A stretch of 64,000 nt of DNA, taken from NCBI GenBank assembly GCA_000316135.1, contig JH993935.1, forward strand, positions 86,461 through 150,460. The letters are read 5' to 3'. The notes below the pieces were generated by a model. The model was not told where the DNA came from, did not search any database, and saw nothing but the letters and a program-made list of their open reading frames with translations. Below, piece by piece: positions 1 to 64,000 of this stretch (within the stretch, counting starts at the first letter, position 1; each line of letters begins with the position of its first letter). The DNA comes from Trachipleistophora hominis (Eukaryota; Microsporidia; Pleistophoridae). A program made the position numbers and the translations under genes.

Positions 1-884
1 GATTCCTCCTTAGCAGAGGTAGGTTCAGTCTCTGATTTAGCTTCTGGTGATTCCTTTTTCGCATTAAGCTTTCGTTCTAATCTTTTCAAGCCTTTAATGG
101 TGTTTTTATTACCTGGTTTTAGTGGTGATTGTTTTGATTCTGACTTTATCTCTGCGCCTTTAGTTGAAGGTGCAGCCTCTTTCTCTCCAGCCTTGGGAGA
201 TTCTGTTAATGATTCAGTTACCGGTGATTTTGCCTCAGCTTTGGAAGGGTTTGCCACAGGCTCCACTTCTGCCTGTTTTTCTTTCGCTCTATATCTTCCT
301 CGTTCTAATCTCTTCAAGCCGCTAGAGGTGTTTTTATTACCCGGTTCCAGTGGTGATTGTTCCGATCCTGATTCTCCCTTCACATCTTTAGTTGAGGATA
401 TAGCCGATCCTCTACTTACTGATTCTGTGTCAGACGGCGGAGTTTTTAAAAAATATTTTTTCATATTGGACTTGCGTGGACTAGATGATTGTGATTTTTT
501 CTCACCTTCATTTCCTCCCGATTCAGATGACATGTTGTCATCTTCTTCTCCGGATCCAGACAATTGAGGCGTTTTAGATGCTACCGGTGATATGTTTTCA
601 AGTCCAGCTGGGGGTTTTACCGTGTTGGTATTATTCGATGCCGATTCTTGCTCATCCTCATCCCCTGATCCAGATGACATGTCGTCAGCCTTGTTTCGGG
701 ATCCAGACGATCGAGGCGTTTTAGATGCTACCGGTGATATGTTTTCAAGTCCAGCTGGGGGTTTTATCGCGTAGGTAGTATTCGATGCCGATTCTTGCTC
801 ATCGTTGGTAAGAACGTATGTTATAAAATTATTAAATATAACAAAAAGAAAAATAGTAGTTTTCATTACAGCGTAGAGCACCAT
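1..884 (-). CDS. Repetitive secreted protein, C-terminus beyond left edge
   Basis: Unrecognised family. The minus strand is open from an ATG at 884 to the window edge, at least 294 residues, so the C-terminus is missing. A second ATG six codons in (866) precedes a hydrophobic stretch (KTTIFLFVIFNNFITYVLT) that reads as a signal peptide, so the product is probably secreted. The mature part is low-complexity, rich in S, E, K, D and P. It contains two internal duplications: a unit of about 48 residues beginning DEQESASN and containing KPPAGLENISPVASKTP, present twice, and a later unit containing QSPL(E/K)PGNKNT and GLKRLER, present twice. The repeats are visible in the DNA near 570-617 and 718-765. 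The upstream DNA contains AAATTTTT but no CCC motif, as for the other secreted genes here. Open frames on the plus strand here are shadows. Confidence 0.8.
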   Translation of the reverse strand, partial: MVLYAVMKTTIFLFVIFNNFITYVLTNDEQESASNTTYAIKPPAGLENISPVASKTPRSSGSRNKADDMSSGSGDEDEQESASNNTNTVKPPAGLENISPVASKTPQLSGSGEEDDNMSSESGGNEGEKKSQSSSPRKSNMKKYFLKTPPSDTESVSRGSAISSTKDVKGESGSEQSPLEPGNKNTSSGLKRLERGRYRAKEKQAEVEPVANPSKAEAKSPVTESLTESPKAGEKEAAPSTKGAEIKSESKQSPLKPGNKNTIKGLKRLERKLNAKKESPEAKSETEPTSAKEE

Positions 885-1668
885 CTTTATTTATAGTTTT
901 AAAAATTTTTGTGAATCACCGCGATTGGTTCGTCGCCGAAATAGAAATACAAACAATTAAATAAATTGTGATATTAATTCCATAAAAAGTATTCAACTGG
1001 CCAATTAATTGCACATTATTTTCCCTTATTGCTAAATATTAAATATTGATTGGTGTGATATGCGGAGACTCGTCGTTTCTTAATTAGCTAAATTTTCCAA
1101 AATTAATGCAAGATCGTTTGCGGTAGGTGTTAAACACTTAATCAAATTAATAATTACTTACAATAACCGTTTAATGTATCTAAAAAGCTAATATAAGAGA
1201 ATCCCATGAATTTGTTATCAGATACTAGATAATTAATTAAATAGCCCTTAATGATAAAATAGTGTGAATGAAAAAAAATACGATTAAAAACCATTCACCA
1301 ATTAAAAATATTTGCTTAGTTTTACATCTGATCCGAACATCCTAATATTGTAACACTGCCAAGAGAATTTGATTATTGTCAAATGATCAACGATTTAAAT
1401 TACCAATAAATACTCGTGTCTATATCAAAAAGCGGTTTGATCATTGATATTAGAAGTAAACATAGAATTAGGTTAACCATTTATATCATAACAGTTTTAA
1501 AAAGAATTATCATTGAATTTTTTCACAAACTCTGAACATTTTGCTTCGAAAGCCATTCACTGATGTGATTGTAAGAGAAATCGTCATGAAATAAATTTTA
1601 AAAAGGAAACTTTTTATTATTGGTTATCATTTCAGCGCTAACTCGGCGAAATCATGCTATCGTATTTG
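885..1668. other. Intergenic region, nothing recognised
   Basis: AT-rich spacer between two minus-strand genes. I see no convincing ORF, RNA gene or repeat copy apart from the AAATTTTT stretch near 900-908, just upstream of the secreted protein start. Confidence 0.6.
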
Positions 1669-2559
1669 TTAACGAAGTTCTTTATATAATAGGTAGATAC
1701 TTGCAGTAATACAAATTATGTAAGCCGCTAAAACATAAATTTCAAAGGTTTCATAAATATTGATAAGCCCAAAATAAGCAGAAAATGGAAGTGTAGCAAT
1801 GTTGAATGGCACTGGGCCATTCCACTCGATATAAAACGTACCAAGTATGTAGAAAGCAGAAATACAGATTGTGTACAGACCAATCCAATGGTATCGTAAT
1901 TTGTAAAATGACAAAACTTCATCAACGCTTTTTGGCAAGTTTCGGTAATTCACCACAAAGTTTATCATGGGCGAAAGAACAAAGCTGACAATATTCACTT
2001 TTTTTAAATAGGGAAATGGACCTATCACTTTCACAATTTTTGACTGTAAAACAATATTGGCGATGAAAAAAGAATTAGAGAGGAAGACAAAGATAAGCCC
2101 CTTGAGTATATTTTCCAGAGGTTCATTATGATTGTACTTGTTGACGACGAAACAAGATACAACTAATACGATGAATGCGACGATCTTGAATATCGACATC
2201 TCTGGGTTTCTGTTGAATAGAATTTTCGTGGTGATTATCATCATAGGATACATAAGCTGTGCGATAAATACGACGAAGTAGCTTGCTGTCTGCGAATAAC
2301 CATATATTAAGAAAGCATTGCCCAATATGTCAGTGACAGCGCATATAATGAAGTTGTAGAGGGGAACGGTGCCCTTTTTTTGCTGTCCCTTATTTGCAAA
2401 GATGATGATAGTGCTAAATAAAAATATCGCCGCTATTCGTGCACTGTCTTGAAGGAATATCCAGAAAGGTCCTATTTTTTGCATTTTCTCACTGCTTTTA
2501 CTAACAAGCGCAATGGCAACTGCCAGCAGCTGACCTAATACGATTTGTCCGATTTTCAT
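1669..2559 (-). CDS. Multi-spanning membrane protein, DMT/SLC35-like transporter
   Basis: 296 residues with about ten hydrophobic segments spread evenly over the whole length, and short charged loops (for example SKSSEK near 21 and KYNHNEP near 140). Size, TM number and the absence of large soluble domains fit the drug/metabolite transporter superfamily, in particular SLC35-like carriers, which move nucleotide sugars or other metabolites across membranes. No diagnostic motif lets me assign a substrate, so the class is an inference from topology. The ATG at 2559 has CCCC about 8 bases upstream (CCCCTATTTGGATG), the start-site signal shared by conserved genes in this window. The gene ends in ELR then TAA. 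Confidence 0.65.
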   Translation of the reverse strand: MKIGQIVLGQLLAVAIALVSKSSEKMQKIGPFWIFLQDSARIAAIFLFSTIIIFANKGQQKKGTVPLYNFIICAVTDILGNAFLIYGYSQTASYFVVFIAQLMYPMMIITTKILFNRNPEMSIFKIVAFIVLVVSCFVVNKYNHNEPLENILKGLIFVFLSNSFFIANIVLQSKIVKVIGPFPYLKKVNIVSFVLSPMINFVVNYRNLPKSVDEVLSFYKLRYHWIGLYTICISAFYILGTFYIEWNGPVPFNIATLPFSAYFGLINIYETFEIYVLAAYIICITASIYLLYKELR

Positions 2560-3248
2560 CCAAATAGGGGTGTTGTACGCAAATCAAAGTTGGATAAAAA
2601 AGAAAAAGCTGATAGGCGTAAACAACCGTTGTTATTATTTTGATATCAAAAAGTAGCTAAAGGTATAAATTGAGCGTGTTTGATGTATACAATGCATTCA
2701 TAATGATATAACAAGAGAAAGCGATTGACTATTTGATATCCAATCTGAATTAAAATCTGTAATGTTTCGGAGGTTAATTTATCTGTCTAAATTACACTAT
2801 ATATTGTCATTTGGTAGTCAGATTATAAGATGTTCTTTAATTATGAATACATAATTGATACGCTAAAACACTTTTGTAGAATGTTCAATGGTATTATATA
2901 TCATTTATTTTGATAAAATATTGCGTAATAAAACAGGATACCGGGTATTCTTTTCAACCATATCAATAAAAACATATCGATATTTTTTGATATTACATTA
3001 TTATACGATTTTAAATTAGAATACTAAAGGGTATATTTGTGTATTAATAAAATCTCCTATATTAAATATTAAATGTTAATACAAGGTTAAATAAAACGTA
3101 ATTCGTTATTTATAAGATAAAACATGTCATAAAAAAACTTAAGTTCTTTATCAATTAAGGCGCAGAAAATGATAAATTAGTGATTAAAGAATAATCTATG
3201 TGTGTAGATAAGAACTACGCTGTAAAAAATATCATATTTAATATTGTA
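2560..3248. other. Intergenic region, nothing recognised
   Basis: Very AT-rich DNA between the transporter-like gene and the retroelement relic. No supported gene or repeat. Confidence 0.6.
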
Positions 3249-3466
3249 GTTTTTTATTGAAAGTTAGTTTAATTATTTCTTCATATACACTACTTAATTT
3301 TTTTCACTAAAAGAGTTTTATTTAAAAATCCGGTGAATTACCTTCCACCTTATTCATTAGTCAGATCAATTATATCCTATCTCCTCATTGTCATCGGCAA
3401 AAACAATAATTCTCTCTTCGTCTCCTTTAGGGCTCAACCATGGCCATCGCCTTTGGTTCCGGAGGT
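3249..3466 (-). repeat. SINE-like element copy, split
   Basis: The 3' half (TTTTTTATTGAAAGTTAG onward, 3249-3300) and the 5' half (CCATGGCCATCGCCTTTGG, about 3437-3466) of the dispersed ~105-bp element lie in minus orientation, separated by about 100 bp of unrelated or decayed sequence. It borders the left side of a GC-rich island. Confidence 0.6.
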
Positions 3467-4080
3467 AACATCAAAGCTCACCAAACAAACATGTTCCACA
3501 TGGCTAAAACCGCAGTTTTGTTGGGTGAACCATGGACACAAATCAAAGTATGTCGCATAACGCGACAGGGACTTCAACCCTATGCTGACAACATACGAAC
3601 CATCCCCCTCCTCAGGCGCCCCAAGCTACTCCTGCCCTGAGGTATGCACATTTTGAAATAAATTCACACTTCACACAAGGCCTCATACTTTTGACCTTAG
3701 CACCAGACCTTCCTTCGACCTACAGCTGTTCATCATCACAGCCTATCCTCCCCCACCTCTCTGTATGATACGTGGGTGTGTCATTTCTCAACCGCATTAA
3801 GCGGTTCGTGCCTTTAAAGCAGACTTGTTGACCATCCTTCATCGGCGGGATAGCCGTGAGACTTAGTGCCATTCCATCTTCTGTATGAGGATACTGTGCT
3901 CGCGTCACGGGTATACCAAGTCCGTTTTGCGGGCATTTTTATTGTTGACAGCGTCGGAAGCATGCGTTGTCAGCAATCCTGAGCTAATAATCTGACTAGT
4001 AACACTGGCCGTACAGCCATCAACAAGCTGCACGTTTCCGCCCGGGACCACGTGGAGGTTGTTACTACCCCGGGCACAGA
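3467..4080 (-). mobile_element. GC-rich decayed mobile-element remnant
   Basis: This stretch is clearly richer in G+C than its surroundings. On the minus strand it holds two protein-like but start-less open fragments. One runs from about 4083 to a TGA at 3905-3907 and includes VVPGGNVQLVDG and NNKNARKTDLVYP. The next, in another frame (3720-3908), includes AQYPHTEDGMALS and CFKGTNRLMRL. The frames abut at the TGA, as if one coding region had suffered a frameshift. The island is bounded on both sides by copies of the SINE-like repeat in the same orientation. No domain is recognised; the association with the adjacent reverse-transcriptase fragment suggests remains of a retrotransposon. Confidence 0.5.
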
Positions 4081-4166
4081 CTACTTAATTAAACACGCTC
4101 TTCTAATCCGCTGAGACCGACCATGGCCACCAGCTTTTGATTTTTTATTAAAAGTCAGTTTAATTA
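4081..4166 (-). repeat. SINE-like element, tandem/permuted copy
   Basis: Minus-orientation copy with the parts in the order tail, then head: the conserved AATTAAACTGACTTTT tail (4147-4166) comes first on the minus strand, immediately followed by the AAAGC(T/C)GGTGGCCATGG head (4115-4138) and body. This is the junction expected between two tandem units. It sits directly after the reverse-transcriptase fragment. Confidence 0.65.
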
Positions 4167-4385
4167 TGGCCGACTGAAGTATGTGTAGCCATCTACAACA
4201 GGGAGAGACTGTCCTCTATAGCACATATTCTGTGCCTCTCCCGGACCAAATACAATTGTCCCGCACTTACCGATGTTCAGAGACATCCTCCAACGTCCGC
4301 TCCAGTCGCTTATCTTCTGCAGGCTGCTTTCCAATTCGTGAGCAGACTCTACAGTTATAGCAGCAAGTCGAGACAGATTATGCAT
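4164..4385 (-). pseudogene. Reverse-transcriptase fragment (non-LTR type)
   Basis: A 73-residue open stretch resembles the segment just after the catalytic motif of non-LTR (LINE-type) reverse transcriptases: LAAITVESAHELESSLQKIS, then DWSGRWRMSLNIGKCGTIVF, then DGYTYF. In intact relatives this is preceded by (F/Y)xDD in palm motif C; here the corresponding position reads MHNL, so the aspartates are gone. Upstream of 4385 the similarity stops abruptly in AT-rich DNA. The fragment is therefore truncated at both ends and inactive. Its base composition is richer in G+C than flanking DNA, in keeping with a transposed origin. Confidence 0.7.
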
Positions 4386-4486
4386 CCGGTTACATTGCGA
4401 TTTTAATTAATGATTGATGCATTAAAGCAGCCCATGCAAAATGTCAAATGTGAAACTTTAACCTTTATTTTGATAGCCCTTCTAGA

Positions 4487-6208
4487 CTAATCATCATCAG
4501 ACGAATCCAAATACGACATATGATATAATATCGATATGTTTTCATGCATTCTGGCAATAAACGTACCATACAATTCATAAAAACGTAAATAACTCGTGGT
4601 AACTATTTTAAGTTGTTGCAAGACACTTTGGATTGGGGTTTTAATAGCAGTAATTTCGTCTTCATTGCATCTAAGCAAAATCTGCGATTTTTGGTACCTC
4701 TGAATAGATTCTTTGACTAGAGGCATAATGCAATTATATAACGGAAGAATAAAATTAGTACCATTTTTCCAAAATACTTTTTTTGTATACTTTCTAAACA
4801 TTTCTTCTATTTCCAAAATTTCATTGAAAATTGCATCAAAACATATAGTTGTATCTGATATTAATTGTGTTTTTCTGTTTATATCATGTATTGCAGGATC
4901 AACGACCTCTACATTTTCTGATATTTGTTCGCTTTTTCTGAATTCAAGAAGTTTCTCTTTCAGGATTTCACAATGTTCTTCAAAAAGAAGATTTTTGTCC
5001 AAAAAAACGTGATGAATATATATGACATCTTTACAGCAGGACAGTAAAATCTCATATTGATCATGCACGTGTTTATCGCCTATTTCCTGTACGCACCAAG
5101 GATAATTTTCTGCAAAGCTAAGAAAATCACCTAACAAATCCTTTATTGTAGCATCAAACGGGTCCCAGGATAACTGTATCATGTTATCAATTTTAAAGTC
5201 ATAAATGTGCCCGTTGGAAGAATTGAAACGAAAATTTAAGCGATCTGACTGAATTATGCCCAACAAATTCGATAATTCAACATCTGACACCTTCTCTTGA
5301 ACATCACAGATCAATCTTGTATCTCGCTCAGTCGTATGATACGACTCAAGTGACTCCGTATACCCCGACGCGCCAGCGCCTTCATATTGATCAGTTTCGT
5401 GCAAGCTCTTATTCTCAGTAACTTGAAACGTTTTTACCCGTGTATGGTCGCTTCGTTCAACATCTTCTGCATGCACCTCAACCTTCTCTACACTATGAGT
5501 CACAGAGGGTAATTTAGCGAAAGTTTCGTGCACATATTTCTTATAGCATTCAGATTCGATGTTATAAATCTCTGGATTACTCGAACACTTTGTTCTTCTG
5601 TGTTGTTGGTGGTCTCTGTGACGGTCAGAAACATCACACATTGTCATCTTTGACGAATTGTTGGACTGTGTATCGCGTGAATTAAAAAAAGTGTAGAAAA
5701 CTAATGATTCGTTGCTGGAAGATTTATTACTGTCATCTTCTCTGGTCTGTTCTTTCGGATGCTTTGGTTGGTTGGCAGTATTTGGCATTTCGCGTGGTAA
5801 ATGTTTTTGTTTAGGTATTGCTCCGGTACTTTCTGACCATGTTGAAGATGAAGTGTTATTAAATGATGATAGCAAAGGCCTTTCCGGTGGATTTATTATA
5901 TTTTTAGACGAACTCTCTTTTCCAATTAAATAACGGTTTATCATCCTCAAAGCCATGTGCTTTCTTTTCAATAGTACTATTTTCAATGTGTTATTAGCTT
6001 TGGTCCTCAGTTTCTTAACAAATTCACTGGTACTGCTTTTATTGTCACTTGCTCTTTCTGAGCGTTCTTCTGGTGTAAGCATCTGAAATGCTTCGTTATA
6101 ATTTGGAACAACTCGTCTGTTCTTGGGCCGTAACACATTCAATCTCTCAAACATATGCGTTATATCATCTGCTGCCAATATTAAAGTATAAAATACAAAT
6201 ATTATCAT
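4487..6208 (-). CDS. Large secreted hypothetical protein
   Basis: 573 residues, no recognised family. The first 13 residues (MIIFVFYTLILAA) form a signal peptide followed by an acidic DD. Residues about 50-310 are polar and low-complexity (S, N, E, K, H rich) with probable disorder. The last ~250 residues are more hydrophobic and helix-prone with scattered cysteines (CVQE, LLSCCKD, YNCIMPL, LLRCNED), suggesting a folded C-terminal domain. It ends in the acidic SSDDD. There is no second TM, so it is probably released rather than anchored. The ATG at 6208 lacks a CCC motif. A spore-wall, secretome or host-interaction role is only a guess. Confidence 0.8.
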   Translation of the reverse strand: MIIFVFYTLILAADDITHMFERLNVLRPKNRRVVPNYNEAFQMLTPEERSERASDNKSSTSEFVKKLRTKANNTLKIVLLKRKHMALRMINRYLIGKESSSKNIINPPERPLLSSFNNTSSSTWSESTGAIPKQKHLPREMPNTANQPKHPKEQTREDDSNKSSSNESLVFYTFFNSRDTQSNNSSKMTMCDVSDRHRDHQQHRRTKCSSNPEIYNIESECYKKYVHETFAKLPSVTHSVEKVEVHAEDVERSDHTRVKTFQVTENKSLHETDQYEGAGASGYTESLESYHTTERDTRLICDVQEKVSDVELSNLLGIIQSDRLNFRFNSSNGHIYDFKIDNMIQLSWDPFDATIKDLLGDFLSFAENYPWCVQEIGDKHVHDQYEILLSCCKDVIYIHHVFLDKNLLFEEHCEILKEKLLEFRKSEQISENVEVVDPAIHDINRKTQLISDTTICFDAIFNEILEIEEMFRKYTKKVFWKNGTNFILPLYNCIMPLVKESIQRYQKSQILLRCNEDEITAIKTPIQSVLQQLKIVTTSYLRFYELYGTFIARMHENISILYHMSYLDSSDDD

Positions 6209-7514
6209 GTAGGATCGCCAAATTGTTTTCTTTTATACCATTGAATTTTCGAAATGACACTTTTTCTTAAATCGATTTAAAAGGAGGTTTTGGCGAATTA
6301 ACTTTATTTCTGACGTGTTACAAAAACGTATAGCTTCCTTTACTTATATTTTTGGTTACACAGTAATTATTTAAAACATACATTCATTTATGTTGCAGGC
6401 GTAGGTATTCCAATAAGTATAACAAGCAATATAACCTTCAAAACACAATCAATGGATTTTTTCTTTATGGATCGATCATTAATCTCAAGAGAAACACGGC
6501 AATATAATAGAGATTAAACATGTTTAGTGCAGTATAAGTACTAGGAACTCAACATTTCAATGAAACGTATGCGTTAGCAAGCACAATAATTCGAAAATCT
6601 CATTTTTATTTAAAAAATAAATCAAAAATCATGGTTAGTTTAAGAAAAAAAGTAAAAAATTCGAGTTATATTATGACGTTTAAATTTTTTATGGTAAATT
6701 TATTCTATTGTATTCATAAACAAATGTTTAAAGCAGAAAAGATGTAACAATCAAGTGTTTTTTTTACGCAAAACAATTAACATTATATAGTGTTCGTATA
6801 TGGCTTAATATTTAACTCGGTTATAAATTATTTTTGTCCGAATTACATACATGCCAGTTATTTTCTAGCATTATTTTTGACTTATATGTTATTATAAGCT
6901 TTTATTTTATACTGTTCGGTAATTCTACGAAAGAGCAGGCTTATTTTGGCAAACTCTATTATATTTCGAAACATGTCAATAATTTCATGTTAAAAAAATG
7001 AAAATTAATATATTGTTTTCCAACAATATACAACAATAGCAATATTGTTTAAAAAATACACTGTAAAAACTTTTTAACAAATTATGTATTATTTTTCGTC
7101 TCAAAAACCATTTAATTTAAATTAGCATTATCAATAAAGAATTTCTTAGTGGAAATAATTAAGAAAATGTTTATAAACTATTGAAAGTTGTATTAATTGT
7201 TCATACACGGAATATAATATGAAGTTCCCAGCATTTCTCTGTCATGTAAAGTGGCCATAAGTTGATTTTAAACGGAATATTGTCGCAATTATTATTAATT
7301 CGAGCAGAAAGCATATTAATTTAGTATTTTTGCGCACTTTCATATTATAGTATTTCTTATTTTTTGAATTGGCGGTATATGGTCATTTAGATCAACCTTC
7401 AACTATATTTTCCAGCTGAAATGGTGTATTTTTTCTAAAAGTTATCTCAATAAACGTATTGGGTAGTTCGAATTTTTAGTTTGGCAGCAATTCTTACTCA
7501 TTGGTAAATATCAT
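6209..7514. other. Intergenic region, nothing recognised
   Basis: About 1.3 kb of very AT-rich DNA with no supported gene. Confidence 0.55.
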
Positions 7515-7612
7515 AGGCCGGTGGCCTTGTCGATCCCAGCGGACTAGAAGAGTAGGTTTGATTGGGTAGTGTGTATGGAGGAGATAATTAAACTGACTTT
7601 TTGTTAAAAAAA
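7515..7612 (+). repeat. SINE-like element copy
   Basis: Near full-length plus-orientation copy: AGGCCGGTGGCC head, ATCCCAGCGGACT core, AGGAGATAATTAAACTG and a GACTTTTTGTTAAAAAAA tail. The 5' CCATGAACCA segment is missing. No clear target-site duplication. Confidence 0.75.
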
Positions 7613-8892
7613 TTAAAAGACAATATGATTTCTCTAACCAGATAACTAATACCTTTCATTTAATTGTATTTATCTAAACTAACAAAACAAACGCTACCGC
7701 CTACAATACTATGCATATGTTGTTTAGAACCTATAATTTTTCATTTAATTTTTATTTAGCTAGGGTTTTACTTTCTATTCCAATTGTTTTTTAATATAGT
7801 GCTATTAACAAAATCCCTCAATTTTCACTTAATATATATTAAGAAAGTAATAATTATACGAATATTATGAGTATTTTTGGCTTTATAATAAAATTACCCT
7901 CTAAATCGTTAAACTGAATTAAATATAGTTGTTTATAATAATATTGTGAAATTATAAACTAGAAAATATATTACAAATTTACTAATCCGCTGAACATAGC
8001 AGCTATAAATTTCGGGTAAAGTAATTCATTACGTATTATTCATAATTAAATGGTAACTTCGACGTTTAAAAGTGAACATGGTTTTTTTGTGTTTAGTTGA
8101 TGTAGTTCTGAAACGTTTAAATTTTGTAGTTTATTCAAATCGATTTATTAAATTTAAAGTAATTGTTGATAGAATATGTTTGTGGGAATTAAATCTTCTT
8201 TGATTAGCAAAAATTAAACTGAAACAACCAGACATTTTTTTGTGCAATGACAGTTTTTGCTTCTTGCAAAGCAAAAGTTTGAGATCTGAAAAAGCAATTA
8301 GCATATAGTAATACGAATGAATACTGACATTCACAAAAAAATCAACAAGTTTGAACGTTCGTATCATCATAATAATATCATTGGCATTTCGCTGGAATGA
8401 AAAGGCATTTTTACAAAATATTTGTAAAAAAGCGACCAGTGGTAAACAGAATGCTGTTAAATTTTTTTTATTTAATCTAATTGGCAAATTCACAATTTAC
8501 CAAGTCTAAATCATGTTTAGCAAGTCTTGTTTACATGCAGCATTTAACTGTAATATTTTCAATGATTTAAACAGTCTATTAATTTTCCCTTTTAGATGCT
8601 TTTATTAGTTAATTTGCTACATATAGTCTACAAAGCAATGAAGTGTGTTGAACTGGCATTATTTTACAAAATTTGCTCTTTGCGTTACCATGTCTACAAC
8701 TAATTGTCTTATTTTTTCATAAGATGAAACATGCATTAATGTTTATTTTGTATGATGATTTCTTTTGTTGACCTAACCTTCAAATATTTCAACTATTTTC
8801 TTGCTGTTTGCATTGATCGGTAAGAATTGAAAGCTAAATTTTTAGATAAAGATAGATTTCATCGTATATCACTGGTGGAAAACGTTGTAGAT

Positions 8893-8980
8893 TGTTGAGC
8901 CGGAGCCAATCTTCTCTATTTAATCACATAAGTAAATAATCCTTATGTTGCAACATGTATCGGCCCAACAAAGATGTTTT
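8893..8980 (+). repeat. Second dispersed repeat family, copy 1
   Basis: Closely matches 48022-48110. The best-conserved block includes CTTATGTTGCAACA, GTATCGGCCCAACAAA and ATGTTT. About 100 bp downstream lies a hairpin containing the CAGCTTGCGAGT sequence that also follows the other copy. Confidence 0.75.
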
Positions 8981-9077
8981 ACATAGTGAAAATTAAATAA
9001 TAGATTATAACTTTCTACTTTTCGTAGAATGTAACGTATCAATTATTTATCAAAAATAATTGAATAACTAACATTCA

Positions 9078-9097
9078 CAAGCTGAACAATCAGCTTG
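9078..9097. repeat. Perfect 8-bp hairpin within repeat-associated sequence
   Basis: CAAGCTGA, loop ACAA, TCAGCTTG. It overlaps the AATCAGCTTGCGAGT motif that recurs at 22723-22746 and, inverted, at 48154-48177. Confidence 0.7.
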
Positions 9098-9277
9098 CGA
9101 GTCGTGTTTTTGTTAACATTAAGAAGATGATATGACTCAATACATATCCGATGATTTGAGTTAATGTCACATAATGACCAATCAGATGCTTCGGATATGT
9201 AAAATTCTCTGTTTTTTCGTACCAACAACAAGAAAATTGAAACTTCTCGTATTTTTTAAAAATAACTTTTTATTTAA

Positions 9278-12130
9278 TTAGTTTCCATCAATTTCCAGAG
9301 ATAATTTTTGATTGTATCGTCTTAAAAGAGTAAAGTTCAACGGATCAATTTCGTATTGTTCGTTTTTACAAACAAAAACAAAGTTTTCGAGATTTTTCAT
9401 GTCGATATAATAGCTGAGTGTTTTCAAGGTTTCACAAACATCTTTGTCTATCACAATTTCGTCCTCATGATAGTCTTTTTTGGTTTCATCCAGCAGAAAA
9501 AGTTTATTCAATTTTATTTTCTCAACTTTACTATTAGTACGAGAAGTTTCCCCCCAAGTAGAATATTCTATCGCAAGCACTTCGGTAGATTTGGGAACAA
9601 AACTGAAATTGACAGCATTGGTGAAAAAAGCACTGTCTACAACAAAAACCTTAAGTTTGTTAAATTCTTTTAAAGTTCTGAATTCTGAATCTAACTGTTT
9701 ACTTGGTATATATGAACCGGTCAAATTCATAAACTCAACTTCACGAGATATGTGTTGGAATGAATCATTTGTAAAATTTTGTATACCTACTTTAAGTGCT
9801 TTCAGATTACGTATGGATGAGTATTTTTGCAGTTCATAACTACTTATACGCATTTTCCCATACGTTATACTATATACCTGTGACATAAGCTCGCTTTTAT
9901 AAAGTGCATCGACAAAGTTCTTCACCGTCGGATAAACTTCTATTTTATCATACTCACTTTCACACAGAATAATTTTGTTTTCGGATTGACCTGATTCCAC
10001 GAGTAATTTTACGAACTGAGGTGATTCCTCGTACATTTTGTTTAAATGTTGCCAAAATTCTAAGGTCGGTTCGCCGTTATCACATAAACATATTATTTTC
10101 AAAAATTTTACTTTCTTAAGCATACCCAAAATGTTCATTATGATACCTTCATCGCAGGGAAAGTCTTCTAAAATTAACTCATCTACGTTAGGACTTCCTT
10201 CGATTATCAATTCCTCGGATACACCCGATAATATAATCTTCAGCTTTTTTAAATGTACATCTGCAGATATGATTAATCGACCCTCACAATAAATTATATT
10301 CAATATTTTACAATTCTTGTTAACCTCAAAGAAACCATCGCAACCAATTTTAATGCCAAGAAGTTCAATCTTGTTGAAACAGCCCAGTAAACTGATACCT
10401 GTATTTATGATGCATTGATTGAATGTTAACGACGTTTCAGATTCATCTCTTTTCTCAAGTTCAAATATTGTTTTCTCATTGAAATCCAGCTCTCCACAAA
10501 AAATTCCCTGAAAATTAAATTTGCCTTCTGAGCTACATACCTTAACAATTTTATGTTCTGACGTGACTTTCAGCGTAATTACATCATGACATTTTATCTT
10601 TTCGATTTCAATATTTAGTATGTTTTCCGCTATAGTGATAGGCGTATCTATTTTCAGACAAGAGAGATGCAATGAGCTCGTTATTGATTTCCTTCCATTT
10701 ATAAATTCAAATTTAGAATATTTGGACATAGTCACCTCATTCAAACCAGCGATGTTTGACAAATTAAATGCTCCCACTACATTTCTTAGTCTTAATTTTT
10801 CACAGCTGCTTTTTATAGTGACTGTTATTCCTTGTAGAACTACCGAATCGTATATCTTCAAGCTCTTCCAGTCGTTACAAAATATAAAATTTTGTGAAAA
10901 TTCTAACTCGACAAGTTGTATATGTGTTGCTGTTGTAAACATAGGAGATTGTTGTATGGTATCTATGTTACCATAAAAACGTATTTTGGTATCACGTTTA
11001 GGCTGTAGTTCGCCGTTTTTAAAATCGACAGAAAATTTTAGACCTTTTATACAATCATACGGATATTCAACATTGTGCAACGGAGAATCACCAGTATAAA
11101 TGGCATATTGTACATCTATAATAACATTTTCGATATATTCTTGTTTAGAAAAATTGTGCTGAAGTATCTCCATAAAATCTTCATCTGGTGTATATTTTTC
11201 ATTCAAAGCGGCTTTTAATTCGTGAATTGGTCGATCATCGACCATCATTATCGTCAGCTTTGTATTGTATGGTCGGTTGTGAAACACTTCATAAATTAAG
11301 TCAACATTATTCCTTAGGTAACAATATTCTATATCCAAACATTCAAAAAAGAAACCAAAGCCAAAATATTCGAAGCTTTCTGTGAAAATTATTTGTTTGT
11401 CACATCTATCTTTACCATATACAACAGCGACAATTTCTTCTGCGTTGTCAGTTAACTCACATTTAACTTGAAAATTCATAACCTCCCGTAAAGATTCTAA
11501 ACTACGTTCAAAATCACAGTTGCAAGAATTTATATCACAGTTGCACAATAAACTTGGGTTTGCTTTGTCACCAGTGTCATTTTCAAATATTTTCAAAAAC
11601 TCTTCAGGACAGGCCTGTATACTTTCACACATATTATATAAGAGATTGGTATTGTCATCCAAGTGCCAAAATATATATTTGAGTACATCAATGTAATCGT
11701 TTTTCACGAATTTCAAATCCTTAAAATCTATGCCTAATATTTTTTGGTATAATGTTTTAGAAAATGGCACTCTAACTATTTTAAATAATCGATTTGGTTT
11801 AAAATATGAACTTATACAGCTATAGTATGCTGGCGGTCGTTCTATTCTTGCTCTTTTAGGTTTAATTTCATCTGTTTCTGAATCAACATCGGTTGAGTTG
11901 GGATCTGAATTAGATTTGGCATCTTTGTTGATGATCTGTTTAACGTCAAATTCTTCTATGCTGTAGTTACTGTATGGCACGCCTTGTTCTAATGAAGTAA
12001 ACAATTTTGACATGTTGGTATGTTGTAAGTTATCAAACACCATATATTCGTTATCATCCCCTGAAACAGATGGAAAAACGACGATATATATTACGGTTGC
12101 TCTCAGATAATCAGTTATATTGTACAGCAT
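9278..12130 (-). CDS. Secreted leucine-rich-repeat-like protein
   Basis: 950 residues. A hydrophobic N-terminal segment (ATVIYIVVFPSVSG, about 11-24) is a probable signal peptide. Residues about 30-60 and 117-330 form a domain shared with the protein at 30895-32106; from about 400 to the end the chain is an irregular series of short beta/leucine segments (LRLRNVVGAFNLSNI, LKKLKIILSGVSEELII) typical of degenerate LRR solenoids. Many cysteines cluster near 210-230 (CNCDINSCNCDF). Secreted LRR-like families are known from microsporidian genomes; the exact role is unknown. The ATG at 12130 has no CCC motif. Plus-strand open frames within it are shadows. Confidence 0.8.
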   Translation of the reverse strand: MLYNITDYLRATVIYIVVFPSVSGDDNEYMVFDNLQHTNMSKLFTSLEQGVPYSNYSIEEFDVKQIINKDAKSNSDPNSTDVDSETDEIKPKRARIERPPAYYSCISSYFKPNRLFKIVRVPFSKTLYQKILGIDFKDLKFVKNDYIDVLKYIFWHLDDNTNLLYNMCESIQACPEEFLKIFENDTGDKANPSLLCNCDINSCNCDFERSLESLREVMNFQVKCELTDNAEEIVAVVYGKDRCDKQIIFTESFEYFGFGFFFECLDIEYCYLRNNVDLIYEVFHNRPYNTKLTIMMVDDRPIHELKAALNEKYTPDEDFMEILQHNFSKQEYIENVIIDVQYAIYTGDSPLHNVEYPYDCIKGLKFSVDFKNGELQPKRDTKIRFYGNIDTIQQSPMFTTATHIQLVELEFSQNFIFCNDWKSLKIYDSVVLQGITVTIKSSCEKLRLRNVVGAFNLSNIAGLNEVTMSKYSKFEFINGRKSITSSLHLSCLKIDTPITIAENILNIEIEKIKCHDVITLKVTSEHKIVKVCSSEGKFNFQGIFCGELDFNEKTIFELEKRDESETSLTFNQCIINTGISLLGCFNKIELLGIKIGCDGFFEVNKNCKILNIIYCEGRLIISADVHLKKLKIILSGVSEELIIEGSPNVDELILEDFPCDEGIIMNILGMLKKVKFLKIICLCDNGEPTLEFWQHLNKMYEESPQFVKLLVESGQSENKIILCESEYDKIEVYPTVKNFVDALYKSELMSQVYSITYGKMRISSYELQKYSSIRNLKALKVGIQNFTNDSFQHISREVEFMNLTGSYIPSKQLDSEFRTLKEFNKLKVFVVDSAFFTNAVNFSFVPKSTEVLAIEYSTWGETSRTNSKVEKIKLNKLFLLDETKKDYHEDEIVIDKDVCETLKTLSYYIDMKNLENFVFVCKNEQYEIDPLNFTLLRRYNQKLSLEIDGN

Positions 12131-12687
12131 CGTCCGTAATATGGTGACTTTTTTTGTTTAAAAAGTTCAATATCTTCCGTTTTTAGTAAATCGGCAAACT
12201 CATTTTGGTTCAACAATATTTTTGATATTCTAATGGTTTGCAACTCTTTCCAAAAAGGATCAGTTGTGAAAAATATATGATACTACTCCTAACAAGACGA
12301 ATGAAGATGAAATAAAGCATTATAAGCATGATAATCCAATTTTTTACCTAAAATTTTTGCACATTTAATGCTTTTGATGGCTCTCGTTGCTTTACAATCC
12401 GTCTAATCAGAGCCTTAACTTTTTATGTTCAAATATAAACTACTATTTTATTTTTGATCTAGTCAATTTAGACCATTTTATTGTTTATACGACAAGCCCA
12501 AGCCACCTTCCCCTGCATTTCGAGCTTAAGACACATATGTGGTATATGGTAATACGACTCTACATAAGGAAACACAACGCGTCGGATCCAAGAATAATTA
12601 ATTAAAAAATCAGTTTTGATGATTATGGTATTATAATAGAATAGGCCGAGCCGTATTTTGCAACGTAGTCTTTTTTTCGGAGAAACA

Positions 12688-12784
12688 TATTTAATTAATT
12701 TTTTAACATTCCTCCAAACACCTATTTAATGTATTCTTCCTGGTGCTTTAGCACCCACCATAGTCGGTTGAGCCTTTAGTTCAC
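12688..12784 (-). repeat. Degenerate SINE-like element copy
   Basis: ATTTAATTAATTTTTTAACA, then a TTCTTCCTGGTGCTTTAGC core, then CACCATAGTCGGTTGAGCC follow the order of the element in minus orientation with many substitutions. A related block occurs at about 23800-23870. Confidence 0.5.
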
Positions 12785-13164
12785 AGTGTAATTTAGTCGA
12801 ACAAGCAAATTTTGGAACACACAAACCCTTTTGTGTCAGCAACTGGATTGAGAAAATTTACCGAAAAAACACAAAATGACATTTTAATACATTTATTCAA
12901 TAATAGCCATCGAAAAAAAATAAATGCTACGATCCGTAGAAAGAACGTCTAAAATCATCGAAACTGTAATCTGCATGCAGTATCCCCTTTCACCTGGTGA
13001 AGCGGGCGCAAGATAGTTAATAAATAGACACTTATCGTTATTGTTTGATGGTATGGAACGTTACATGATAAAAGGCCCCCCCCTTTTTGGTTTTATACCA
13101 AATATATTTTTGGAGAGAGATTGCCCGATAAATACATGTTAGTTTCTATGAATCAACGGTATTG

Positions 13165-13258
13165 AGACAATGGTCAGTGCTCAGCGCGCCAGAAAAGTTT
13201 CTTTGGCATGTGAGAAAATGTAAGGTGTTAATTAAAAGAACGTTCAATTGTAAAAAAA
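13165..13258 (+). repeat. Degenerate SINE-like element copy
   Basis: CAATGGTCAGTGCTCAGCGC, CGCCAGAAAAGTTT and a GTTAATTAAAAGAACGTTC tail match the plus-orientation element, and especially the copy at 19378-19467. Confidence 0.6.
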
Positions 13259-13527
13259 TACATGTTGGTTGCAAAAGTGAGGTGATGAAAAAAAACAAAG
13301 CAGTTTTGGTGAAAGGAAAACAATTCCGCAGGATAAGATAAAATACCAAGGAAAGATTTCTTACTTTAGAAATCACACATATTCAAGTAAATCTAAAGAT
13401 ATTCATTGTTAAAACGATAAATCCTGATTATTTGATCTCATTTGTATACATATTTATATCATCACTGACATTAATATCACGAACAACGGTGCTTGAAAGA
13501 CCTTTAAAATCACTCGATACATACAAT

Positions 13528-14413
13528 ATGAAACCAGAGAATATTAGACTGTCAACAACTATAACAAGTGATGTTAATGTTTCAAAGAACTATGATGCTA
13601 ACAATGAAATAACCAAGGTACAGGAGATGATAGGGATGTTTGTAACGAATAAAAGGCGATTTTTGCTGAGGTATGAAAGCTGCAAACCAGGAAAATTCAG
13701 CAAATGGTTATTGGATATTGGAAATAGGTTTGCAAACGAGAGATCATTGATTGAAATACCACAACAGTACATTGCGAATAATGANNNNNNNNNNNNNNNN
13801 NNNNNNNNNNNNNNNNNNNNNNNNNNNNNNNNNNNNNNNNNNNNNNNNNNNNNNNNNNNNNNNNNNNNNNNNNNNNNNNNNNNNNNNNNNNNNNNNNNNN
13901 NNNNNNNNNNNNNNNNNNNNNNNNNNNNNNNNNNNNNNNNNNNNNNNNNNNNNNNNNNNNNNNNNNNNNNNNNNNNNNNNNNNNNNNNNNNNNNNNNNNN
14001 NNNNNNNNNNNNNNNNNNNNNNNNNNNNNNNNNNNNNNNNNNNNNNNNNNNNNNNNNNNNNNNNNNNNNNNNNNNNNNNNNNNNNNNNNNNNNNNNNNNN
14101 NNNNNNNNNNNNNNNNNNNNNNNNNNNNNNNNNNNNNNNNNNNNNNNNNNNNNNNNNNNNNNNNNNNNNNNNNNNNNNNNNNNNNNNNNNNNNNNNNNNN
14201 NNNNNNNNNNNNNNNNNNNNNNNNNNNNNNNNNNNNNNNNNNNNNNNNNNNNNNNNNNNNNNNNNNNNNNNNNNNNNNNNNNNNNNNNNNNNNNNNNNNN
14301 NNNNNNNNNNNNNNNNNNNNNNNNNTTTTTATACATGGAAGTTGTATGTAGCTTTGTTTAGGGTGCGTCATGCAGATGGTCCCAAAGTATATATTGCAGA
14401 CAAGAGTAATTAA
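13528..14413 (+). CDS. Hypothetical protein interrupted by assembly gap
   Basis: Unrecognised. Coding-like sequence runs into a gap of N at 13785-14325. The only in-frame ATG before the gap is at 13528 (MKPENIRLSTT). The frame is open upstream to 13342 and encodes a signal-peptide-like stretch (SFVYIFISSLTLIS) with no ATG, only a TTG at 13432, so the true start may have been lost or miscalled. Before the gap the protein is basic and polar (TNKRRFLLRYESCKPGKF). After the gap the most protein-like frame reads VRHADGPKVYIADKSN and stops at 14413; it can belong to the same gene only if the N count is approximate. Confidence 0.45.
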
Positions 14414-15265
14414 AGTATAAATGATAATAACAAAGCAAATTGAAACAATAATTCACATAATTTGTTATATGAATAGGATTGTTAGTTATTCCAATTGTTG
14501 AAATTGCCATCAGTACCTTTAATAACGGTGTATCTGGAATTCATTATTGTTTAGAAGGATTGGGGGTTGTTGGTTAGTAAATAATTTACAGTGACTGTCA
14601 TCCTTAAAACTAAAATCTAATAAATTTGATTAGTAACATAACTAAGCAAAGCGGAAAGGTAACGAAACACTGGTCCATACTTTGAATAGATTTTTTATAT
14701 TTGTATAGCTACATGTTGTACAGATGACCCGGATATAAATTGAGACTTCTGTAACTAGATTAGAATAGTTATGCTATATCTTTACAATCTTCTCAATTTA
14801 ATCTTTTATAAAGTAATAACAATTGTCAAACATATAATGTTGGAAGGTTCGCGTAGCTAATTGCATTTGATACGGTTAGTTTGAATGAGTGGATGTTAGC
14901 TGAAGCTGTCTTATTAGGTATTACCGTCTGTATATCATAAAAAACATTTTAAACTCCTTTCTTCTATATCTACTACGTATACTAATACGATAATCATCCT
15001 TTTATATGACACAGAATCACTTCACAATTGGATGAGAATCACTACCTCTGAAAGGACAAATTTCGATCGACCACAAATGTTGACATACACTAACAGACTA
15101 CATATTTATATAAATAAGTAATATGATTAAAATAACCATATTTTCATCCACGATTTCCTGGCCAATTATACCTCTAAAATAAAATAATTGCCCTTATACT
15201 TAACCATAATAGGGAGGCATTTGAAAATTGAAGGCCAATATTTCATTTTTAATGTTACCCTTTGT
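14414..15265. other. Intergenic region, nothing recognised
   Basis: AT-rich spacer; no supported gene or repeat. Confidence 0.5.
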
Positions 15266-16800
15266 ATGGAACAACTATCATTCTCATCGCAGTTGAATGC
15301 ACCTCCGAACATAAAAACGATCAAAGAGTATGAAGCTGAGAATGAACAGCTCAAAACCGAGAATTTTCAGCTCATGCACCAGCTCTCGTACTACCGTAAT
15401 CGAGGCGATGCTGATATGCAACTTGTGAACAAAAATGATGTTGAAAGTTTAGAACTCGAGAATGCACAACTTAAAAAACAAATTAGTGCCATGATTGAAG
15501 AGAACAACAAAAGAATGAAGCTCGATGAAGAGAGGAACCAAGAGCTTCTCGGTTACAAGGTCAGAGAGCGTAATTATGTCGCAAGGGAGAGCGAATACAA
15601 AAAAGCGATGGAAAATTATAAAAGTATAGAAACCGAATTCATGGAAAAAGAAAAAAAGTATAGTAAGATGATCTCTGATCTTAGAGCAGCTGAAAAGAAT
15701 CTTAATGACCAAATGAAAGAATATAATAATATGATAGAACAGCTAACAATGCAAAATAAAGTTCATGTAGAAAAAAATAATTACCTAGAGAAGAAGCTTG
15801 AGGATACTATGTGTGTACTTGAGGCTTTAAGGGAAGATAACAACGATAATATTACGAACCTTAGTAAATTAAATGAACAAAAGAAATTTTATGATAATAT
15901 TATATCCGAACAAGCAGAGAAAATTAAAAATTTAGAGGTAAACAACAATTTTTTAAGAAATGAGGTAAAAAATGCCGGTACTGCTTCACATCTGAGGGAT
16001 GAAGAGAATAAGCGGCTGTTAAATGAGAATAAGCATATCAAAGACTTGTTAGAAGATGAGAGGAAGAGAATGAATGACAATATGAATGAAATGGAAGGTA
16101 TGAAATTAAGAACTGAGCAGAACAATAGAATAGAACTAGAAAACACTAAGAGAAAGGCACAACAGCTCGCAGCAGAAAATACAAAGCTTTCGAGTGCCAT
16201 CAGTGAGCTTGAAAATAAACTAGAAGGCATAAGAAATGAGTATGAAAAGATTTTAAAAAATATAGCGCCCTTAAAAGTGAGCATGCCGCTGTTATCAACA
16301 AGTTTAAAGGTGAATCGTCTGATGTTGATGGATATAAACAAGAAATAATGCGGCTCAACGGCATTGTGTTCAAACTGAGAATGTTTTTCAATAATATAAA
16401 TGAATTAATCAATCGTATATCTTTGAAAGTTAAAAATGTAGAGAGTAAAATTGTAAAATTCCAGCTTAGTGATAAGAACAAGAAAATGCTTGAAAAATTA
16501 AACATTAAGCCTACTATAGGAATCAATAATTTGCTTAGAAAACTCTTCAAAGTAATTCATGGTCTTAGACAAGAGAATGGAGCATTAGAAAACGAGCGAT
16601 CAGACATTTTATCGTTCGCGAAAGAGAATGGTGCAAATAATAGAATCATTAAACTTATAGAAGAGTTTAGCAAAGAGTTCGAAGATGCGAGAAACGGACT
16701 TAATGAATGCCGCGCATATTTGGAAAAAAAAGGCAAGGAAAATAAACTGTTGAAGAGCGAAATACGAAAATTGAGGAAATGCAGCAAAAGTGCTCTGTGA
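15266..16800 (+). CDS. Long coiled-coil protein, split by a -1 frameshift
   Basis: The start is placed at the ATG at 15266 (MEQLSFSSQLN) because it has CCC ten bases upstream (ACCCTTTGTATG). The product is almost entirely coiled coil with heptad-like Leu/Asn/Glu/Lys (YEAENEQLKTENFQL). At 16252-16258 the zero frame reads T TTA AAA and soon loses coiled-coil character (IAPLKVSMPLLST), ending at 16348. The -1 frame continues at once as coiled coil (KYSALKSEHAAVINKFKGE, then QEIMRLNGIVFKL) and runs to 16800. Together the two parts give about 511 residues. Either one A is missing from the A6 run or ribosomes shift at this canonical slippery heptamer. A structural role (spindle, polar filament or Golgi tether) cannot be chosen from sequence. 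Confidence 0.75.
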
Positions 16801-17430
16801 TACACAATAGAATAAAAATGTAATATAGGTTAGGTAACAAGTAAATAGTATGATGTCAGCTTGTTAAGCATTAAATGACAATACACACAAACTATATTTT
16901 CTACCAAATAACCTCTATCATTGACAGTGTCTTTTTCGTTCATGTAAATTTGCAATAAACCAATGATTTATTTTACATATTTATAATTAATTGTAATACA
17001 ACAATTTACGTAGTCTAATGATTATTTTCCTGTTAGGATTTCCAAAGCATGTTGTATTTGGTGCGATCGTAGTAACCCAAGAAAAGGCTTATAGGTAAAT
17101 CACTATCGCCAAGTACTATTTCATTGGTCACCCTAATGTTTAAATCTTCTAAAAATTTATCCAAAAACTCGATCTATCGGATTAGTTTTAGCTTGACCAA
17201 TAATCTCTTAACAGTAAATTGTTCACCTCATCTATATATTACACCAATTCAGCAAACAATCAACTTAGACAGTTGAAAATGCATATTTTAAACAAATTAT
17301 ACTACTAAATTGCAAAAAATATTTATTCAAAAAAGCAGATTTAATTTTTAGCAAGAAAATAAGAACTTATTTTGATACACATCTAAAACTATGAGAAAAT
17401 GAAGATTTGTTGTCCATAGTTACTTATCTG
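16801..17430. other. Intergenic region, nothing recognised
   Basis: AT-rich spacer between convergent genes; no supported gene or repeat. Confidence 0.5.
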
Positions 17431-17565
17431 CTAACATAGTCTCAATAAATTAATGAAAGCTTCTATAAAAAAAGATAATTGTTGGATATTTTGGCTATCA
17501 TTACATATAATTAAAATTATTAGTTCATACATAATAATATTCGCTTGTAAATGCGATTTATGGTA

Positions 17566-17910
17566 TTATTTGCTAGTTACTAGGATAAAAACGTTTTTCT
17601 TCACTTTTCGTTCCATAAAATCTCTCATATTATCGTTAAGCCTCCAGTCAACCAATAAAAACACAATATCATCACCATCAATTGTATTGTTAACCTCGTC
17701 TTTGACACTTTCATAATCAAGAACAAAATAGTAAGTCACGTTTAATTCTATTAACATCGTATATTTCAGTATACCACCACAAAAATCAAAAACTATTATA
17801 GGCACATTGTAATGTTTTAGGGTATTTACCTGGCCTTCTAATGAAGAATTTTTTATTTTTCTCGCTATTATGTGTATTTGTTGGGCGTAAATTGACGTGA
17901 TTTTGTGCAT
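17566..17910 (-). CDS. Truncated Sec1/Munc18 (Vps33-like) N-terminal fragment
   Basis: The ATG at 17910 (MHKITSIYAQQ) is preferred over an upstream extension because CCCCC and AAATTT lie immediately upstream. The 114 residues resemble the N-terminal domain of SM proteins, best Vps33: a (V/I)FD..G..L strand-loop (IIVFDFCGGILKY), then (D)IVFLL...RL.D.MRDFMER, then FILVTS where Vps33 has FHILFVPR. SM proteins are about 600 residues and regulate SNARE assembly; Vps33 is the HOPS/CORVET subunit. Here the chain stops at TAA (17566-17568). The same frame then stays open for 44 more codons to 17431, including KSHLQANIIMYELII and QQLSFFIEAF. It is thus either a degenerate gene or a truncated paralogue. 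Family assignment rests on pattern only. Confidence 0.45.
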   Translation of the reverse strand: MHKITSIYAQQIHIIARKIKNSSLEGQVNTLKHYNVPIIVFDFCGGILKYTMLIELNVTYYFVLDYESVKDEVNNTIDGDDIVFLLVDWRLNDNMRDFMERKVKKNVFILVTSK

Positions 17911-17940
17911 TTTGAAATTTTTTATTACTTGGGGGTTATA
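17911..17940. promoter_or_regulatory. 30-bp bidirectional start-site region
   Basis: Only 30 bp separate the ATGs of two divergent genes. The sequence contains GAAATTTTTTATTACTT followed by GGGGG on the plus strand, so it reads CCCCC then AAATTT on the minus strand. The same CCC/GGG motif precedes most conserved genes in this window, and one copy may serve both directions. Confidence 0.65.
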
Positions 17941-19101
17941 ATGACAATTTCTTCGGACATTGTTGTCGTTTACGAAGAAAAGACGGGAAATGTACAAAAA
18001 AGAGAGAGAAAAGAAAAAAGAAAAGAAGTTCCTGTAAAAGATGAAAATATAAATATAGAACATGGTGAATGTAACTGTTATAGGTGCTTGAATAGCGGAT
18101 CAGATATCGAAATAAAACAGTTATCTGATAATCATGAACAAGGAAAGAGGCTGCGAAAAAGCTCTCCCATCATTAGTAAAGAAGAAGCTACAAATCTTTC
18201 CATCAGTCTTTTAGATCTTCCTTTCAAAATTGGACAGTATAACGAAGAGAAAAATTTACAATACTTAAACAAATTTAAAACGGGAGAAATTAACAAAATA
18301 AATGATAAAGAACGTGGTGATGAGAATATAGTGACCCAAGAAAACGCCGAAACGTTGAACAACAACATTTTTGGTAATGATGTGGGTATAAATACGTTAG
18401 ATCATGTTTTTATACCTTACCATTTTTTAATCCCTGATACACTAAAAAAATATAGGAAGTATCTGCAGCTAAATTTCGACTTTCATGGCGGAAATTCTAT
18501 CATAATAAAGAATTTGGAATCCCAGACAGAAGAATCGTTTCCTGTTCTAAATTGCATCACCGAATTAAAAAGCTTGAGGAACTATAAAACAGAACGACTC
18601 ATTTTTTTGCACAACCTGAAGAATCTCGAAAAACAAATAAAAAAGAAAGAGAATAGTAATTTTTTATCGTCGCTCGAAAATCGGACGCAATATCAGTCTG
18701 AAAATGAATTTTCCGCCATTAAACAAGAATTATTTAGTTTTCAAATGGTGAACAAGGTTAATTTTATTCATATAGAAAACGCGAATGATATTTTAATAGC
18801 ACTGAAGAATATTATACGGTACAAAGAAGCAGTGTTTGTTCCAAAGGTGAAAAAATGTAAAGATAAAAATAAATTTTTAATGAATTTACTGGAATTTATA
18901 CCGGGAGTTTCCAAAAATGTGAGCCGTGCGATTGTAAATACGTATAAATCTCTAAATGACATTGTAAAATGTGAGAATTTCTGTGACATAGAAGTGTTTA
19001 ATGACGAAGGTAGTAGTTTTAGGTTGGTTGGAAAACGACAGAGCGATCTAATAAGAAAAGTGTTCGACAAAGCATCACTATTAAAAGGAGATAATGAGTG
19101 A
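17941..19101 (+). CDS. Mus81/Eme1-family-like protein with C-terminal HhH
   Basis: 386 residues from the ATG at 17941 (MTISSDIVVVYEE), chosen because GGGGG lies 5 bases upstream; an upstream in-frame ATG lies on the far side of that motif. The C-terminus (about 318-380) reads FLMNLLEFIPGVSKNVSRAI, then (R)LVGKRQSDLIRKVF. The PGVS helix-hairpin-helix and the late R.(V/L)G..(L)S..I pattern are those of XPF/Mus81/Eme1-type endonuclease subunits. The ERKxxxD nuclease motif is not visible, so a non-catalytic partner of the Eme1/Mms4 kind is more likely than Mus81 or XPF. Such heterodimers cut branched DNA in replication-fork repair. The N-terminal ~150 residues are charged and disordered. Confidence 0.5.
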   Translation: MTISSDIVVVYEEKTGNVQKRERKEKRKEVPVKDENINIEHGECNCYRCLNSGSDIEIKQLSDNHEQGKRLRKSSPIISKEEATNLSISLLDLPFKIGQYNEEKNLQYLNKFKTGEINKINDKERGDENIVTQENAETLNNNIFGNDVGINTLDHVFIPYHFLIPDTLKKYRKYLQLNFDFHGGNSIIIKNLESQTEESFPVLNCITELKSLRNYKTERLIFLHNLKNLEKQIKKKENSNFLSSLENRTQYQSENEFSAIKQELFSFQMVNKVNFIHIENANDILIALKNIIRYKEAVFVPKVKKCKDKNKFLMNLLEFIPGVSKNVSRAIVNTYKSLNDIVKCENFCDIEVFNDEGSSFRLVGKRQSDLIRKVFDKASLLKGDNE

Positions 19102-20926
19102 AATAATGGTGTGTTTTGGAACTATCTTTACTTGCAAAAAAATCATTTAATAAAAAATAACAATGTTATATTTTAGTTTTCGGTTGATAATCAATCCATT
19201 AATACTATAAGAAATTTCACAATATGTTACGCGCGGCAAGTTATATACTAATGAATATTCTGTGATGTTGCTGAAACGAGTGAAAATAGCGAGTAGGAGT
19301 TACAAAAACATTTTTTTAATTGAATTATTTGCTTGACAAGAAGTATACAAAGAATGTTGGGGTACACGATCGTTGAGATCATGGTCGGCGCTCAGCACAC
19401 CAAGAAAGCTTGTTTGGTGTGTGAGGAAATGTGAGATGTTAATTAAACGGACTTTCAAGCAAAAGAGTATGATTAAATGGCGGACATCCCTCAGCACTTA
19501 CTCCCTCTACAAATGAACTATCCTATAGGCAAACGAAAGATGCCAAAATCGCATGGTAACAACTAATACATCCTCGATAGTTCATAATTTTTACATTTGA
19601 GCCGAGATAATTATCCCCCATCTCTTCGCCCACACAGCTGCAGTTTCAACTCTTTATCGTATTCTAGGAAGTTGTCCTTCCTGTTATAATAATAAACGCA
19701 TCGTAGGCGTTATATATAAATATATCTGAACGATCATGTCTTACAGTATGCTTATTTTTTTCGTTTGCTTCCTGCAACCGCCAAAAATTAAGATTAAAAA
19801 GCTAATTGTACCAAAAAATTTTGTTTTATTATACGGTAGAATAATACAGTTGAGCAGATTTCTATAACTAAATTTAAAACCACCTCTCATTTCATTTATC
19901 TGTTGGAATATGAAATATATTTTAAAAGAACGAATTGCCAAAGTTTAAATTAAATAATTTAATTGGCTTGTAAATTGCATTTTAGTAATATTTATGTAAT
20001 TTGCACGTTTAATTGATAGGTATAAATATGTAATTTAACTGTATTTGGATTTGAATTTAATTTTTTAATAACAACGTAAATAATCAATTCAAAACGTAAT
20101 CGGCATATTTTTATCTATAATACCGGTATTTCTTGGTTGTTTAATATAAAACATGCAGTACAACGATTCAGTTGGCGTATCACTTTGTCGTTGTACAACA
20201 TAATTACTGTAATTGAACACCAAATTAGTTAAGTTAGTCCTAAGTTGATACCAAAACCATGACATTCATTAAAAATATTTATTTGCTTTTTTGACACTTT
20301 TTGGGATTTTTAGAGTTATTTTAATATTTATGAACTATCACCAATTCTTTGCCCGAATGTTTTAATATTTGTGTGGTATGTGGAAATAAATAATACTTTA
20401 TGAAAAAAGCTTTAATAGCTGTAACTACCCCATCAGGGCGATCAGTGAAACTAGGTTACTGCAAAAATACAATCAATCTATTTATTGACTTAGTTCAACA
20501 AAATGTTACCAATATTTACTTACCTCTTTGAATGAATCGCAATCTAATGCATTGTTTTGTAGTGATTTTGGTATAAACGCTATTTCATGATCACGTTACT
20601 TAACGAAACATCATATAATTTCTAATTATCTTTGCGTACAATACCACAGAATGATCACTAATCAACTCAACAATTTTTACAGAATATTACCAGTTGATGA
20701 CGTGGAAATATGCCGCCAAATTTATTTAAACATATCTAACATGTTTCAAATATCCATAGCAAAATAAATACTATCGTTATATGCCACTATTAACTAGAAC
20801 TGCATATTCTACTCGTTCTTTAAACTCAATTTATTACATAAAATCGTTCTATTATATCTCTTTTGATAATTAAAATATTTGACAAATCAATTGTGATAAT
20901 AATGGATAAATTTATTAACCCCTTTT
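19102..20926. other. Long intergenic region with one SINE-like copy
   Basis: Contains the element at 19378-19467. Otherwise no supported gene; short AT-rich frames here open with TTG and look like noise. Confidence 0.5.
19378..19467 (+). repeat. SINE-like element copy, diverged
   Basis: ATCATGGTCGGCGCTCAGCA, CACCAAGAAAG, GATGTTAATTAAACGGACTT and an A-rich end match the element in plus orientation; the 5' AAAGGCCGGTGG is lost. Confidence 0.65.
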
Positions 20927-21541
20927 ATGGTAGTACGAGCCCGTCCATCAATTCGAAGAAAGATTCAAGGATCTTCTACACTCAGAACAACCATAAACGA
21001 CTGGAAGAACGCACATTGTTTGTTACCTATATCGACGACAGATGCAGGTTATGTCGGACCAACATTGATCATGATATTTTACAGCCTGATATATGCACTG
21101 ATTCTAGCCTTTTTCATCTTTGTAATTCAATCACTGAAGTTCTCATACACACAGCTTCTTGCACCAGTGTTTGTTTTAAGCAATGCACTAATATTCTCTG
21201 TAACATACAGTCTATGTTTTAATGACTATTACTCTGGCAAGGTGTATTACAGCATAGGGATGTACCAAACCGTTTATATATGGTTTTTATGGGTCTTTAA
21301 TAGTATAATTAATTCGATATTACAACATCCGTTTGTATTACATGCTTTTTCAGTAATATGTGTGCTTATGTATTCTACGCTGTCAACTTATTTTATTAGT
21401 AATCATTTTAAGGACAAGTATCGTATATTGGGCGAAAGATCACATTTTGTTTACAGTACTATTTTTGGATTAGGCAATATTTTTTTCGCTATTTTATTCC
21501 TGGCCTTTTTAACACCGAGCAATCTGTTTAAGTTATATTAA
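20927..21541 (+). CDS. Five-TM membrane protein, Yip1-family-like
   Basis: 204 residues. A polar N-terminus (~44 residues) containing CLLPISTTDAGYVGP leads directly into five hydrophobic segments (about 45-68, 73-95, 105-125, 128-150, 172-197). The layout of a soluble N-terminus, a LLP...D..GP-like junction and five TMs is that of Yip1/YIPF proteins, which sit in ER-Golgi membranes and bind Rab GTPases. The ATG at 20927 has CCCC five bases upstream. An earlier ATG at 20902 opens a different frame (MDKFINPFYGSTSPS) that also looks protein-like for about 50 codons, so a frameshift near 20950-21040 that would change the N-terminus cannot be excluded. Confidence 0.5.
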   Translation: MVVRARPSIRRKIQGSSTLRTTINDWKNAHCLLPISTTDAGYVGPTLIMIFYSLIYALILAFFIFVIQSLKFSYTQLLAPVFVLSNALIFSVTYSLCFNDYYSGKVYYSIGMYQTVYIWFLWVFNSIINSILQHPFVLHAFSVICVLMYSTLSTYFISNHFKDKYRILGERSHFVYSTIFGLGNIFFAILFLAFLTPSNLFKLY

Positions 21542-22203
21542 AGTCATAGCTTTCTACGTATTTATTGGCACGAAGGTTTGCTTGGTTGCCGCATACAATA
21601 TTTTAATTGCGAATATTCCAACGTTTTTGCTTGTAAAAAGAAATAAAAATGTGATTGATCATCTTACAAAAAGCAAAATATATTACTATCTTTTCAATAA
21701 TAGTACGAATATACTACGCCAAAAGATGTATAATAGTATTGAAGATAGCCGATGGTAAAGCACAACATATGCTAAAATTACTATTTAATAGCACAGTGTA
21801 TTGTAAGCTACCACAGCACAAACAACATATATAACCATGATTATACGCGTATAAAATATCAATTTACGGTCGTTTAGTCAAACGGTACATATAAATACCA
21901 TTAAGTTCAATTACTTACAATAAAATTATTTAAACACTTCAAAATGAACCAATAGCATGTTCGTAATTTCTAGAGATTTAATTAATTGATTTCCGTATTG
22001 CTGTGTTATAAAACTAATAATCATGTCAATGATCAATAATAGTTGAACATTCATATCCATTGTAAGCGAATTATACATTTGTAATTCAACCGGTCTGTAC
22101 TTTTGGTAAAAATAATTGGTAGCTGTTTTGTTAGCGCCGTTATGAGCACTCCTTTCCCCCTACAGGCACCTTCAAGAACCCCTTTACACATATTTTAACA
22201 AAA

Positions 22204-22359
22204 ATGGCTAAACTCTCCTTTCATATTCAACCATTGGTGTTATTGTTCCGTCAATCAAAAGCTGATGATCATAATCCGTCCGAAATATCAAAAGATTTAT
22301 GTAAAATGATAGTTAAAGCTTTTTACGAAAAATGCTATCATTTATTCGTTTCAATCTAA
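22204..22359 (+). CDS. Possible small protein, 51 aa
   Basis: ATG GCT AAA CTC ... TAA encodes MAKLSFHIQPLVLLF... ending CYHLFVSI. It is below usual size cut-offs, but CCCC lies about 20 bases upstream and local G+C is slightly raised. No family recognised; it may be chance. Confidence 0.25.
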   Translation: MAKLSFHIQPLVLLFRQSKADDHNPSEISKDLCKMIVKAFYEKCYHLFVSI

Positions 22360-22722
22360 AAATGATCCTTTCATAGCAATAATGAATATTTTTATGATTT
22401 TTTGCTTCAACATTAGATAATCTTCATAACAAACTAGTTGCGATATTCCGTTCATAAAACAGATAATTAGAATTGGTTGTGTTTATTTTACAGATTCTTT
22501 AGCAACTCTAAATTTTTATCTTTTTATTCATTTCTTTCAGTCAGTATTTTTTAGTAGAGGTTAATAAATTAGTCCTCTGCCATATCGATGATTAATCAAA
22601 GTAATATCGACTATAAATGAGTGCTGAGTGTATTTTAGAACATTATAATTGTATAACAATATATAACTTATCAATATTAATGAAAAGATGAAATAATATT
22701 TTTTGATTTTTTTTCTCGAATT

Positions 22723-22746
22723 GACCAATCAGCTTGCGAGTTGTCC
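22723..22746. repeat. 24-bp motif of second repeat family
   Basis: Begins GACCAATCAGCTTGCGAG and is identical, base for base over 24 bp, to the reverse complement of 48154-48177. A partial match is at 9087-9105. Confidence 0.8.
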
Positions 22747-23212
22747 TTTTCTTGTTATGAATGATAGGCATGATGGTTATTTGTTGTTATTAAGGCTCAA
22801 CATACTGCAATGGCCTTGGCTGGTCAATACTCTTTAAGTACACATCAACAAGTATTTTATCAAAGCTTTCACCAGCAACTGGCTCGTTAGCTCTTACGTC
22901 ATTATTTATGCTGGTAATAACCCAGGACATCTAATATGACCGATAAGATAAGTGTTATTCCTATTGTCTTGTGGTCATTGACTCTGTAGTAGCATCATCC
23001 TTGTTAATAACCTTTGCATGGTTATTATTATCCTCTTAAATGGTTAATTAATTAACCAATTAACTTTTTATCGCTCTTATTAAATGTAAATGTAGGCCAC
23101 TACAAAACCATTCATGATATGTAAGGCTTGTTTGTCACCGGGGGTTTATCTTTAATTGATACATAACACAAAATAAGAAACAAACGATTAACTTCATAGA
23201 AACACCGCCTCA

Positions 23213-23288
23213 GCAGACCAGAAAAGTGAGATGGATTGGATGATATGTTTTAAGAAAATAATTAAACCGACTTTTACTAAAACAATTC
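23213..23288 (+). repeat. SINE-like element copy, 5' truncated
   Basis: GCAGACCAGAAAAG, GGATGATATGTT and ATAATTAAACCGACTTTTAC follow the plus-orientation element from its middle to its tail; the GGCC head is absent. Confidence 0.7.
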
Positions 23289-23684
23289 GTAAAAACACCC
23301 ATAAAATCAAATGTTTGCTATAAAAATTACATTTTTACATTCTGATTGTCGTAGTGTAATACACCACTACTACCATCGTTCTAAATATGATAATTATTCG
23401 ACCATCATGTTGGACATGATAGATAAAAACTTAGTTTACATTCCAATACTTATAATTTTAGATAGAGAATAACACAAATATAAAAATGCCGCATTGAAAA
23501 GAGAAACATGTTCGTAGAGCATTATCGTTATCTATTCAAAGAATATGATCCTCCATAATCATTGTTATAAGCTCCTATATTATCCCACTCTGTATAAAAG
23601 ATATTAAACCTATCAGTTCCCTTTCATATACAAAGTATATTACGTATGATTAAACAATCCACTGTTAAGTAATGATTAATCATT

Positions 23685-23830
23685 ACTGTTGATTTATATC
23701 GCTGCTAAACAGTAATCACTCTCAAAAAAATATATTTAATTAATAATTTAACCACTACTGTTTGATTTATATCGTTGCTAAACAGTAATCATTTTCAGAA
23801 GAAACATATTTAACTAATAATTCTACATTT
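23685..23830. repeat. 72-bp tandem duplication upstream of MCM5
   Basis: Two diverged copies (23685-23756, 23757-23830) share GATTTATATCG(C/T)TGCTAAACAGTAATCA followed by an AT-rich (T)ATTTAA(T/C)TAATAATT block. Each copy has inverted ACTGTT...AACAGT arms about 20 bp apart. Confidence 0.8.
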
Positions 23831-23903
23831 ACCTAACACCAATTTAACATGTTCTTCCCGGTGCGAATCATTTTGTTGTTTTAAAATTTTTGCCCTGCAA
23901 AAA

Positions 23904-25823
23904 ATGACATACCAAGACAATACGGTGACATCAGCCGACCTTCTCTCAGGCGATGTACCACTGAACAAAGAAGAGATAAAGAAACAATTTCAGGCGTTCC
24001 TGTCGAGTTTCTCGATCAACAACCAGTACATCTACAGAAACAGAAAAACTGTACAACTGGCACATCTAGCAGTGTTTGACCAAGTGCTGTACAACAAATT
24101 CCTTGCCAAACCAAGGGAATTCGTGGATCTAGTCGACGGCTACGAGTTCATAAGCGAAAAATCGTTCGATTTAATACGTAATTTGGATGCAAGCAAGACA
24201 AATAAGATCGTAAGAGTACGTGGTATCGTGACAAGCGTAAGCAACGTGCATGCCAAGCCTTTAACCCTGTATTTAACGTGCAAGAGCTGCTTCGTCGTTA
24301 AAGAGGTGACAGACGTAATACCACGGAGCTGTCAGAATGGTTGTATGTTTGAGCCTTTCATCATTGTGCCTGAGAAGAGCAAAGTGGTTGATACGCAGTC
24401 ATTGAAGGTGCAGGAAGATTTTGATGATGTGCCAAGCAACGAAATACCGAGACATTGCACAGCAATTATAAACAACGCTCTTTGTAGCAATGAGTTAGTG
24501 CCTGGCAGTAATATCGTGTTTACGGGGATACTCCTGGTCAAGAGCTCAAAGACTGGTTCTGTCCCATTTATAAGGATTATAGGAATTGAGAAGGACGTGG
24601 CCAAGCAGAAGAGTTTTACGGAGGAGGAGATTCACCGGTTCAAGTCTTTCCGCTTCTTTGATAACCTGCAGAAGATCATTGCGCCGAACATCGCAGGACA
24701 CGATGATGTTAAGAAGGCAATCGCGTGCCTGCTGTTCGGGGGAACAAGGCGTGTTAAGAATGGCGTTGCTCTCAGAGGAGACATAAACGTTCTCTTGCTC
24801 GGCGACCCGGGTGTTGCGAAGAGTCAAATGCTCAAATTTACCTCTCAGATTGCACCTATCTCAGTTTATACGTCCGGCAAGGGAAGCAGTGCGGCTGGTC
24901 TTACGGCATCCGTGATACGTAACTCAATGAGGGAGTACACGCTGGAAGGCGGCGCACTGGTGCTGAGCGACATGGGCGTGTGCTGTATTGACGAGTTCGA
25001 TAAAATGGACGAGTTTGACCGGGTCGCAATTCACGAGGCAATGGAACAGCAAACGGTGTCAATCGCCAAGGCAGGTATTACAACGGTTCTTAACACGCGA
25101 ACGGCCGTGCTTGCTGCAGCAAATCCAAAATTTGGGCGGTACGATGATTTGAAGGCACCCGCCGAGAACATCGAATTTGGCAGCACCATTCTCTCCCGAT
25201 TCGACTGCATTTTCATACTCAAGGATGAGAAACGGATGGATCGAGACATCGCACTTGCCAAGCACATCCTCGACGTAAATACGAACGTAAGTATCGATGA
25301 TACGCTGTACGATGCCGAGTTTATCAAGCGGTACGTAACGTATGCCAAATCAATCTCACCTGAAATGGATGCCCAAGCAAAGCAGCGAATCAAAAACTTT
25401 TACATCAAAACACGACAGGCCGTGCATTCCCACAGCAAAAAGGAATTTTCTATTCCGATCACAGTTCGCCAGCTGGAGGCCGTCATAAGGATAAGTGAGG
25501 CATTTGCAAGAATGTCTCTGAATACGAGGGTATTACCGGAGCACGTAGATGAGGCGATTCATCTCTTCCGCGTGTCCACGATGAATGCCGTAAATGATGG
25601 GCACTACCTTGACGGGATGCTGCGCTCCGACGTGATATCAAAGGTGCGAACCATGGCGGATCGTATTCTGAAGGTGTTGGGCGTCGGAAATGCGCGTAGC
25701 ATAGCGGCGCTTGCAGAACATTTTGGTGAGAGGGACATTGTTGGGCAGGCTGTTACTTATCTGGTACGAAAAGATAAACTGGCACTGCGGGACAGGGGAA
25801 GAGTTGTTATAAGGATGCCGTGA
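23904..25823 (+). CDS. MCM5: DNA replication licensing helicase subunit MCM5
   Basis: 639 residues, a compact but complete MCM; the yeast and animal homologues are about 735-775. It is one of six subunits of the MCM2-7 ring that unwinds DNA at replication origins. Visible features: an N-terminal OB-fold with a zinc site CKSC (126-129) and CQNGC (143-147), Walker A GDPGVAKS (300-307), Walker B CIDEFDKM (361-368), arginine finger SRFD (431-434). MCM5-type signatures are YTSGKGSSAAGLTASVIR, AMEQQTVSIAKAGITT and FRVSTMNAV. The C-terminus has a winged-helix-like tail (GNARSIAALAEHFG). The start is clear: AAAATTTTTGCCCTGCAAAAAATG combines the AAATTT and CCC signals. Codon use is more GC-rich than in the secreted genes nearby. 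Confidence 0.97.
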   Translation: MTYQDNTVTSADLLSGDVPLNKEEIKKQFQAFLSSFSINNQYIYRNRKTVQLAHLAVFDQVLYNKFLAKPREFVDLVDGYEFISEKSFDLIRNLDASKTNKIVRVRGIVTSVSNVHAKPLTLYLTCKSCFVVKEVTDVIPRSCQNGCMFEPFIIVPEKSKVVDTQSLKVQEDFDDVPSNEIPRHCTAIINNALCSNELVPGSNIVFTGILLVKSSKTGSVPFIRIIGIEKDVAKQKSFTEEEIHRFKSFRFFDNLQKIIAPNIAGHDDVKKAIACLLFGGTRRVKNGVALRGDINVLLLGDPGVAKSQMLKFTSQIAPISVYTSGKGSSAAGLTASVIRNSMREYTLEGGALVLSDMGVCCIDEFDKMDEFDRVAIHEAMEQQTVSIAKAGITTVLNTRTAVLAAANPKFGRYDDLKAPAENIEFGSTILSRFDCIFILKDEKRMDRDIALAKHILDVNTNVSIDDTLYDAEFIKRYVTYAKSISPEMDAQAKQRIKNFYIKTRQAVHSHSKKEFSIPITVRQLEAVIRISEAFARMSLNTRVLPEHVDEAIHLFRVSTMNAVNDGHYLDGMLRSDVISKVRTMADRILKVLGVGNARSIAALAEHFGERDIVGQAVTYLVRKDKLALRDRGRVVIRMP

Positions 25824-26893
25824 TTGTTTTATTATTTATTTAGAAAACGTTCTAGAACGATAATATTATGCATAAATGATCAAATATTAAAATTAATTTA
25901 AATAAATTTAACGTTCAATTAAGCACTTTCATTACGATTATTGAGTGATTATTTGGCTCTAAAGCGTTTGTATTTGGTAATAGTATAGAATTTTTAAAAA
26001 TAATATTCATTAACGTAAATTATTAAATTATTTTTTATAACGATTTAATAGAACATAACATAATACTTTACAATACTACCGTAGTATAAGTGTATACTCC
26101 TATTTTTACGCACTGTGTAGATAAACAGTGATTAATTATCTCTTATGAGAATCAACCATAACAAAACATGTATTTTTACAAACGTTGTTAGTGATTTTAT
26201 TCTTATTTATAATAGCAGTGAAGTAAAACGAATACATTAGATTGGTTGGAGATTTAGGAAATGATTTTCTTTAGCGCTTTTAGGTTTAAAGGTTTTGTGT
26301 TTAATAAGAATTAATTTGAAATGTTTAATTTAAAATAAGTTTACGAATGACTATCATTGTTAGAAATTAAAAGTACTCGGACATTGTTCACGTACAAGTG
26401 TTGCACATGTAAGGAATGGAGTGCTTTGTTATCAGTTAAATATACTGCGTTTTTGTGCCCACGTTGTAGTATATTAGCTAAAAACGGATATAATTTGAAT
26501 TATTGATTGATAAATGCTGGTTCAATCAAAAACAATGATATAGCAGAATTAGAGTTTTGATTGAAATTAGAACAACGTTTGATCAATTTTTAAAAACAGA
26601 GCATTTCACAACGAATGGATGATTATTCCTTATAAAAGATTCGCGTAAAAAGATCAATACGTACTATTTATATAACTAATTAACGTTATACCTTAATCAA
26701 TACGTTAATAACTCTATTACATTAAAGAATTTCATACGGTATTTACACATTTTGTGTTGTTATTAACACTTTAATCGTAAATTGTTGTGAAAACTTTAAA
26801 AAATTTATCTTGAATAAAGACACGATTAGAATACGTTACAATGCTTTAAACACCGTATACTTGTTTAAAAGACATTAATACGTAAAATTACTT
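25824..26893. other. Intergenic region, nothing recognised
   Basis: About 1 kb of AT-rich spacer between two convergent genes. No supported gene, RNA or repeat. Confidence 0.55.
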
Positions 26894-29019
26894 TTATTTT
26901 GATCTTCTTAGATGGTAAAGCACCTCAACCTTTTTATTACCTGCAAACATATCAAAAGCGTACGTTCCTACCACAACAAAACCTGATTTGTATGCATTTG
27001 ATTCTTTTCTCGTCAAATCTTTGATGTTACCTATGCTTTGATTAAAATCACATGAAATGTAGAACAGTTCATCAATTGCTGTGCATTCTCGCAGTTTTTT
27101 GATCAAGCGCTTATTTACACCCGCACGAGGAGGATCTAATATCACGGTGATGTTTTCTTCACGGTTTATCGTTTCGTTTTCTAATCTAGCGGTGGTGTAT
27201 GATGTTGCAAACGTGTTATCTGTGGCTTTATTAACTGCAAATCTATCATTTGTAATTATCTCACCGCCGATATGGCACTTTTCTGTACTTTGCTGATTTT
27301 CTTCATTTGAGACATTCTGTGAACTAATCATCCCTCCCTCACCATTTCCATTCAATTCCTTTTCGTTTAAACCATCACTTACTCTACTTGCTGTCTTTTC
27401 CTTTAAAATGCTGCGCACTATTTCTCTAACACTTACCGTATTAACATCTACACCCATAATTCGGCAATTCTTCACTTCATTAACATCTCTGTTCACGTTA
27501 AAGTCCTTAACACACTCCAAGTTATTTTCAACTCCTATGACTTCTTTATAATCACTACATAGCATCATTCCAAGTACTAAGGAACCACAGCATAGGTCTA
27601 GTAGGTATGGATTGTTCTTCTTCACCGCTTTTATTTGCTCTACTATTGCAATCAGCATTTCAATGTTGGTTTGGAAGAATGTAAAGAATGAAATTTTGAA
27701 TTTCAGGTTATGGATGTGTTGGAAAAGATGAGACGCGCCTTTGATGATCAATGATGGGCCTGGCGAAATGCCCTCGAATTTTGTTCGGTTGAACACCAAT
27801 GACACGTTTGTGAACGGCAGATTCATCAAAAAATTATACAATTGTTGCAAATGACCATCAATACATGATTTAAACAACATGTAAAAGTGTTCATAATTAA
27901 CGATTGCTTGATCAGTTTTGTCTCTGGCGTGATGATCACTAAAATGATTGGTCTTATCAACGATTCCACTGCATTCTTGCACATTTCTATCTGATTCATT
28001 AGATCCATCAATATCCACCAATACTAGGTGTTCGTTGCCATTCACCACTCTAACTTTCATCATTCTCAAGTATCCTGTTCCTTTTTCTCTATCATATACC
28101 ATCCATTCACAATTTTTTACCATTTCATCAACTGCTTCTATTCGTTGCTTTAACTCGCCTATAAATTCTACATTTGTGCATTCGTAGCACAAATTTTTAT
28201 TTCCCTTGAACGACTGTCCTCGGAAACCAACACATGGTCGTCCTTGTGCGTTAAAACCAAATGCAAACTCAAAATTATTACGCTGTGTGTTTACTGGAGA
28301 TACCAGTTCGTTGATAGGATGAAGAGCGTTTTTCTCTAGAAATTCGTTTAAATTGCTTAACTTCATAGACAGCTGAGTCTCTTTAGAATATCTCCAAAGA
28401 GGAGTGACAACATCTCTGATATCTTCTATGACAGTTGGTGGTTTTTCTCTTCTGGGCCGTTCTTCTATTTTTTTTAATGTTAAAATTTTTTTCCGAGTTT
28501 AATTTCCTTTCTACACAAGAATTCGAATATTTTCATGTCCAATTTATCATTTAAAGACTCACCTACATCTCTACTTTGTACAGAACTAAGTTCTTCATTT
28601 TTATTAAAACCATTTTTTGCAATATTTTCCAACGATTTGTCATTCAACGCATCGTTAGCGCTATCTAAACCCTTGGAAACAATATCACAAATATTGTTCA
28701 ATTTATCATTGTCCATATTCCCTACTTCAACGTCACTCATGGTCTTTATTTTATTTTCTTCAGCATTTTCGCCCACTTGTTCTGTATCCTTTACTAAAAT
28801 GTTATTGCTTTTACCGTCTTCATGAACGATCGGCTTATCGTTGTCTCTTAGTTCCACCAGAAACTCTTCCTTGTTACGTATTCTCAAATAACCAACCGCT
28901 TTTCCCGGTTTGTACGCCAACTTAATATATTTTTTGCTAACACATAAATCTTTCGTTAAGGCATCAAATAATAACCGGTATGACGTGTAACGTGGAATAT
29001 TCTTTACAAGCAGTAACAT
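26894..29019 (-). CDS. TRM2: tRNA (uracil-54-C5)-methyltransferase TRM2, split by frameshift
   Basis: Homologue of TRMT2A/TRM2/TrmA, which uses SAM to make m5U54 in tRNA. Two open pieces form one gene. The N-terminal piece (29019-28480, ATG preceded by CCCC) has an RRM-like domain (LLLVKNIPRYTSYRLLFDAL) as in animal TRMT2A. The catalytic piece ends at 26894 and its first ATG (28366) is internal: the frame is open before it and encodes DVVTPLW, a TRMT2A signature. Catalytic landmarks, numbered from 28366, are FKISFFTFFQTN (223-234), LLDLCCGS (255-262), ILDPPRAGVNK (409-419) and the nucleophile in YISCD (Cys439). The frames meet at an A7 run (28486-28492), where a -1 shift or one extra A joins them to about 708 residues. 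A hydrophilic insertion (~325-405) precedes the DPPRAG motif. Confidence 0.93.
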
Positions 29020-29863
29020 TTGGGGTGTATAAATTTGATCTTTTCAAATTCATAAATCATACGCAATTACTCGATAATTAACATTTATTTTGGTGTATTA
29101 CGGGTATAGAATAAGTTTAAGAGTTTTTTAATAAAACCACGTTTTGATCTATTTGACATTTCAGAACGCTTTAGTGTTTAATCTGCAATACTTAGCTCTA
29201 TGCTGTTACAAATATAATTTGTGTATTTTTTGTTTTATTAGAACAAAGAATCTGGTGTACTTTCAAACGGTATAAATATGGTTGTAGATCACAAGGTTAA
29301 ACGTTTATTTGTTAAAAAATATTAATAAGATGTGATCACTTGATAGTTAATATGCCTTTTTGTTTAATGAATGACATTTTACACGCAAATAATATGACAA
29401 CGTTTCGGATGACGAAACAATGATAGTATCGTTGGGATGATTAGTGCAACTCTTTAGATTCATAAATACGTCTTATAGAAAGTAACAAAGATGTAATACA
29501 TTCTAATAATCAAATATATAAAATAGAAAAGCTGTTAACATCGATAATGAAGCAAAACAAGAATTATTTGCATGTAACATTGTAATAGGGTAGTTGATGA
29601 TTTTCTGGTTTAAGACAGAAGAGGATGGTAATTTTATGAAATAGAAGATGCTCATACAATGACTTATTGATTAATAGAAGAGAAGGCTTTTCTAGCATCA
29701 ACTGGTTTAAAATGTATAAACATCTGATTATATAAATTACATTGCTGTTAATTGACTAAAAAAGATAAGAATTTGAAATTTTCGTATTTGTTTTAGAATT
29801 ACGTCTTAACCACGTTTTGTAGTATTCCCTGCTTTACAATCAAGAATCATTTCCTCAACCCCC
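29020..29863. other. Intergenic region between divergent genes, nothing recognised
   Basis: AT-rich; the only signals seen are the CCCC just upstream of each flanking ATG. Confidence 0.5.
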
Positions 29864-30526
29864 ATGTCAATCGCGAAGAACAGGTTTGAAAAGCTTTTTA
29901 ATTTTTATTTTCCGCATCTTTCATACCATCTAAACCGATCGACAGAACCTATAAACTGTAAATTAGTATTTTTAGATTTGGAGATTGAAATAGATGACGA
30001 GTATGAAGATTGTGATCAGTGCGAGACCGCTGTTTTTGAGCTCGGTGAAAAGATACTGAGCAAGTATATTGAGGATTTGAGCCAGCATCAAGATGCAGAT
30101 GCATCAAATGATGCTTCAGTGGTGAATACGAATGCAAAAAATGATAATAGTACTGGTGATAACGGCGAAAAGACAAAAAATAGCGGATCAAACGATGGCA
30201 ATGTAGAGGCTGTTAAGAAAATGGAAGATGCGATCAAGAAGAAAAATAGTAAGTCCGTTGAAAACAGCATGCAATCCAATACTTCGTTACAAAGTCAATG
30301 CGCTGATTTCTACGCTAAGCAGGTGCATACTTTATGTATTTGTTATTCGCTGCCTTTTCCAGAATATCACTTTTTGAAAGAAGATGGTTTATATAGATGT
30401 TATACTTTGTACGCCAACAAAAATTACGAATCTGAGTATTTTTATGAGAAGAATGATGCGAAAGAGTTTGTGTGTAAAGCTATAGCTGATATCATCAAAA
30501 ATAGTGTAGTGGATGTTATTAAATGA
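29864..30526 (+). CDS. Hypothetical protein with dsRBD-like C-terminus
   Basis: 220 residues. The start is firm: CCTCAACCCCCATG. The N-terminal ~85 residues are folded-looking and acidic (LDLEIEIDDEYEDCDQCE), the middle (86-140) is an N/D/K/S-rich linker, and the last ~70 residues resemble a double-stranded-RNA-binding domain: a helix, PFPEYHFLKEDGLYRCYTLY, then a final helix with the expected spacing (NDAKEFVCKAIADIIK, like the (S)KK.AK..AA motif). The usual KKxAK lysines are only partly kept, so RNA binding is uncertain. The resemblance is by pattern, not by search. Confidence 0.6.
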   Translation: MSIAKNRFEKLFNFYFPHLSYHLNRSTEPINCKLVFLDLEIEIDDEYEDCDQCETAVFELGEKILSKYIEDLSQHQDADASNDASVVNTNAKNDNSTGDNGEKTKNSGSNDGNVEAVKKMEDAIKKKNSKSVENSMQSNTSLQSQCADFYAKQVHTLCICYSLPFPEYHFLKEDGLYRCYTLYANKNYESEYFYEKNDAKEFVCKAIADIIKNSVVDVIK

Positions 30527-30595
30527 AAGTTATGGTGATAAGTGCCTGCAATTATCAGTTAATTCTTCCTATTAAAGTTTTCTTTGTTTTAACTA

Positions 30596-30694
30596 AAAGT
30601 ATGTTTATTTATCTCCTTCATATTCACTACCTAACTAAACACACTCTTCTGGTCCGCTGGGACAGACCATGGCCACCGACCTTTGGGTTATGGA
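30596..30694 (-). repeat. SINE-like element copy 70 bp after a stop codon
   Basis: TTTATTTATCTCCTTCATA, ACTCTTCTGGTCCGCTGGG and ACCATGGCCACCGACCTTTG match the element in minus orientation. Flanking ATGGTGATAAG (about 30532-30542) and ATGGTGATAGG (about 30695-30705) could be a target duplication, but the left copy lies about 50 bp outside the recognisable element. Confidence 0.7.
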
Positions 30695-30894
30695 ATGGTG
30701 ATAGGAAAAACATCACAAAGGACTCAAGAAAAACGGCTAGTGCTGACCCCGATAAAGTAGTAAAATGTTAAAATACGTAAGACATGGTGTAACTATTAAT
30801 AAAAATAAAGAAGTACTTGTACAAAGAAAGACTTTCACTCATAACAGGAGATTTACTTTTTCATTAAATCCGCTGCTACATAGAACGACATACT

Positions 30895-32106
30895 TCATAG
30901 AACATTTATCCTGCATCCAGTCGTGAATTCATTTTTCCTAAGCACGAATACTTTCAGTGTGTCGGGTATGTCAAATGATATGTTATTCGGAGGATTCCTT
31001 ATGTATACTTTCGTCAAATTACCCGGTAAGATAATATTTTTTTTCATAGGAGAACTGTCAGATTGCGAATTTATATCCTTTTCACCGAAAAAATTGCTAT
31101 CAAGATTGCTTTCAGTCTTTTCGAATTCTATGATAAGTTTTTTTACCCAATTCGAACAGATAAATCCACATTTTAAAATATTGATAACCGCTTCTACTGT
31201 ATTATTGCGAAGATTATCACAAGCAGAGCACGTGTCAGGTTTGAAATCTTTTGTTGGACTGATTTTCACCACCAGATCAGTGTTCCTTGGCAAGGTATCG
31301 CGGTATAGAAGATACAAATGTTCGTGATTCTTCATTAAAAAATTTTTATCTGTTTTAAGAAAATGTGGTACAAATAGCTCACCTATATTCGTTAGATTGG
31401 TATACACAGGCAACCGATTTTCCATGTCTTCGGTTTCTGAGAACAAAGCCACATTGCCAGACTTATCCTTTACATAAAAGTATATTACACTTTGGATCTT
31501 TCTTATCAAATCACTATAATGTAAATCGAAAATCAGTGATGAACTTTCACGACTTCTCTTTACATTGGAATATTTATCGCAATAGACTTTCCTGATACGA
31601 TCCTCAAAATGTTGATAATCATTCATTAATTTTTGACATATCAATTGCAAAATTAGTGAGTTATCATCCAAAAACGGCATAAGGTGTTCCATAAACTCAA
31701 CTATTTCTGAGTCTGTAAGGTCAATATCATTATTTTCGGATAATTTTGTAGTTTTCATGTACAGAGATTTGGTCACAGGAACATCAAGTCTCATATACTT
31801 TTGCGTTTTGGATTCGAAAACACACGAATTGCCATTTTCATCACTTGTTTGTTCGTTTGTCTGGGGTGTTGACGTCGTACAACTATTTTCATCCTTTTGG
31901 AAAATACCTAACGGATCATCTGATGTATCATATTCCTCAGCCTTAAATTTATGCCCAGATGCGATTTTTGATTCAAAAATATCCTTAACAACGCTGCTTA
32001 GATGTGTCTCCTTAAGGTTATCGCAAATTAAGCTCTCGCATGCATTTCCGGAAGTTTCGTTTTTGAAACATAGAATCCATCTTGCTAACAAGTCTGGTAC
32101 ATTCAT
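30895..32106 (-). CDS. Paralogue of the LRR-like secreted protein, shorter
   Basis: 403 residues. It aligns by eye with the 950-residue protein at 9278-12130: DNLKETHLS against DNLQHTNMS, AEEYD against IEEFD, VPVTKSLYMK against VPFSKTLYQK, and LDDNSLILQL against LDDNTNLLYN. It lacks most of the C-terminal repeats, ending soon after one LRR-like stretch (NLTKVYIRNPPNNISFDIP). The N-terminus (LLARWILCF) is a weaker hydrophobic segment than the paralogue's signal peptide; the frame is open about 40 codons upstream but has no earlier ATG. No CCC motif. Function unknown. Confidence 0.75.
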   Translation of the reverse strand: MNVPDLLARWILCFKNETSGNACESLICDNLKETHLSSVVKDIFESKIASGHKFKAEEYDTSDDPLGIFQKDENSCTTSTPQTNEQTSDENGNSCVFESKTQKYMRLDVPVTKSLYMKTTKLSENNDIDLTDSEIVEFMEHLMPFLDDNSLILQLICQKLMNDYQHFEDRIRKVYCDKYSNVKRSRESSSLIFDLHYSDLIRKIQSVIYFYVKDKSGNVALFSETEDMENRLPVYTNLTNIGELFVPHFLKTDKNFLMKNHEHLYLLYRDTLPRNTDLVVKISPTKDFKPDTCSACDNLRNNTVEAVINILKCGFICSNWVKKLIIEFEKTESNLDSNFFGEKDINSQSDSSPMKKNIILPGNLTKVYIRNPPNNISFDIPDTLKVFVLRKNEFTTGCRINVL

Positions 32107-33995
32107 GGTATGGTTTACACTCTTGCTTTTATACTTTTTTATTAATATACCAGTTAATTTATGTATGACACTTTTAATCGATTAATATTGATTATAATTT
32201 GGTTCTATCGGGTATATCATAAGTGCCAAAATTGTTACCTTTAATGTCAATATTAAATAAAATATCTTTTCAAAAAAAAATTAAGTATTCAATACTACTC
32301 AAAAGCTTAGACTAAAACTTACACTCCTGTTAAATAGAACAGCACTGCAATTTGACAGGTGGAATCAAAAAATATGTAGAAAAGTTACTACTATTCTATT
32401 TGTTTTTATATTAGAGTTTATTATTACTAAAGCTTAAAATTTTATGGTAATATTGCAAAAATTAATCACTGAATTCCACAACATATAATCACATACAAAT
32501 TATCAGTGATACGATCGTTGTGAAAAAAAAAACTCTCAAATGTTTGTTAATTTACAAGATTAATTATTGTTACGTTTCGATTTACATCATAAATAAATAC
32601 GATCTCCAAATCATGTACCAAGTATATATTAAAGAGAAATGTAACTGTTTGTAACGTATTAATATACTTACTCATATAAATATGATTTTTAATTAACTTC
32701 AAACATTCAAATCTGTCAAATTGGGACTTTTTTTGGTCGACAGGTATGCTTTAATGGTAGATATTATAAATATTATTTTATACAATGTTCTAACAAAGGT
32801 CTTTTGTTATAAATACGGATTCTATTTCTGTTACGTTGCGTACTTAGGTTACTTTAAAATAATTAATTCATCTAACAAATGATCCTCTCGCCCAATGGTT
32901 AAAGTTTAGTGTTCTAAGGAACACAGATTGTAACATTATACATTGTATAGATTGACAGTTACCATGATACTTTCAAAAATCATTACAGGAAATAATGGTC
33001 TATTATATTAAACAAAATAATACCAAAAAGTGAAAAAATTAATAAAATAGGAGCCATATGAAGCGATACAAAAAATTGTATAGATAGTAGTTATTTTGTA
33101 TTCTATATAAATTAAAAAAATCTGGTGTATAGCATTAGTAGCACTTTTTAACCGAAAAGAGCATAATAACTTCTGGCAAACGATCGATTTAATTTCGTAA
33201 TCTAGCTCTTGATAGTTCAGAGTATGAGATTTGACTTGATTTATTAAAGAAATATATGATTTTGCATTTTAGGAATAACTGGGATAATATACTTGAGATG
33301 ATTTATTTATCCTAGAAACAGTTAATGTTCATAAAAAAGAAAGTTCGCTGTTGTAAAATCTATAACCGAAACATTATGTTTTAACAAATATTATTCCTTA
33401 TTAACATATTATTAAGACAAGCCACAATTAAAAATATACTTGTAATTATACTAAAAAAGGGAATAACTAAGTAAAATGATAGTATTGAAAGAAATATAAG
33501 CCGTTCAGAAAATAAAATTTTTGTTATAAGTATGAGTTTAAATGTAATATTTACAGTATTTGCAATAAAACTACATCTCTAAGAGGTATTCGGGTATTTA
33601 TTACATTAAATATGTATATAAATTCGTATAACCGCATTATCATTCTATAATGTTATAGTCGAATAGCTGCTTCATAACAAATAAGTGAAAACAATTGAAA
33701 TACTCTATTATTTTAATGATGTTATAATCCTATTTCAGTGTAAAACAAATAAAATAGAACGTTAGCAATCGTCTATTTTTTCAATATAATATAAATTTAG
33801 TCTATAAATTATGTCGCAGACAAACAGCGTAATAAGTTCAAAAGTAATTCATCCTGAATTGGATTTCTGATAGAATGTACGAGGTAAAAACATTTTTTTA
33901 TTTTTGATTTTCTCTACCTAAAAGGCTCATGTGCTGTCGAACGATAATAAGGAAGTTTTCAAATAAATTTGTTTGGTTTTGGACACTTTGATTAA
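32107..33995. other. Long intergenic region, nothing recognised
   Basis: About 1.9 kb, extremely AT-rich. A GCCCAATGGTTAAAG stretch near 32891 recalls a tRNA D-arm but no T-arm follows. Confidence 0.5.
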
Positions 33996-34701
33996 ATGAT
34001 ATTGCCATTTTTTTGGCTGTAATTCTATTTTTACTGTTTTCGATTTTGAGAAAACTTTGTGGTTCAGTCGACAAGAAGTGCAGGTGTGTAAGTTTTGGGT
34101 TTTTTATCACAATAAAAAGTGAGATACGAGAACAAGATCACAATATAAATGGTATTATGTCCATTGCTGAAAAACTCCTCAATACAGCAAAAATAATCTT
34201 AAAACGATCAGAGATAAACTATATTTTTTATTTTCAATCGTATGTTAATTAACGTTGAAAAACAACGTCAGTCCTATTTATTTTTGTAATGCTCATGATT
34301 CTATAAGGATGATAAGATATCCAGTAATGGCATATTGTTAGAAAAACAGGTTCTCGTCAGTGAAGTATGGAAACAATCCGTTCAAAAATTATCTAGCATA
34401 ACATTAAGAATTGTTACGGAAATTAACAAACCTGCTCTTGTGGTATTCTTTTCTCTTACTAGGGAACACGTTACTGATGTCATTAAAAACAGTGCTCAAC
34501 TTACAAATACCATGTATTTAATGCTTTACTTCAGCGGGCTCCTCTTTATTCGATTTTTATCCTTTACCGGTAGTGTTAAGAGACGATGTTGCAGTAAAAT
34601 TTGACCTAGTGTTTGAACAGGTTCCTGAAAACAGCGACTTGATTGATATTATGGTTGTTAGTGTCATTTTAAATTTATATGTTATGACATATAATAGATA
34701 A
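33996..34701 (+). pseudogene. Decayed secreted-protein gene
   Basis: No single frame spans this region, but protein-like segments succeed each other in different frames. An ATG at 33996 would open a signal peptide (PFFLAVILFLLFSIL) if the T7 run at about 34008-34014 had one more T. The second frame then continues with GIMSIAEKLLNTAKIIL to a stop at 34252. A third piece from about 34299 holds LEKQVLVSEVWKQSVQKLSS and LTREHVTDVIKNSAQLT. After a shift near 34552-34565 the last piece reads PLPVVLRDDVAVKFDLVFEQ and stops at 34699-34701. At least three shifts make decay more likely than sequencing error alone. No family recognised and no CCC motif upstream. Confidence 0.5.
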
Positions 34702-35310
34702 ATCCAGTATTAGTATTATATTTACGATCTTGCCAATCAAAAAGAAACAGAAGCAGATTTATGAAACGCCTATTTCGGGAAAGAATACTGTTTAATAGTT
34801 GATTGAATGTTTTACTCTTAACGGTATTTAATATAAAAATACATACTTTTATTTCTGTGGCTAACGATGCTTATTAAAAAACTTGAAACAAAGAAACGAG
34901 CTATTTAAAATTATTTACCAATCGACTACTATTGAAAGGAAACTTGACAACTTGTAATGCCAGTCCGAATTCAATAATGGTGGATAAGATGAATTGGTAA
35001 ATGGATGTGTTGTGATCGACTAAGGGGACTTATTGTAGGAATTTTCGGTGTTGCAGTCTCGATTGACTCATCTGCTCCAAGTTATTGCCATAATGGTTAT
35101 AATTGAAGTTTAAATTTGTCTTTTTCGATCATAATTAGTTCTTTTATCTGTTCTGTTGAAAATAACTGATTGAGAGTTATAGCTTTTCATTTTTTAGTAT
35201 TAGCTCATACTGAAGTATAATAAGCATTTTGATGGCCCTATTTATACCACGAAACGCTATTTTTACATAGAAAAATTTGTTTGTATCAATTAACTGTATT
35301 TATTTGATAA
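34702..35310. other. Intergenic region, nothing recognised
   Basis: AT-rich DNA after the decayed gene, up to the target duplication of the next repeat. Confidence 0.5.
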
Positions 35311-35444
35311 AATAAATTTTACTCCATGAACCAAAGGCCGGTGGCCATGGTTGGTCCCAGCGGACCAGAAGGGTGTGTTTAGTTAAATGATATGTTATAA
35401 GGTGATAATTAAACTAACATTTTATAAAAAAAATAAATTTTACT
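35311..35444 (+). mobile_element. SINE-like element with perfect 13-bp target duplication
   Basis: Element 35324-35431: CCATGAACCAAAGGCC head, GGTGGCCATGG, a GGTCC-CAGC-GGACC hairpin, GATAATTAAACTAAC, and an ATTTTATAAAAAAA end. It is flanked by identical direct repeats AATAAATTTTACT at 35311-35323 and 35432-35444. The target duplication plus an A-rich 3' end is the signature of a retroposed short element. Confidence 0.85.
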
Positions 35445-36675
35445 TGCTTCTGTAATTAATATAAAGAAACGTTGTTACATTTTTATAGTCTTGTAATGTA
35501 AGTACAAAGTAATAAAGAACGCACAAATTAACATTTGTCATTACAGACACTGTTGAATCAACAACTAATAAATTTTTGACTCAACATATTCTGTCTATTC
35601 GCCATTTTGAGTCAACTTTTTTTATTTCCTTGACAGTATCAGCTTTTATGCAATGAATGGATTATATAATACCTAATAAACCCTACCTATTTCACTTACA
35701 CCTCAATTAATGTAGGTATATTGTATGTTTTCTATTTATCTACTGTCTGCATGTTTTAGACCCGTTTAAATTTTGTTATCTAGGCCTGCAATAACTGAAA
35801 TGTTCCGTATGAAAAACTCAAACTATAGAAGCGGAAACGATAATGCATTTTAATCCTCTATTTTGGTTATATCATGTCTCTAATACGCTATAAAGATATG
35901 AAATTTTGATTTAATTGTCGATACCGTATTCAGTTATTAAAAAACTAAATTAAATTACTTCTTGATAATAAATAAAATGAATTGTCATAACACATCCACA
36001 TAATTTCATGAGTACTAAACCACAAAATATATAAATCATTACCAATATTAGCAGAAAGACGCTCCAAATCGGATTGTCCAACTTATGGAAAAAAATTTTG
36101 CTCAGTTCTTCGACAATAAATAAGAAAAGAACACGTTTTTATCTAATTTTCACGTTCTGAAATTTACTATATAATCACTTACGGCCGATATTTGCAACAA
36201 ATATATTATCGATCAGCAAGTCATTTGTAAACTCCCTAAAATGAAATCATGTAGAAAAATTTGACGGAAAGAAAAATTGGAGCTATTCGAGAGTTGTTTA
36301 TTAAGGTGGCGCCAATTTAACTTTCATATTATAAATAGACCGGTGTAATTAATTACATTTGTAAATATATTGCAAGACAGGATAGAACTTAAACGCTTAT
36401 TTTTTGATTAGTAGTGCTTTGTTTATTTTCAATATACACCTTTTGTGGTCTTATGGGGCTTACCATGGTCATCAACTTCAAATACTGATTAAATAAAAAT
36501 AATTAATTAGAACATACTTCAGTCGAACGTTGAGGAGAGTACATGTTATGCCACGTATTATTCCTCCTTGATAGTTCCATTCAAACATACGTTGTCATAA
36601 AATAACTCTTTAAGTGCCTAATAAACAATAAGGTGTTCATAATATTTAAAATGGTGAAATAGTGCTATACCACAA
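35445..36675. other. Intergenic region with a degraded repeat
   Basis: AT-rich DNA. A degraded minus-orientation SINE-like copy lies at about 36402-36483 (GGGGCTTACCATGGTCATCA is its clearest part). No supported gene. Confidence 0.5.
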
Positions 36676-36795
36676 TTTTTATTAAAATTCGGTTTAATTA
36701 TCTCCTTCATAAACACTACCTAATCAAACATGTTCTTCTAATCCGCTGGAACCGACCATAGCCACCGGCCTTTGATTTATGGTACTATACCATAA
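36663..36795 (-). mobile_element. SINE-like element with imperfect 13-bp target duplication
   Basis: Element 36676-36782, minus orientation: TTTTTATTAAAATTCGGTTT, ATCTCCTTCATAAACACTAC, TCTTCTAATCCGCTGG, CCACCGGCCTTTGATTTATG. Flanks are TGCTATACCACAA (36663-36675) and TACTATACCATAA (36783-36795), 11 of 13 identical. Confidence 0.8.
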
Positions 36796-37115
36796 TTACA
36801 CCGTTTGTCCTGATTTTCACTTATATTTGACCGTAAAAGTACTGCTAACAAATTAGGAATAAATAACTTAAACTAAAAACCAAGAAAGTCAAATAAACAC
36901 AATAAAATCATATTTTATCGAAGAAATTTATTACAGAAACCACATGTTTTAGAAGGTTTGTAATGTTCCAATAACGCTATTCTCATTATAATTCTAAAAT
37001 GATTAGCACGCGAATCTCAATATTCATGGAATTAAATAACAATAAATTTTAGGTCAAAAAAACGAAACAATCGTTCACAGAAGAATTTTTTATGATTGCT
37101 TTATTTATCATTTTT

Positions 37116-37616
37116 CTATCTGCACAATCTAACAAAGATCAAAATTAGCACCAAAAACAACGCAGTTGCGCCTAAAACCAGCCCAACAATCCATCCAGCT
37201 TTTGTGCCACCAGTAGATTTCATCTCTCTACTTAATTTGAACTTACCTGAGCTTTTATCGAATTGGAATGCTTCACTGTGGAAAATTTCGTTGTCCTCAC
37301 GTATTTGTATCGAATAAGTTTTTCCCTTTTGCATGAGGACATCATCATCCAGGGGAACGTGCAACCTATTCCGTGTTTCTTCAAAGTCCGAGTCTATGTC
37401 CATAACCTTTACAATGGTGTAAGACTCATCATCATCTGGTGTTTCTGACCCCATTATACTTATTTGAGAAGGATTTACGTCTCGCTTAAAGAATAGTATA
37501 GCTTCGTAGCCGTCTGTTTTCCTACTCTTATCGAAAGCAATGTTCTGTATCGGATTGTCTTTTGGTTGCTCATCGCTTTCACAGAGTATGAGTGGTAAAA
37601 AATGAATAAAAAACAT
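37116..37616 (-). CDS. Small type I membrane protein, paralogue A
   Basis: 166 residues: a short signal peptide (MFFIHFLPLILC), an acidic ectodomain of about 120 residues, one C-terminal TM helix (about 140-162, GWIVGLVLGATALFLVLILI) and a tiny basic tail (RLCR). It shares architecture and several positions with the divergent neighbour at 38251-38802: YEAILFFKRD against DEAILYINKR, RLHVPL against FEVSLP, and HSEAFQF against YTERYYF. The 630-bp gap between their starts holds no CCC motif near either ATG. Function unknown; a surface or secretory-pathway membrane location is inferred from topology. Confidence 0.8.
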   Translation of the reverse strand: MFFIHFLPLILCESDEQPKDNPIQNIAFDKSRKTDGYEAILFFKRDVNPSQISIMGSETPDDDESYTIVKVMDIDSDFEETRNRLHVPLDDDVLMQKGKTYSIQIREDNEIFHSEAFQFDKSSGKFKLSREMKSTGGTKAGWIVGLVLGATALFLVLILIFVRLCR

Positions 37617-38250
37617 TGTTTGCGTAATGATTTTTACTTTTAAATCTTACTTATCACTCATTTATCTGGCAATATAATTACCATCTATCATTTCATAAAG
37701 ATCAATCGTATTTTATTAAATGCGCAATAAAAACAAGAACTTGGTTCTACGTGTTACATGTTGACTGGTTTCCGTGAACTCTCTGGTTTGATTAGTTTTG
37801 TTTCTCTCATTGTTATTTCCTTATCTGCCAGCTTTTTGACGCATTTTTAACATTTAAGTCATTTCGTATGCCACAGAAACATAAAGCAAGGAATTTATCA
37901 ATTGCTGTCTATCCCTCAAAATGCTGAACAATAGTCTCAAATCTTAACAAACCAATACAAATTTGAACGTATAATGTCATAACATGCCATTCACTTATTA
38001 AAAATTTATTATATTACCTAATACAGATTAATCTGCCATTTCATGTAAACTTATTTACTTGGATTATAATTCCATTCTTGGATAGATATCACACACGTCC
38101 GTATTTTTTTAGTTTTTTGTGTTTTCATATATTTCTTGTTTCACATATCCTTCAACATTAATTAACAGCATTGTTTACGTCACTAACAACTGATATGATC
38201 AGACCAGATTTAAGTGCTGAATTTATTTAAACATTTATTTACATATTGGT
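37617..38250. other. Intergenic region shared by divergent paralogues
   Basis: AT-rich, no ORF; presumably carries both promoters. No CCC motif adjacent to either ATG. Confidence 0.5.
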
Positions 38251-38802
38251 ATGCTATCTCTTCTTTTATTACAGGTTTTACGATGTTCAGTAGAGATAAG
38301 ACAAATCGACAAGGATGAAGCGATTTTGTACATAAACAAAAGAATAGAGATACAACAGGTATATCTTGTCTATAACGTCGTTAAAAGAATGACAAATGCA
38401 ATAGAAAGGTATGAACTGGTAGATGACGTGCAAAGAGACCCGAACGATCCACAAGAAATATTCGAGGTGAGCTTGCCGAGAACCAAGCCGACTAACTACT
38501 ACTATGGGTTTGAAGTGGTAGATGTTGATGGCAATAGTTTCTATACGGAAAGGTACTATTTTGGCAACGACCGTGTTTTTTATAGCTCAAAAGCTCAGGT
38601 ACAGGCTGAGGAAGCAGCAGACATCGAGGAAATTGAAGAGGATGAATATAAAGGAAAAAGAGATAAATGGAGTGTATGGATGATTATCGGAATTGGATTG
38701 CTGCTTATTTTTGCATTTGCTACTGCTATCGTAGCTATCATATTTGTATACAAAAGAATTGTCACGTCAAAAGATAAATTGAGCGGTCAAACAACAAAAT
38801 AG
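38251..38802 (+). CDS. Small type I membrane protein, paralogue B
   Basis: 183 residues: a signal peptide (MLSLLLLQVLRC), an ectodomain of about 120 residues (DEAILYINKRIEIQQVYLVY, then YYYGFEVVDVDGNSFYTE), an acidic juxtamembrane stretch (EEAADIEEIEEDE), one TM helix (about 142-165, WMIIGIGLLLIFAFATAIVA) and a short basic tail (YKRIVTSKDKLSG). It pairs head-to-head with the shorter paralogue at 37116-37616. The beta-rich ectodomain between signal peptide and TM recalls p24/TMED or SRP-receptor/translocon-associated proteins in layout only; I could not match a family. Confidence 0.8.
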   Translation: MLSLLLLQVLRCSVEIRQIDKDEAILYINKRIEIQQVYLVYNVVKRMTNAIERYELVDDVQRDPNDPQEIFEVSLPRTKPTNYYYGFEVVDVDGNSFYTERYYFGNDRVFYSSKAQVQAEEAADIEEIEEDEYKGKRDKWSVWMIIGIGLLLIFAFATAIVAIIFVYKRIVTSKDKLSGQTTK

Positions 38803-39846
38803 AGTATTTTAGATGGTATTAGCTAAATCAATAAAAACATTTCATGTATAATTCAATAATTATTTTTTAATAAAATTATTATATTGCAGGAAAGTATATT
38901 CTGTTGAGCACACCAGTAATTTTTGAAATTAATATTAATAAGACAAACCACACAAAATATTAAACTACATTCAATTCGTAACTTCTAATTTTACACGATA
39001 TTTTGATAAGATCATTTTATTTCAAATTCAGTTTTTAATTAATTAGCTTTGTTGTGGAAAACAATTTATTTATTGTATAATGAGAAATTAGTAACTTTAT
39101 AAATCCTTTTTTCATATATTAACCGTTGTATATTATTGTTATCTAATAAGAACTTTATATTTAATTTTGATATGAGAAGGTAACAGTATCAACAGTTGTT
39201 GATACAATAACCGTTGTTTTGGAATATTGCTAGGCATTTATCTCAAATAATAAATGTTTTCATGTAATATTGATGTATCATGGCTTTTTTAAAAACTGTT
39301 TTCAATAGAAAAGTTTAATGGACAGTGTTGATTAAACGAACTTTCAATTTAAAAAAAAAGAAGCTTAACGGGCACATTTGGTTTTATAAACAATGGTACG
39401 AAAAACACGTCCTAAGAATTATTGGTGTACTCATTCATAAATAAAACGAATATTATCTTTTCTATTCTTGTGATTTTTAATGAACTATAAATAGTAAAAT
39501 GCTATCTTTCACTGTAAGGATATGTTTAAAACAATTAATATTTACCATAATACACGCAATATTGCACTAAATAATAGAGCTAATTAATTTTATTGATCGG
39601 ATTGATTGGTTTGGCTTTAAACATTTTTAAAACATGTTCTATATATTCTGCAATTTGGTGTATAGCGCTCGTTTTATTGTTGTATTTTTGAAACTCGTTA
39701 TTTTACTTGAACTGATAGGAACGTATTTTAGATTCTCCTCCTTTAAGGATGAGTATTGCTTTTTTGTTCTTTTGACCAATAACGCTTTGCGTGCAAATGG
39801 CTTGGATCCAAAAAATTTTTAATTCCTGAATTACGCTATACCCCTT
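38803..39846. other. Intergenic region with a repeat tail
   Basis: A SINE-like 3' end (GTGTTGATTAAACGAACTTTC and an A-run) lies at about 39327-39362. A 62-codon frame at 39634-39822 has an ATG but no CCC and no resemblance; I do not call it. Confidence 0.5.
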
Positions 39847-40530
39847 ATGGGTAACATATTTTCAAAAAAGCTGTCGCTACGTGAACAGCTGTTCAATCTT
39901 GATGAACGAATAGAAAAGCGATCACAGAAGATATATTATCTCAGAAAGCAGAAATCGTATTATTCATTTGTAGTTGGAATAATATACTTGTTTCTTCTAC
40001 CGCTGAGCGCTGTATTTCTACATTTTTACGAATTTTCATTTCTATTTCTTGGGCTGCCCATTCTCTCTTTCGTCCTAATCCAAACCACCGTTTACCTCGT
40101 ATTTACTAAATTCATCGATTACAACGAAAATTTGCTAAAAAGGATGAAGAAAACGCAGCTTGAACAGATAGAACAGCTGAAAAGAGATGTAGACTACATA
40201 GAAACGCTGAAAATTGTGCAAAAATACGACAAGACAGCGAAGACAAAGAAACAATCTAGCGCCGAATCGGTAGTATCAACGCAAAGCCTGGCAGACAAGC
40301 TAACAAATATAATATTAGGGGATAATCCGCAGCAAATGTGTGCTCTTATATGTGAAAAGTGTTTCGCTCACAACGGGCTGGTCTTTCCCATCCAGTTTTT
40401 CAACAGAAAGTTTAAGTGTATCTCGTGTGGAACCTTGAACATCACAAAGTGTGAGGATGAGCTCTTGGAAAAGAAAGAAAATGATGTAGACAATAGTATT
40501 CCAGACGAATCTATGATCAACCAACCGTAA
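39847..40530 (+). CDS. LNP1: Lunapark ER-junction protein homologue
   Basis: 227 residues. Lunapark stabilises three-way junctions of tubular ER. All hallmarks are present: an N-terminal MGNIFSKK with Gly2 suited to N-myristoylation; an N-terminal coiled region; two closely spaced TM segments (about 41-61 and 64-87) forming a hairpin; a coiled coil (95-125, KKTQLEQIEQLKRDVDYIE); and the C-terminal lunapark zinc finger, where ALICEKCFAHNGL (166-178) matches the family's AL.C..C..HNGL and KCISCGTLN (190-198) supplies the second CxxC. Zinc ligands are Cys169, 172, 191 and 194. It is about half the length of animal lunapark, as usual for microsporidia. CCCC sits two bases before the ATG (CCCCTTATG). 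Confidence 0.92.
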   Translation: MGNIFSKKLSLREQLFNLDERIEKRSQKIYYLRKQKSYYSFVVGIIYLFLLPLSAVFLHFYEFSFLFLGLPILSFVLIQTTVYLVFTKFIDYNENLLKRMKKTQLEQIEQLKRDVDYIETLKIVQKYDKTAKTKKQSSAESVVSTQSLADKLTNIILGDNPQQMCALICEKCFAHNGLVFPIQFFNRKFKCISCGTLNITKCEDELLEKKENDVDNSIPDESMINQP

Positions 40531-41196
40531 AACCGTGTTTTAATAGTTAAATTTTTATTTTCATTTTTTGTAAATAATTTATCTATTATTTTGGCAAACG
40601 TTATGTATCATACCATAAATCTTGTTTTTTAAGCCGTGCCATCACAAAAAGGTAGCCTGAATTGTGTACGAGTTCTAAAGAGTGTGAAAGTAAGCAAATA
40701 ATTTTTTTAAAAAAATATCATCAAAGGCATTTTATAGGAGAAATACACCACGTAAATACATCATAATGATTCCTCTATATAATTTATTGCACAGAAATAA
40801 AAAACTTTACCTTTATCTTGTACTACTAATGATAGTATGGTTTGTTTTATGTGCCCGTGATGCATTTAATACGTAACAGCAGATTATTATACAACATTTA
40901 ATTTCTAATGGATTAGTTTAGTCAAGAACTTACCAATGAAAAGAACCGTTGCCCATAATTTTATACGTGCATGTGTTCCACTTTGTGCCATGAAACAAAG
41001 ACTGTATAGATTACATAATTTGTACTATTAAAATACGTAAAGTACGATAAATATGTATTAATAATTTTTATTATTTCTGTTAATACTATACAAAATAGCA
41101 ATCTCTATACTGTTTGTTAAGTTATCTTTATCGTTTAACTATTGTTTTATTATAACCAAATAATACGTGCTAAGCTAAAAATAACAAACTTAACAT
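40531..41196. other. Intergenic region, nothing recognised
   Basis: AT-rich; no supported gene or repeat. Confidence 0.5.
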
Positions 41197-41710
41197 TTAT
41201 TTATACGCAAGTAAATTATCCTTTCTATTATGAGCAATATTAATAATACGTAAGTAGTCGACAGGAACTGAAAATTCTACATTATCAATCACGTATGTTG
41301 TTACCGACGGAATAAAATGATGGTTAAGATAACTTGTATACCTAACCTGGATAGTGTACGAGAACGAGGAGTAGAAACGTACAAGAAGTATTTTTATCGG
41401 CAACAAATGAAAACAATAGATAAAATTAACGATAAGACTGTACTGTATGCTATAAAATAATACAAATAACTATGATATTCAACCAAAAATATAATATAAA
41501 CAGAGCAATAAACAAAATATATAGCAGTATATAATGAATAACAACGAAATGAATCAGAGAATTAATACGTATATGAATGAAAGAGGATATAAGAAGATGT
41601 TTAAAGGCACAGGATAAATTCTCCCTATTTAACCGCTTAAATAAGTCCGTTGCGTGCACAATGAGAAATACCTTAAACCCTAAACAAATGAATATAACAG
41701 GTGAAAACAT
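41197..41710 (-). pseudogene. Probable decayed secreted-protein gene
   Basis: An ATG at 41710 opens a signal-peptide-like start (PVIFICLGFKVFLIVHA) followed by TDLFKRLNRENLSCAFKHLL, then degenerates into hydrophobic noise and stops at 41450. Another frame is open from about 41560 to 41402 (VEYHSYLYYFIAYSTVL). A third, without ATG, covers 41406-41197 and looks like genuine protein (SVTTYVIDNVEFSVPVDYLR). The three pieces in series suggest one gene broken by at least two shifts. No family recognised; hydrophobic AT-rich frames are prone to chance, so confidence is limited. Confidence 0.35.
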
Positions 41711-42468
41711 TTACCATTCAAACAATTTAATCATAATGAGTTTCGCGTAGACAACTTTATATAGTTACTGACAAAACGGGTAGAATTGTGAGACAAATAG
41801 AGATCTATGAGATAAAGTAAAATTACAAATTCCCCAAGATTTGTTATTAATATTTCTTTGTTTAAAATATCGCACACAACGATACGTTAATAGATATTGT
41901 ACCATCAGGCGTTCACAATTATATCTATTGTTTATGAACAATTAGGTATTTCTCCTCTATATTCATTATCCAAATTTATAATTTTGCTTATTTATTCGTA
42001 GTTACCTATTAATTTACGTCTTCCGAACATTATAGATACGTTACAAATGTAGCGTTATTATTTGTCCCTTTATGATGAGGAGTAGCAAATTTTATGATCC
42101 AATACTTGATGTAAGTTGATGCTTGATTTGGTAATAACAGTTAAATTGAAACTTTTTAGATGAAAGACCTGTAAAAAATGTTATTCAATACCTTTTTAGT
42201 TATGTAGAATTGAACACCGATCACAAGAAAAAAATCAATACTTGTCTTGCCATAAACATCACAATTTATAAGAAAAACGCTGTAAGTCGCACACATCCAT
42301 ACAATTACCCCCCACTAACATAAGAAAGCTGCAATAAACTTCTAAATCACCGCTATACGTGTTACTTAGTAGCAACCACCGAAATCATCTTCGAAACACT
42401 TTTTGCTTGAAAGTAAAACAAGTGTTAAGTGTTTTCTCATTTAAAGTCTAACACGATAATGATTATAA
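41711..42468. other. Intergenic region, nothing recognised
   Basis: AT-rich; a run of six C near 42309 is 160 bp from the next ATG. No supported gene. Confidence 0.5.
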
Positions 42469-43212
42469 ATGCTCTTTGCAGGTTTAATTCTTCTAGGATC
42501 AATTTATACACAGGCAACACCTATCTACACGTATGACGCGAGCAGAGGACATCCACCAATGTATACACAAGCCGATCCACAGACTGGATGTTACTATACT
42601 AATACACAGAATGGTCTTGTTCAGGTGTGTCCCAAGCCAGCAAATCAGCCGCCCACTTCGTTACCAACCCGAGAAGTGATAGCATCATTTCCAGTTGTAA
42701 AGAGAGTTGTCAAGACCACGTCCAAAGTGGCATCACCCAAAGAATCTCCTTTAGACTCTCTGATGCAAACTAATCCGGAACTGGGCGAGCAAATCAAAAA
42801 AATATTCGCGTACCAGGGAATTACTGAGCCATGGGACCGAATAAAAGACTTTTTTGATAACAGACAGCGCCTAATGCCGGATCCATGTATGTTATATAAA
42901 ACCATGCGCGATATTCTGAAAGTGTTTGAGAGCTTGAAGGAAATGATTTCAGATGAACTTAGGAAGATACAGGTGTATGTCGAGAGGGCAAAGATGTATT
43001 TGAAAGAGGATCATGTAAAGTTAAAGGACCTGCTTTCTAGAATGTCTTTGGACCTTGTGAAGATGAAATCTACAAAGGATAAGAAGAACCAGAATGACTA
43101 CGCCAACAACTTTAATAAGATTAATGCCGAAACTCAACAAGTGATTGCCTCGTATAATCAATTGAAAGGGTGGTTGTTTAAGACATTGACGTATTTTAAA
43201 CAGCTCTTTTAA
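42469..43212 (+). CDS. Secreted hypothetical protein, tyrosine-rich N-terminus, helical C-terminus
   Basis: 247 residues, not recognised. A clear signal peptide (MLFAGLILLGSIYTQA, cleavage about residue 16) leads into a Tyr/Pro/Gln-rich segment (TYDASRGHPPMYTQADPQ, GCYYTNTQNG) with two cysteines, then a basic linker and a mostly alpha-helical C-terminal 150 residues (DELRKIQVYVERAKMYLKED) with one further cysteine. No TM or GPI-like tail. Composition and layout would suit a spore-wall or exported protein; this is a guess. The start is the first ATG; no CCC motif upstream, as with other secreted genes here. Confidence 0.8.
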   Translation: MLFAGLILLGSIYTQATPIYTYDASRGHPPMYTQADPQTGCYYTNTQNGLVQVCPKPANQPPTSLPTREVIASFPVVKRVVKTTSKVASPKESPLDSLMQTNPELGEQIKKIFAYQGITEPWDRIKDFFDNRQRLMPDPCMLYKTMRDILKVFESLKEMISDELRKIQVYVERAKMYLKEDHVKLKDLLSRMSLDLVKMKSTKDKKNQNDYANNFNKINAETQQVIASYNQLKGWLFKTLTYFKQLF

Positions 43213-43492
43213 TTAAAACAAAATCTAATAATTAAGCCGCTGATACGTCGTGTTTCTAAGGATTAGGATGTGGTTGTTTGGTATGCAACAATATTATTGT
43301 TTGTAAGAACACTATAGTGCTGTTTTTCAGTGCCATATCAGAATGTATTATGACCAGTGTGGATTATAAAGACGCGTAATTGTTCTTTAAGAAGTATTTT
43401 ATTATCATCTTTATTTATCACAGTAGTTAATAGCATATTCGTTCCATTCTCTTATATAGAAGATAAATTATAAAACATTTCCTCACAGTTTC

Positions 43493-43519
43493 ATGAACCA
43501 TGGCAGTGCCATGGTTCAT
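43493..43519. repeat. Perfect inverted repeat, 12-bp arms
   Basis: ATGAACCATGGC, AGT, GCCATGGTTCAT. It lies 281 bp after the secreted-protein stop and 10-15 bp before a minisatellite. It could form a strong hairpin; it is too far downstream and lacks the T-run to be called a terminator. Confidence 0.85.
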
Positions 43520-43529
43520 TCTAATGGAT

Positions 43530-43790
43530 CCAAGTGCCCGTGTTGTGATGAGGAATGAAGAATCATTAAAAATCGTTATATTAGAATAGTGCTCGTGTTG
43601 TGATGAGAAATAGAGGACCGTTGAATAGATTAGCTGTTCGTGTCATTGTATATTGAATAAAAATGTTTTTCAACAAACTGTTAGGCTAGAATAGTGCCCG
43701 TGTTGTGATGAAGAATGAAGGATCATTAAAAATCGTTAAACTAGAAAAGTATCAGTGTAACATGATGAAGAATGAAAGTATTTAAATTGT
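43530..43790 (+). repeat. Minisatellite, period about 50-55 bp
   Basis: Repeated core AGTGCCCGTGTTGTGATGA starts at about 43533, 43588 and 43693, each followed by (A/G)AATGAAG or similar and ATCATTAAAAATCGTTA. Weaker units lie near 43639 and 43750. Confidence 0.8.
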
Positions 43791-43942
43791 TAATAATCCT
43801 CGCTGTGGAACGTAAATCCATTGTCTGATACTTACAAAACTATGATTATACAAACTTATTTGTCACAACCTGTACAATCATTTAACTTAACAACCCAATT
43901 GTACCGCAAATACAAACAAAAATACGTACATAACATGATTAA

Positions 43943-44278
43943 CACACATTTATCGTGCTATGTACAGCCATAAGGTTCAATTTTCTATATAATACGATAT
44001 CAACCATTAACTTACCAAATCTACCACTTAAAGATACAATTATCCCGGTTTATCTACCAAAATACCATTTTAGAGCAAATGTTACATTTGCAGTTGAAAC
44101 ACCTCATCAGAAACATCTCCTCGATTGCACTTCATATGTTGCACGTATTGTGATTGTAAGAAAAAACAACCAACAATCATTTGATAAAAGGAATTTGATC
44201 CATGGCTATGACCTGCCCATGACATTAATCCAAGACCATAATTTACTAAAACGAGCGGTACCTGTCATTATGAACTAA
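43943..44278 (+). other. Open frame without ATG, possible gene remnant
   Basis: Open for about 111 codons but with no ATG before the last third (a GTG lies at 43955). The translation looks protein-like (KDTIIPVYLPKYHFRANVTF, then HLLDCTSYVARIVIVRKNNQ). It may be a remnant of a gene that lost its start. No family recognised. Confidence 0.25.
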
Positions 44279-44280
44279 AC

Positions 44281-44879
44281 AATTTTTCAAAAGAATGTCA
44301 AACAACATTCAATCAGCAAATCCTTACAGATTGTAACATTCTAATCAGTGAGAATCCGTTCTGACCGTCTTATAGTGCCCTGTTTTGTACACTAAAAAAC
44401 GAATCTAAGCCTAGCAGACCAATAACCGCCATTTATTATTCTTAAATGTTCTTAAACCAGCACAGGAACACAAAATAATGTTTTTCATTCGTAACAATTT
44501 CTACCGTTAGAACTAATCGTGGCCACGTACGGGAAACGAATAGAAATGCGTATTTTAACAATTAATTTAATTTTATTTATAACAGACCAGAGGTTTTTTA
44601 AGTAAAGGCTAATTTAATTATCTCCTTCATAAACTCATCCTAATCAACTCAACAGACCAGAGATTAACCTTTAATGCAAGGTCTAACTGTGGTAATAAAT
44701 AAATTTATTATCATTGAACAGACCAGAGGAGATTTTGATAGAACAAGCGTCCTAAACATTTTATAAAATTAAATTAGACTTTATTTACTACTTCAGTTTC
44801 TCCTTACAACATTCTCAAACGTTTTATAAAATTAATTTATAAATCGTGCTATAGCCACCATTTCTACATTCTAAGGGCA
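44281..44879. other. Intergenic region with short repeats
   Basis: AACAGACCAGAG occurs three times (about 44581, 44650 and 44716). A partial minus-orientation SINE-like copy (TTTAATTATCTCCTTCATAA) is at about 44598-44655. Confidence 0.5.
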
Positions 44880-47375
44880 TTACAGTGCCCTGCTCAGCAA
44901 GTACTTCATTTCTTCATCATCATCCCCCTTGATATAGCACGTGCCCCTCTCCGCCAGGTTCTTCTTCACCAACATTCTTACCAAATCCTTAACCTCATCA
45001 ATCCTGCACTCATCAAACAGCATCACCGCATCATCAACGTCTTTACATCTCAACAGCGTAACGATGCACATCTTCAGCAGCTCAACGCCCTGCTCATCAA
45101 TCCTTTCCTGTCCAAGTATGTCACTGATCTGTGCGATTATGATGTTCTTTATCCTTTCGTCCAGTTCATCCTCAAGAGCGTTGAAGAGTGCGTATCGCGT
45201 GAAATTGTCCGCCTCTTCGTAGTTCAGAATGAACAGGCTGTTGTCCTTCCTGGAGAACGCCTTGTAGAGCAGCGTGTTCACGCTTTTTACGTCCTTGCCC
45301 GTGCAAACGTAGTAGAACGTGATCAAATCATCGATGCATGCCGAGCTGTAGGTGATCAATGGCACGATGTACCCTGAGATATCCTCACCAAGAACCATTT
45401 TTATCTTCAGAAGCCGGCAGTAGCTCGCACGCGTGCTCTCGTTCATCAGCTCCACGCTTTCTCTCAGGTCTACGATGTTGCCGTCATTCTCGTACACCAT
45501 CTTCTTGGACAAAATGCTGTAGTACTCGCCAACAAACCTGCGCATCTTCATGTTCTGCAGCACGACGTGCACGTCCTTAACGTTAATCTTGTCCATCACC
45601 CGGTCTACCAGCACGAGCACGTCACGGTTCTCGAGAGAAACGAGGAAACTTAAATTGCGCTCCACGAATCGGCAGATGCACATCTCATCACTGTGGTCGA
45701 GCAGGAACGAAAAGCCCTCCTTCCGGTTGTTCCCGATCTGTTCAAGAAGGTCCTCGTTGAGGAACAGGGCGATCACAGCAAAATCAAATTTTCTGAAGAA
45801 CTGGAAGAATTCGCTGCACGGCACGCTAATCATACGGGCGAGCAGCCCGTAATCGAACGTGCGCAGCTCGGGCATCTCAACGTCCATGAAAATGCCAATC
45901 AGCAGGTTGTTGATGACGTAGTCCTTGACAAGCGCCTTCTTTAGGTAGTTCTGCTGTCTCATCAGCTTGTCGTAGATAAACCGCACGTCTACGTACAGCA
46001 GTATTTGCAGCACTGAGCGTATTATCTCGGTGTTCTCCGTTCTCATCACGAAAATGACAAAATCTACGATTTTGGTGTTCAACACCTTCGTGGCATCCTC
46101 TGTGATCGCGTTCTTCACGACATCATCGTATTCAAAGTTTTCCTCCCAGCCCGGTGCGCCTGCGCCCCCAGTCCCCAGGTTAACGCCCTCCCTGCTGCGC
46201 ACGACCATCTCTCCACCGTTCCTCTCCTCGTCCTCGTTTGTCTCGTCATCAACCGCCCCGCATCTCTTCCTCCTCTCTCCCCCACACACGCAACGCTTCA
46301 CGAAATAAACAAATCCCCTCACAAATTCGTACGCGCCGTCCTCCCGGCCGTAAATATCGTACAGCATGCCAATGCTCTCCGTGAGTTTGCTGATTATGAT
46401 CTTGCGGTCATCCTTCTCGTCGTAGTTCGCAAGGATCCTGCACAGCGTACCTTTTGTCGCATTCGGCAGCACTGAAAATAACGCCCCTACCATCAGCTCA
46501 ATGTTCTTGTTCTCTGCACACTTGTCTACCCGCGTTACCTTCGCCAGTATCTTGAGGACTTGGTTCAATAGGCGCAGATCAACGGGCAGCATCATCTTGC
46601 CCGTTTCTACGGTCTGTTCCATCGCATAGAACGCATCGGCTAAAACGCCGTACTTCTCCAAAATAGAATGCGCCTGCAACGAGCAGGGCCCATTCACACA
46701 CAAGGCGTTCAAATACCTGAGATGGTTCTCCGTAAGCTCAAATTTTACATTTATCAGGTCTAGGTCGCTCATACACAGCACCTCATTAATCTCTGCCACG
46801 CAAGTCATGTATATGCGCGAGCTGCTCTCAAGAATCTTCTTCTTGAGCCCAAGAAATACCTTCATCAGGTATTCCCGCTGTATCTCGTTTTTGCCCGTGT
46901 GCAAGGCTGTGATTAACTCCTCGTCCTCCTTTAAATCTTTTAATACGCACAGCAGGTGGTTCTTTGGCGATGCGTCCGTTACAAATATGAGATTGGCGCC
47001 CATTTTATCAAATGCTACGTTCTCAACCAGCCGGTTCATCTCAGCCTTTACGAAAGGCAAATTCATGTTGTCCTTAAAGATCCCGAATATTACGTCCTGC
47101 AGATCGTTGTAATACGATGAATACTCCATGGCTACGTCAACGTTTACGTATTCGTTAAACTTGAGGCCTTGCACGATCTGGTGCAACAGCTCAGGTGTTA
47201 GGGTAATTTCGCCGTCTATGATCAGCTGCCTGATAAATGCTGTAAGCATCGATCGGACGTACATGTTGGGCTTTTCCGTAAGTATTCTGTTTAGGTATAC
47301 TATGTCTGTGCTTGTAAGCTTCTTTCCGCCTTGATAGCCTTCGTATAGCTCCGTGATTCTCTCCGATGAACTCAT
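44880..47375 (-). CDS. Large helical-repeat (alpha-solenoid) protein
   Basis: 831 residues, almost wholly predicted helix with no TM and no signal peptide, in alternating amphipathic segments (TSTDIVYLNRILTEKPNMYV, EITLTPELLHQIVQGLKF). A Gly/Arg/Glu-rich linker (about 375-410, CVCGGERRKRC, GTGGAGAPG) separates two solenoid halves. Layout and size suit a HEAT/ARM-type scaffold such as a nucleoporin, karyopherin or vesicle-coat relative, but I recognise no diagnostic motif and leave it unnamed. The start is well supported: TACCCCTACGAACAAAACAATG with AAATATTTTTG further upstream. Codon use is visibly GC-rich, like MCM5 and the Sec7 gene, suggesting a conserved, well-expressed gene. All plus-strand frames within it are shadows. 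Confidence 0.8.
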   Translation of the reverse strand: MSSSERITELYEGYQGGKKLTSTDIVYLNRILTEKPNMYVRSMLTAFIRQLIIDGEITLTPELLHQIVQGLKFNEYVNVDVAMEYSSYYNDLQDVIFGIFKDNMNLPFVKAEMNRLVENVAFDKMGANLIFVTDASPKNHLLCVLKDLKEDEELITALHTGKNEIQREYLMKVFLGLKKKILESSSRIYMTCVAEINEVLCMSDLDLINVKFELTENHLRYLNALCVNGPCSLQAHSILEKYGVLADAFYAMEQTVETGKMMLPVDLRLLNQVLKILAKVTRVDKCAENKNIELMVGALFSVLPNATKGTLCRILANYDEKDDRKIIISKLTESIGMLYDIYGREDGAYEFVRGFVYFVKRCVCGGERRKRCGAVDDETNEDEERNGGEMVVRSREGVNLGTGGAGAPGWEENFEYDDVVKNAITEDATKVLNTKIVDFVIFVMRTENTEIIRSVLQILLYVDVRFIYDKLMRQQNYLKKALVKDYVINNLLIGIFMDVEMPELRTFDYGLLARMISVPCSEFFQFFRKFDFAVIALFLNEDLLEQIGNNRKEGFSFLLDHSDEMCICRFVERNLSFLVSLENRDVLVLVDRVMDKINVKDVHVVLQNMKMRRFVGEYYSILSKKMVYENDGNIVDLRESVELMNESTRASYCRLLKIKMVLGEDISGYIVPLITYSSACIDDLITFYYVCTGKDVKSVNTLLYKAFSRKDNSLFILNYEEADNFTRYALFNALEDELDERIKNIIIAQISDILGQERIDEQGVELLKMCIVTLLRCKDVDDAVMLFDECRIDEVKDLVRMLVKKNLAERGTCYIKGDDDEEMKYLLSRAL

Positions 47376-47626
47376 TGTTTTGTTCGTAGGGGTAAGAGAG
47401 CAAAAATATTTCGTTCTAAAGGTATTTCTCGTAAATGGACGAAATAGAAATTAATGTTGGTGTAAATTGCATGTTTATTTATGTTTAGTAAGGATAGAAT
47501 AGTTATCGTATTTAAAACGATGATATTGTGTGTTTTATTACGCTATGATAACGTATTTAATTAAACGGTACTTCTACAAAGTAAATTTATGAATGTTGTT
47601 AGAAGGAGATTTATTTATTGTTGGTA

Positions 47627-47721
47627 TGACAGGACGGGTACCTACGTATAGTGTATGCGTGTAGGTAAAGGATGTGACAGGACGGGTACCTACGTATAGT
47701 GTATGAGTGTAGGTAAAGATC
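47627..47721 (+). repeat. 48-bp tandem duplication
   Basis: Two nearly identical units (TGACAGGACGGGTACCTACG, then TATAGTGTATG(C/A)GTGTAGGTAAAG) start at 47627 and 47675. Each contains inverted TACCTAC/GTAGGTA arms. Near identity implies a recent duplication. Confidence 0.9.
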
Positions 47722-48021
47722 CTTATAAAGTACATGAAGAGCTCCTTGTCTAACAACAATGTTAATGAAAGACTTTTATTTCATAAAGCTAAAGAAGCAA
47801 TTACTCATTAATAGATCGGTGATACATCGAACATTACATCAGAACGTAATTTATACCAAAAATGCAGTATAACGATGCTTTATTCAATGCTAACGTGTAA
47901 AAATAATCACCACAATAAAAATAATTAACAATTGAGCCCCTATAACAAACAAATCATATGTTTTAGGTTAAACGTTTCTTTAATCACGTAACGAATATAT
48001 GACGGTATAATATTCATTGAA

Positions 48022-48177
48022 ATTGTTGATCCGGAACAAACCTCCTATATTTAATCACTTAGGCAAATAACTCTTATGTTGCAACACGTATCGGCCCAAC
48101 AAAAATGTTTAGATTCTTTAATTTCTATGATGTTCATTCTCTGATGATAAGAAGGACAACTCGCAAGCTGATTGGTC
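48022..48177 (+). repeat. Second dispersed repeat family, copy 2
   Basis: 48022-48110 matches 8893-8980 closely through GTATCGGCCCAACAAA. It is followed 40 bp later by a 24-bp block (48154-48177) identical to the reverse complement of 22723-22746. Confidence 0.8.
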
Positions 48178-48926
48178 AGATAAAAACTAAAAAATTTTAG
48201 TTTACTTTACACAAAGAATGAAGTGTTATGTACTTTTCCACAACTTCCATGTTCCAAAACATACTTTAATGATTTGTGATTGGTATTTAGGTAATTTACA
48301 GTTACTAATCAAGGACTAAGATTTAATCCTTGATGGGAAATGCTGACTAGCAAGAAATGGTTGCTTTAAAACTGGGTCAAGAACAGAAAGAATAAATTTT
48401 ATAAAATGTACAGTAACTCATTCTATAGTTGTAGTAACGGATGAGCATAGAGAGTTGGTTAGAAGAGCTTTTGATTACATAAAATGCTCATTTTACGTTT
48501 CTTAAGATATAATATTCGTAGAAATGGTTCATTTAGTGTTGACTGTTTTATTTTAAAAGAACGTTTTATCTACCTGTCACATACGTTCTTCTAATACGAT
48601 GAGATCAATAATAGATCGGCCCTTAACTCATCTAGTACTGTTTAAAACTGATGTTGTATAAATCACACCATTAGACCAAAATACAACGTTTTACGAATCA
48701 ATTTTACAACAATGAGCGTTTTTATTTACTTTCACTACTTCGTAATATACAAACTCTTTTTCAGCAAACCAAACGTAAATTTTTGTGTCACAATTTCTCA
48801 AAAATGTTAAATTGAATATACCTAAGATATAATTTTAAAAAATACAGCAGAACAAACCACTTCCTCTGCATACGCCCAGTTCAACATCAAAACGTGTTAC
48901 AAACCGTTTTTATTCACACAACGCTC

Positions 48927-51900
48927 TCAAATGTCCAGTTCATTCTCTTTCTGCTTCTCGCCAACACCAGCATCCTCTACGGCCGTTTTCCCTTCATTCG
49001 TTAATTCGGCAGTCGCATCCTTATCAACACTTATCCAGCCTCTAGCCTGAATATACTCGATCATCCCGTCTACATCAACCGTATGCTCGCATTCATTTGC
49101 ACATACGTTCTTGTATTTAATCCTTTTGGTGAAAACCTTTGCCAATTCCTTGCCCAGAACATCAGATACGGGCAGCCGTACAATTTTTATAATCAGGGGG
49201 AGTGAAAGCGAAAGCAATGCGATAATCTTCTTTATATTCTTCATGAGAACACTCCTCTCGTCTCTGCTCAACCTGCTCACCATTTGGCTAGTCAAATATT
49301 CGTATGGATTAACGGGCTCAAATACTTTCTCGTCCTCTATTCTCGATACAACACTTTCTATTGGAATGTCCTTTACAATCGTATCAGAACCACCGTTCGT
49401 ATTATCATCACGTGCAGTAATTACACCAGCAGCACCATCAGCATCCGTATCTGCGGCATTATTACGATCAAAGTTAACTAAACTATCCAGAACACTCACC
49501 ATGAACAGCAGTCTGTCATCCTTAACGTTAATTCGTTCCATGTAGCATTTCTGACTGCCTTTAAGGATGTGCTCAAGCCACTCCAAATTAAAAACAGATT
49601 TGCATTTTCGGAAGTAAACGAGCAAATTTACGTCCTCGTTAAGATAACCGAACATTTCCTCTCCAATCTCCTCTCTATGCATCACCAAATCTGCTGTGAT
49701 CCATTTTTTCTTCACTTTGCTCATTTCTATCCAATCGTTCTTCAAAATGAACGCCGTGAAATCCTTCAGATTGAGCATGCGATAGAACAAATCGTACAGT
49801 TCGAGCTCCTTCGCAATGATCAGCACCTCCTCACACGTAACTTTCTCCAGAACATCATCGTCAAGTATTCCAAGCCTGAACACGTTCTTCCGTACCAGCG
49901 CGCTTAAGTTGTGTGTAACGTTCTCTTTTATGAAATGGCTAAATATTGCGTCGTTGCCGCTGCCTATCACTTTGTAAAGCGTTGCTTTCATCCTGTCAGC
50001 CTCGTGAGAGCGCTTGAAAAAGAAATTTTCGTTTTTTCGTTTGTACTTGTTCAGGATTGCCAGGGGATACCTCAGGAACACGTACTGCTCTTCACCACCC
50101 TCCCCGTTCCAAGCGCCGTCCGCCTCGATCATCTCCAGCACAGCGTAGAATACTCTGAAAAAGCTTTCCATCCTCTCCCTTCTCATCCTGTCCCCGTACC
50201 ACACGCAATAATCGATCATGGTCATTACATCACTGCTAAACCTGATCACCCGGATAACATCGTCAGGCACCATCCTAAACACCCTCTCCCGGTTGTGCGC
50301 GCACATTTCCCGGATGATTGACCGCTTGCACGACATGCACACGTCCATTCGTTCTACCGTGTAGAACGTGCTGTGGCGTACCACCTGGTAATACGCGCGG
50401 TACGTCTCCAGGCTGTGTATGAAACGGCTGTCTGTGACCAAAGGATCTTTTTTCACGCTGTCGTACACGTACGACAGGTACCTGTCCGAGAAAAAGTAGC
50501 TTAGATTGCATTTTCGTGCCCGTTCTATGAAACTGAGCTTGAGCGTTTTTACGCGTATCGCCGCGTTGTGCAGGTCCGTGTTCAGGCAGAGTATGCAGAA
50601 CGTGAGAATGTCAACGCTATCAAAATCAAATGCCGTGTTACGTGTGCCTGTCTTGACCGCATCCTTTTCGGCGTGTTCTTTGCTATTTTTCATCAAATTG
50701 TCGATACTATTCTGATTTACGATCTCACACACGCCCTGCACCGGAGTATCCGATTCATTTGGCAGCCTCTTGCCACGAACGTTCGTCATATCATCCCCGT
50801 TATCCCCCCTATCATCACCTCTCACCACATCCTCTCCATCATAAATTTCATCGCTCTCTGCACCAGCATTCTCGTTCCCAACAATTCCGTTAACACGTTT
50901 AACATCCCCTCCATTTCCACACACAATGCTGTCCAACTCGTTCCCATCACTCCCAAATCCTTCCTTGTTACATTCGTAGTATCGCTCACTAAACGCGCTG
51001 AGTATTTTATTGATCGCTTGGCTTTCGGTCGGCAGATAAAAATTCCTGAGAAATGCTCTGAGTGCGCCCAGAAGGTCCAAATTTGTAAAATCGAACGTTG
51101 TGAGATATTCTTTGAGCACAGACGGGTTGTTGCTCAAGAATTTGCCGATTGAGCGCTTGTTGAGCGGAAAGCTGCGGAGTATTAAATGTTTGTTTTCAAA
51201 GTCTAAAGCATCGCCATTTGCACTGAAATGTGCGAATTTTTGTTTCACTACGTCTTTACTCTGCGGATCATATTGTTTAAGCCTTTCGCAGCAATGCCTT
51301 ACGTGTTGATCGTTTATCTTTTCATCGCGGTGTTTTACGTGTAGAGAGGCATTTCGCTCATCCCTTCCTTCGTATTGATCGTTCTTGGCTTCATCGCGGA
51401 GTTTTACGTTTTGTTCGTTCTCCTCTTCGTGTTCCGCATGCTCAATAACACCTATAATCTCATTCTCATCAACCATCCTCACAAACATTTGCATTCCCAG
51501 GTCTTCCATCATCGGCTCACAGTCAAAATACAAGAACAGAAAGAAAACGCTCTCATAAAAAACGTCCTGAACAGGGCTGACCTGAAAAAGATACGGATCA
51601 AACACCGTAGAATAAACAAACGATGCAATATCCCTGTGATTGAGCGCAAACAACGCCCTTTCAGTAGGAACCTCCAGATTAAGACACTCCGGCACTACAA
51701 CGTACATCTTGTGCTGTAGATAAAGCCGTTTTAATGTTTTCCTGTTGACGAGAGAAATAAATTTCGGTTTGAGAAAGAATACGAGCTGCTTGTTCTTGAA
51801 GTGTGAGAGCGCGATGAACAGCTCGTAGAAAATCTTCTGTGCTGTTTTGCGTGACAGCTTGCAGAACTGGTCCTTGCTTGGCTGCACATGCCCAGTGCTC

Positions 51901-52337
51901 CCAACAGCACCCTTCCCATCATCTGTCAGTACCATGCCCTCGTTAAAGCATCGTACAATGGCACTCTCCTCATTTTCTCCGTAGTACTCCATAATCTCAT
52001 ACAAAACGGCAAAATGGGCCCTTAACACCTCATAAACATGCCTGTCATTCTCATATAACAGTTCCATTACACACTCGCCAACAACATCCAGCTCGTCAAA
52101 AAGGCCTACCACGTTCACAAGCTCTTCTAGCACGAACTGCATCTCCGAATTTCTAAACTTTCTGACCCGCACGAATTCTAGAAAGACGTGCTTTATGTGC
52201 CAAACTGAAAGCTCCTTTAGTGATATGTGGTGCATCTTCTGCTTGATAACGATAAGATCGTGCGACGTGAAAGGGTATGATCGTATTTGTAGGATAGCCT
52301 GAAGAATTTTTGTCTTGGTGAGAAGGACGTTTTGCAT
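48927..52337 (-). CDS. SEC7: Sec7-domain Arf guanine-nucleotide exchange factor
   Basis: 1136 residues. The Sec7 domain (about 385-632) activates Arf GTPases to recruit coats on Golgi membranes. Visible: FPLNKRSIGKFLSNNP; FDFTNLDLLGALRAFLRNFY (415-434); the catalytic glutamate in LPTESQ (Glu438, equivalent to FRLPGE); LCLNTDLHNA (583-592); and the closing YLSYVYDSVKKDPLV. A hydrophilic insertion of about 105 residues (~460-565) splits the domain between its helices. N-terminal helices (1-290) match a DCB/HUS region; residues 310-350 carry a short internal repeat (RDE, NDQ, VKxRDE). Length fits the large GBF/BIG class, but the sequence does not tell me which, so the symbol denotes the domain. 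The start is AACCCCATCACATG. Confidence 0.88.
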   Translation of the reverse strand: MQNVLLTKTKILQAILQIRSYPFTSHDLIVIKQKMHHISLKELSVWHIKHVFLEFVRVRKFRNSEMQFVLEELVNVVGLFDELDVVGECVMELLYENDRHVYEVLRAHFAVLYEIMEYYGENEESAIVRCFNEGMVLTDDGKGAVGSTGHVQPSKDQFCKLSRKTAQKIFYELFIALSHFKNKQLVFFLKPKFISLVNRKTLKRLYLQHKMYVVVPECLNLEVPTERALFALNHRDIASFVYSTVFDPYLFQVSPVQDVFYESVFFLFLYFDCEPMMEDLGMQMFVRMVDENEIIGVIEHAEHEEENEQNVKLRDEAKNDQYEGRDERNASLHVKHRDEKINDQHVRHCCERLKQYDPQSKDVVKQKFAHFSANGDALDFENKHLILRSFPLNKRSIGKFLSNNPSVLKEYLTTFDFTNLDLLGALRAFLRNFYLPTESQAINKILSAFSERYYECNKEGFGSDGNELDSIVCGNGGDVKRVNGIVGNENAGAESDEIYDGEDVVRGDDRGDNGDDMTNVRGKRLPNESDTPVQGVCEIVNQNSIDNLMKNSKEHAEKDAVKTGTRNTAFDFDSVDILTFCILCLNTDLHNAAIRVKTLKLSFIERARKCNLSYFFSDRYLSYVYDSVKKDPLVTDSRFIHSLETYRAYYQVVRHSTFYTVERMDVCMSCKRSIIREMCAHNRERVFRMVPDDVIRVIRFSSDVMTMIDYCVWYGDRMRRERMESFFRVFYAVLEMIEADGAWNGEGGEEQYVFLRYPLAILNKYKRKNENFFFKRSHEADRMKATLYKVIGSGNDAIFSHFIKENVTHNLSALVRKNVFRLGILDDDVLEKVTCEEVLIIAKELELYDLFYRMLNLKDFTAFILKNDWIEMSKVKKKWITADLVMHREEIGEEMFGYLNEDVNLLVYFRKCKSVFNLEWLEHILKGSQKCYMERINVKDDRLLFMVSVLDSLVNFDRNNAADTDADGAAGVITARDDNTNGGSDTIVKDIPIESVVSRIEDEKVFEPVNPYEYLTSQMVSRLSRDERSVLMKNIKKIIALLSLSLPLIIKIVRLPVSDVLGKELAKVFTKRIKYKNVCANECEHTVDVDGMIEYIQARGWISVDKDATAELTNEGKTAVEDAGVGEKQKENELDI

Positions 52338-54527
52338 GTGATGGGGTTAAAAAATGAGAATGGTTAAAAGGCTGTGAAGAAACATGGACAACGAGTAGAA
52401 TGGGAAGACTGCCAACGGTGAAACATCGTTTTATCGAGATCAGTAATGATAAATTATGTTTTTTGTATTAAATGGTATTAAAGAGCAGGCTAGTGAACAG
52501 AAAAGTGTGGTTTAAGATGTATGACATAATAAATAAGGGCGTATTAAATAAAAAGACGTTTTACTAAAAGATAAATAACATCTTTAGTAAGAAACGTGCA
52601 TATTCTCTAACGTAGAAAAGTAAATCGTATAAAAGGTTAGAATACAAAAACGTTTTATTTCCATTTTTCTTGGAAAAACATATTTAATTTATTAGCAACG
52701 TTTTATGGGTGCAATATAAACGAGAGCTGTAAAGATTTACGGCCCTAATAATATATTAAAGCGATGAACACGTCATCAAATCTGTAAATTAATTTTATAG
52801 AAACGTAATTAATAATAAGTACGGCCTGTGACAAATACATTTCCTGTTTTAGAAAAATGATTTATTATGATCATGACCTTAAGTAAAATTTTCAATCATA
52901 ACTCGCAGGTAAACACCGTACAGGTCTATAAAAGTATCAAGGTTGTGTCTTATATTGTAGCATTGTCTTATCAATACTAAATATCAAGAAATGTAAGACT
53001 TGTATGTCCTAAGAGATCTATCTTTAATCAATATATAACAAGAAATACTTGTCATTACTTGATTTTATTTCAAAACACTTATATTTTCCAACCATAATAT
53101 TTTTGTAAAAAATCTTTAGTCGATGTTCTATCTTCAGTATCACAGCATTAACGCTAAGGAGATATTATATGATATAATATTTTATATTGGTTGGTCTCAA
53201 TGTGCACAAACGATTTATACATACTTTAAATTGTTATTTCATGTTAATAAATTTGTTTAAAAGTATTTTTATCAATCTTTAATACACATGTGAAATAAAT
53301 GATAAAGAACATTTTAAATAAGGCCTGATATTTAGATTTACCGTATCTGTAACGTTTTTACATTCATTTTTGGGTTAGGTGATGCGTGTGGTGATAAAAA
53401 AAAAAGGGCGAAAATCGTTTCGTAAAAAACGTTATTCAGGCAGTTAATGGTATTAGCATAGTTAATTATACCTGAAGGAATAAATTATACAACATAAACT
53501 ATTAAAACGGTAATCATTTTGGTATACATTACGTAAAATACTACAAAGATTTGCATATCTGCAGCAAAATAATGCTATCCTTGTAACACAACCGGACACT
53601 TAGACCATCGCTTTAAGATAGAAAGCATTATTTACAAATTTGGGCCTGAATTATGGTGCTAATATAGATTGGTGCGTTTTATTTGAGCGTAATATAATTC
53701 AACTGGATCGAATTTATTACTAAACAAGTTTTTTAAAAATGTTGATATTAAAGAGCTTTAACATGCAATAACTGGTACAACAATAGGAAAACTTTCTTGC
53801 TACTTTAAAGTAGACATGAGCATATGAGAACTTTACGTAGAATTAGCGCGAAAGAATTAAATGCTTTTATTAAAAAAGGTTTCTAAACTTTTAACAATTC
53901 TAACGGATCAGTCAGAACGCTCTTCCTGCTACAAATATTTCAGTTTAAATGAAATATATAAACTGGTGTAACACATAATACCGTTAAACGTTCACTTAAC
54001 TCATCGATAATAATTATTTTTAGAGACACCTTTTACCAATATAATTTTATCCTGCAGTACTATTCACATGCTAATCTGTTATTTGAACCAATAAATCATT
54101 AATTATATGTACGAAACGCCTTATAATTCTGAATAAACAAAAATAATTGAACCTGTCATGAAACTATCCTTTACTGTATAGAAAACCATTTTAAGTTCTT
54201 ATTAAACATTATACTTCTATTAAAGGGCGTAAAGCACGAGAAAATAGTAGATGTCATCATAAATGATTATAATAAGTTCTATTAAAAGTACGTATGAAGT
54301 GGTGATGAGAAAAAAAGTAACGATAAATTTCTGATCAAAAGTAGAAGTTTTACTCCGAACGATAAAATAATTTGCTTGAAAAACATTACAATGATACTTT
54401 TTTTGTAACTAACAATAGTACCGCTAATGTTAACAACAGATCTTACGATCGTTATCTCATTATACACGGTTATGCTACACCGCCTTCTTTAAATATTAGC
54501 AATTGCTCAAAATTTACCTTGGCTATG
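52338..54527. other. Long intergenic region, nothing recognised
   Basis: About 2.2 kb of very AT-rich DNA; no supported gene. Confidence 0.5.
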
Positions 54528-54655
54528 AATGAGATATTATCTTTTTAAAGTAAAGGTTAGTTTAATTGTCTCCTTCATACACTCTATCTGATCAACTAAC
54601 TCTTCTAGGACCGATCATGGTCACTAGCCTTTAGTTCATGGAATGAGGTTCTATC
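54528..54655 (-). mobile_element. SINE-like element with 14-bp target duplication
   Basis: Element 54542-54641, minus orientation (GTTAGTTTAATTGTCTCCTT, CTCTTCTAGGACCGATCATG, TAGCCTTTAGTTCATGG). Flanks are AATGAGATATTATC (54528-54541) and AATGAGGTTCTATC (54642-54655), 11 of 14 identical. It lies about 200 bp upstream of the V-ATPase subunit d start. Confidence 0.8.
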
Positions 54656-54854
54656 GTTTTATTAATGAGCGAATAACTTTCTATTTCCTAATATAAACGA
54701 GTTACCTTAAAGAACCGGTCCTTCAAAACACTTTATTTCGTATGTATAGGGTAAAATAAAATAAAAATCGTAAAGAATACTTTTGTTTGGTACGTGGTGA
54801 TCGTCGTGCATTTATTTTCAACCAATCTTAAACCATTTTTTGGTTACCCTTGGA

Positions 54855-55838
54855 ATGCAGAACGAGTACAAAGAAAACGATGACTACGGCTACATCCTTG
54901 CAGAGATACACGGCAGGCAGTCACGCATTCTTACATCATCAGAATACAAGGCGTTATTGCAGAGCGATAACATAGACGACGTGATTGTTAAGCTGCAGGG
55001 CACTACATACAGCAAATATCTCTCTGACAGTATGGAGAAGAGCAAAGTAAATTTAATATTATCGCTGGAAAGAGCCTTTAAACACGAGTTCAACGAAATA
55101 TACGAGAGAAGCACTGGATGCTTGAGGGTGCTGCTTACCTTTTTCCTGGAGAGCTATAAGATAGAGTCATTCATATACAGGGTGTCTAACCCGGAAGAGC
55201 CTGAGGAGGAACTTGGTTTCTTTGTCGAGCTGAATACGCTCAAGTTTAGCAATGACATGCGGGAGGTAAAGAAGTTCGTCATTGATGAAACTTTTCTGAG
55301 CCGCTACTTCGATCGAATAAACGTCGAGAACAGCATCGAAAAAAACAACTTTCAGATAATCAAGAGGATGCTCATGAAGTACCACATTGAGGACTTTTAT
55401 GGCCGTATAAACGGCGATATGGGGTTCATGAGAACTGTGCTTGAGGTAATGGGCAGCATACAAATCATAGAGATAGTACTGAATACGATGCACACAAATA
55501 TTACGGCTGACAATCGTAAGAAGCTTTTTCCGGATGTAAATGATCTTGATGCTAGGACAATCCACAGCTTGGCGGAGTGCAACACGATTGATGATCTGAA
55601 GGCAATTCTTGGAAAAACGTCGTACAAAGAAACGATTTTATCAAAAGATTTGCTGAACGGCCTGCAATTCCACGTTCTTATGGTGTATTATCGATCGTTT
55701 TCAGTGTTTAATGATTTATCGTGCGTGTTTTGTTACCTGAAATTGAAGGAACAGGAGATTAAGAACATATGCTGGATTGTTGAGTTTCTAGGAGAAGATG
55801 AAAAGGATGTGATGGAGAATATCTACTGTGTAAATTGA
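54855..55838 (+). CDS. VMA6: V-type proton ATPase subunit d
   Basis: 327 residues, slightly shorter than the usual ~345. Subunit d couples the rotary V1 stalk to the membrane proteolipid ring of the vacuolar H+-ATPase. The N-terminus is the most telling: GYILAEIHGRQSRILTSSEY, then a (L)LQSDNIDDVIVKLQGTTYSK segment, matches the family's GY.E...RG....L...DY..L.QC...D.K..L..TDYG. Helix-rich (V)ATP_synt_AC39 repeats continue through YHIEDFYGRIN and MHTNITADNRKKLFPD to ICWIVEFLGEDEKD. The start is set at the ATG at 54855 (MQNEYKEN), which has CCC nine bases upstream (TACCCTTGGAATG), rather than at an upstream TTG. Confidence 0.93.
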   Translation: MQNEYKENDDYGYILAEIHGRQSRILTSSEYKALLQSDNIDDVIVKLQGTTYSKYLSDSMEKSKVNLILSLERAFKHEFNEIYERSTGCLRVLLTFFLESYKIESFIYRVSNPEEPEEELGFFVELNTLKFSNDMREVKKFVIDETFLSRYFDRINVENSIEKNNFQIIKRMLMKYHIEDFYGRINGDMGFMRTVLEVMGSIQIIEIVLNTMHTNITADNRKKLFPDVNDLDARTIHSLAECNTIDDLKAILGKTSYKETILSKDLLNGLQFHVLMVYYRSFSVFNDLSCVFCYLKLKEQEIKNICWIVEFLGEDEKDVMENIYCVN

Positions 55839-58119
55839 TAGAGACGTATTTTACGGGTGTATGTTATCTAGCGCGTGTAGATGGTAGTTAAACGGTATTA
55901 CATTAGTTTAATCAATAAGGTACATTTGTACAATGGCACTGTAACAGGTGAAATGAAAGTTAAGAGTTTTTAATGTTCATTGTATTTTTTATGATTCACT
56001 TATTACTTATCATTGACAGACGAGAGGTTGTTTGGTAAACGAATTTTAAAAACTTTTTATAAAGCATCATTAAGCGATACATTACTAAAATATTTTTAAA
56101 TTTAAAAGCTTCTATTTACTTGTATACGTCATACAAGCTACAATAACAATTTTATTATTGCTAACCGGCTGATGGTTAGGTATGTTCATTCTACACGGCT
56201 GTATTTACCAGTTCAAAGTCCTAAACAACACATAGATGCACTAACAGATCCTTTGGCACGTATGTAAATGCTTGCTAAACCATATTAATTACGATTCTTC
56301 AGATCATATATTCCCCTTTCCCAATTATTAAATGATTGGCATACATCTAAAACACGATCGCATACATCAAAGCAACGTCCCATGAGGAATAGAATGCGTT
56401 TGTTCAATTAATCAATCGTTTCGTTCCCTTACGCGTTGATTAGAAATGTGAGATTTATCATCTCGATCAAATTCTGTGATGTATTATCCGATAACTGTTT
56501 GTTTAATGAATCGCTTCCGTTTAAATATTATTGATCGGTGATATGTATCGTTGATTACACATACACCAATATCTTTAACGAAGCGTATTAATCACGTAGA
56601 ACGTTAGTTTATAATTAATTTTTATTTGTGTGGTATTTGTTCCTTTCTAACTAAAAAGTTATAAATTCTGGCCAATTTTATACGAAAGATAGATCAATTA
56701 TTTTTAATGGGCAATTCAATAAAAACCTAAATGGCAAATTATATCATATTTGGCCTATTTAATATTTTTAGATTTTAACATATTACAGACGATACTGGGG
56801 TAAGTGAATGTTATTGAATGTAATTCTGCAATGAATCTTTACTCGAGTGGTTTCGTATTGAAAAATAATGTACTACGTATGAAAATAGCATATTATATAA
56901 TTTTATAAGTCTTACTAAATACCTGTGGCTCTCAAATTTCTTCATCAAATCGTTCAAATTGACGAGTTTTCTACGCAAGTTTGTATTTTGATATGGAAGA
57001 AATGTGTATAAGATGAGTTTTTATCTGTGTGATTAAAGATTTTGTAACAAAAAATGCATATAATATGACGAAATGGATACAAAAATAAATTAAAACGATT
57101 TTAATTTAAAGGATGTATTGTATAACAATAGCATTTCACAAAGAGAAATTATTTAATTCTACTTTTGCGATCAACAATGTGTACAATCTAAAGCTATCTG
57201 CTAAATATGAAAATATTTTTTGATAAAAATTGTTATCTCCTTTTCATTATTATAACATTCAAATTGGGTATATTGTATAAAGCACATTGACGACATGAGA
57301 AAAATGTAGATGTGGTTTGATTTACGAGAAAGTAAAATTTAATTGAATAACGTCTTTCATTGGTGACTGGTTAGTTAAGATCATCGCATATAAATTTTGA
57401 GAGTTTTATTCATTTATACTTTGTAGAATGCGGAATTTTATTCGCATTATGAGCTTGGTGGAGTGCAATCGAGCCTTGAATCAACGATTGGAGTGTGACG
57501 GAGAAGATAGTCGTTGTTTGTAATAAAAAGTATGAGGTGATAAACATATAAAATAACCTTAAAATGGATTTTAAACAACTACTATTTCTATTTTTGAAGT
57601 AAATGATAAAAACTTGCTTTTAACGACGTTAACGAAAGCATTCAGAAATCAACACTGATGACCAAATTTGATGACAGTTTATTGGTTTGATACACTAGAA
57701 AATCATTTTGGTAATCAGAATAGGAGAAGATCGTTGCCTACTACTAGAAAATAGTTAAATAACCATAACAAGTGAAATTATAAACAGTAACGTGGTTTTT
57801 AATAATATTATTTAAGGATGCATCTCAACGAATAGTTCAGCAGCTTATAATCCACATTAAAAACTATTGCTCTCGTCATTTAATACCAAAAATAAAATTT
57901 TAGTATGTAATTGTTTATTTAATGATTTGTTTATCAACAATATCATATATCATAATTAAATCACGATAACTAATTAATTTTACTCCCCTATATGTTAATT
58001 GGAATTTCGTTAATTAAAAGGAGGATGGAAATCTGATTTAATAATGGACGAAAAGTAGTAATTGGTTACTACGCCACCTCTAAAAAGTATTTAATCAAGA
58101 AAATTCTTGGAGGCTGTAG
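55839..58119. other. Long intergenic region, nothing recognised
   Basis: About 2.3 kb AT-rich. A weak SINE-like tail may lie at about 56025-56080. A 31-codon ATG frame at 57428 (MRNFIRIMSLVECN) is too short to call. Confidence 0.5.
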
Positions 58120-58989
58120 ATGAGTGATGATGGGGATACTAAAAAAACTAGCCGTCTCGTAGGCTACATAGCTCTTGGCTTGTCTGTTGTGTTGTATCTC
58201 GGACTCGTAGCAATCACGTATTTCGTTATGGCTGACACGTTTATCTTCCATGCATGGTGGTGGAGCTTGGGCACAGGAGTCGGTATTGTCGCGATAATTG
58301 CGGTGATATTTTTGCTCAAGGGACTTATTGGCATGATAGTGAATACTCTCTTGTTCATTGTTGTGCTCTTGTTAATCTTTGCACAATATTGGTTCCGATC
58401 TGAGAGGGTACTCGTTTTGGGATCGATTGACGATGCGGCAGAGAATTTTGGAGCTTCGGATGCAGATGCATTGGGCACTGAACTATTAAAAGATCACCCG
58501 CGAAGAATTTTTGTCTTTATTGGTAAAATGGCTGCTGGCGGCGGAGCTGGAGCAAAATCTAAGCAAGGATCTAAAACCACAGAGGAAGGCGAAGAAGAGC
58601 CTAATGCCTCGGAACCAGAAGGTCAAGGAGAACCCGAAGCACCAGAGCCAGAATCTCAACCAAAGAAGCAGGGCAAGACTGAAATTACTGAAGAAGCAGT
58701 AAAGAAAGCGTTGGAAAGCGAAACAAAGAAAGCGAGTGAGGCAAAAGAAAAAGTACATGTGGTGCAGCTTGCTGACAATCTCAAATACGAACCTGGGAAA
58801 AAGGAATCGGCCAAGAATATCGTTAAAGCATTTAAAAAATTTAGCTTCGCGAGACACTTAGATCAGGGTGTGCTTCGGTTCGAGGATGACGTAGAATATG
58901 GTAAAGCGTTTGAAGAAGGAGAGGGAACAAAGGAAGGAATGAATGTCAAAGATTTTAGTGAGAAATATAAGAAGAAGGACAAGAAGTGA
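58120..58989 (+). CDS. Three-TM membrane protein with long acidic/basic cytosolic tail
   Basis: 289 residues, not recognised. After a polar start (MSDDGDTKKTSR) come three TM segments (about 13-36, 45-67, 70-90), then about 200 soluble residues: a short folded part with SERVLVLGSIDDAAENFGAS, a glycine run (GGGAGAK), a Pro/Glu/Gln-rich repeat-like section (about 150-185, EPEAPEPESQPKKQG) and a charged helical end finishing in KYKKKDKK. The terminal KKxKK-like motif would suit ER retention if the tail is cytosolic. G+C is higher than in most secreted genes here. The ATG at 58120 has no CCC motif. Confidence 0.8.
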   Translation: MSDDGDTKKTSRLVGYIALGLSVVLYLGLVAITYFVMADTFIFHAWWWSLGTGVGIVAIIAVIFLLKGLIGMIVNTLLFIVVLLLIFAQYWFRSERVLVLGSIDDAAENFGASDADALGTELLKDHPRRIFVFIGKMAAGGGAGAKSKQGSKTTEEGEEEPNASEPEGQGEPEAPEPESQPKKQGKTEITEEAVKKALESETKKASEAKEKVHVVQLADNLKYEPGKKESAKNIVKAFKKFSFARHLDQGVLRFEDDVEYGKAFEEGEGTKEGMNVKDFSEKYKKKDKK

Positions 58990-59019
58990 GCACATTACGG
59001 TTGTTATATCGTAGGTTAA

Positions 59020-59340
59020 ATAAAAGGTTCTTTAAAAAATTTCACCGGCTTTGCCGTTTTTATTGGTCACATTCATGAAATCGAACTAGCACTTGAAAAC
59101 ATAATAAAATTAAGTCTGTCCTTTATCGGTGTTAGTGTTTTTTCTTTTTCTGCTTGTACTGCCTTCGTTTGTGTATTAAACGAATCAATTATACAAAAAC
59201 CGCATTTTTTATTGCCAATGAATAGAGAATCATTGAAAACCTCTCTTAAAAATCAAGCTCTTACTCATGACCTTCTATTACACGAGAAAAGGGAAGTAAC
59301 CGTTTTCAATTCCGCTAGAATTACAAGTTATTGTCCGTGA
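59020..59340 (+). other. 107-codon open frame lacking a start
   Basis: Open immediately downstream of the three-TM gene, with the first ATG only 40 codons from the end (MNRESLKTSLKNQALTHDLL). The earlier part includes HIHEIELALENIIKLSLSFI and a hydrophobic run. Long for AT-rich noise, but without start or motif; perhaps a gene remnant. Confidence 0.25.
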
Positions 59341-60118
59341 ACTAGTCAATTAGTCTGCGAATTATCTTTTACTAATGTTAAATTACAGTAAAAGATACTT
59401 GTTTATCATACTTTTTGAAATATGCAAAATGATGTAGACCAAGATGATAGAAGAACGTAAAAAATTACGTTGTTATATCTTTGTATACAAATTATTAATT
59501 ATGTACCAAACTTAGGGATAGAACGAACTACGGTTGTTAACTACGTGTTGGCTGAATGTTGAATAATTAATTAAATACGTTTCTTCAAAAAAAATAAATA
59601 CAGTGATATTTTAATATCTATACGAAATAAATTAGAACACTTTTATGATTAAAAGAATGATGTTCAGTGCGAAATGATAATCAAAAGCTCTTTTTAAAAA
59701 GTAATTGTTGATTAGTAATTAAATCATAGAGCATGTATTTGATTGGTGAATAACAATCAATATTCTGTCATGGCAAGATGGATGTGGTAATCAAGAATAA
59801 ATCAAAGTGTATATACACCACAGCAGTAAGTACAGCATAGCTAAAATTCGCTGCTATACTATAATATACAGTAGAAATATTTTTAGCACTTAATCATTTC
59901 TCTTACTAATATTTCCATGATATGTTGTGAGATAATAATTAAACATACTTTTTAAAAAAAGCTAATATTTTCTCGCTGGCATCATCAACACTTTGTTTGA
60001 ATCGATACACATAGAATATGATTGAAGTAAATATAGAAGTATTAACAAAATTATATTTCTGAGAAGAGCAAATATTACAATATTTGATGATTTTTCTAGA
60101 AGTTAGTGATTTTTTTCA

Positions 60119-60222
60119 TGAGTATTCGTTTAATTAATCCTCATAATTCGCCTACATTCAAACAAACTCCCTTGGGGCACAAGCACCTACTATGGTCTTT
60201 TATGACCTTTGATTTATGATCC
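60119..60222 (-). repeat. Diverged SINE-like element copy
   Basis: GTTTAATTAATCCTCATAAT, ACATTCAAACAAACTCCC, TACTATGGTC and ACCTTTGATTTATGATCC follow the element in minus orientation. No clear target duplication. Confidence 0.6.
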
Positions 60223-60479
60223 AAAAATTACTATAATGTAATTTATACAATAGCGTAAAGCAATACAGCACTAGGTTACGATTTTTGTAGCGTATAAGCC
60301 GATGCCTGAGTTTGTAGATACAAATTGATTATTATAAGAGCTTACACAAATCGTCCATTAGTAACAAAGAAAAATGAAGAGACCTACAAACTGTTCTTGA
60401 TACAAAAAAACCTTTTATAGAATGCCTTTCTTCCAAAATTAACTACTAAATGATGGTAGCGCAACATGATTGAAAGTTA

Positions 60480-60760
60480 ACCCTTGGCAGACCGGTAGTC
60501 GACAAATAGCCTTGGAGCGCTGTTATAGTTGTGAAATGTGTCAGCATGTATATATTTATCATCTCACAGCAACGCTTGCTTATCGAGAGGTTTGGATAGC
60601 AGAAAGTTGAAGACGAAAAGATCTACAAACAATGTTGGCATGGCTGTGTACAAGTGTACGAACAGGTTGCAGTAAGATTAGTGATGACTATCAGGAGTGA
60701 AACGAGAGTGAACAACGGATCACATGTTTTGAACTATTTGAAACTCGAGTAGATATTATA
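60480..60760 (+). other. G+C-elevated patch with broken open frames
   Basis: Two open stretches in different frames follow each other: about 60472-60612 (QTGSRQIALERCYSCEMCQH, ending at TGA) and about 60601-60750 (EDEKIYKQCWHGCVQVYEQV, ending at TAG). Neither has a usable ATG. A related GACCTACAAACTGTTCTTG block lies at about 60380. Possibly a dead gene or transposase remnant; an unrecognised structured RNA is the alternative. Confidence 0.3.
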
Positions 60761-61088
60761 AACGGTAATGTGGTGTACTTACATGAAAATTGCTTTTATT
60801 TATAAGTTTTAACAAGAATTATAGATATTACCGTTAGCTACGTCAAAATGAAGTATTTATTGCTATTTTTGGAATATATTACGCTAAATTGTGCCATGTT
60901 TTGACCAAAACGGGAAAAAACAAGGATATCCATTTTTTACGTATGTACCGCGACCGAGAAGTATATCGATAGGGAAAACGCAGCCCTTGTTGTTTGTTTA
61001 TATGATTCAGAAGAATGATAGATTGATCAGATTAAACACATTTGTTTTATTTTAATGTATAAAAAGACGATGGGTTGCGCAAAATAGA

Positions 61089-61691
61089 ATGTCTACATCT
61101 AAAAACATTGACACTGGCAGGCGCACAGGAAGAAAAAAGAACATTTCCTATGCTGCGCTAATAGCACAGGCACTACTTAGCAGCGCAAATAATAGACTAA
61201 CACTCAAGGAGATATATCACTTTATCTCTACGAACTATCCAGAATACACACTCCACAAGCAGGGGTGGCAAAACAGCATTAGACACAATTTATCGCTTAA
61301 CAAAGCCTTCTACAAGGAGCCAAAGATCAAGGGCACGCCCGGAAAGGGATCGCACTGGTCAATAGATCTTAAGGCAGCAAAGAATATTCTTGACAAGTCA
61401 GATAGGTCAATTAGAACGGCCTCACGCATACGACGTGGTTACGGACACACCAACAGCTGTCTCAACCGAAAAAGGAGCCCGCTCTTGGGAGATATTCGTA
61501 TATCTGACGAGAAGAAGAAAGGAGCACATAAAACGATTATTTTTAACGGCGACTTGAATCCCTACAATGAAAGCCTTGAGGCGTTTTTTGGACTTCCCAA
61601 TCACCGCGATGATGAGAACGGTGATGATGGTGGTAAGGATAGGAACGATTGGCAAAACTACTGCGGAGTTAACTCCTATTTTAAATTCTAA
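61089..61691 (+). CDS. Forkhead (winged-helix) transcription factor
   Basis: 200 residues, a nuclear DNA-binding regulator. The forkhead domain occupies about 18-95: SYAALIAQALLSSANNRLTL, EIYHFISTNYPEY, the recognition helix WQNSIRHNLSLNKAF (60-74), KEPKIKGTPGKGSHWSID for the wing. The Asn, Arg and His of NSIRHNLS that contact DNA are all present. Basic residues follow the domain (RIRRGYGH). The rest is short and acidic (DDENGDDGGKDRND) with no FHA or other domain, so it is among the smallest forkhead proteins. GGG lies 17-20 bases upstream of the ATG (GATGGGTTGCGC). Microsporidia keep very few forkhead genes; which yeast FKH/HCM1 it corresponds to cannot be told here. Confidence 0.93.
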   Translation: MSTSKNIDTGRRTGRKKNISYAALIAQALLSSANNRLTLKEIYHFISTNYPEYTLHKQGWQNSIRHNLSLNKAFYKEPKIKGTPGKGSHWSIDLKAAKNILDKSDRSIRTASRIRRGYGHTNSCLNRKRSPLLGDIRISDEKKKGAHKTIIFNGDLNPYNESLEAFFGLPNHRDDENGDDGGKDRNDWQNYCGVNSYFKF

Positions 61692-61810
61692 TAAAAGACT
61701 TAGATAGAGCGATGTTATATGTTCCAACGTATTTTATACCTGAAGTCTGTATTTAAATATATACTATTACATATACCTATCACATTACTCCTTGGCAGTT
61801 GATTGCAAGT

Positions 61811-61990
61811 ATGTCAACCATTCAATTAAAAATAACAATCTATCAATATCAGTGTTTAATTAAAAATTGCCATAAATGTTTTTTTAATTATCCACCAATC
61901 ATCAAGAATGACAGCAACGAAATTATTGCATGTTTAATATACAAGTCCCTGATCAATAATCTAATATTAGATAAGCCTTCTTACAAGTGA
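61811..61990 (+). CDS. Possible small protein, 59 aa
   Basis: ATG at 61811 (MSTIQLKITIYQYQCLIKNC) to TGA at 61990, 120 bp after the forkhead stop. Cysteines in C-x5-C-x2-C spacing give slight support for a small folded protein, but there is no CCC motif and no family resemblance. It may be chance. Confidence 0.25.
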   Translation: MSTIQLKITIYQYQCLIKNCHKCFFNYPPIIKNDSNEIIACLIYKSLINNLILDKPSYK

Positions 61991-63618
61991 TATGTAAATT
62001 CATATTTACCATTTAGTAAATTACGCTGTTAGCGGCAGGCAGATTATGATGAAATAGTAGTTTAGATACTGCTGTAGTTCAACTTTCAACAAAATGGCTG
62101 CCAGCAAATCCATAACAGCAATAACCTTGTTTTTTGTATCAAATTAATTATCCGCATTTTTTCTTTTAGCAAGGCTCACTGCTATACAAGAATATTCTTA
62201 TTTCATCGAATTTACCTCGTGAACGATATTATATGATCAAAATACACTTTGTGACTATTTTAAAAAAGTAAATTTAAGCTTAAAGTTATCTAAACTATAA
62301 TTTTCGTCTATATTTACAGTGTGATATCATTTATTATTTTATATAAAGGTAATTTACAAATTAATTGATATAAATTTACAAAAAATATTTTACAAGTAAC
62401 TATATAACTATTCATTGGTTGATTCACATGTGATATGCTATAGTGGTATGGAAGTGTGATAAATAAATTTAATTTAACATATAAGTATTTATCGATGCCT
62501 TATACTATAAATTTAAAGTGTTTGTGCACCTGTATAACAACTATTGAAGTGCACTTCAGAGGATATAATGGTATGGCTAATCACGAAATTGCTGATAGGT
62601 ATAAATCATAATATACTCGTTAATCACTGATAATTTTTAAGTATAATCAGTGTTATAGCATTCCATTGTTAGTATATCATATCAATTGCAGGCTATTTTG
62701 TGATTGATGGCTTTTATAAACATGTAACCAACTTATTTTTTTTCATCAAGTGATTTTTAATATGGTTACATATAATTCTTGGCGCTAAAATTTTCTACTA
62801 ATACATTATCACGTACTTTAGTATCATTATAAGTTTTTACATCTACACTACGTTGTACAGCAATAAAACAGTTGTTTTTGTTTGAAAGTCATTTTAATTA
62901 AATCTCCTTGCCACCACATACTAGCAATAAAACAGTAAATAGCTACTTGAATTAAACAACTTGGATTGGTGTCAGGATTAAAATAATCAGTTGTGATAGT
63001 TTCTTTATAACAGAGAACATAAATTTGGTTAATTACTTACGATCAACATATATTCGGCTCAAAATTTTTATTTATTGTTCCTTTAGAAAATTCCTTTTAG
63101 GACTTTTTGCATGAAGGCTCAACATATAACACGATACATAACATGAGATCATTGTTTACACTTTAAAATGGGCAAAACAACTTTTGTTAACGTTTGTATT
63201 TTGTCATACATTGGTTGATAAAAAATTACGGTGAGCGTTTTAAGAGGGGAGTCTACGTAGGCATCTGTGATTTTATATTTCTGTTAAAATGAAGAACTAA
63301 AATTGCATTTTTTTTGAAGGTTAATAATGATGTATTGTTTCGTTTTAACTAATCAACCTGTGGCCTTTCTCTGTATCAGTTTTAATATAGTCAAATTTTA
63401 ATATGGTTACTTGATTTACTTTACCTTATGTAAGCGGTTTCAGCTGTATTTCTAGATTTTTCATCGCACATCCGTATGATATCGTATTTAAATATAAAAG
63501 AGTAATTTAGTAAAAAATATTACCTAATTATCCATTTTAATTAAGTTTTGTTCAATATGTTTACGGGTGTGAGGCACAGTGAAACGTAAAATATCATCGT
63601 TCATATTAATCCCCACCA
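61991..63618. other. Intergenic region, nothing recognised
   Basis: About 1.6 kb, extremely AT-rich. A weak SINE-like fragment may occur near 62880-62925. No gene seen. Confidence 0.5.
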
Positions 63619-64000
63619 ATGATCAAAAAAATAATTTTTTTCATCCAAGAGGCACCTTTTACGGGCACAGAAAAACACAAGGTTGCACAAAGCCGACCAG
63701 CAGCACCACCCCGTCCAGACATTACACATCATATTCTTCTTACTATCATCGATTCTCCTTTATACAAATCCAATAGATGCAAAATTTACGTTAAAACGGT
63801 TAACAACATTTTGATAGAAATAAACGAGGGAACGCGGATACCACGGACAACGACAAGATTCGTAGGTCTAATGAAGGATGTCTTACGGAAATTAAAAATA
63901 AAAGATGAGGATAAGACGCTCATGCGCGTAGTGAAAAGCAAAATAGATTTTCCACCTGGTGCGGTCAAAATTGGCATGTCACGGAAAGGAGAAAGAATCA
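63619..64000 (+). CDS. EMG1: EMG1/NEP1 rRNA pseudouridine methyltransferase, cut at right edge
   Basis: NEP1/EMG1 is a SPOUT-fold methyltransferase acting on a pseudouridine of 18S rRNA and needed for small-subunit assembly. The open frame from the ATG at 63619 reaches the window end (127 codons) without stop, so the C-terminal SAM-binding knot is not visible. Diagnostic segments: RPDITHHILLTIIDSPL (family RPDI.H..LL..LDSPL), IYVKTVNNILIEIN, TRIPRTTTRFVGLM (TRIPRT..RF.GLM) and the start of the G.(V)K(I/V)G.S motif, PPGAVKIGMS. The piece before RPD is much shorter than in yeast or human. CCCC lies 4-8 bases before the ATG (CCCCACCAATG). Frames annotated by simple ORF calling here, including a minus one, are shadows. 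Confidence 0.93.
   Translation, partial: MIKKIIFFIQEAPFTGTEKHKVAQSRPAAPPRPDITHHILLTIIDSPLYKSNRCKIYVKTVNNILIEINEGTRIPRTTTRFVGLMKDVLRKLKIKDEDKTLMRVVKSKIDFPPGAVKIGMSRKGERI

Follow-up and report, generated by a model that had tools for sequence, protein, structure and literature searches.

The window, that is, the whole stretch of 64,000 nucleotides of Trachipleistophora hominis DNA analysed here, contains twelve copies of a repeat of about 105 bp, which were found by a profile search with scores of 20-91 bits. The same profile returned no match of at least 15 bits in 20 randomised windows (first-order Markov, Ns removed), and the many-copy recurrence on which the original prediction was founded is thereby confirmed. 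All twelve copies are located outside the 37 open reading frames of at least 100 amino acids in the window, and all are short copies, none being linked to a non-LTR retrotransposon (LINE).

The copy from which the analysis set out (35324..35429, forward strand; hereafter the query copy) is a type A short element with an A-rich 3' end, recognised by profile match and flanked by target-site duplications of 15 bp that are identical at 15/15 positions (35309..35323 on the left and 35430..35444 on the right, forward strand). Further type A short elements are located at 30596..30692 (reverse strand, without a duplication at a score of at least 8), at 36686..36781 (reverse; duplications 36785-36797 and 36665-36677, 12/13), at 7511..7600 (forward; profile match with a diverged 5' end), at 54553..54640 (reverse; most of hairpin 2, described below, is missing; duplications 54641-54661 and 54527-54547, 17/21) and at 4076..4142 (reverse; profile match with the 3' part missing or diverged, and outside the duplication test), while a 5' truncated type A element lies at 23207..23274 (forward; duplications 23193-23206 and 23286-23299, 12/14). 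Type B is represented by a short element at 13148..13244 (forward; duplications 13130-13144 and 13256-13270, 14/15) and by a 5' truncated short element at 19370..19455 (forward; profile match). Old diverged copies, also recognised by profile match, occur on the reverse strand at 60126..60218, 3359..3459 and 12689..12783, and the last of these is like a third, rarer subtype (L048:2712-2806, C111:8550), in which hairpin 2 is rebuilt around GTGC/GCAC. Most of the positions given earlier for the repeat (7515, 30596, 36676, 54542, 4081, 12688, 13165, 19378, 23213 and 60119) correspond to these copies; that at 3249 was not recovered as a separate copy, and a diverged one lies at 3359-3459.

Copy number and target-site duplications

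The assembly that contains the window comprises 5.5 Mb in 119 contigs. Its MCM5 is microsporidian, the nearest named hit being that of Pseudoloma neurophilia (62%) and the nearest unnamed hit reaching 92%. The genome-wide tail searches gave 130 and 145 candidates, the best 40 being scored in each, against 34 matches for the C-terminal part of the LINE. The profile was made from 125 aligned copies. The element is short, non-coding, dispersed and multicopy, as canonical SINEs are, with 12 copies in the window and 152 distinct loci in the DNA examined, short and LINE-linked copies pooled. Copies number 12 per 64 kb in the window, and other loci totalling 197 kb give 12.3 per 64 kb once 20 bait copies are subtracted. 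Extrapolation to 5.5 Mb gives, very roughly, 1,000 copies, the comparison loci having been chosen as copy-bearing. Since the copies were collected as best matches, younger ones are over-represented among them. A pattern scan of viral contigs gave no match.

In the duplication test, which covered 133 copies minus 11 without a 3' end, the left flank of each copy was compared with its own right flank, and the right flanks of the other copies served as the control in 60 reshufflings. At a score of at least 9, duplications were found in 26 of the 64 full-length short copies (1.5 expected) and in 10 of the 30 5' truncated short copies (1.3 expected), and at the CATG boundary of the LINE-linked copies in 0 of 28 (0.02 expected). 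The duplications of the 26 full-length copies are 9-25 bp long, mostly 9-16 bp, and they mostly end 0-3 nt before CATGAACC, which marks about where the element starts; they are thus of variable length at fixed element ends, as in canonical SINEs. Duplications of this kind are marks of target-primed reverse transcription in non-LTR elements. Within the window, duplications at a score of at least 8 were found in 5 of the 11 copies with a testable 3' end; at this score about 3.7 of the 64 full-length and 2.7 of the 30 truncated copies would be expected by chance, so that the weakest of the five may be a chance match. The flanking direct repeats reported earlier are upheld, including the perfect 15-bp repeat of the query copy.

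For the LINE-linked copies, the result depends on where the 5' end is placed. At their own 5' ends, duplications were found in 4 of 24 copies at score 9, a slight excess over the 1.55 expected, in 3 of 24 at a score of at least 10 (0.59 expected) and in 2 of 24 at a score of at least 11 (0.07 expected), including one perfect 13-mer. With the 5' ends placed by the profile, there is no excess at score 9 (2 of 22 against 1.64 expected). Since the LINE-linked duplications are near chance at score 9, the proposal that the same insertion machinery serves both kinds of copies rests on few cases.

Head-to-tail pairs were also observed, at L009:4856-5048, L013:4925-5116 and L029:316-517, where the second element starts in the A-run of the first and, in L009 and L013, is 5' shortened. 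This is the arrangement that a preference for A-rich target DNA would produce.

A LINE 3' UTR with a fixed 5' end

A common upstream sequence was present in fifteen of the copies. Among 25 LINE-linked copies whose 5' end is intact, a stop triplet was found at -10 to -8 in 20 (16 TAA, 3 TGA and 1 TAG), that is, 8-10 nt before CATGAACC, and at least 30 open codons precede the stop place in 16 of the 25. Many of the coding ends are variants of DLRVKVTAAVAAYLSVVMRVRAKALREAAH, and matches to the LINE C-terminus number 34 genome-wide, all 33 candidates having been scored. The genome contains nine matches to the reverse transcriptase domain RVT_1, of which six, at four places (C111, C107, C12 and C21), are followed by the tail, so that the partner carries a reverse transcriptase of the non-LTR kind; a seventh (L049) has the LINE C-terminal sequence without a tail match in the stretch examined. 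The best match of a 116-aa piece of the reverse transcriptase is the R2 retrotransposon structure, with LINE-1 ORF2 next, and over 78% of its length the piece is identical to a 91-aa NCBI protein. A genome search for the APE-type endonuclease families PF14529 and PF03372 had no match, but all LINE copies observed are broken and 5' shortened. As the stop codons, the open frames and the links with RVT_1 and with the C-terminus together indicate, the element is, end to end, the 3' UTR of a resident LINE. This link was absent from the original prediction, which had proposed a comparison with resident LINE 3' ends as a check. A 3' end common to a resident LINE is again a canonical feature of SINEs.

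Some further features of the reverse transcriptase loci were seen in our own reading of them. The reverse transcriptase frame of L047 (C108) resembles a Ty3-type LTR element, with a stop within the matched stretch, and that of L050 (C16) is similar to the Ty3-like frame of L047. Large LRR-like open reading frames adjoin LINE remnants in L048/L053 (C111), L051 (C107) and L052 (C12), and they recall the LRR family of T. hominis that is treated in parts of PMC4654818.

The short copies differ from a LINE truncation series, in which the 5' ends would be spread along the LINE. As a group, their homology with the LINE ends 2 nt upstream of CATGAACC. In the 50 full-length type A short copies, the LINE base is matched at -1 (C) in 82% against a background of 13%, and at -2 (T) in 72% against 34%; the match falls to 18% at -3 and 10% at -4 (background 13%) and stays near background beyond, with T at -3 in 50% of the copies against 34% background. 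The 19 type B copies match the LINE in 68% at -1 and in 68% at -2. Among the 94 short copies that retain their 3' end, 64 share this start in that they reach the first 8 profile positions, and the pile-up at one boundary, with homology ending at -2, is not that of a random truncation series. The remaining 30 start inside the element, so that the length, called constant earlier, is not strictly so. Of these, 17 start within profile positions 19-30, near the 3' strand of hairpin 1 and thus roughly where an enzyme coming from the 3' end would first encounter this hairpin. The LINE-linked copies have scattered 5' ends, the nearest 67-90 nt and the farthest more than 3000 nt upstream, some being limited by the DNA examined. 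With the duplications and the fixed 5' end in most copies, the earlier view of an RNA-mobilised, non-autonomous element distinct from a plain LINE truncation series holds.

It was also observed that several LINE copies, among them those in L016, L018, L019 and L083, have their starts clustered in a stretch of about 15 nt, at 123-137 nt before the tail, which could be a second preferred 5' truncation point. A 22-bp palindrome, CACGCAAGTCATGACTTGCGTG, follows a little further downstream in the coding end of the LINE (L012, L021 and L025).

Subfamilies and their histories

The two subfamilies have had two different histories. In a tree of the 89 full-length copies scoring at least 45, taken from the 152 loci, type B forms one clade of 16 copies, all short, with support of 100/99, and type A comprises 25 LINE-linked and 48 short copies, which are interleaved. 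The alignment behind the tree offers 97 columns for the 89 rows, most forks are open and the bootstrap had not settled. The LINE-linked and short labels change 18 times, and at least 6 of the changes are forced by well-supported branches within type A; the LINE label is nevertheless somewhat clustered, since the shuffled mean is 22.0 changes and 14 of 500 shuffles are as low. Owing to this interleaving, recurrent production of type A short copies from LINE RNA is as likely as a single autonomous lineage. L061 is 'B, LINE' by its score, yet it groups with type A in the tree.

With a type B query, 41 matches were listed (the best 40 of 79 candidates), and no LINE C-terminal match, of the 34 known, occurs within 800 bp of any of them. 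The DNA upstream of type B was examined at 16 places and at the copies already collected, and a LINE too diverged for the C-terminal query could be attached to some type B copies.

One copy of the third subtype, L048:2712, is counted as LINE-linked and is included among the 28 copies of the duplication tests and the 25 of the stop-codon check, although it sits inside the LINE and not at the LINE end; it is absent from the tree. Model positions 1-134 of the LINE precede it and positions 111-403 follow it, with positions 111-134 on both sides, an arrangement compatible with an insertion that duplicated about 24 bp.

RNA structure

Three hairpins were modelled from the folds of single copies together with pair counts on an alignment of 48 of 86 copies, hand-picked for diversity. 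In single-copy folding, hairpins 1 and 2 and a long 3' stem (hairpin 3) were obtained in 4 of 6 copies, with a different hairpin 1 in L019 and none of the three in L024, and the folding z-scores of the six ranged from -0.2 to -2.3. RNAalifold, when applied to the 48-copy alignment, retained three pairs only.

The support is clearest for hairpin 2, the GGTCC-CAGC-GGACC hairpin that had been noticed in the sequence, which is real and covaries. It is paired in 87% of the cells, and 26 cells are changed on both sides, compared with 9.8 +/- 2.4 after shuffling, none of 500 shuffles being as high. The compensatory signal is mostly one split between types A and B, and the count was made after one loop gap had been shifted, which favours hairpin 2 somewhat. 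Hairpin 3 is paired in 92% of the cells against 31-57% when slid, and its both-sided changes show no clear excess (5 against 2.7 shuffled, 66 of 500 shuffles as high, and 4-8 in slid versions). The inner stem of hairpin 1 is 91% paired, with 21 of 500 shuffles as good, and its outer stem does not exceed the shuffles, 459 of 500 doing as well.

An alternative arrangement was considered as well, in which the 5' CATG pairs with the CATG of GGCCATGG. Over these four pairs 158 of 178 cells are paired. The resulting order of helices recalls HDV-type ribozymes. Such an HDV-like fold was rejected: it has no Rfam match, one of the bases involved (column 27) differs from T in 12 of the 48 rows, and the outer stem of hairpin 1, as the alternative, comes close in pairing with 160 of 192 cells.

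How the element may have spread

We consider it very probable that the repeat is a SINE-like non-autonomous retroelement of about 105 bp that consists solely of the LINE 3' UTR, has a fixed RNA start and is moved in trans by the LINE reverse transcriptase through target-primed reverse transcription. The element RNA would start at a fixed point, about TC|CATGAACC, some 6 nt past the LINE stop codon, and would end in a short A-run. The reverse transcriptase of the LINE would recognise the shared 3' structure, and target-primed reverse transcription into AT-rich DNA would then give rise to duplications of mostly 9-16 bp and to some 5' truncations. Of this picture, the number of copies, the duplications, the 5' boundary, the match with the LINE tail, the covarying hairpin and the two histories are shown. 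From the shared tail we infer that mobilisation in trans by the resident LINE proceeds through this common 3' structure, and the unit itself would appear to set the 5' end of its RNA, by an internal promoter or by 5' processing. Type B is seen as short copies only and has kept this end, so that the determinant of the 5' end would be carried by the 105 nt. A more far-reaching proposal, which is plausible without being the likelier outcome, is that the 3' UTR is a self-sufficient launching unit, that each LINE lineage sheds its own SINE and that type B has spread by itself; here the 105 nt would fix the 5' end by an internal promoter or by self-cleavage or host cleavage near the stop.

The spread could also proceed in two steps, a version that does not compete with the main explanation and that we regard as possible but rather unlikely. 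The LINE RNA would be cleaved after the stop codon, by a host nuclease or by itself, and the 3' UTR retrotransposed, type B being a lineage whose LINE died out or diverged. The forced label changes in type A, at least six in number, agree with this, as do the sharp boundary and the structured RNA. However, a search with one copy found no match among 4227 Rfam families up to E 10, known ribozymes included, and a spread of type B without a LINE would still need a promoter, or read-through followed by cleavage.

Improbable, in our judgement, is the explanation of the short copies as dead-on-arrival LINE copies, in which the reverse transcriptase, working on full-length LINE RNA, stops at a hotspot just 5' of the 3' UTR. 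Although short and LINE-linked type A copies from the same subfamilies are intermingled, and internal truncations do occur with a concentration about hairpin 1, the boundary is sharp and lies 5' of all the modelled hairpins. An enzyme coming from the 3' end would already be past the structure there, and a polymerase stalled by structure would have halted earlier. The type B clade also speaks against a hotspot, none of its 16 copies being LINE-linked and none of the 41 matches listed being near a LINE C-terminus.

A Pol III SINE of the canonical kind, in which a degenerate tRNA-like head is joined to the LINE tail, is very improbable and already largely refuted. The stretch GGTCGGTCCCA, which the original prediction took to be weakly like a B box, and a TTTT near the 3' end of type A would suit it. 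However, the best B box matches of the two subfamilies are reached by 691 and 796 of 1000 shuffles, and the best A box matches by 940 and 969 of 1000, so that both are at chance; the B-box reading is thus not supported. No small-RNA head was matched in Rfam, which leaves an origin from tRNA, 5S or 7SL, a comparison suggested earlier, without support, and the LINE tail accounts for the whole of the element. Among 23 clear type B 3' ends, 14 are CTTTC and only 4 are CTTTT. The element therefore shows neither the head nor a visible internal Pol III promoter of a canonical SINE, and it is not a SINE in the strict sense.

Finally, a MITE-type DNA transposon, or a conserved RNA gene or UTR, has next to no probability, for although the element is short, hairpin-rich and outside the open reading frames of the window, terminal inverted repeats and duplications of fixed length were not found (the two ends of the query copy do not form inverted repeats, and the duplications vary from 9 to 25 bp), the A-rich 3' end and 5' truncation do not suit a MITE, and an orthologous RNA gene would not be expected at a dozen places per 64 kb, each with its own duplication.

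Comparison with known elements

The head of a SINE usually goes back to a small RNA gene, a LINE being the source of the tail alone. In pairs of the stringent type the two elements have just the tail in common, and the SINE has a separate head in front of it. Other non-autonomous elements, namely the R2 SIDE, the trypanosome RIME/NARTc and the Entamoeba EhSINE, carry the ends of a resident LINE and keep the 5' part or other sequence besides the 3' UTR. The T. hominis element differs from the stringent pairs in that the whole of it is LINE tail, compared with the tail only in those pairs.

According to portions of PMC3747384, the eel SINE/LINE, maize ZmSINE2/3 with LINE1-1_ZM and Chlamydomonas SINEX-3_CR with L1-1_CR are pairs of the stringent type, which share the 3' end, some with a conserved stem-loop and some ending in poly(A). 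The T. hominis element is like them in having a structured 3' end in common with its LINE, a usual trait of such pairs (PMC3747384).

Dong-R4 type LINEs are the most abundant retroelements in Microsporidia sp. MB, as stated in part of PMC13174016. They are non-LTR elements like the partner LINE, whose own likeness lies in the reverse transcriptase piece that matches R2 best. In T. hominis itself, non-LTR elements are described in part of PMC3486916 as multicopy LINEs with frameshifts, and the reverse transcriptase piece shares 76% identity, over 42% of its length, with a T. hominis non-LTR protein; Table 1 of PMC4202319 gives nine LINE families. The word SINE does not appear in the main texts of PMC3486916, PMC4202319 and PMC13174016. 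By title and the start of the abstract, no paper on a microsporidian SINE was found in the open literature, which leaves aside subscription papers and supplements, and this absence does not prove that such an element is unpublished.

The element would add a SINE-like class to the microsporidia. Being all tail and fixed-ended, and occurring in one genome both among LINE-linked copies (type A) and separately from them (type B), it provides a test of SINE birth. If the reading of the 3' UTR as a self-sufficient launching unit is true, it would mean the origin of a SINE from a LINE without a tRNA, 5S or 7SL gene.
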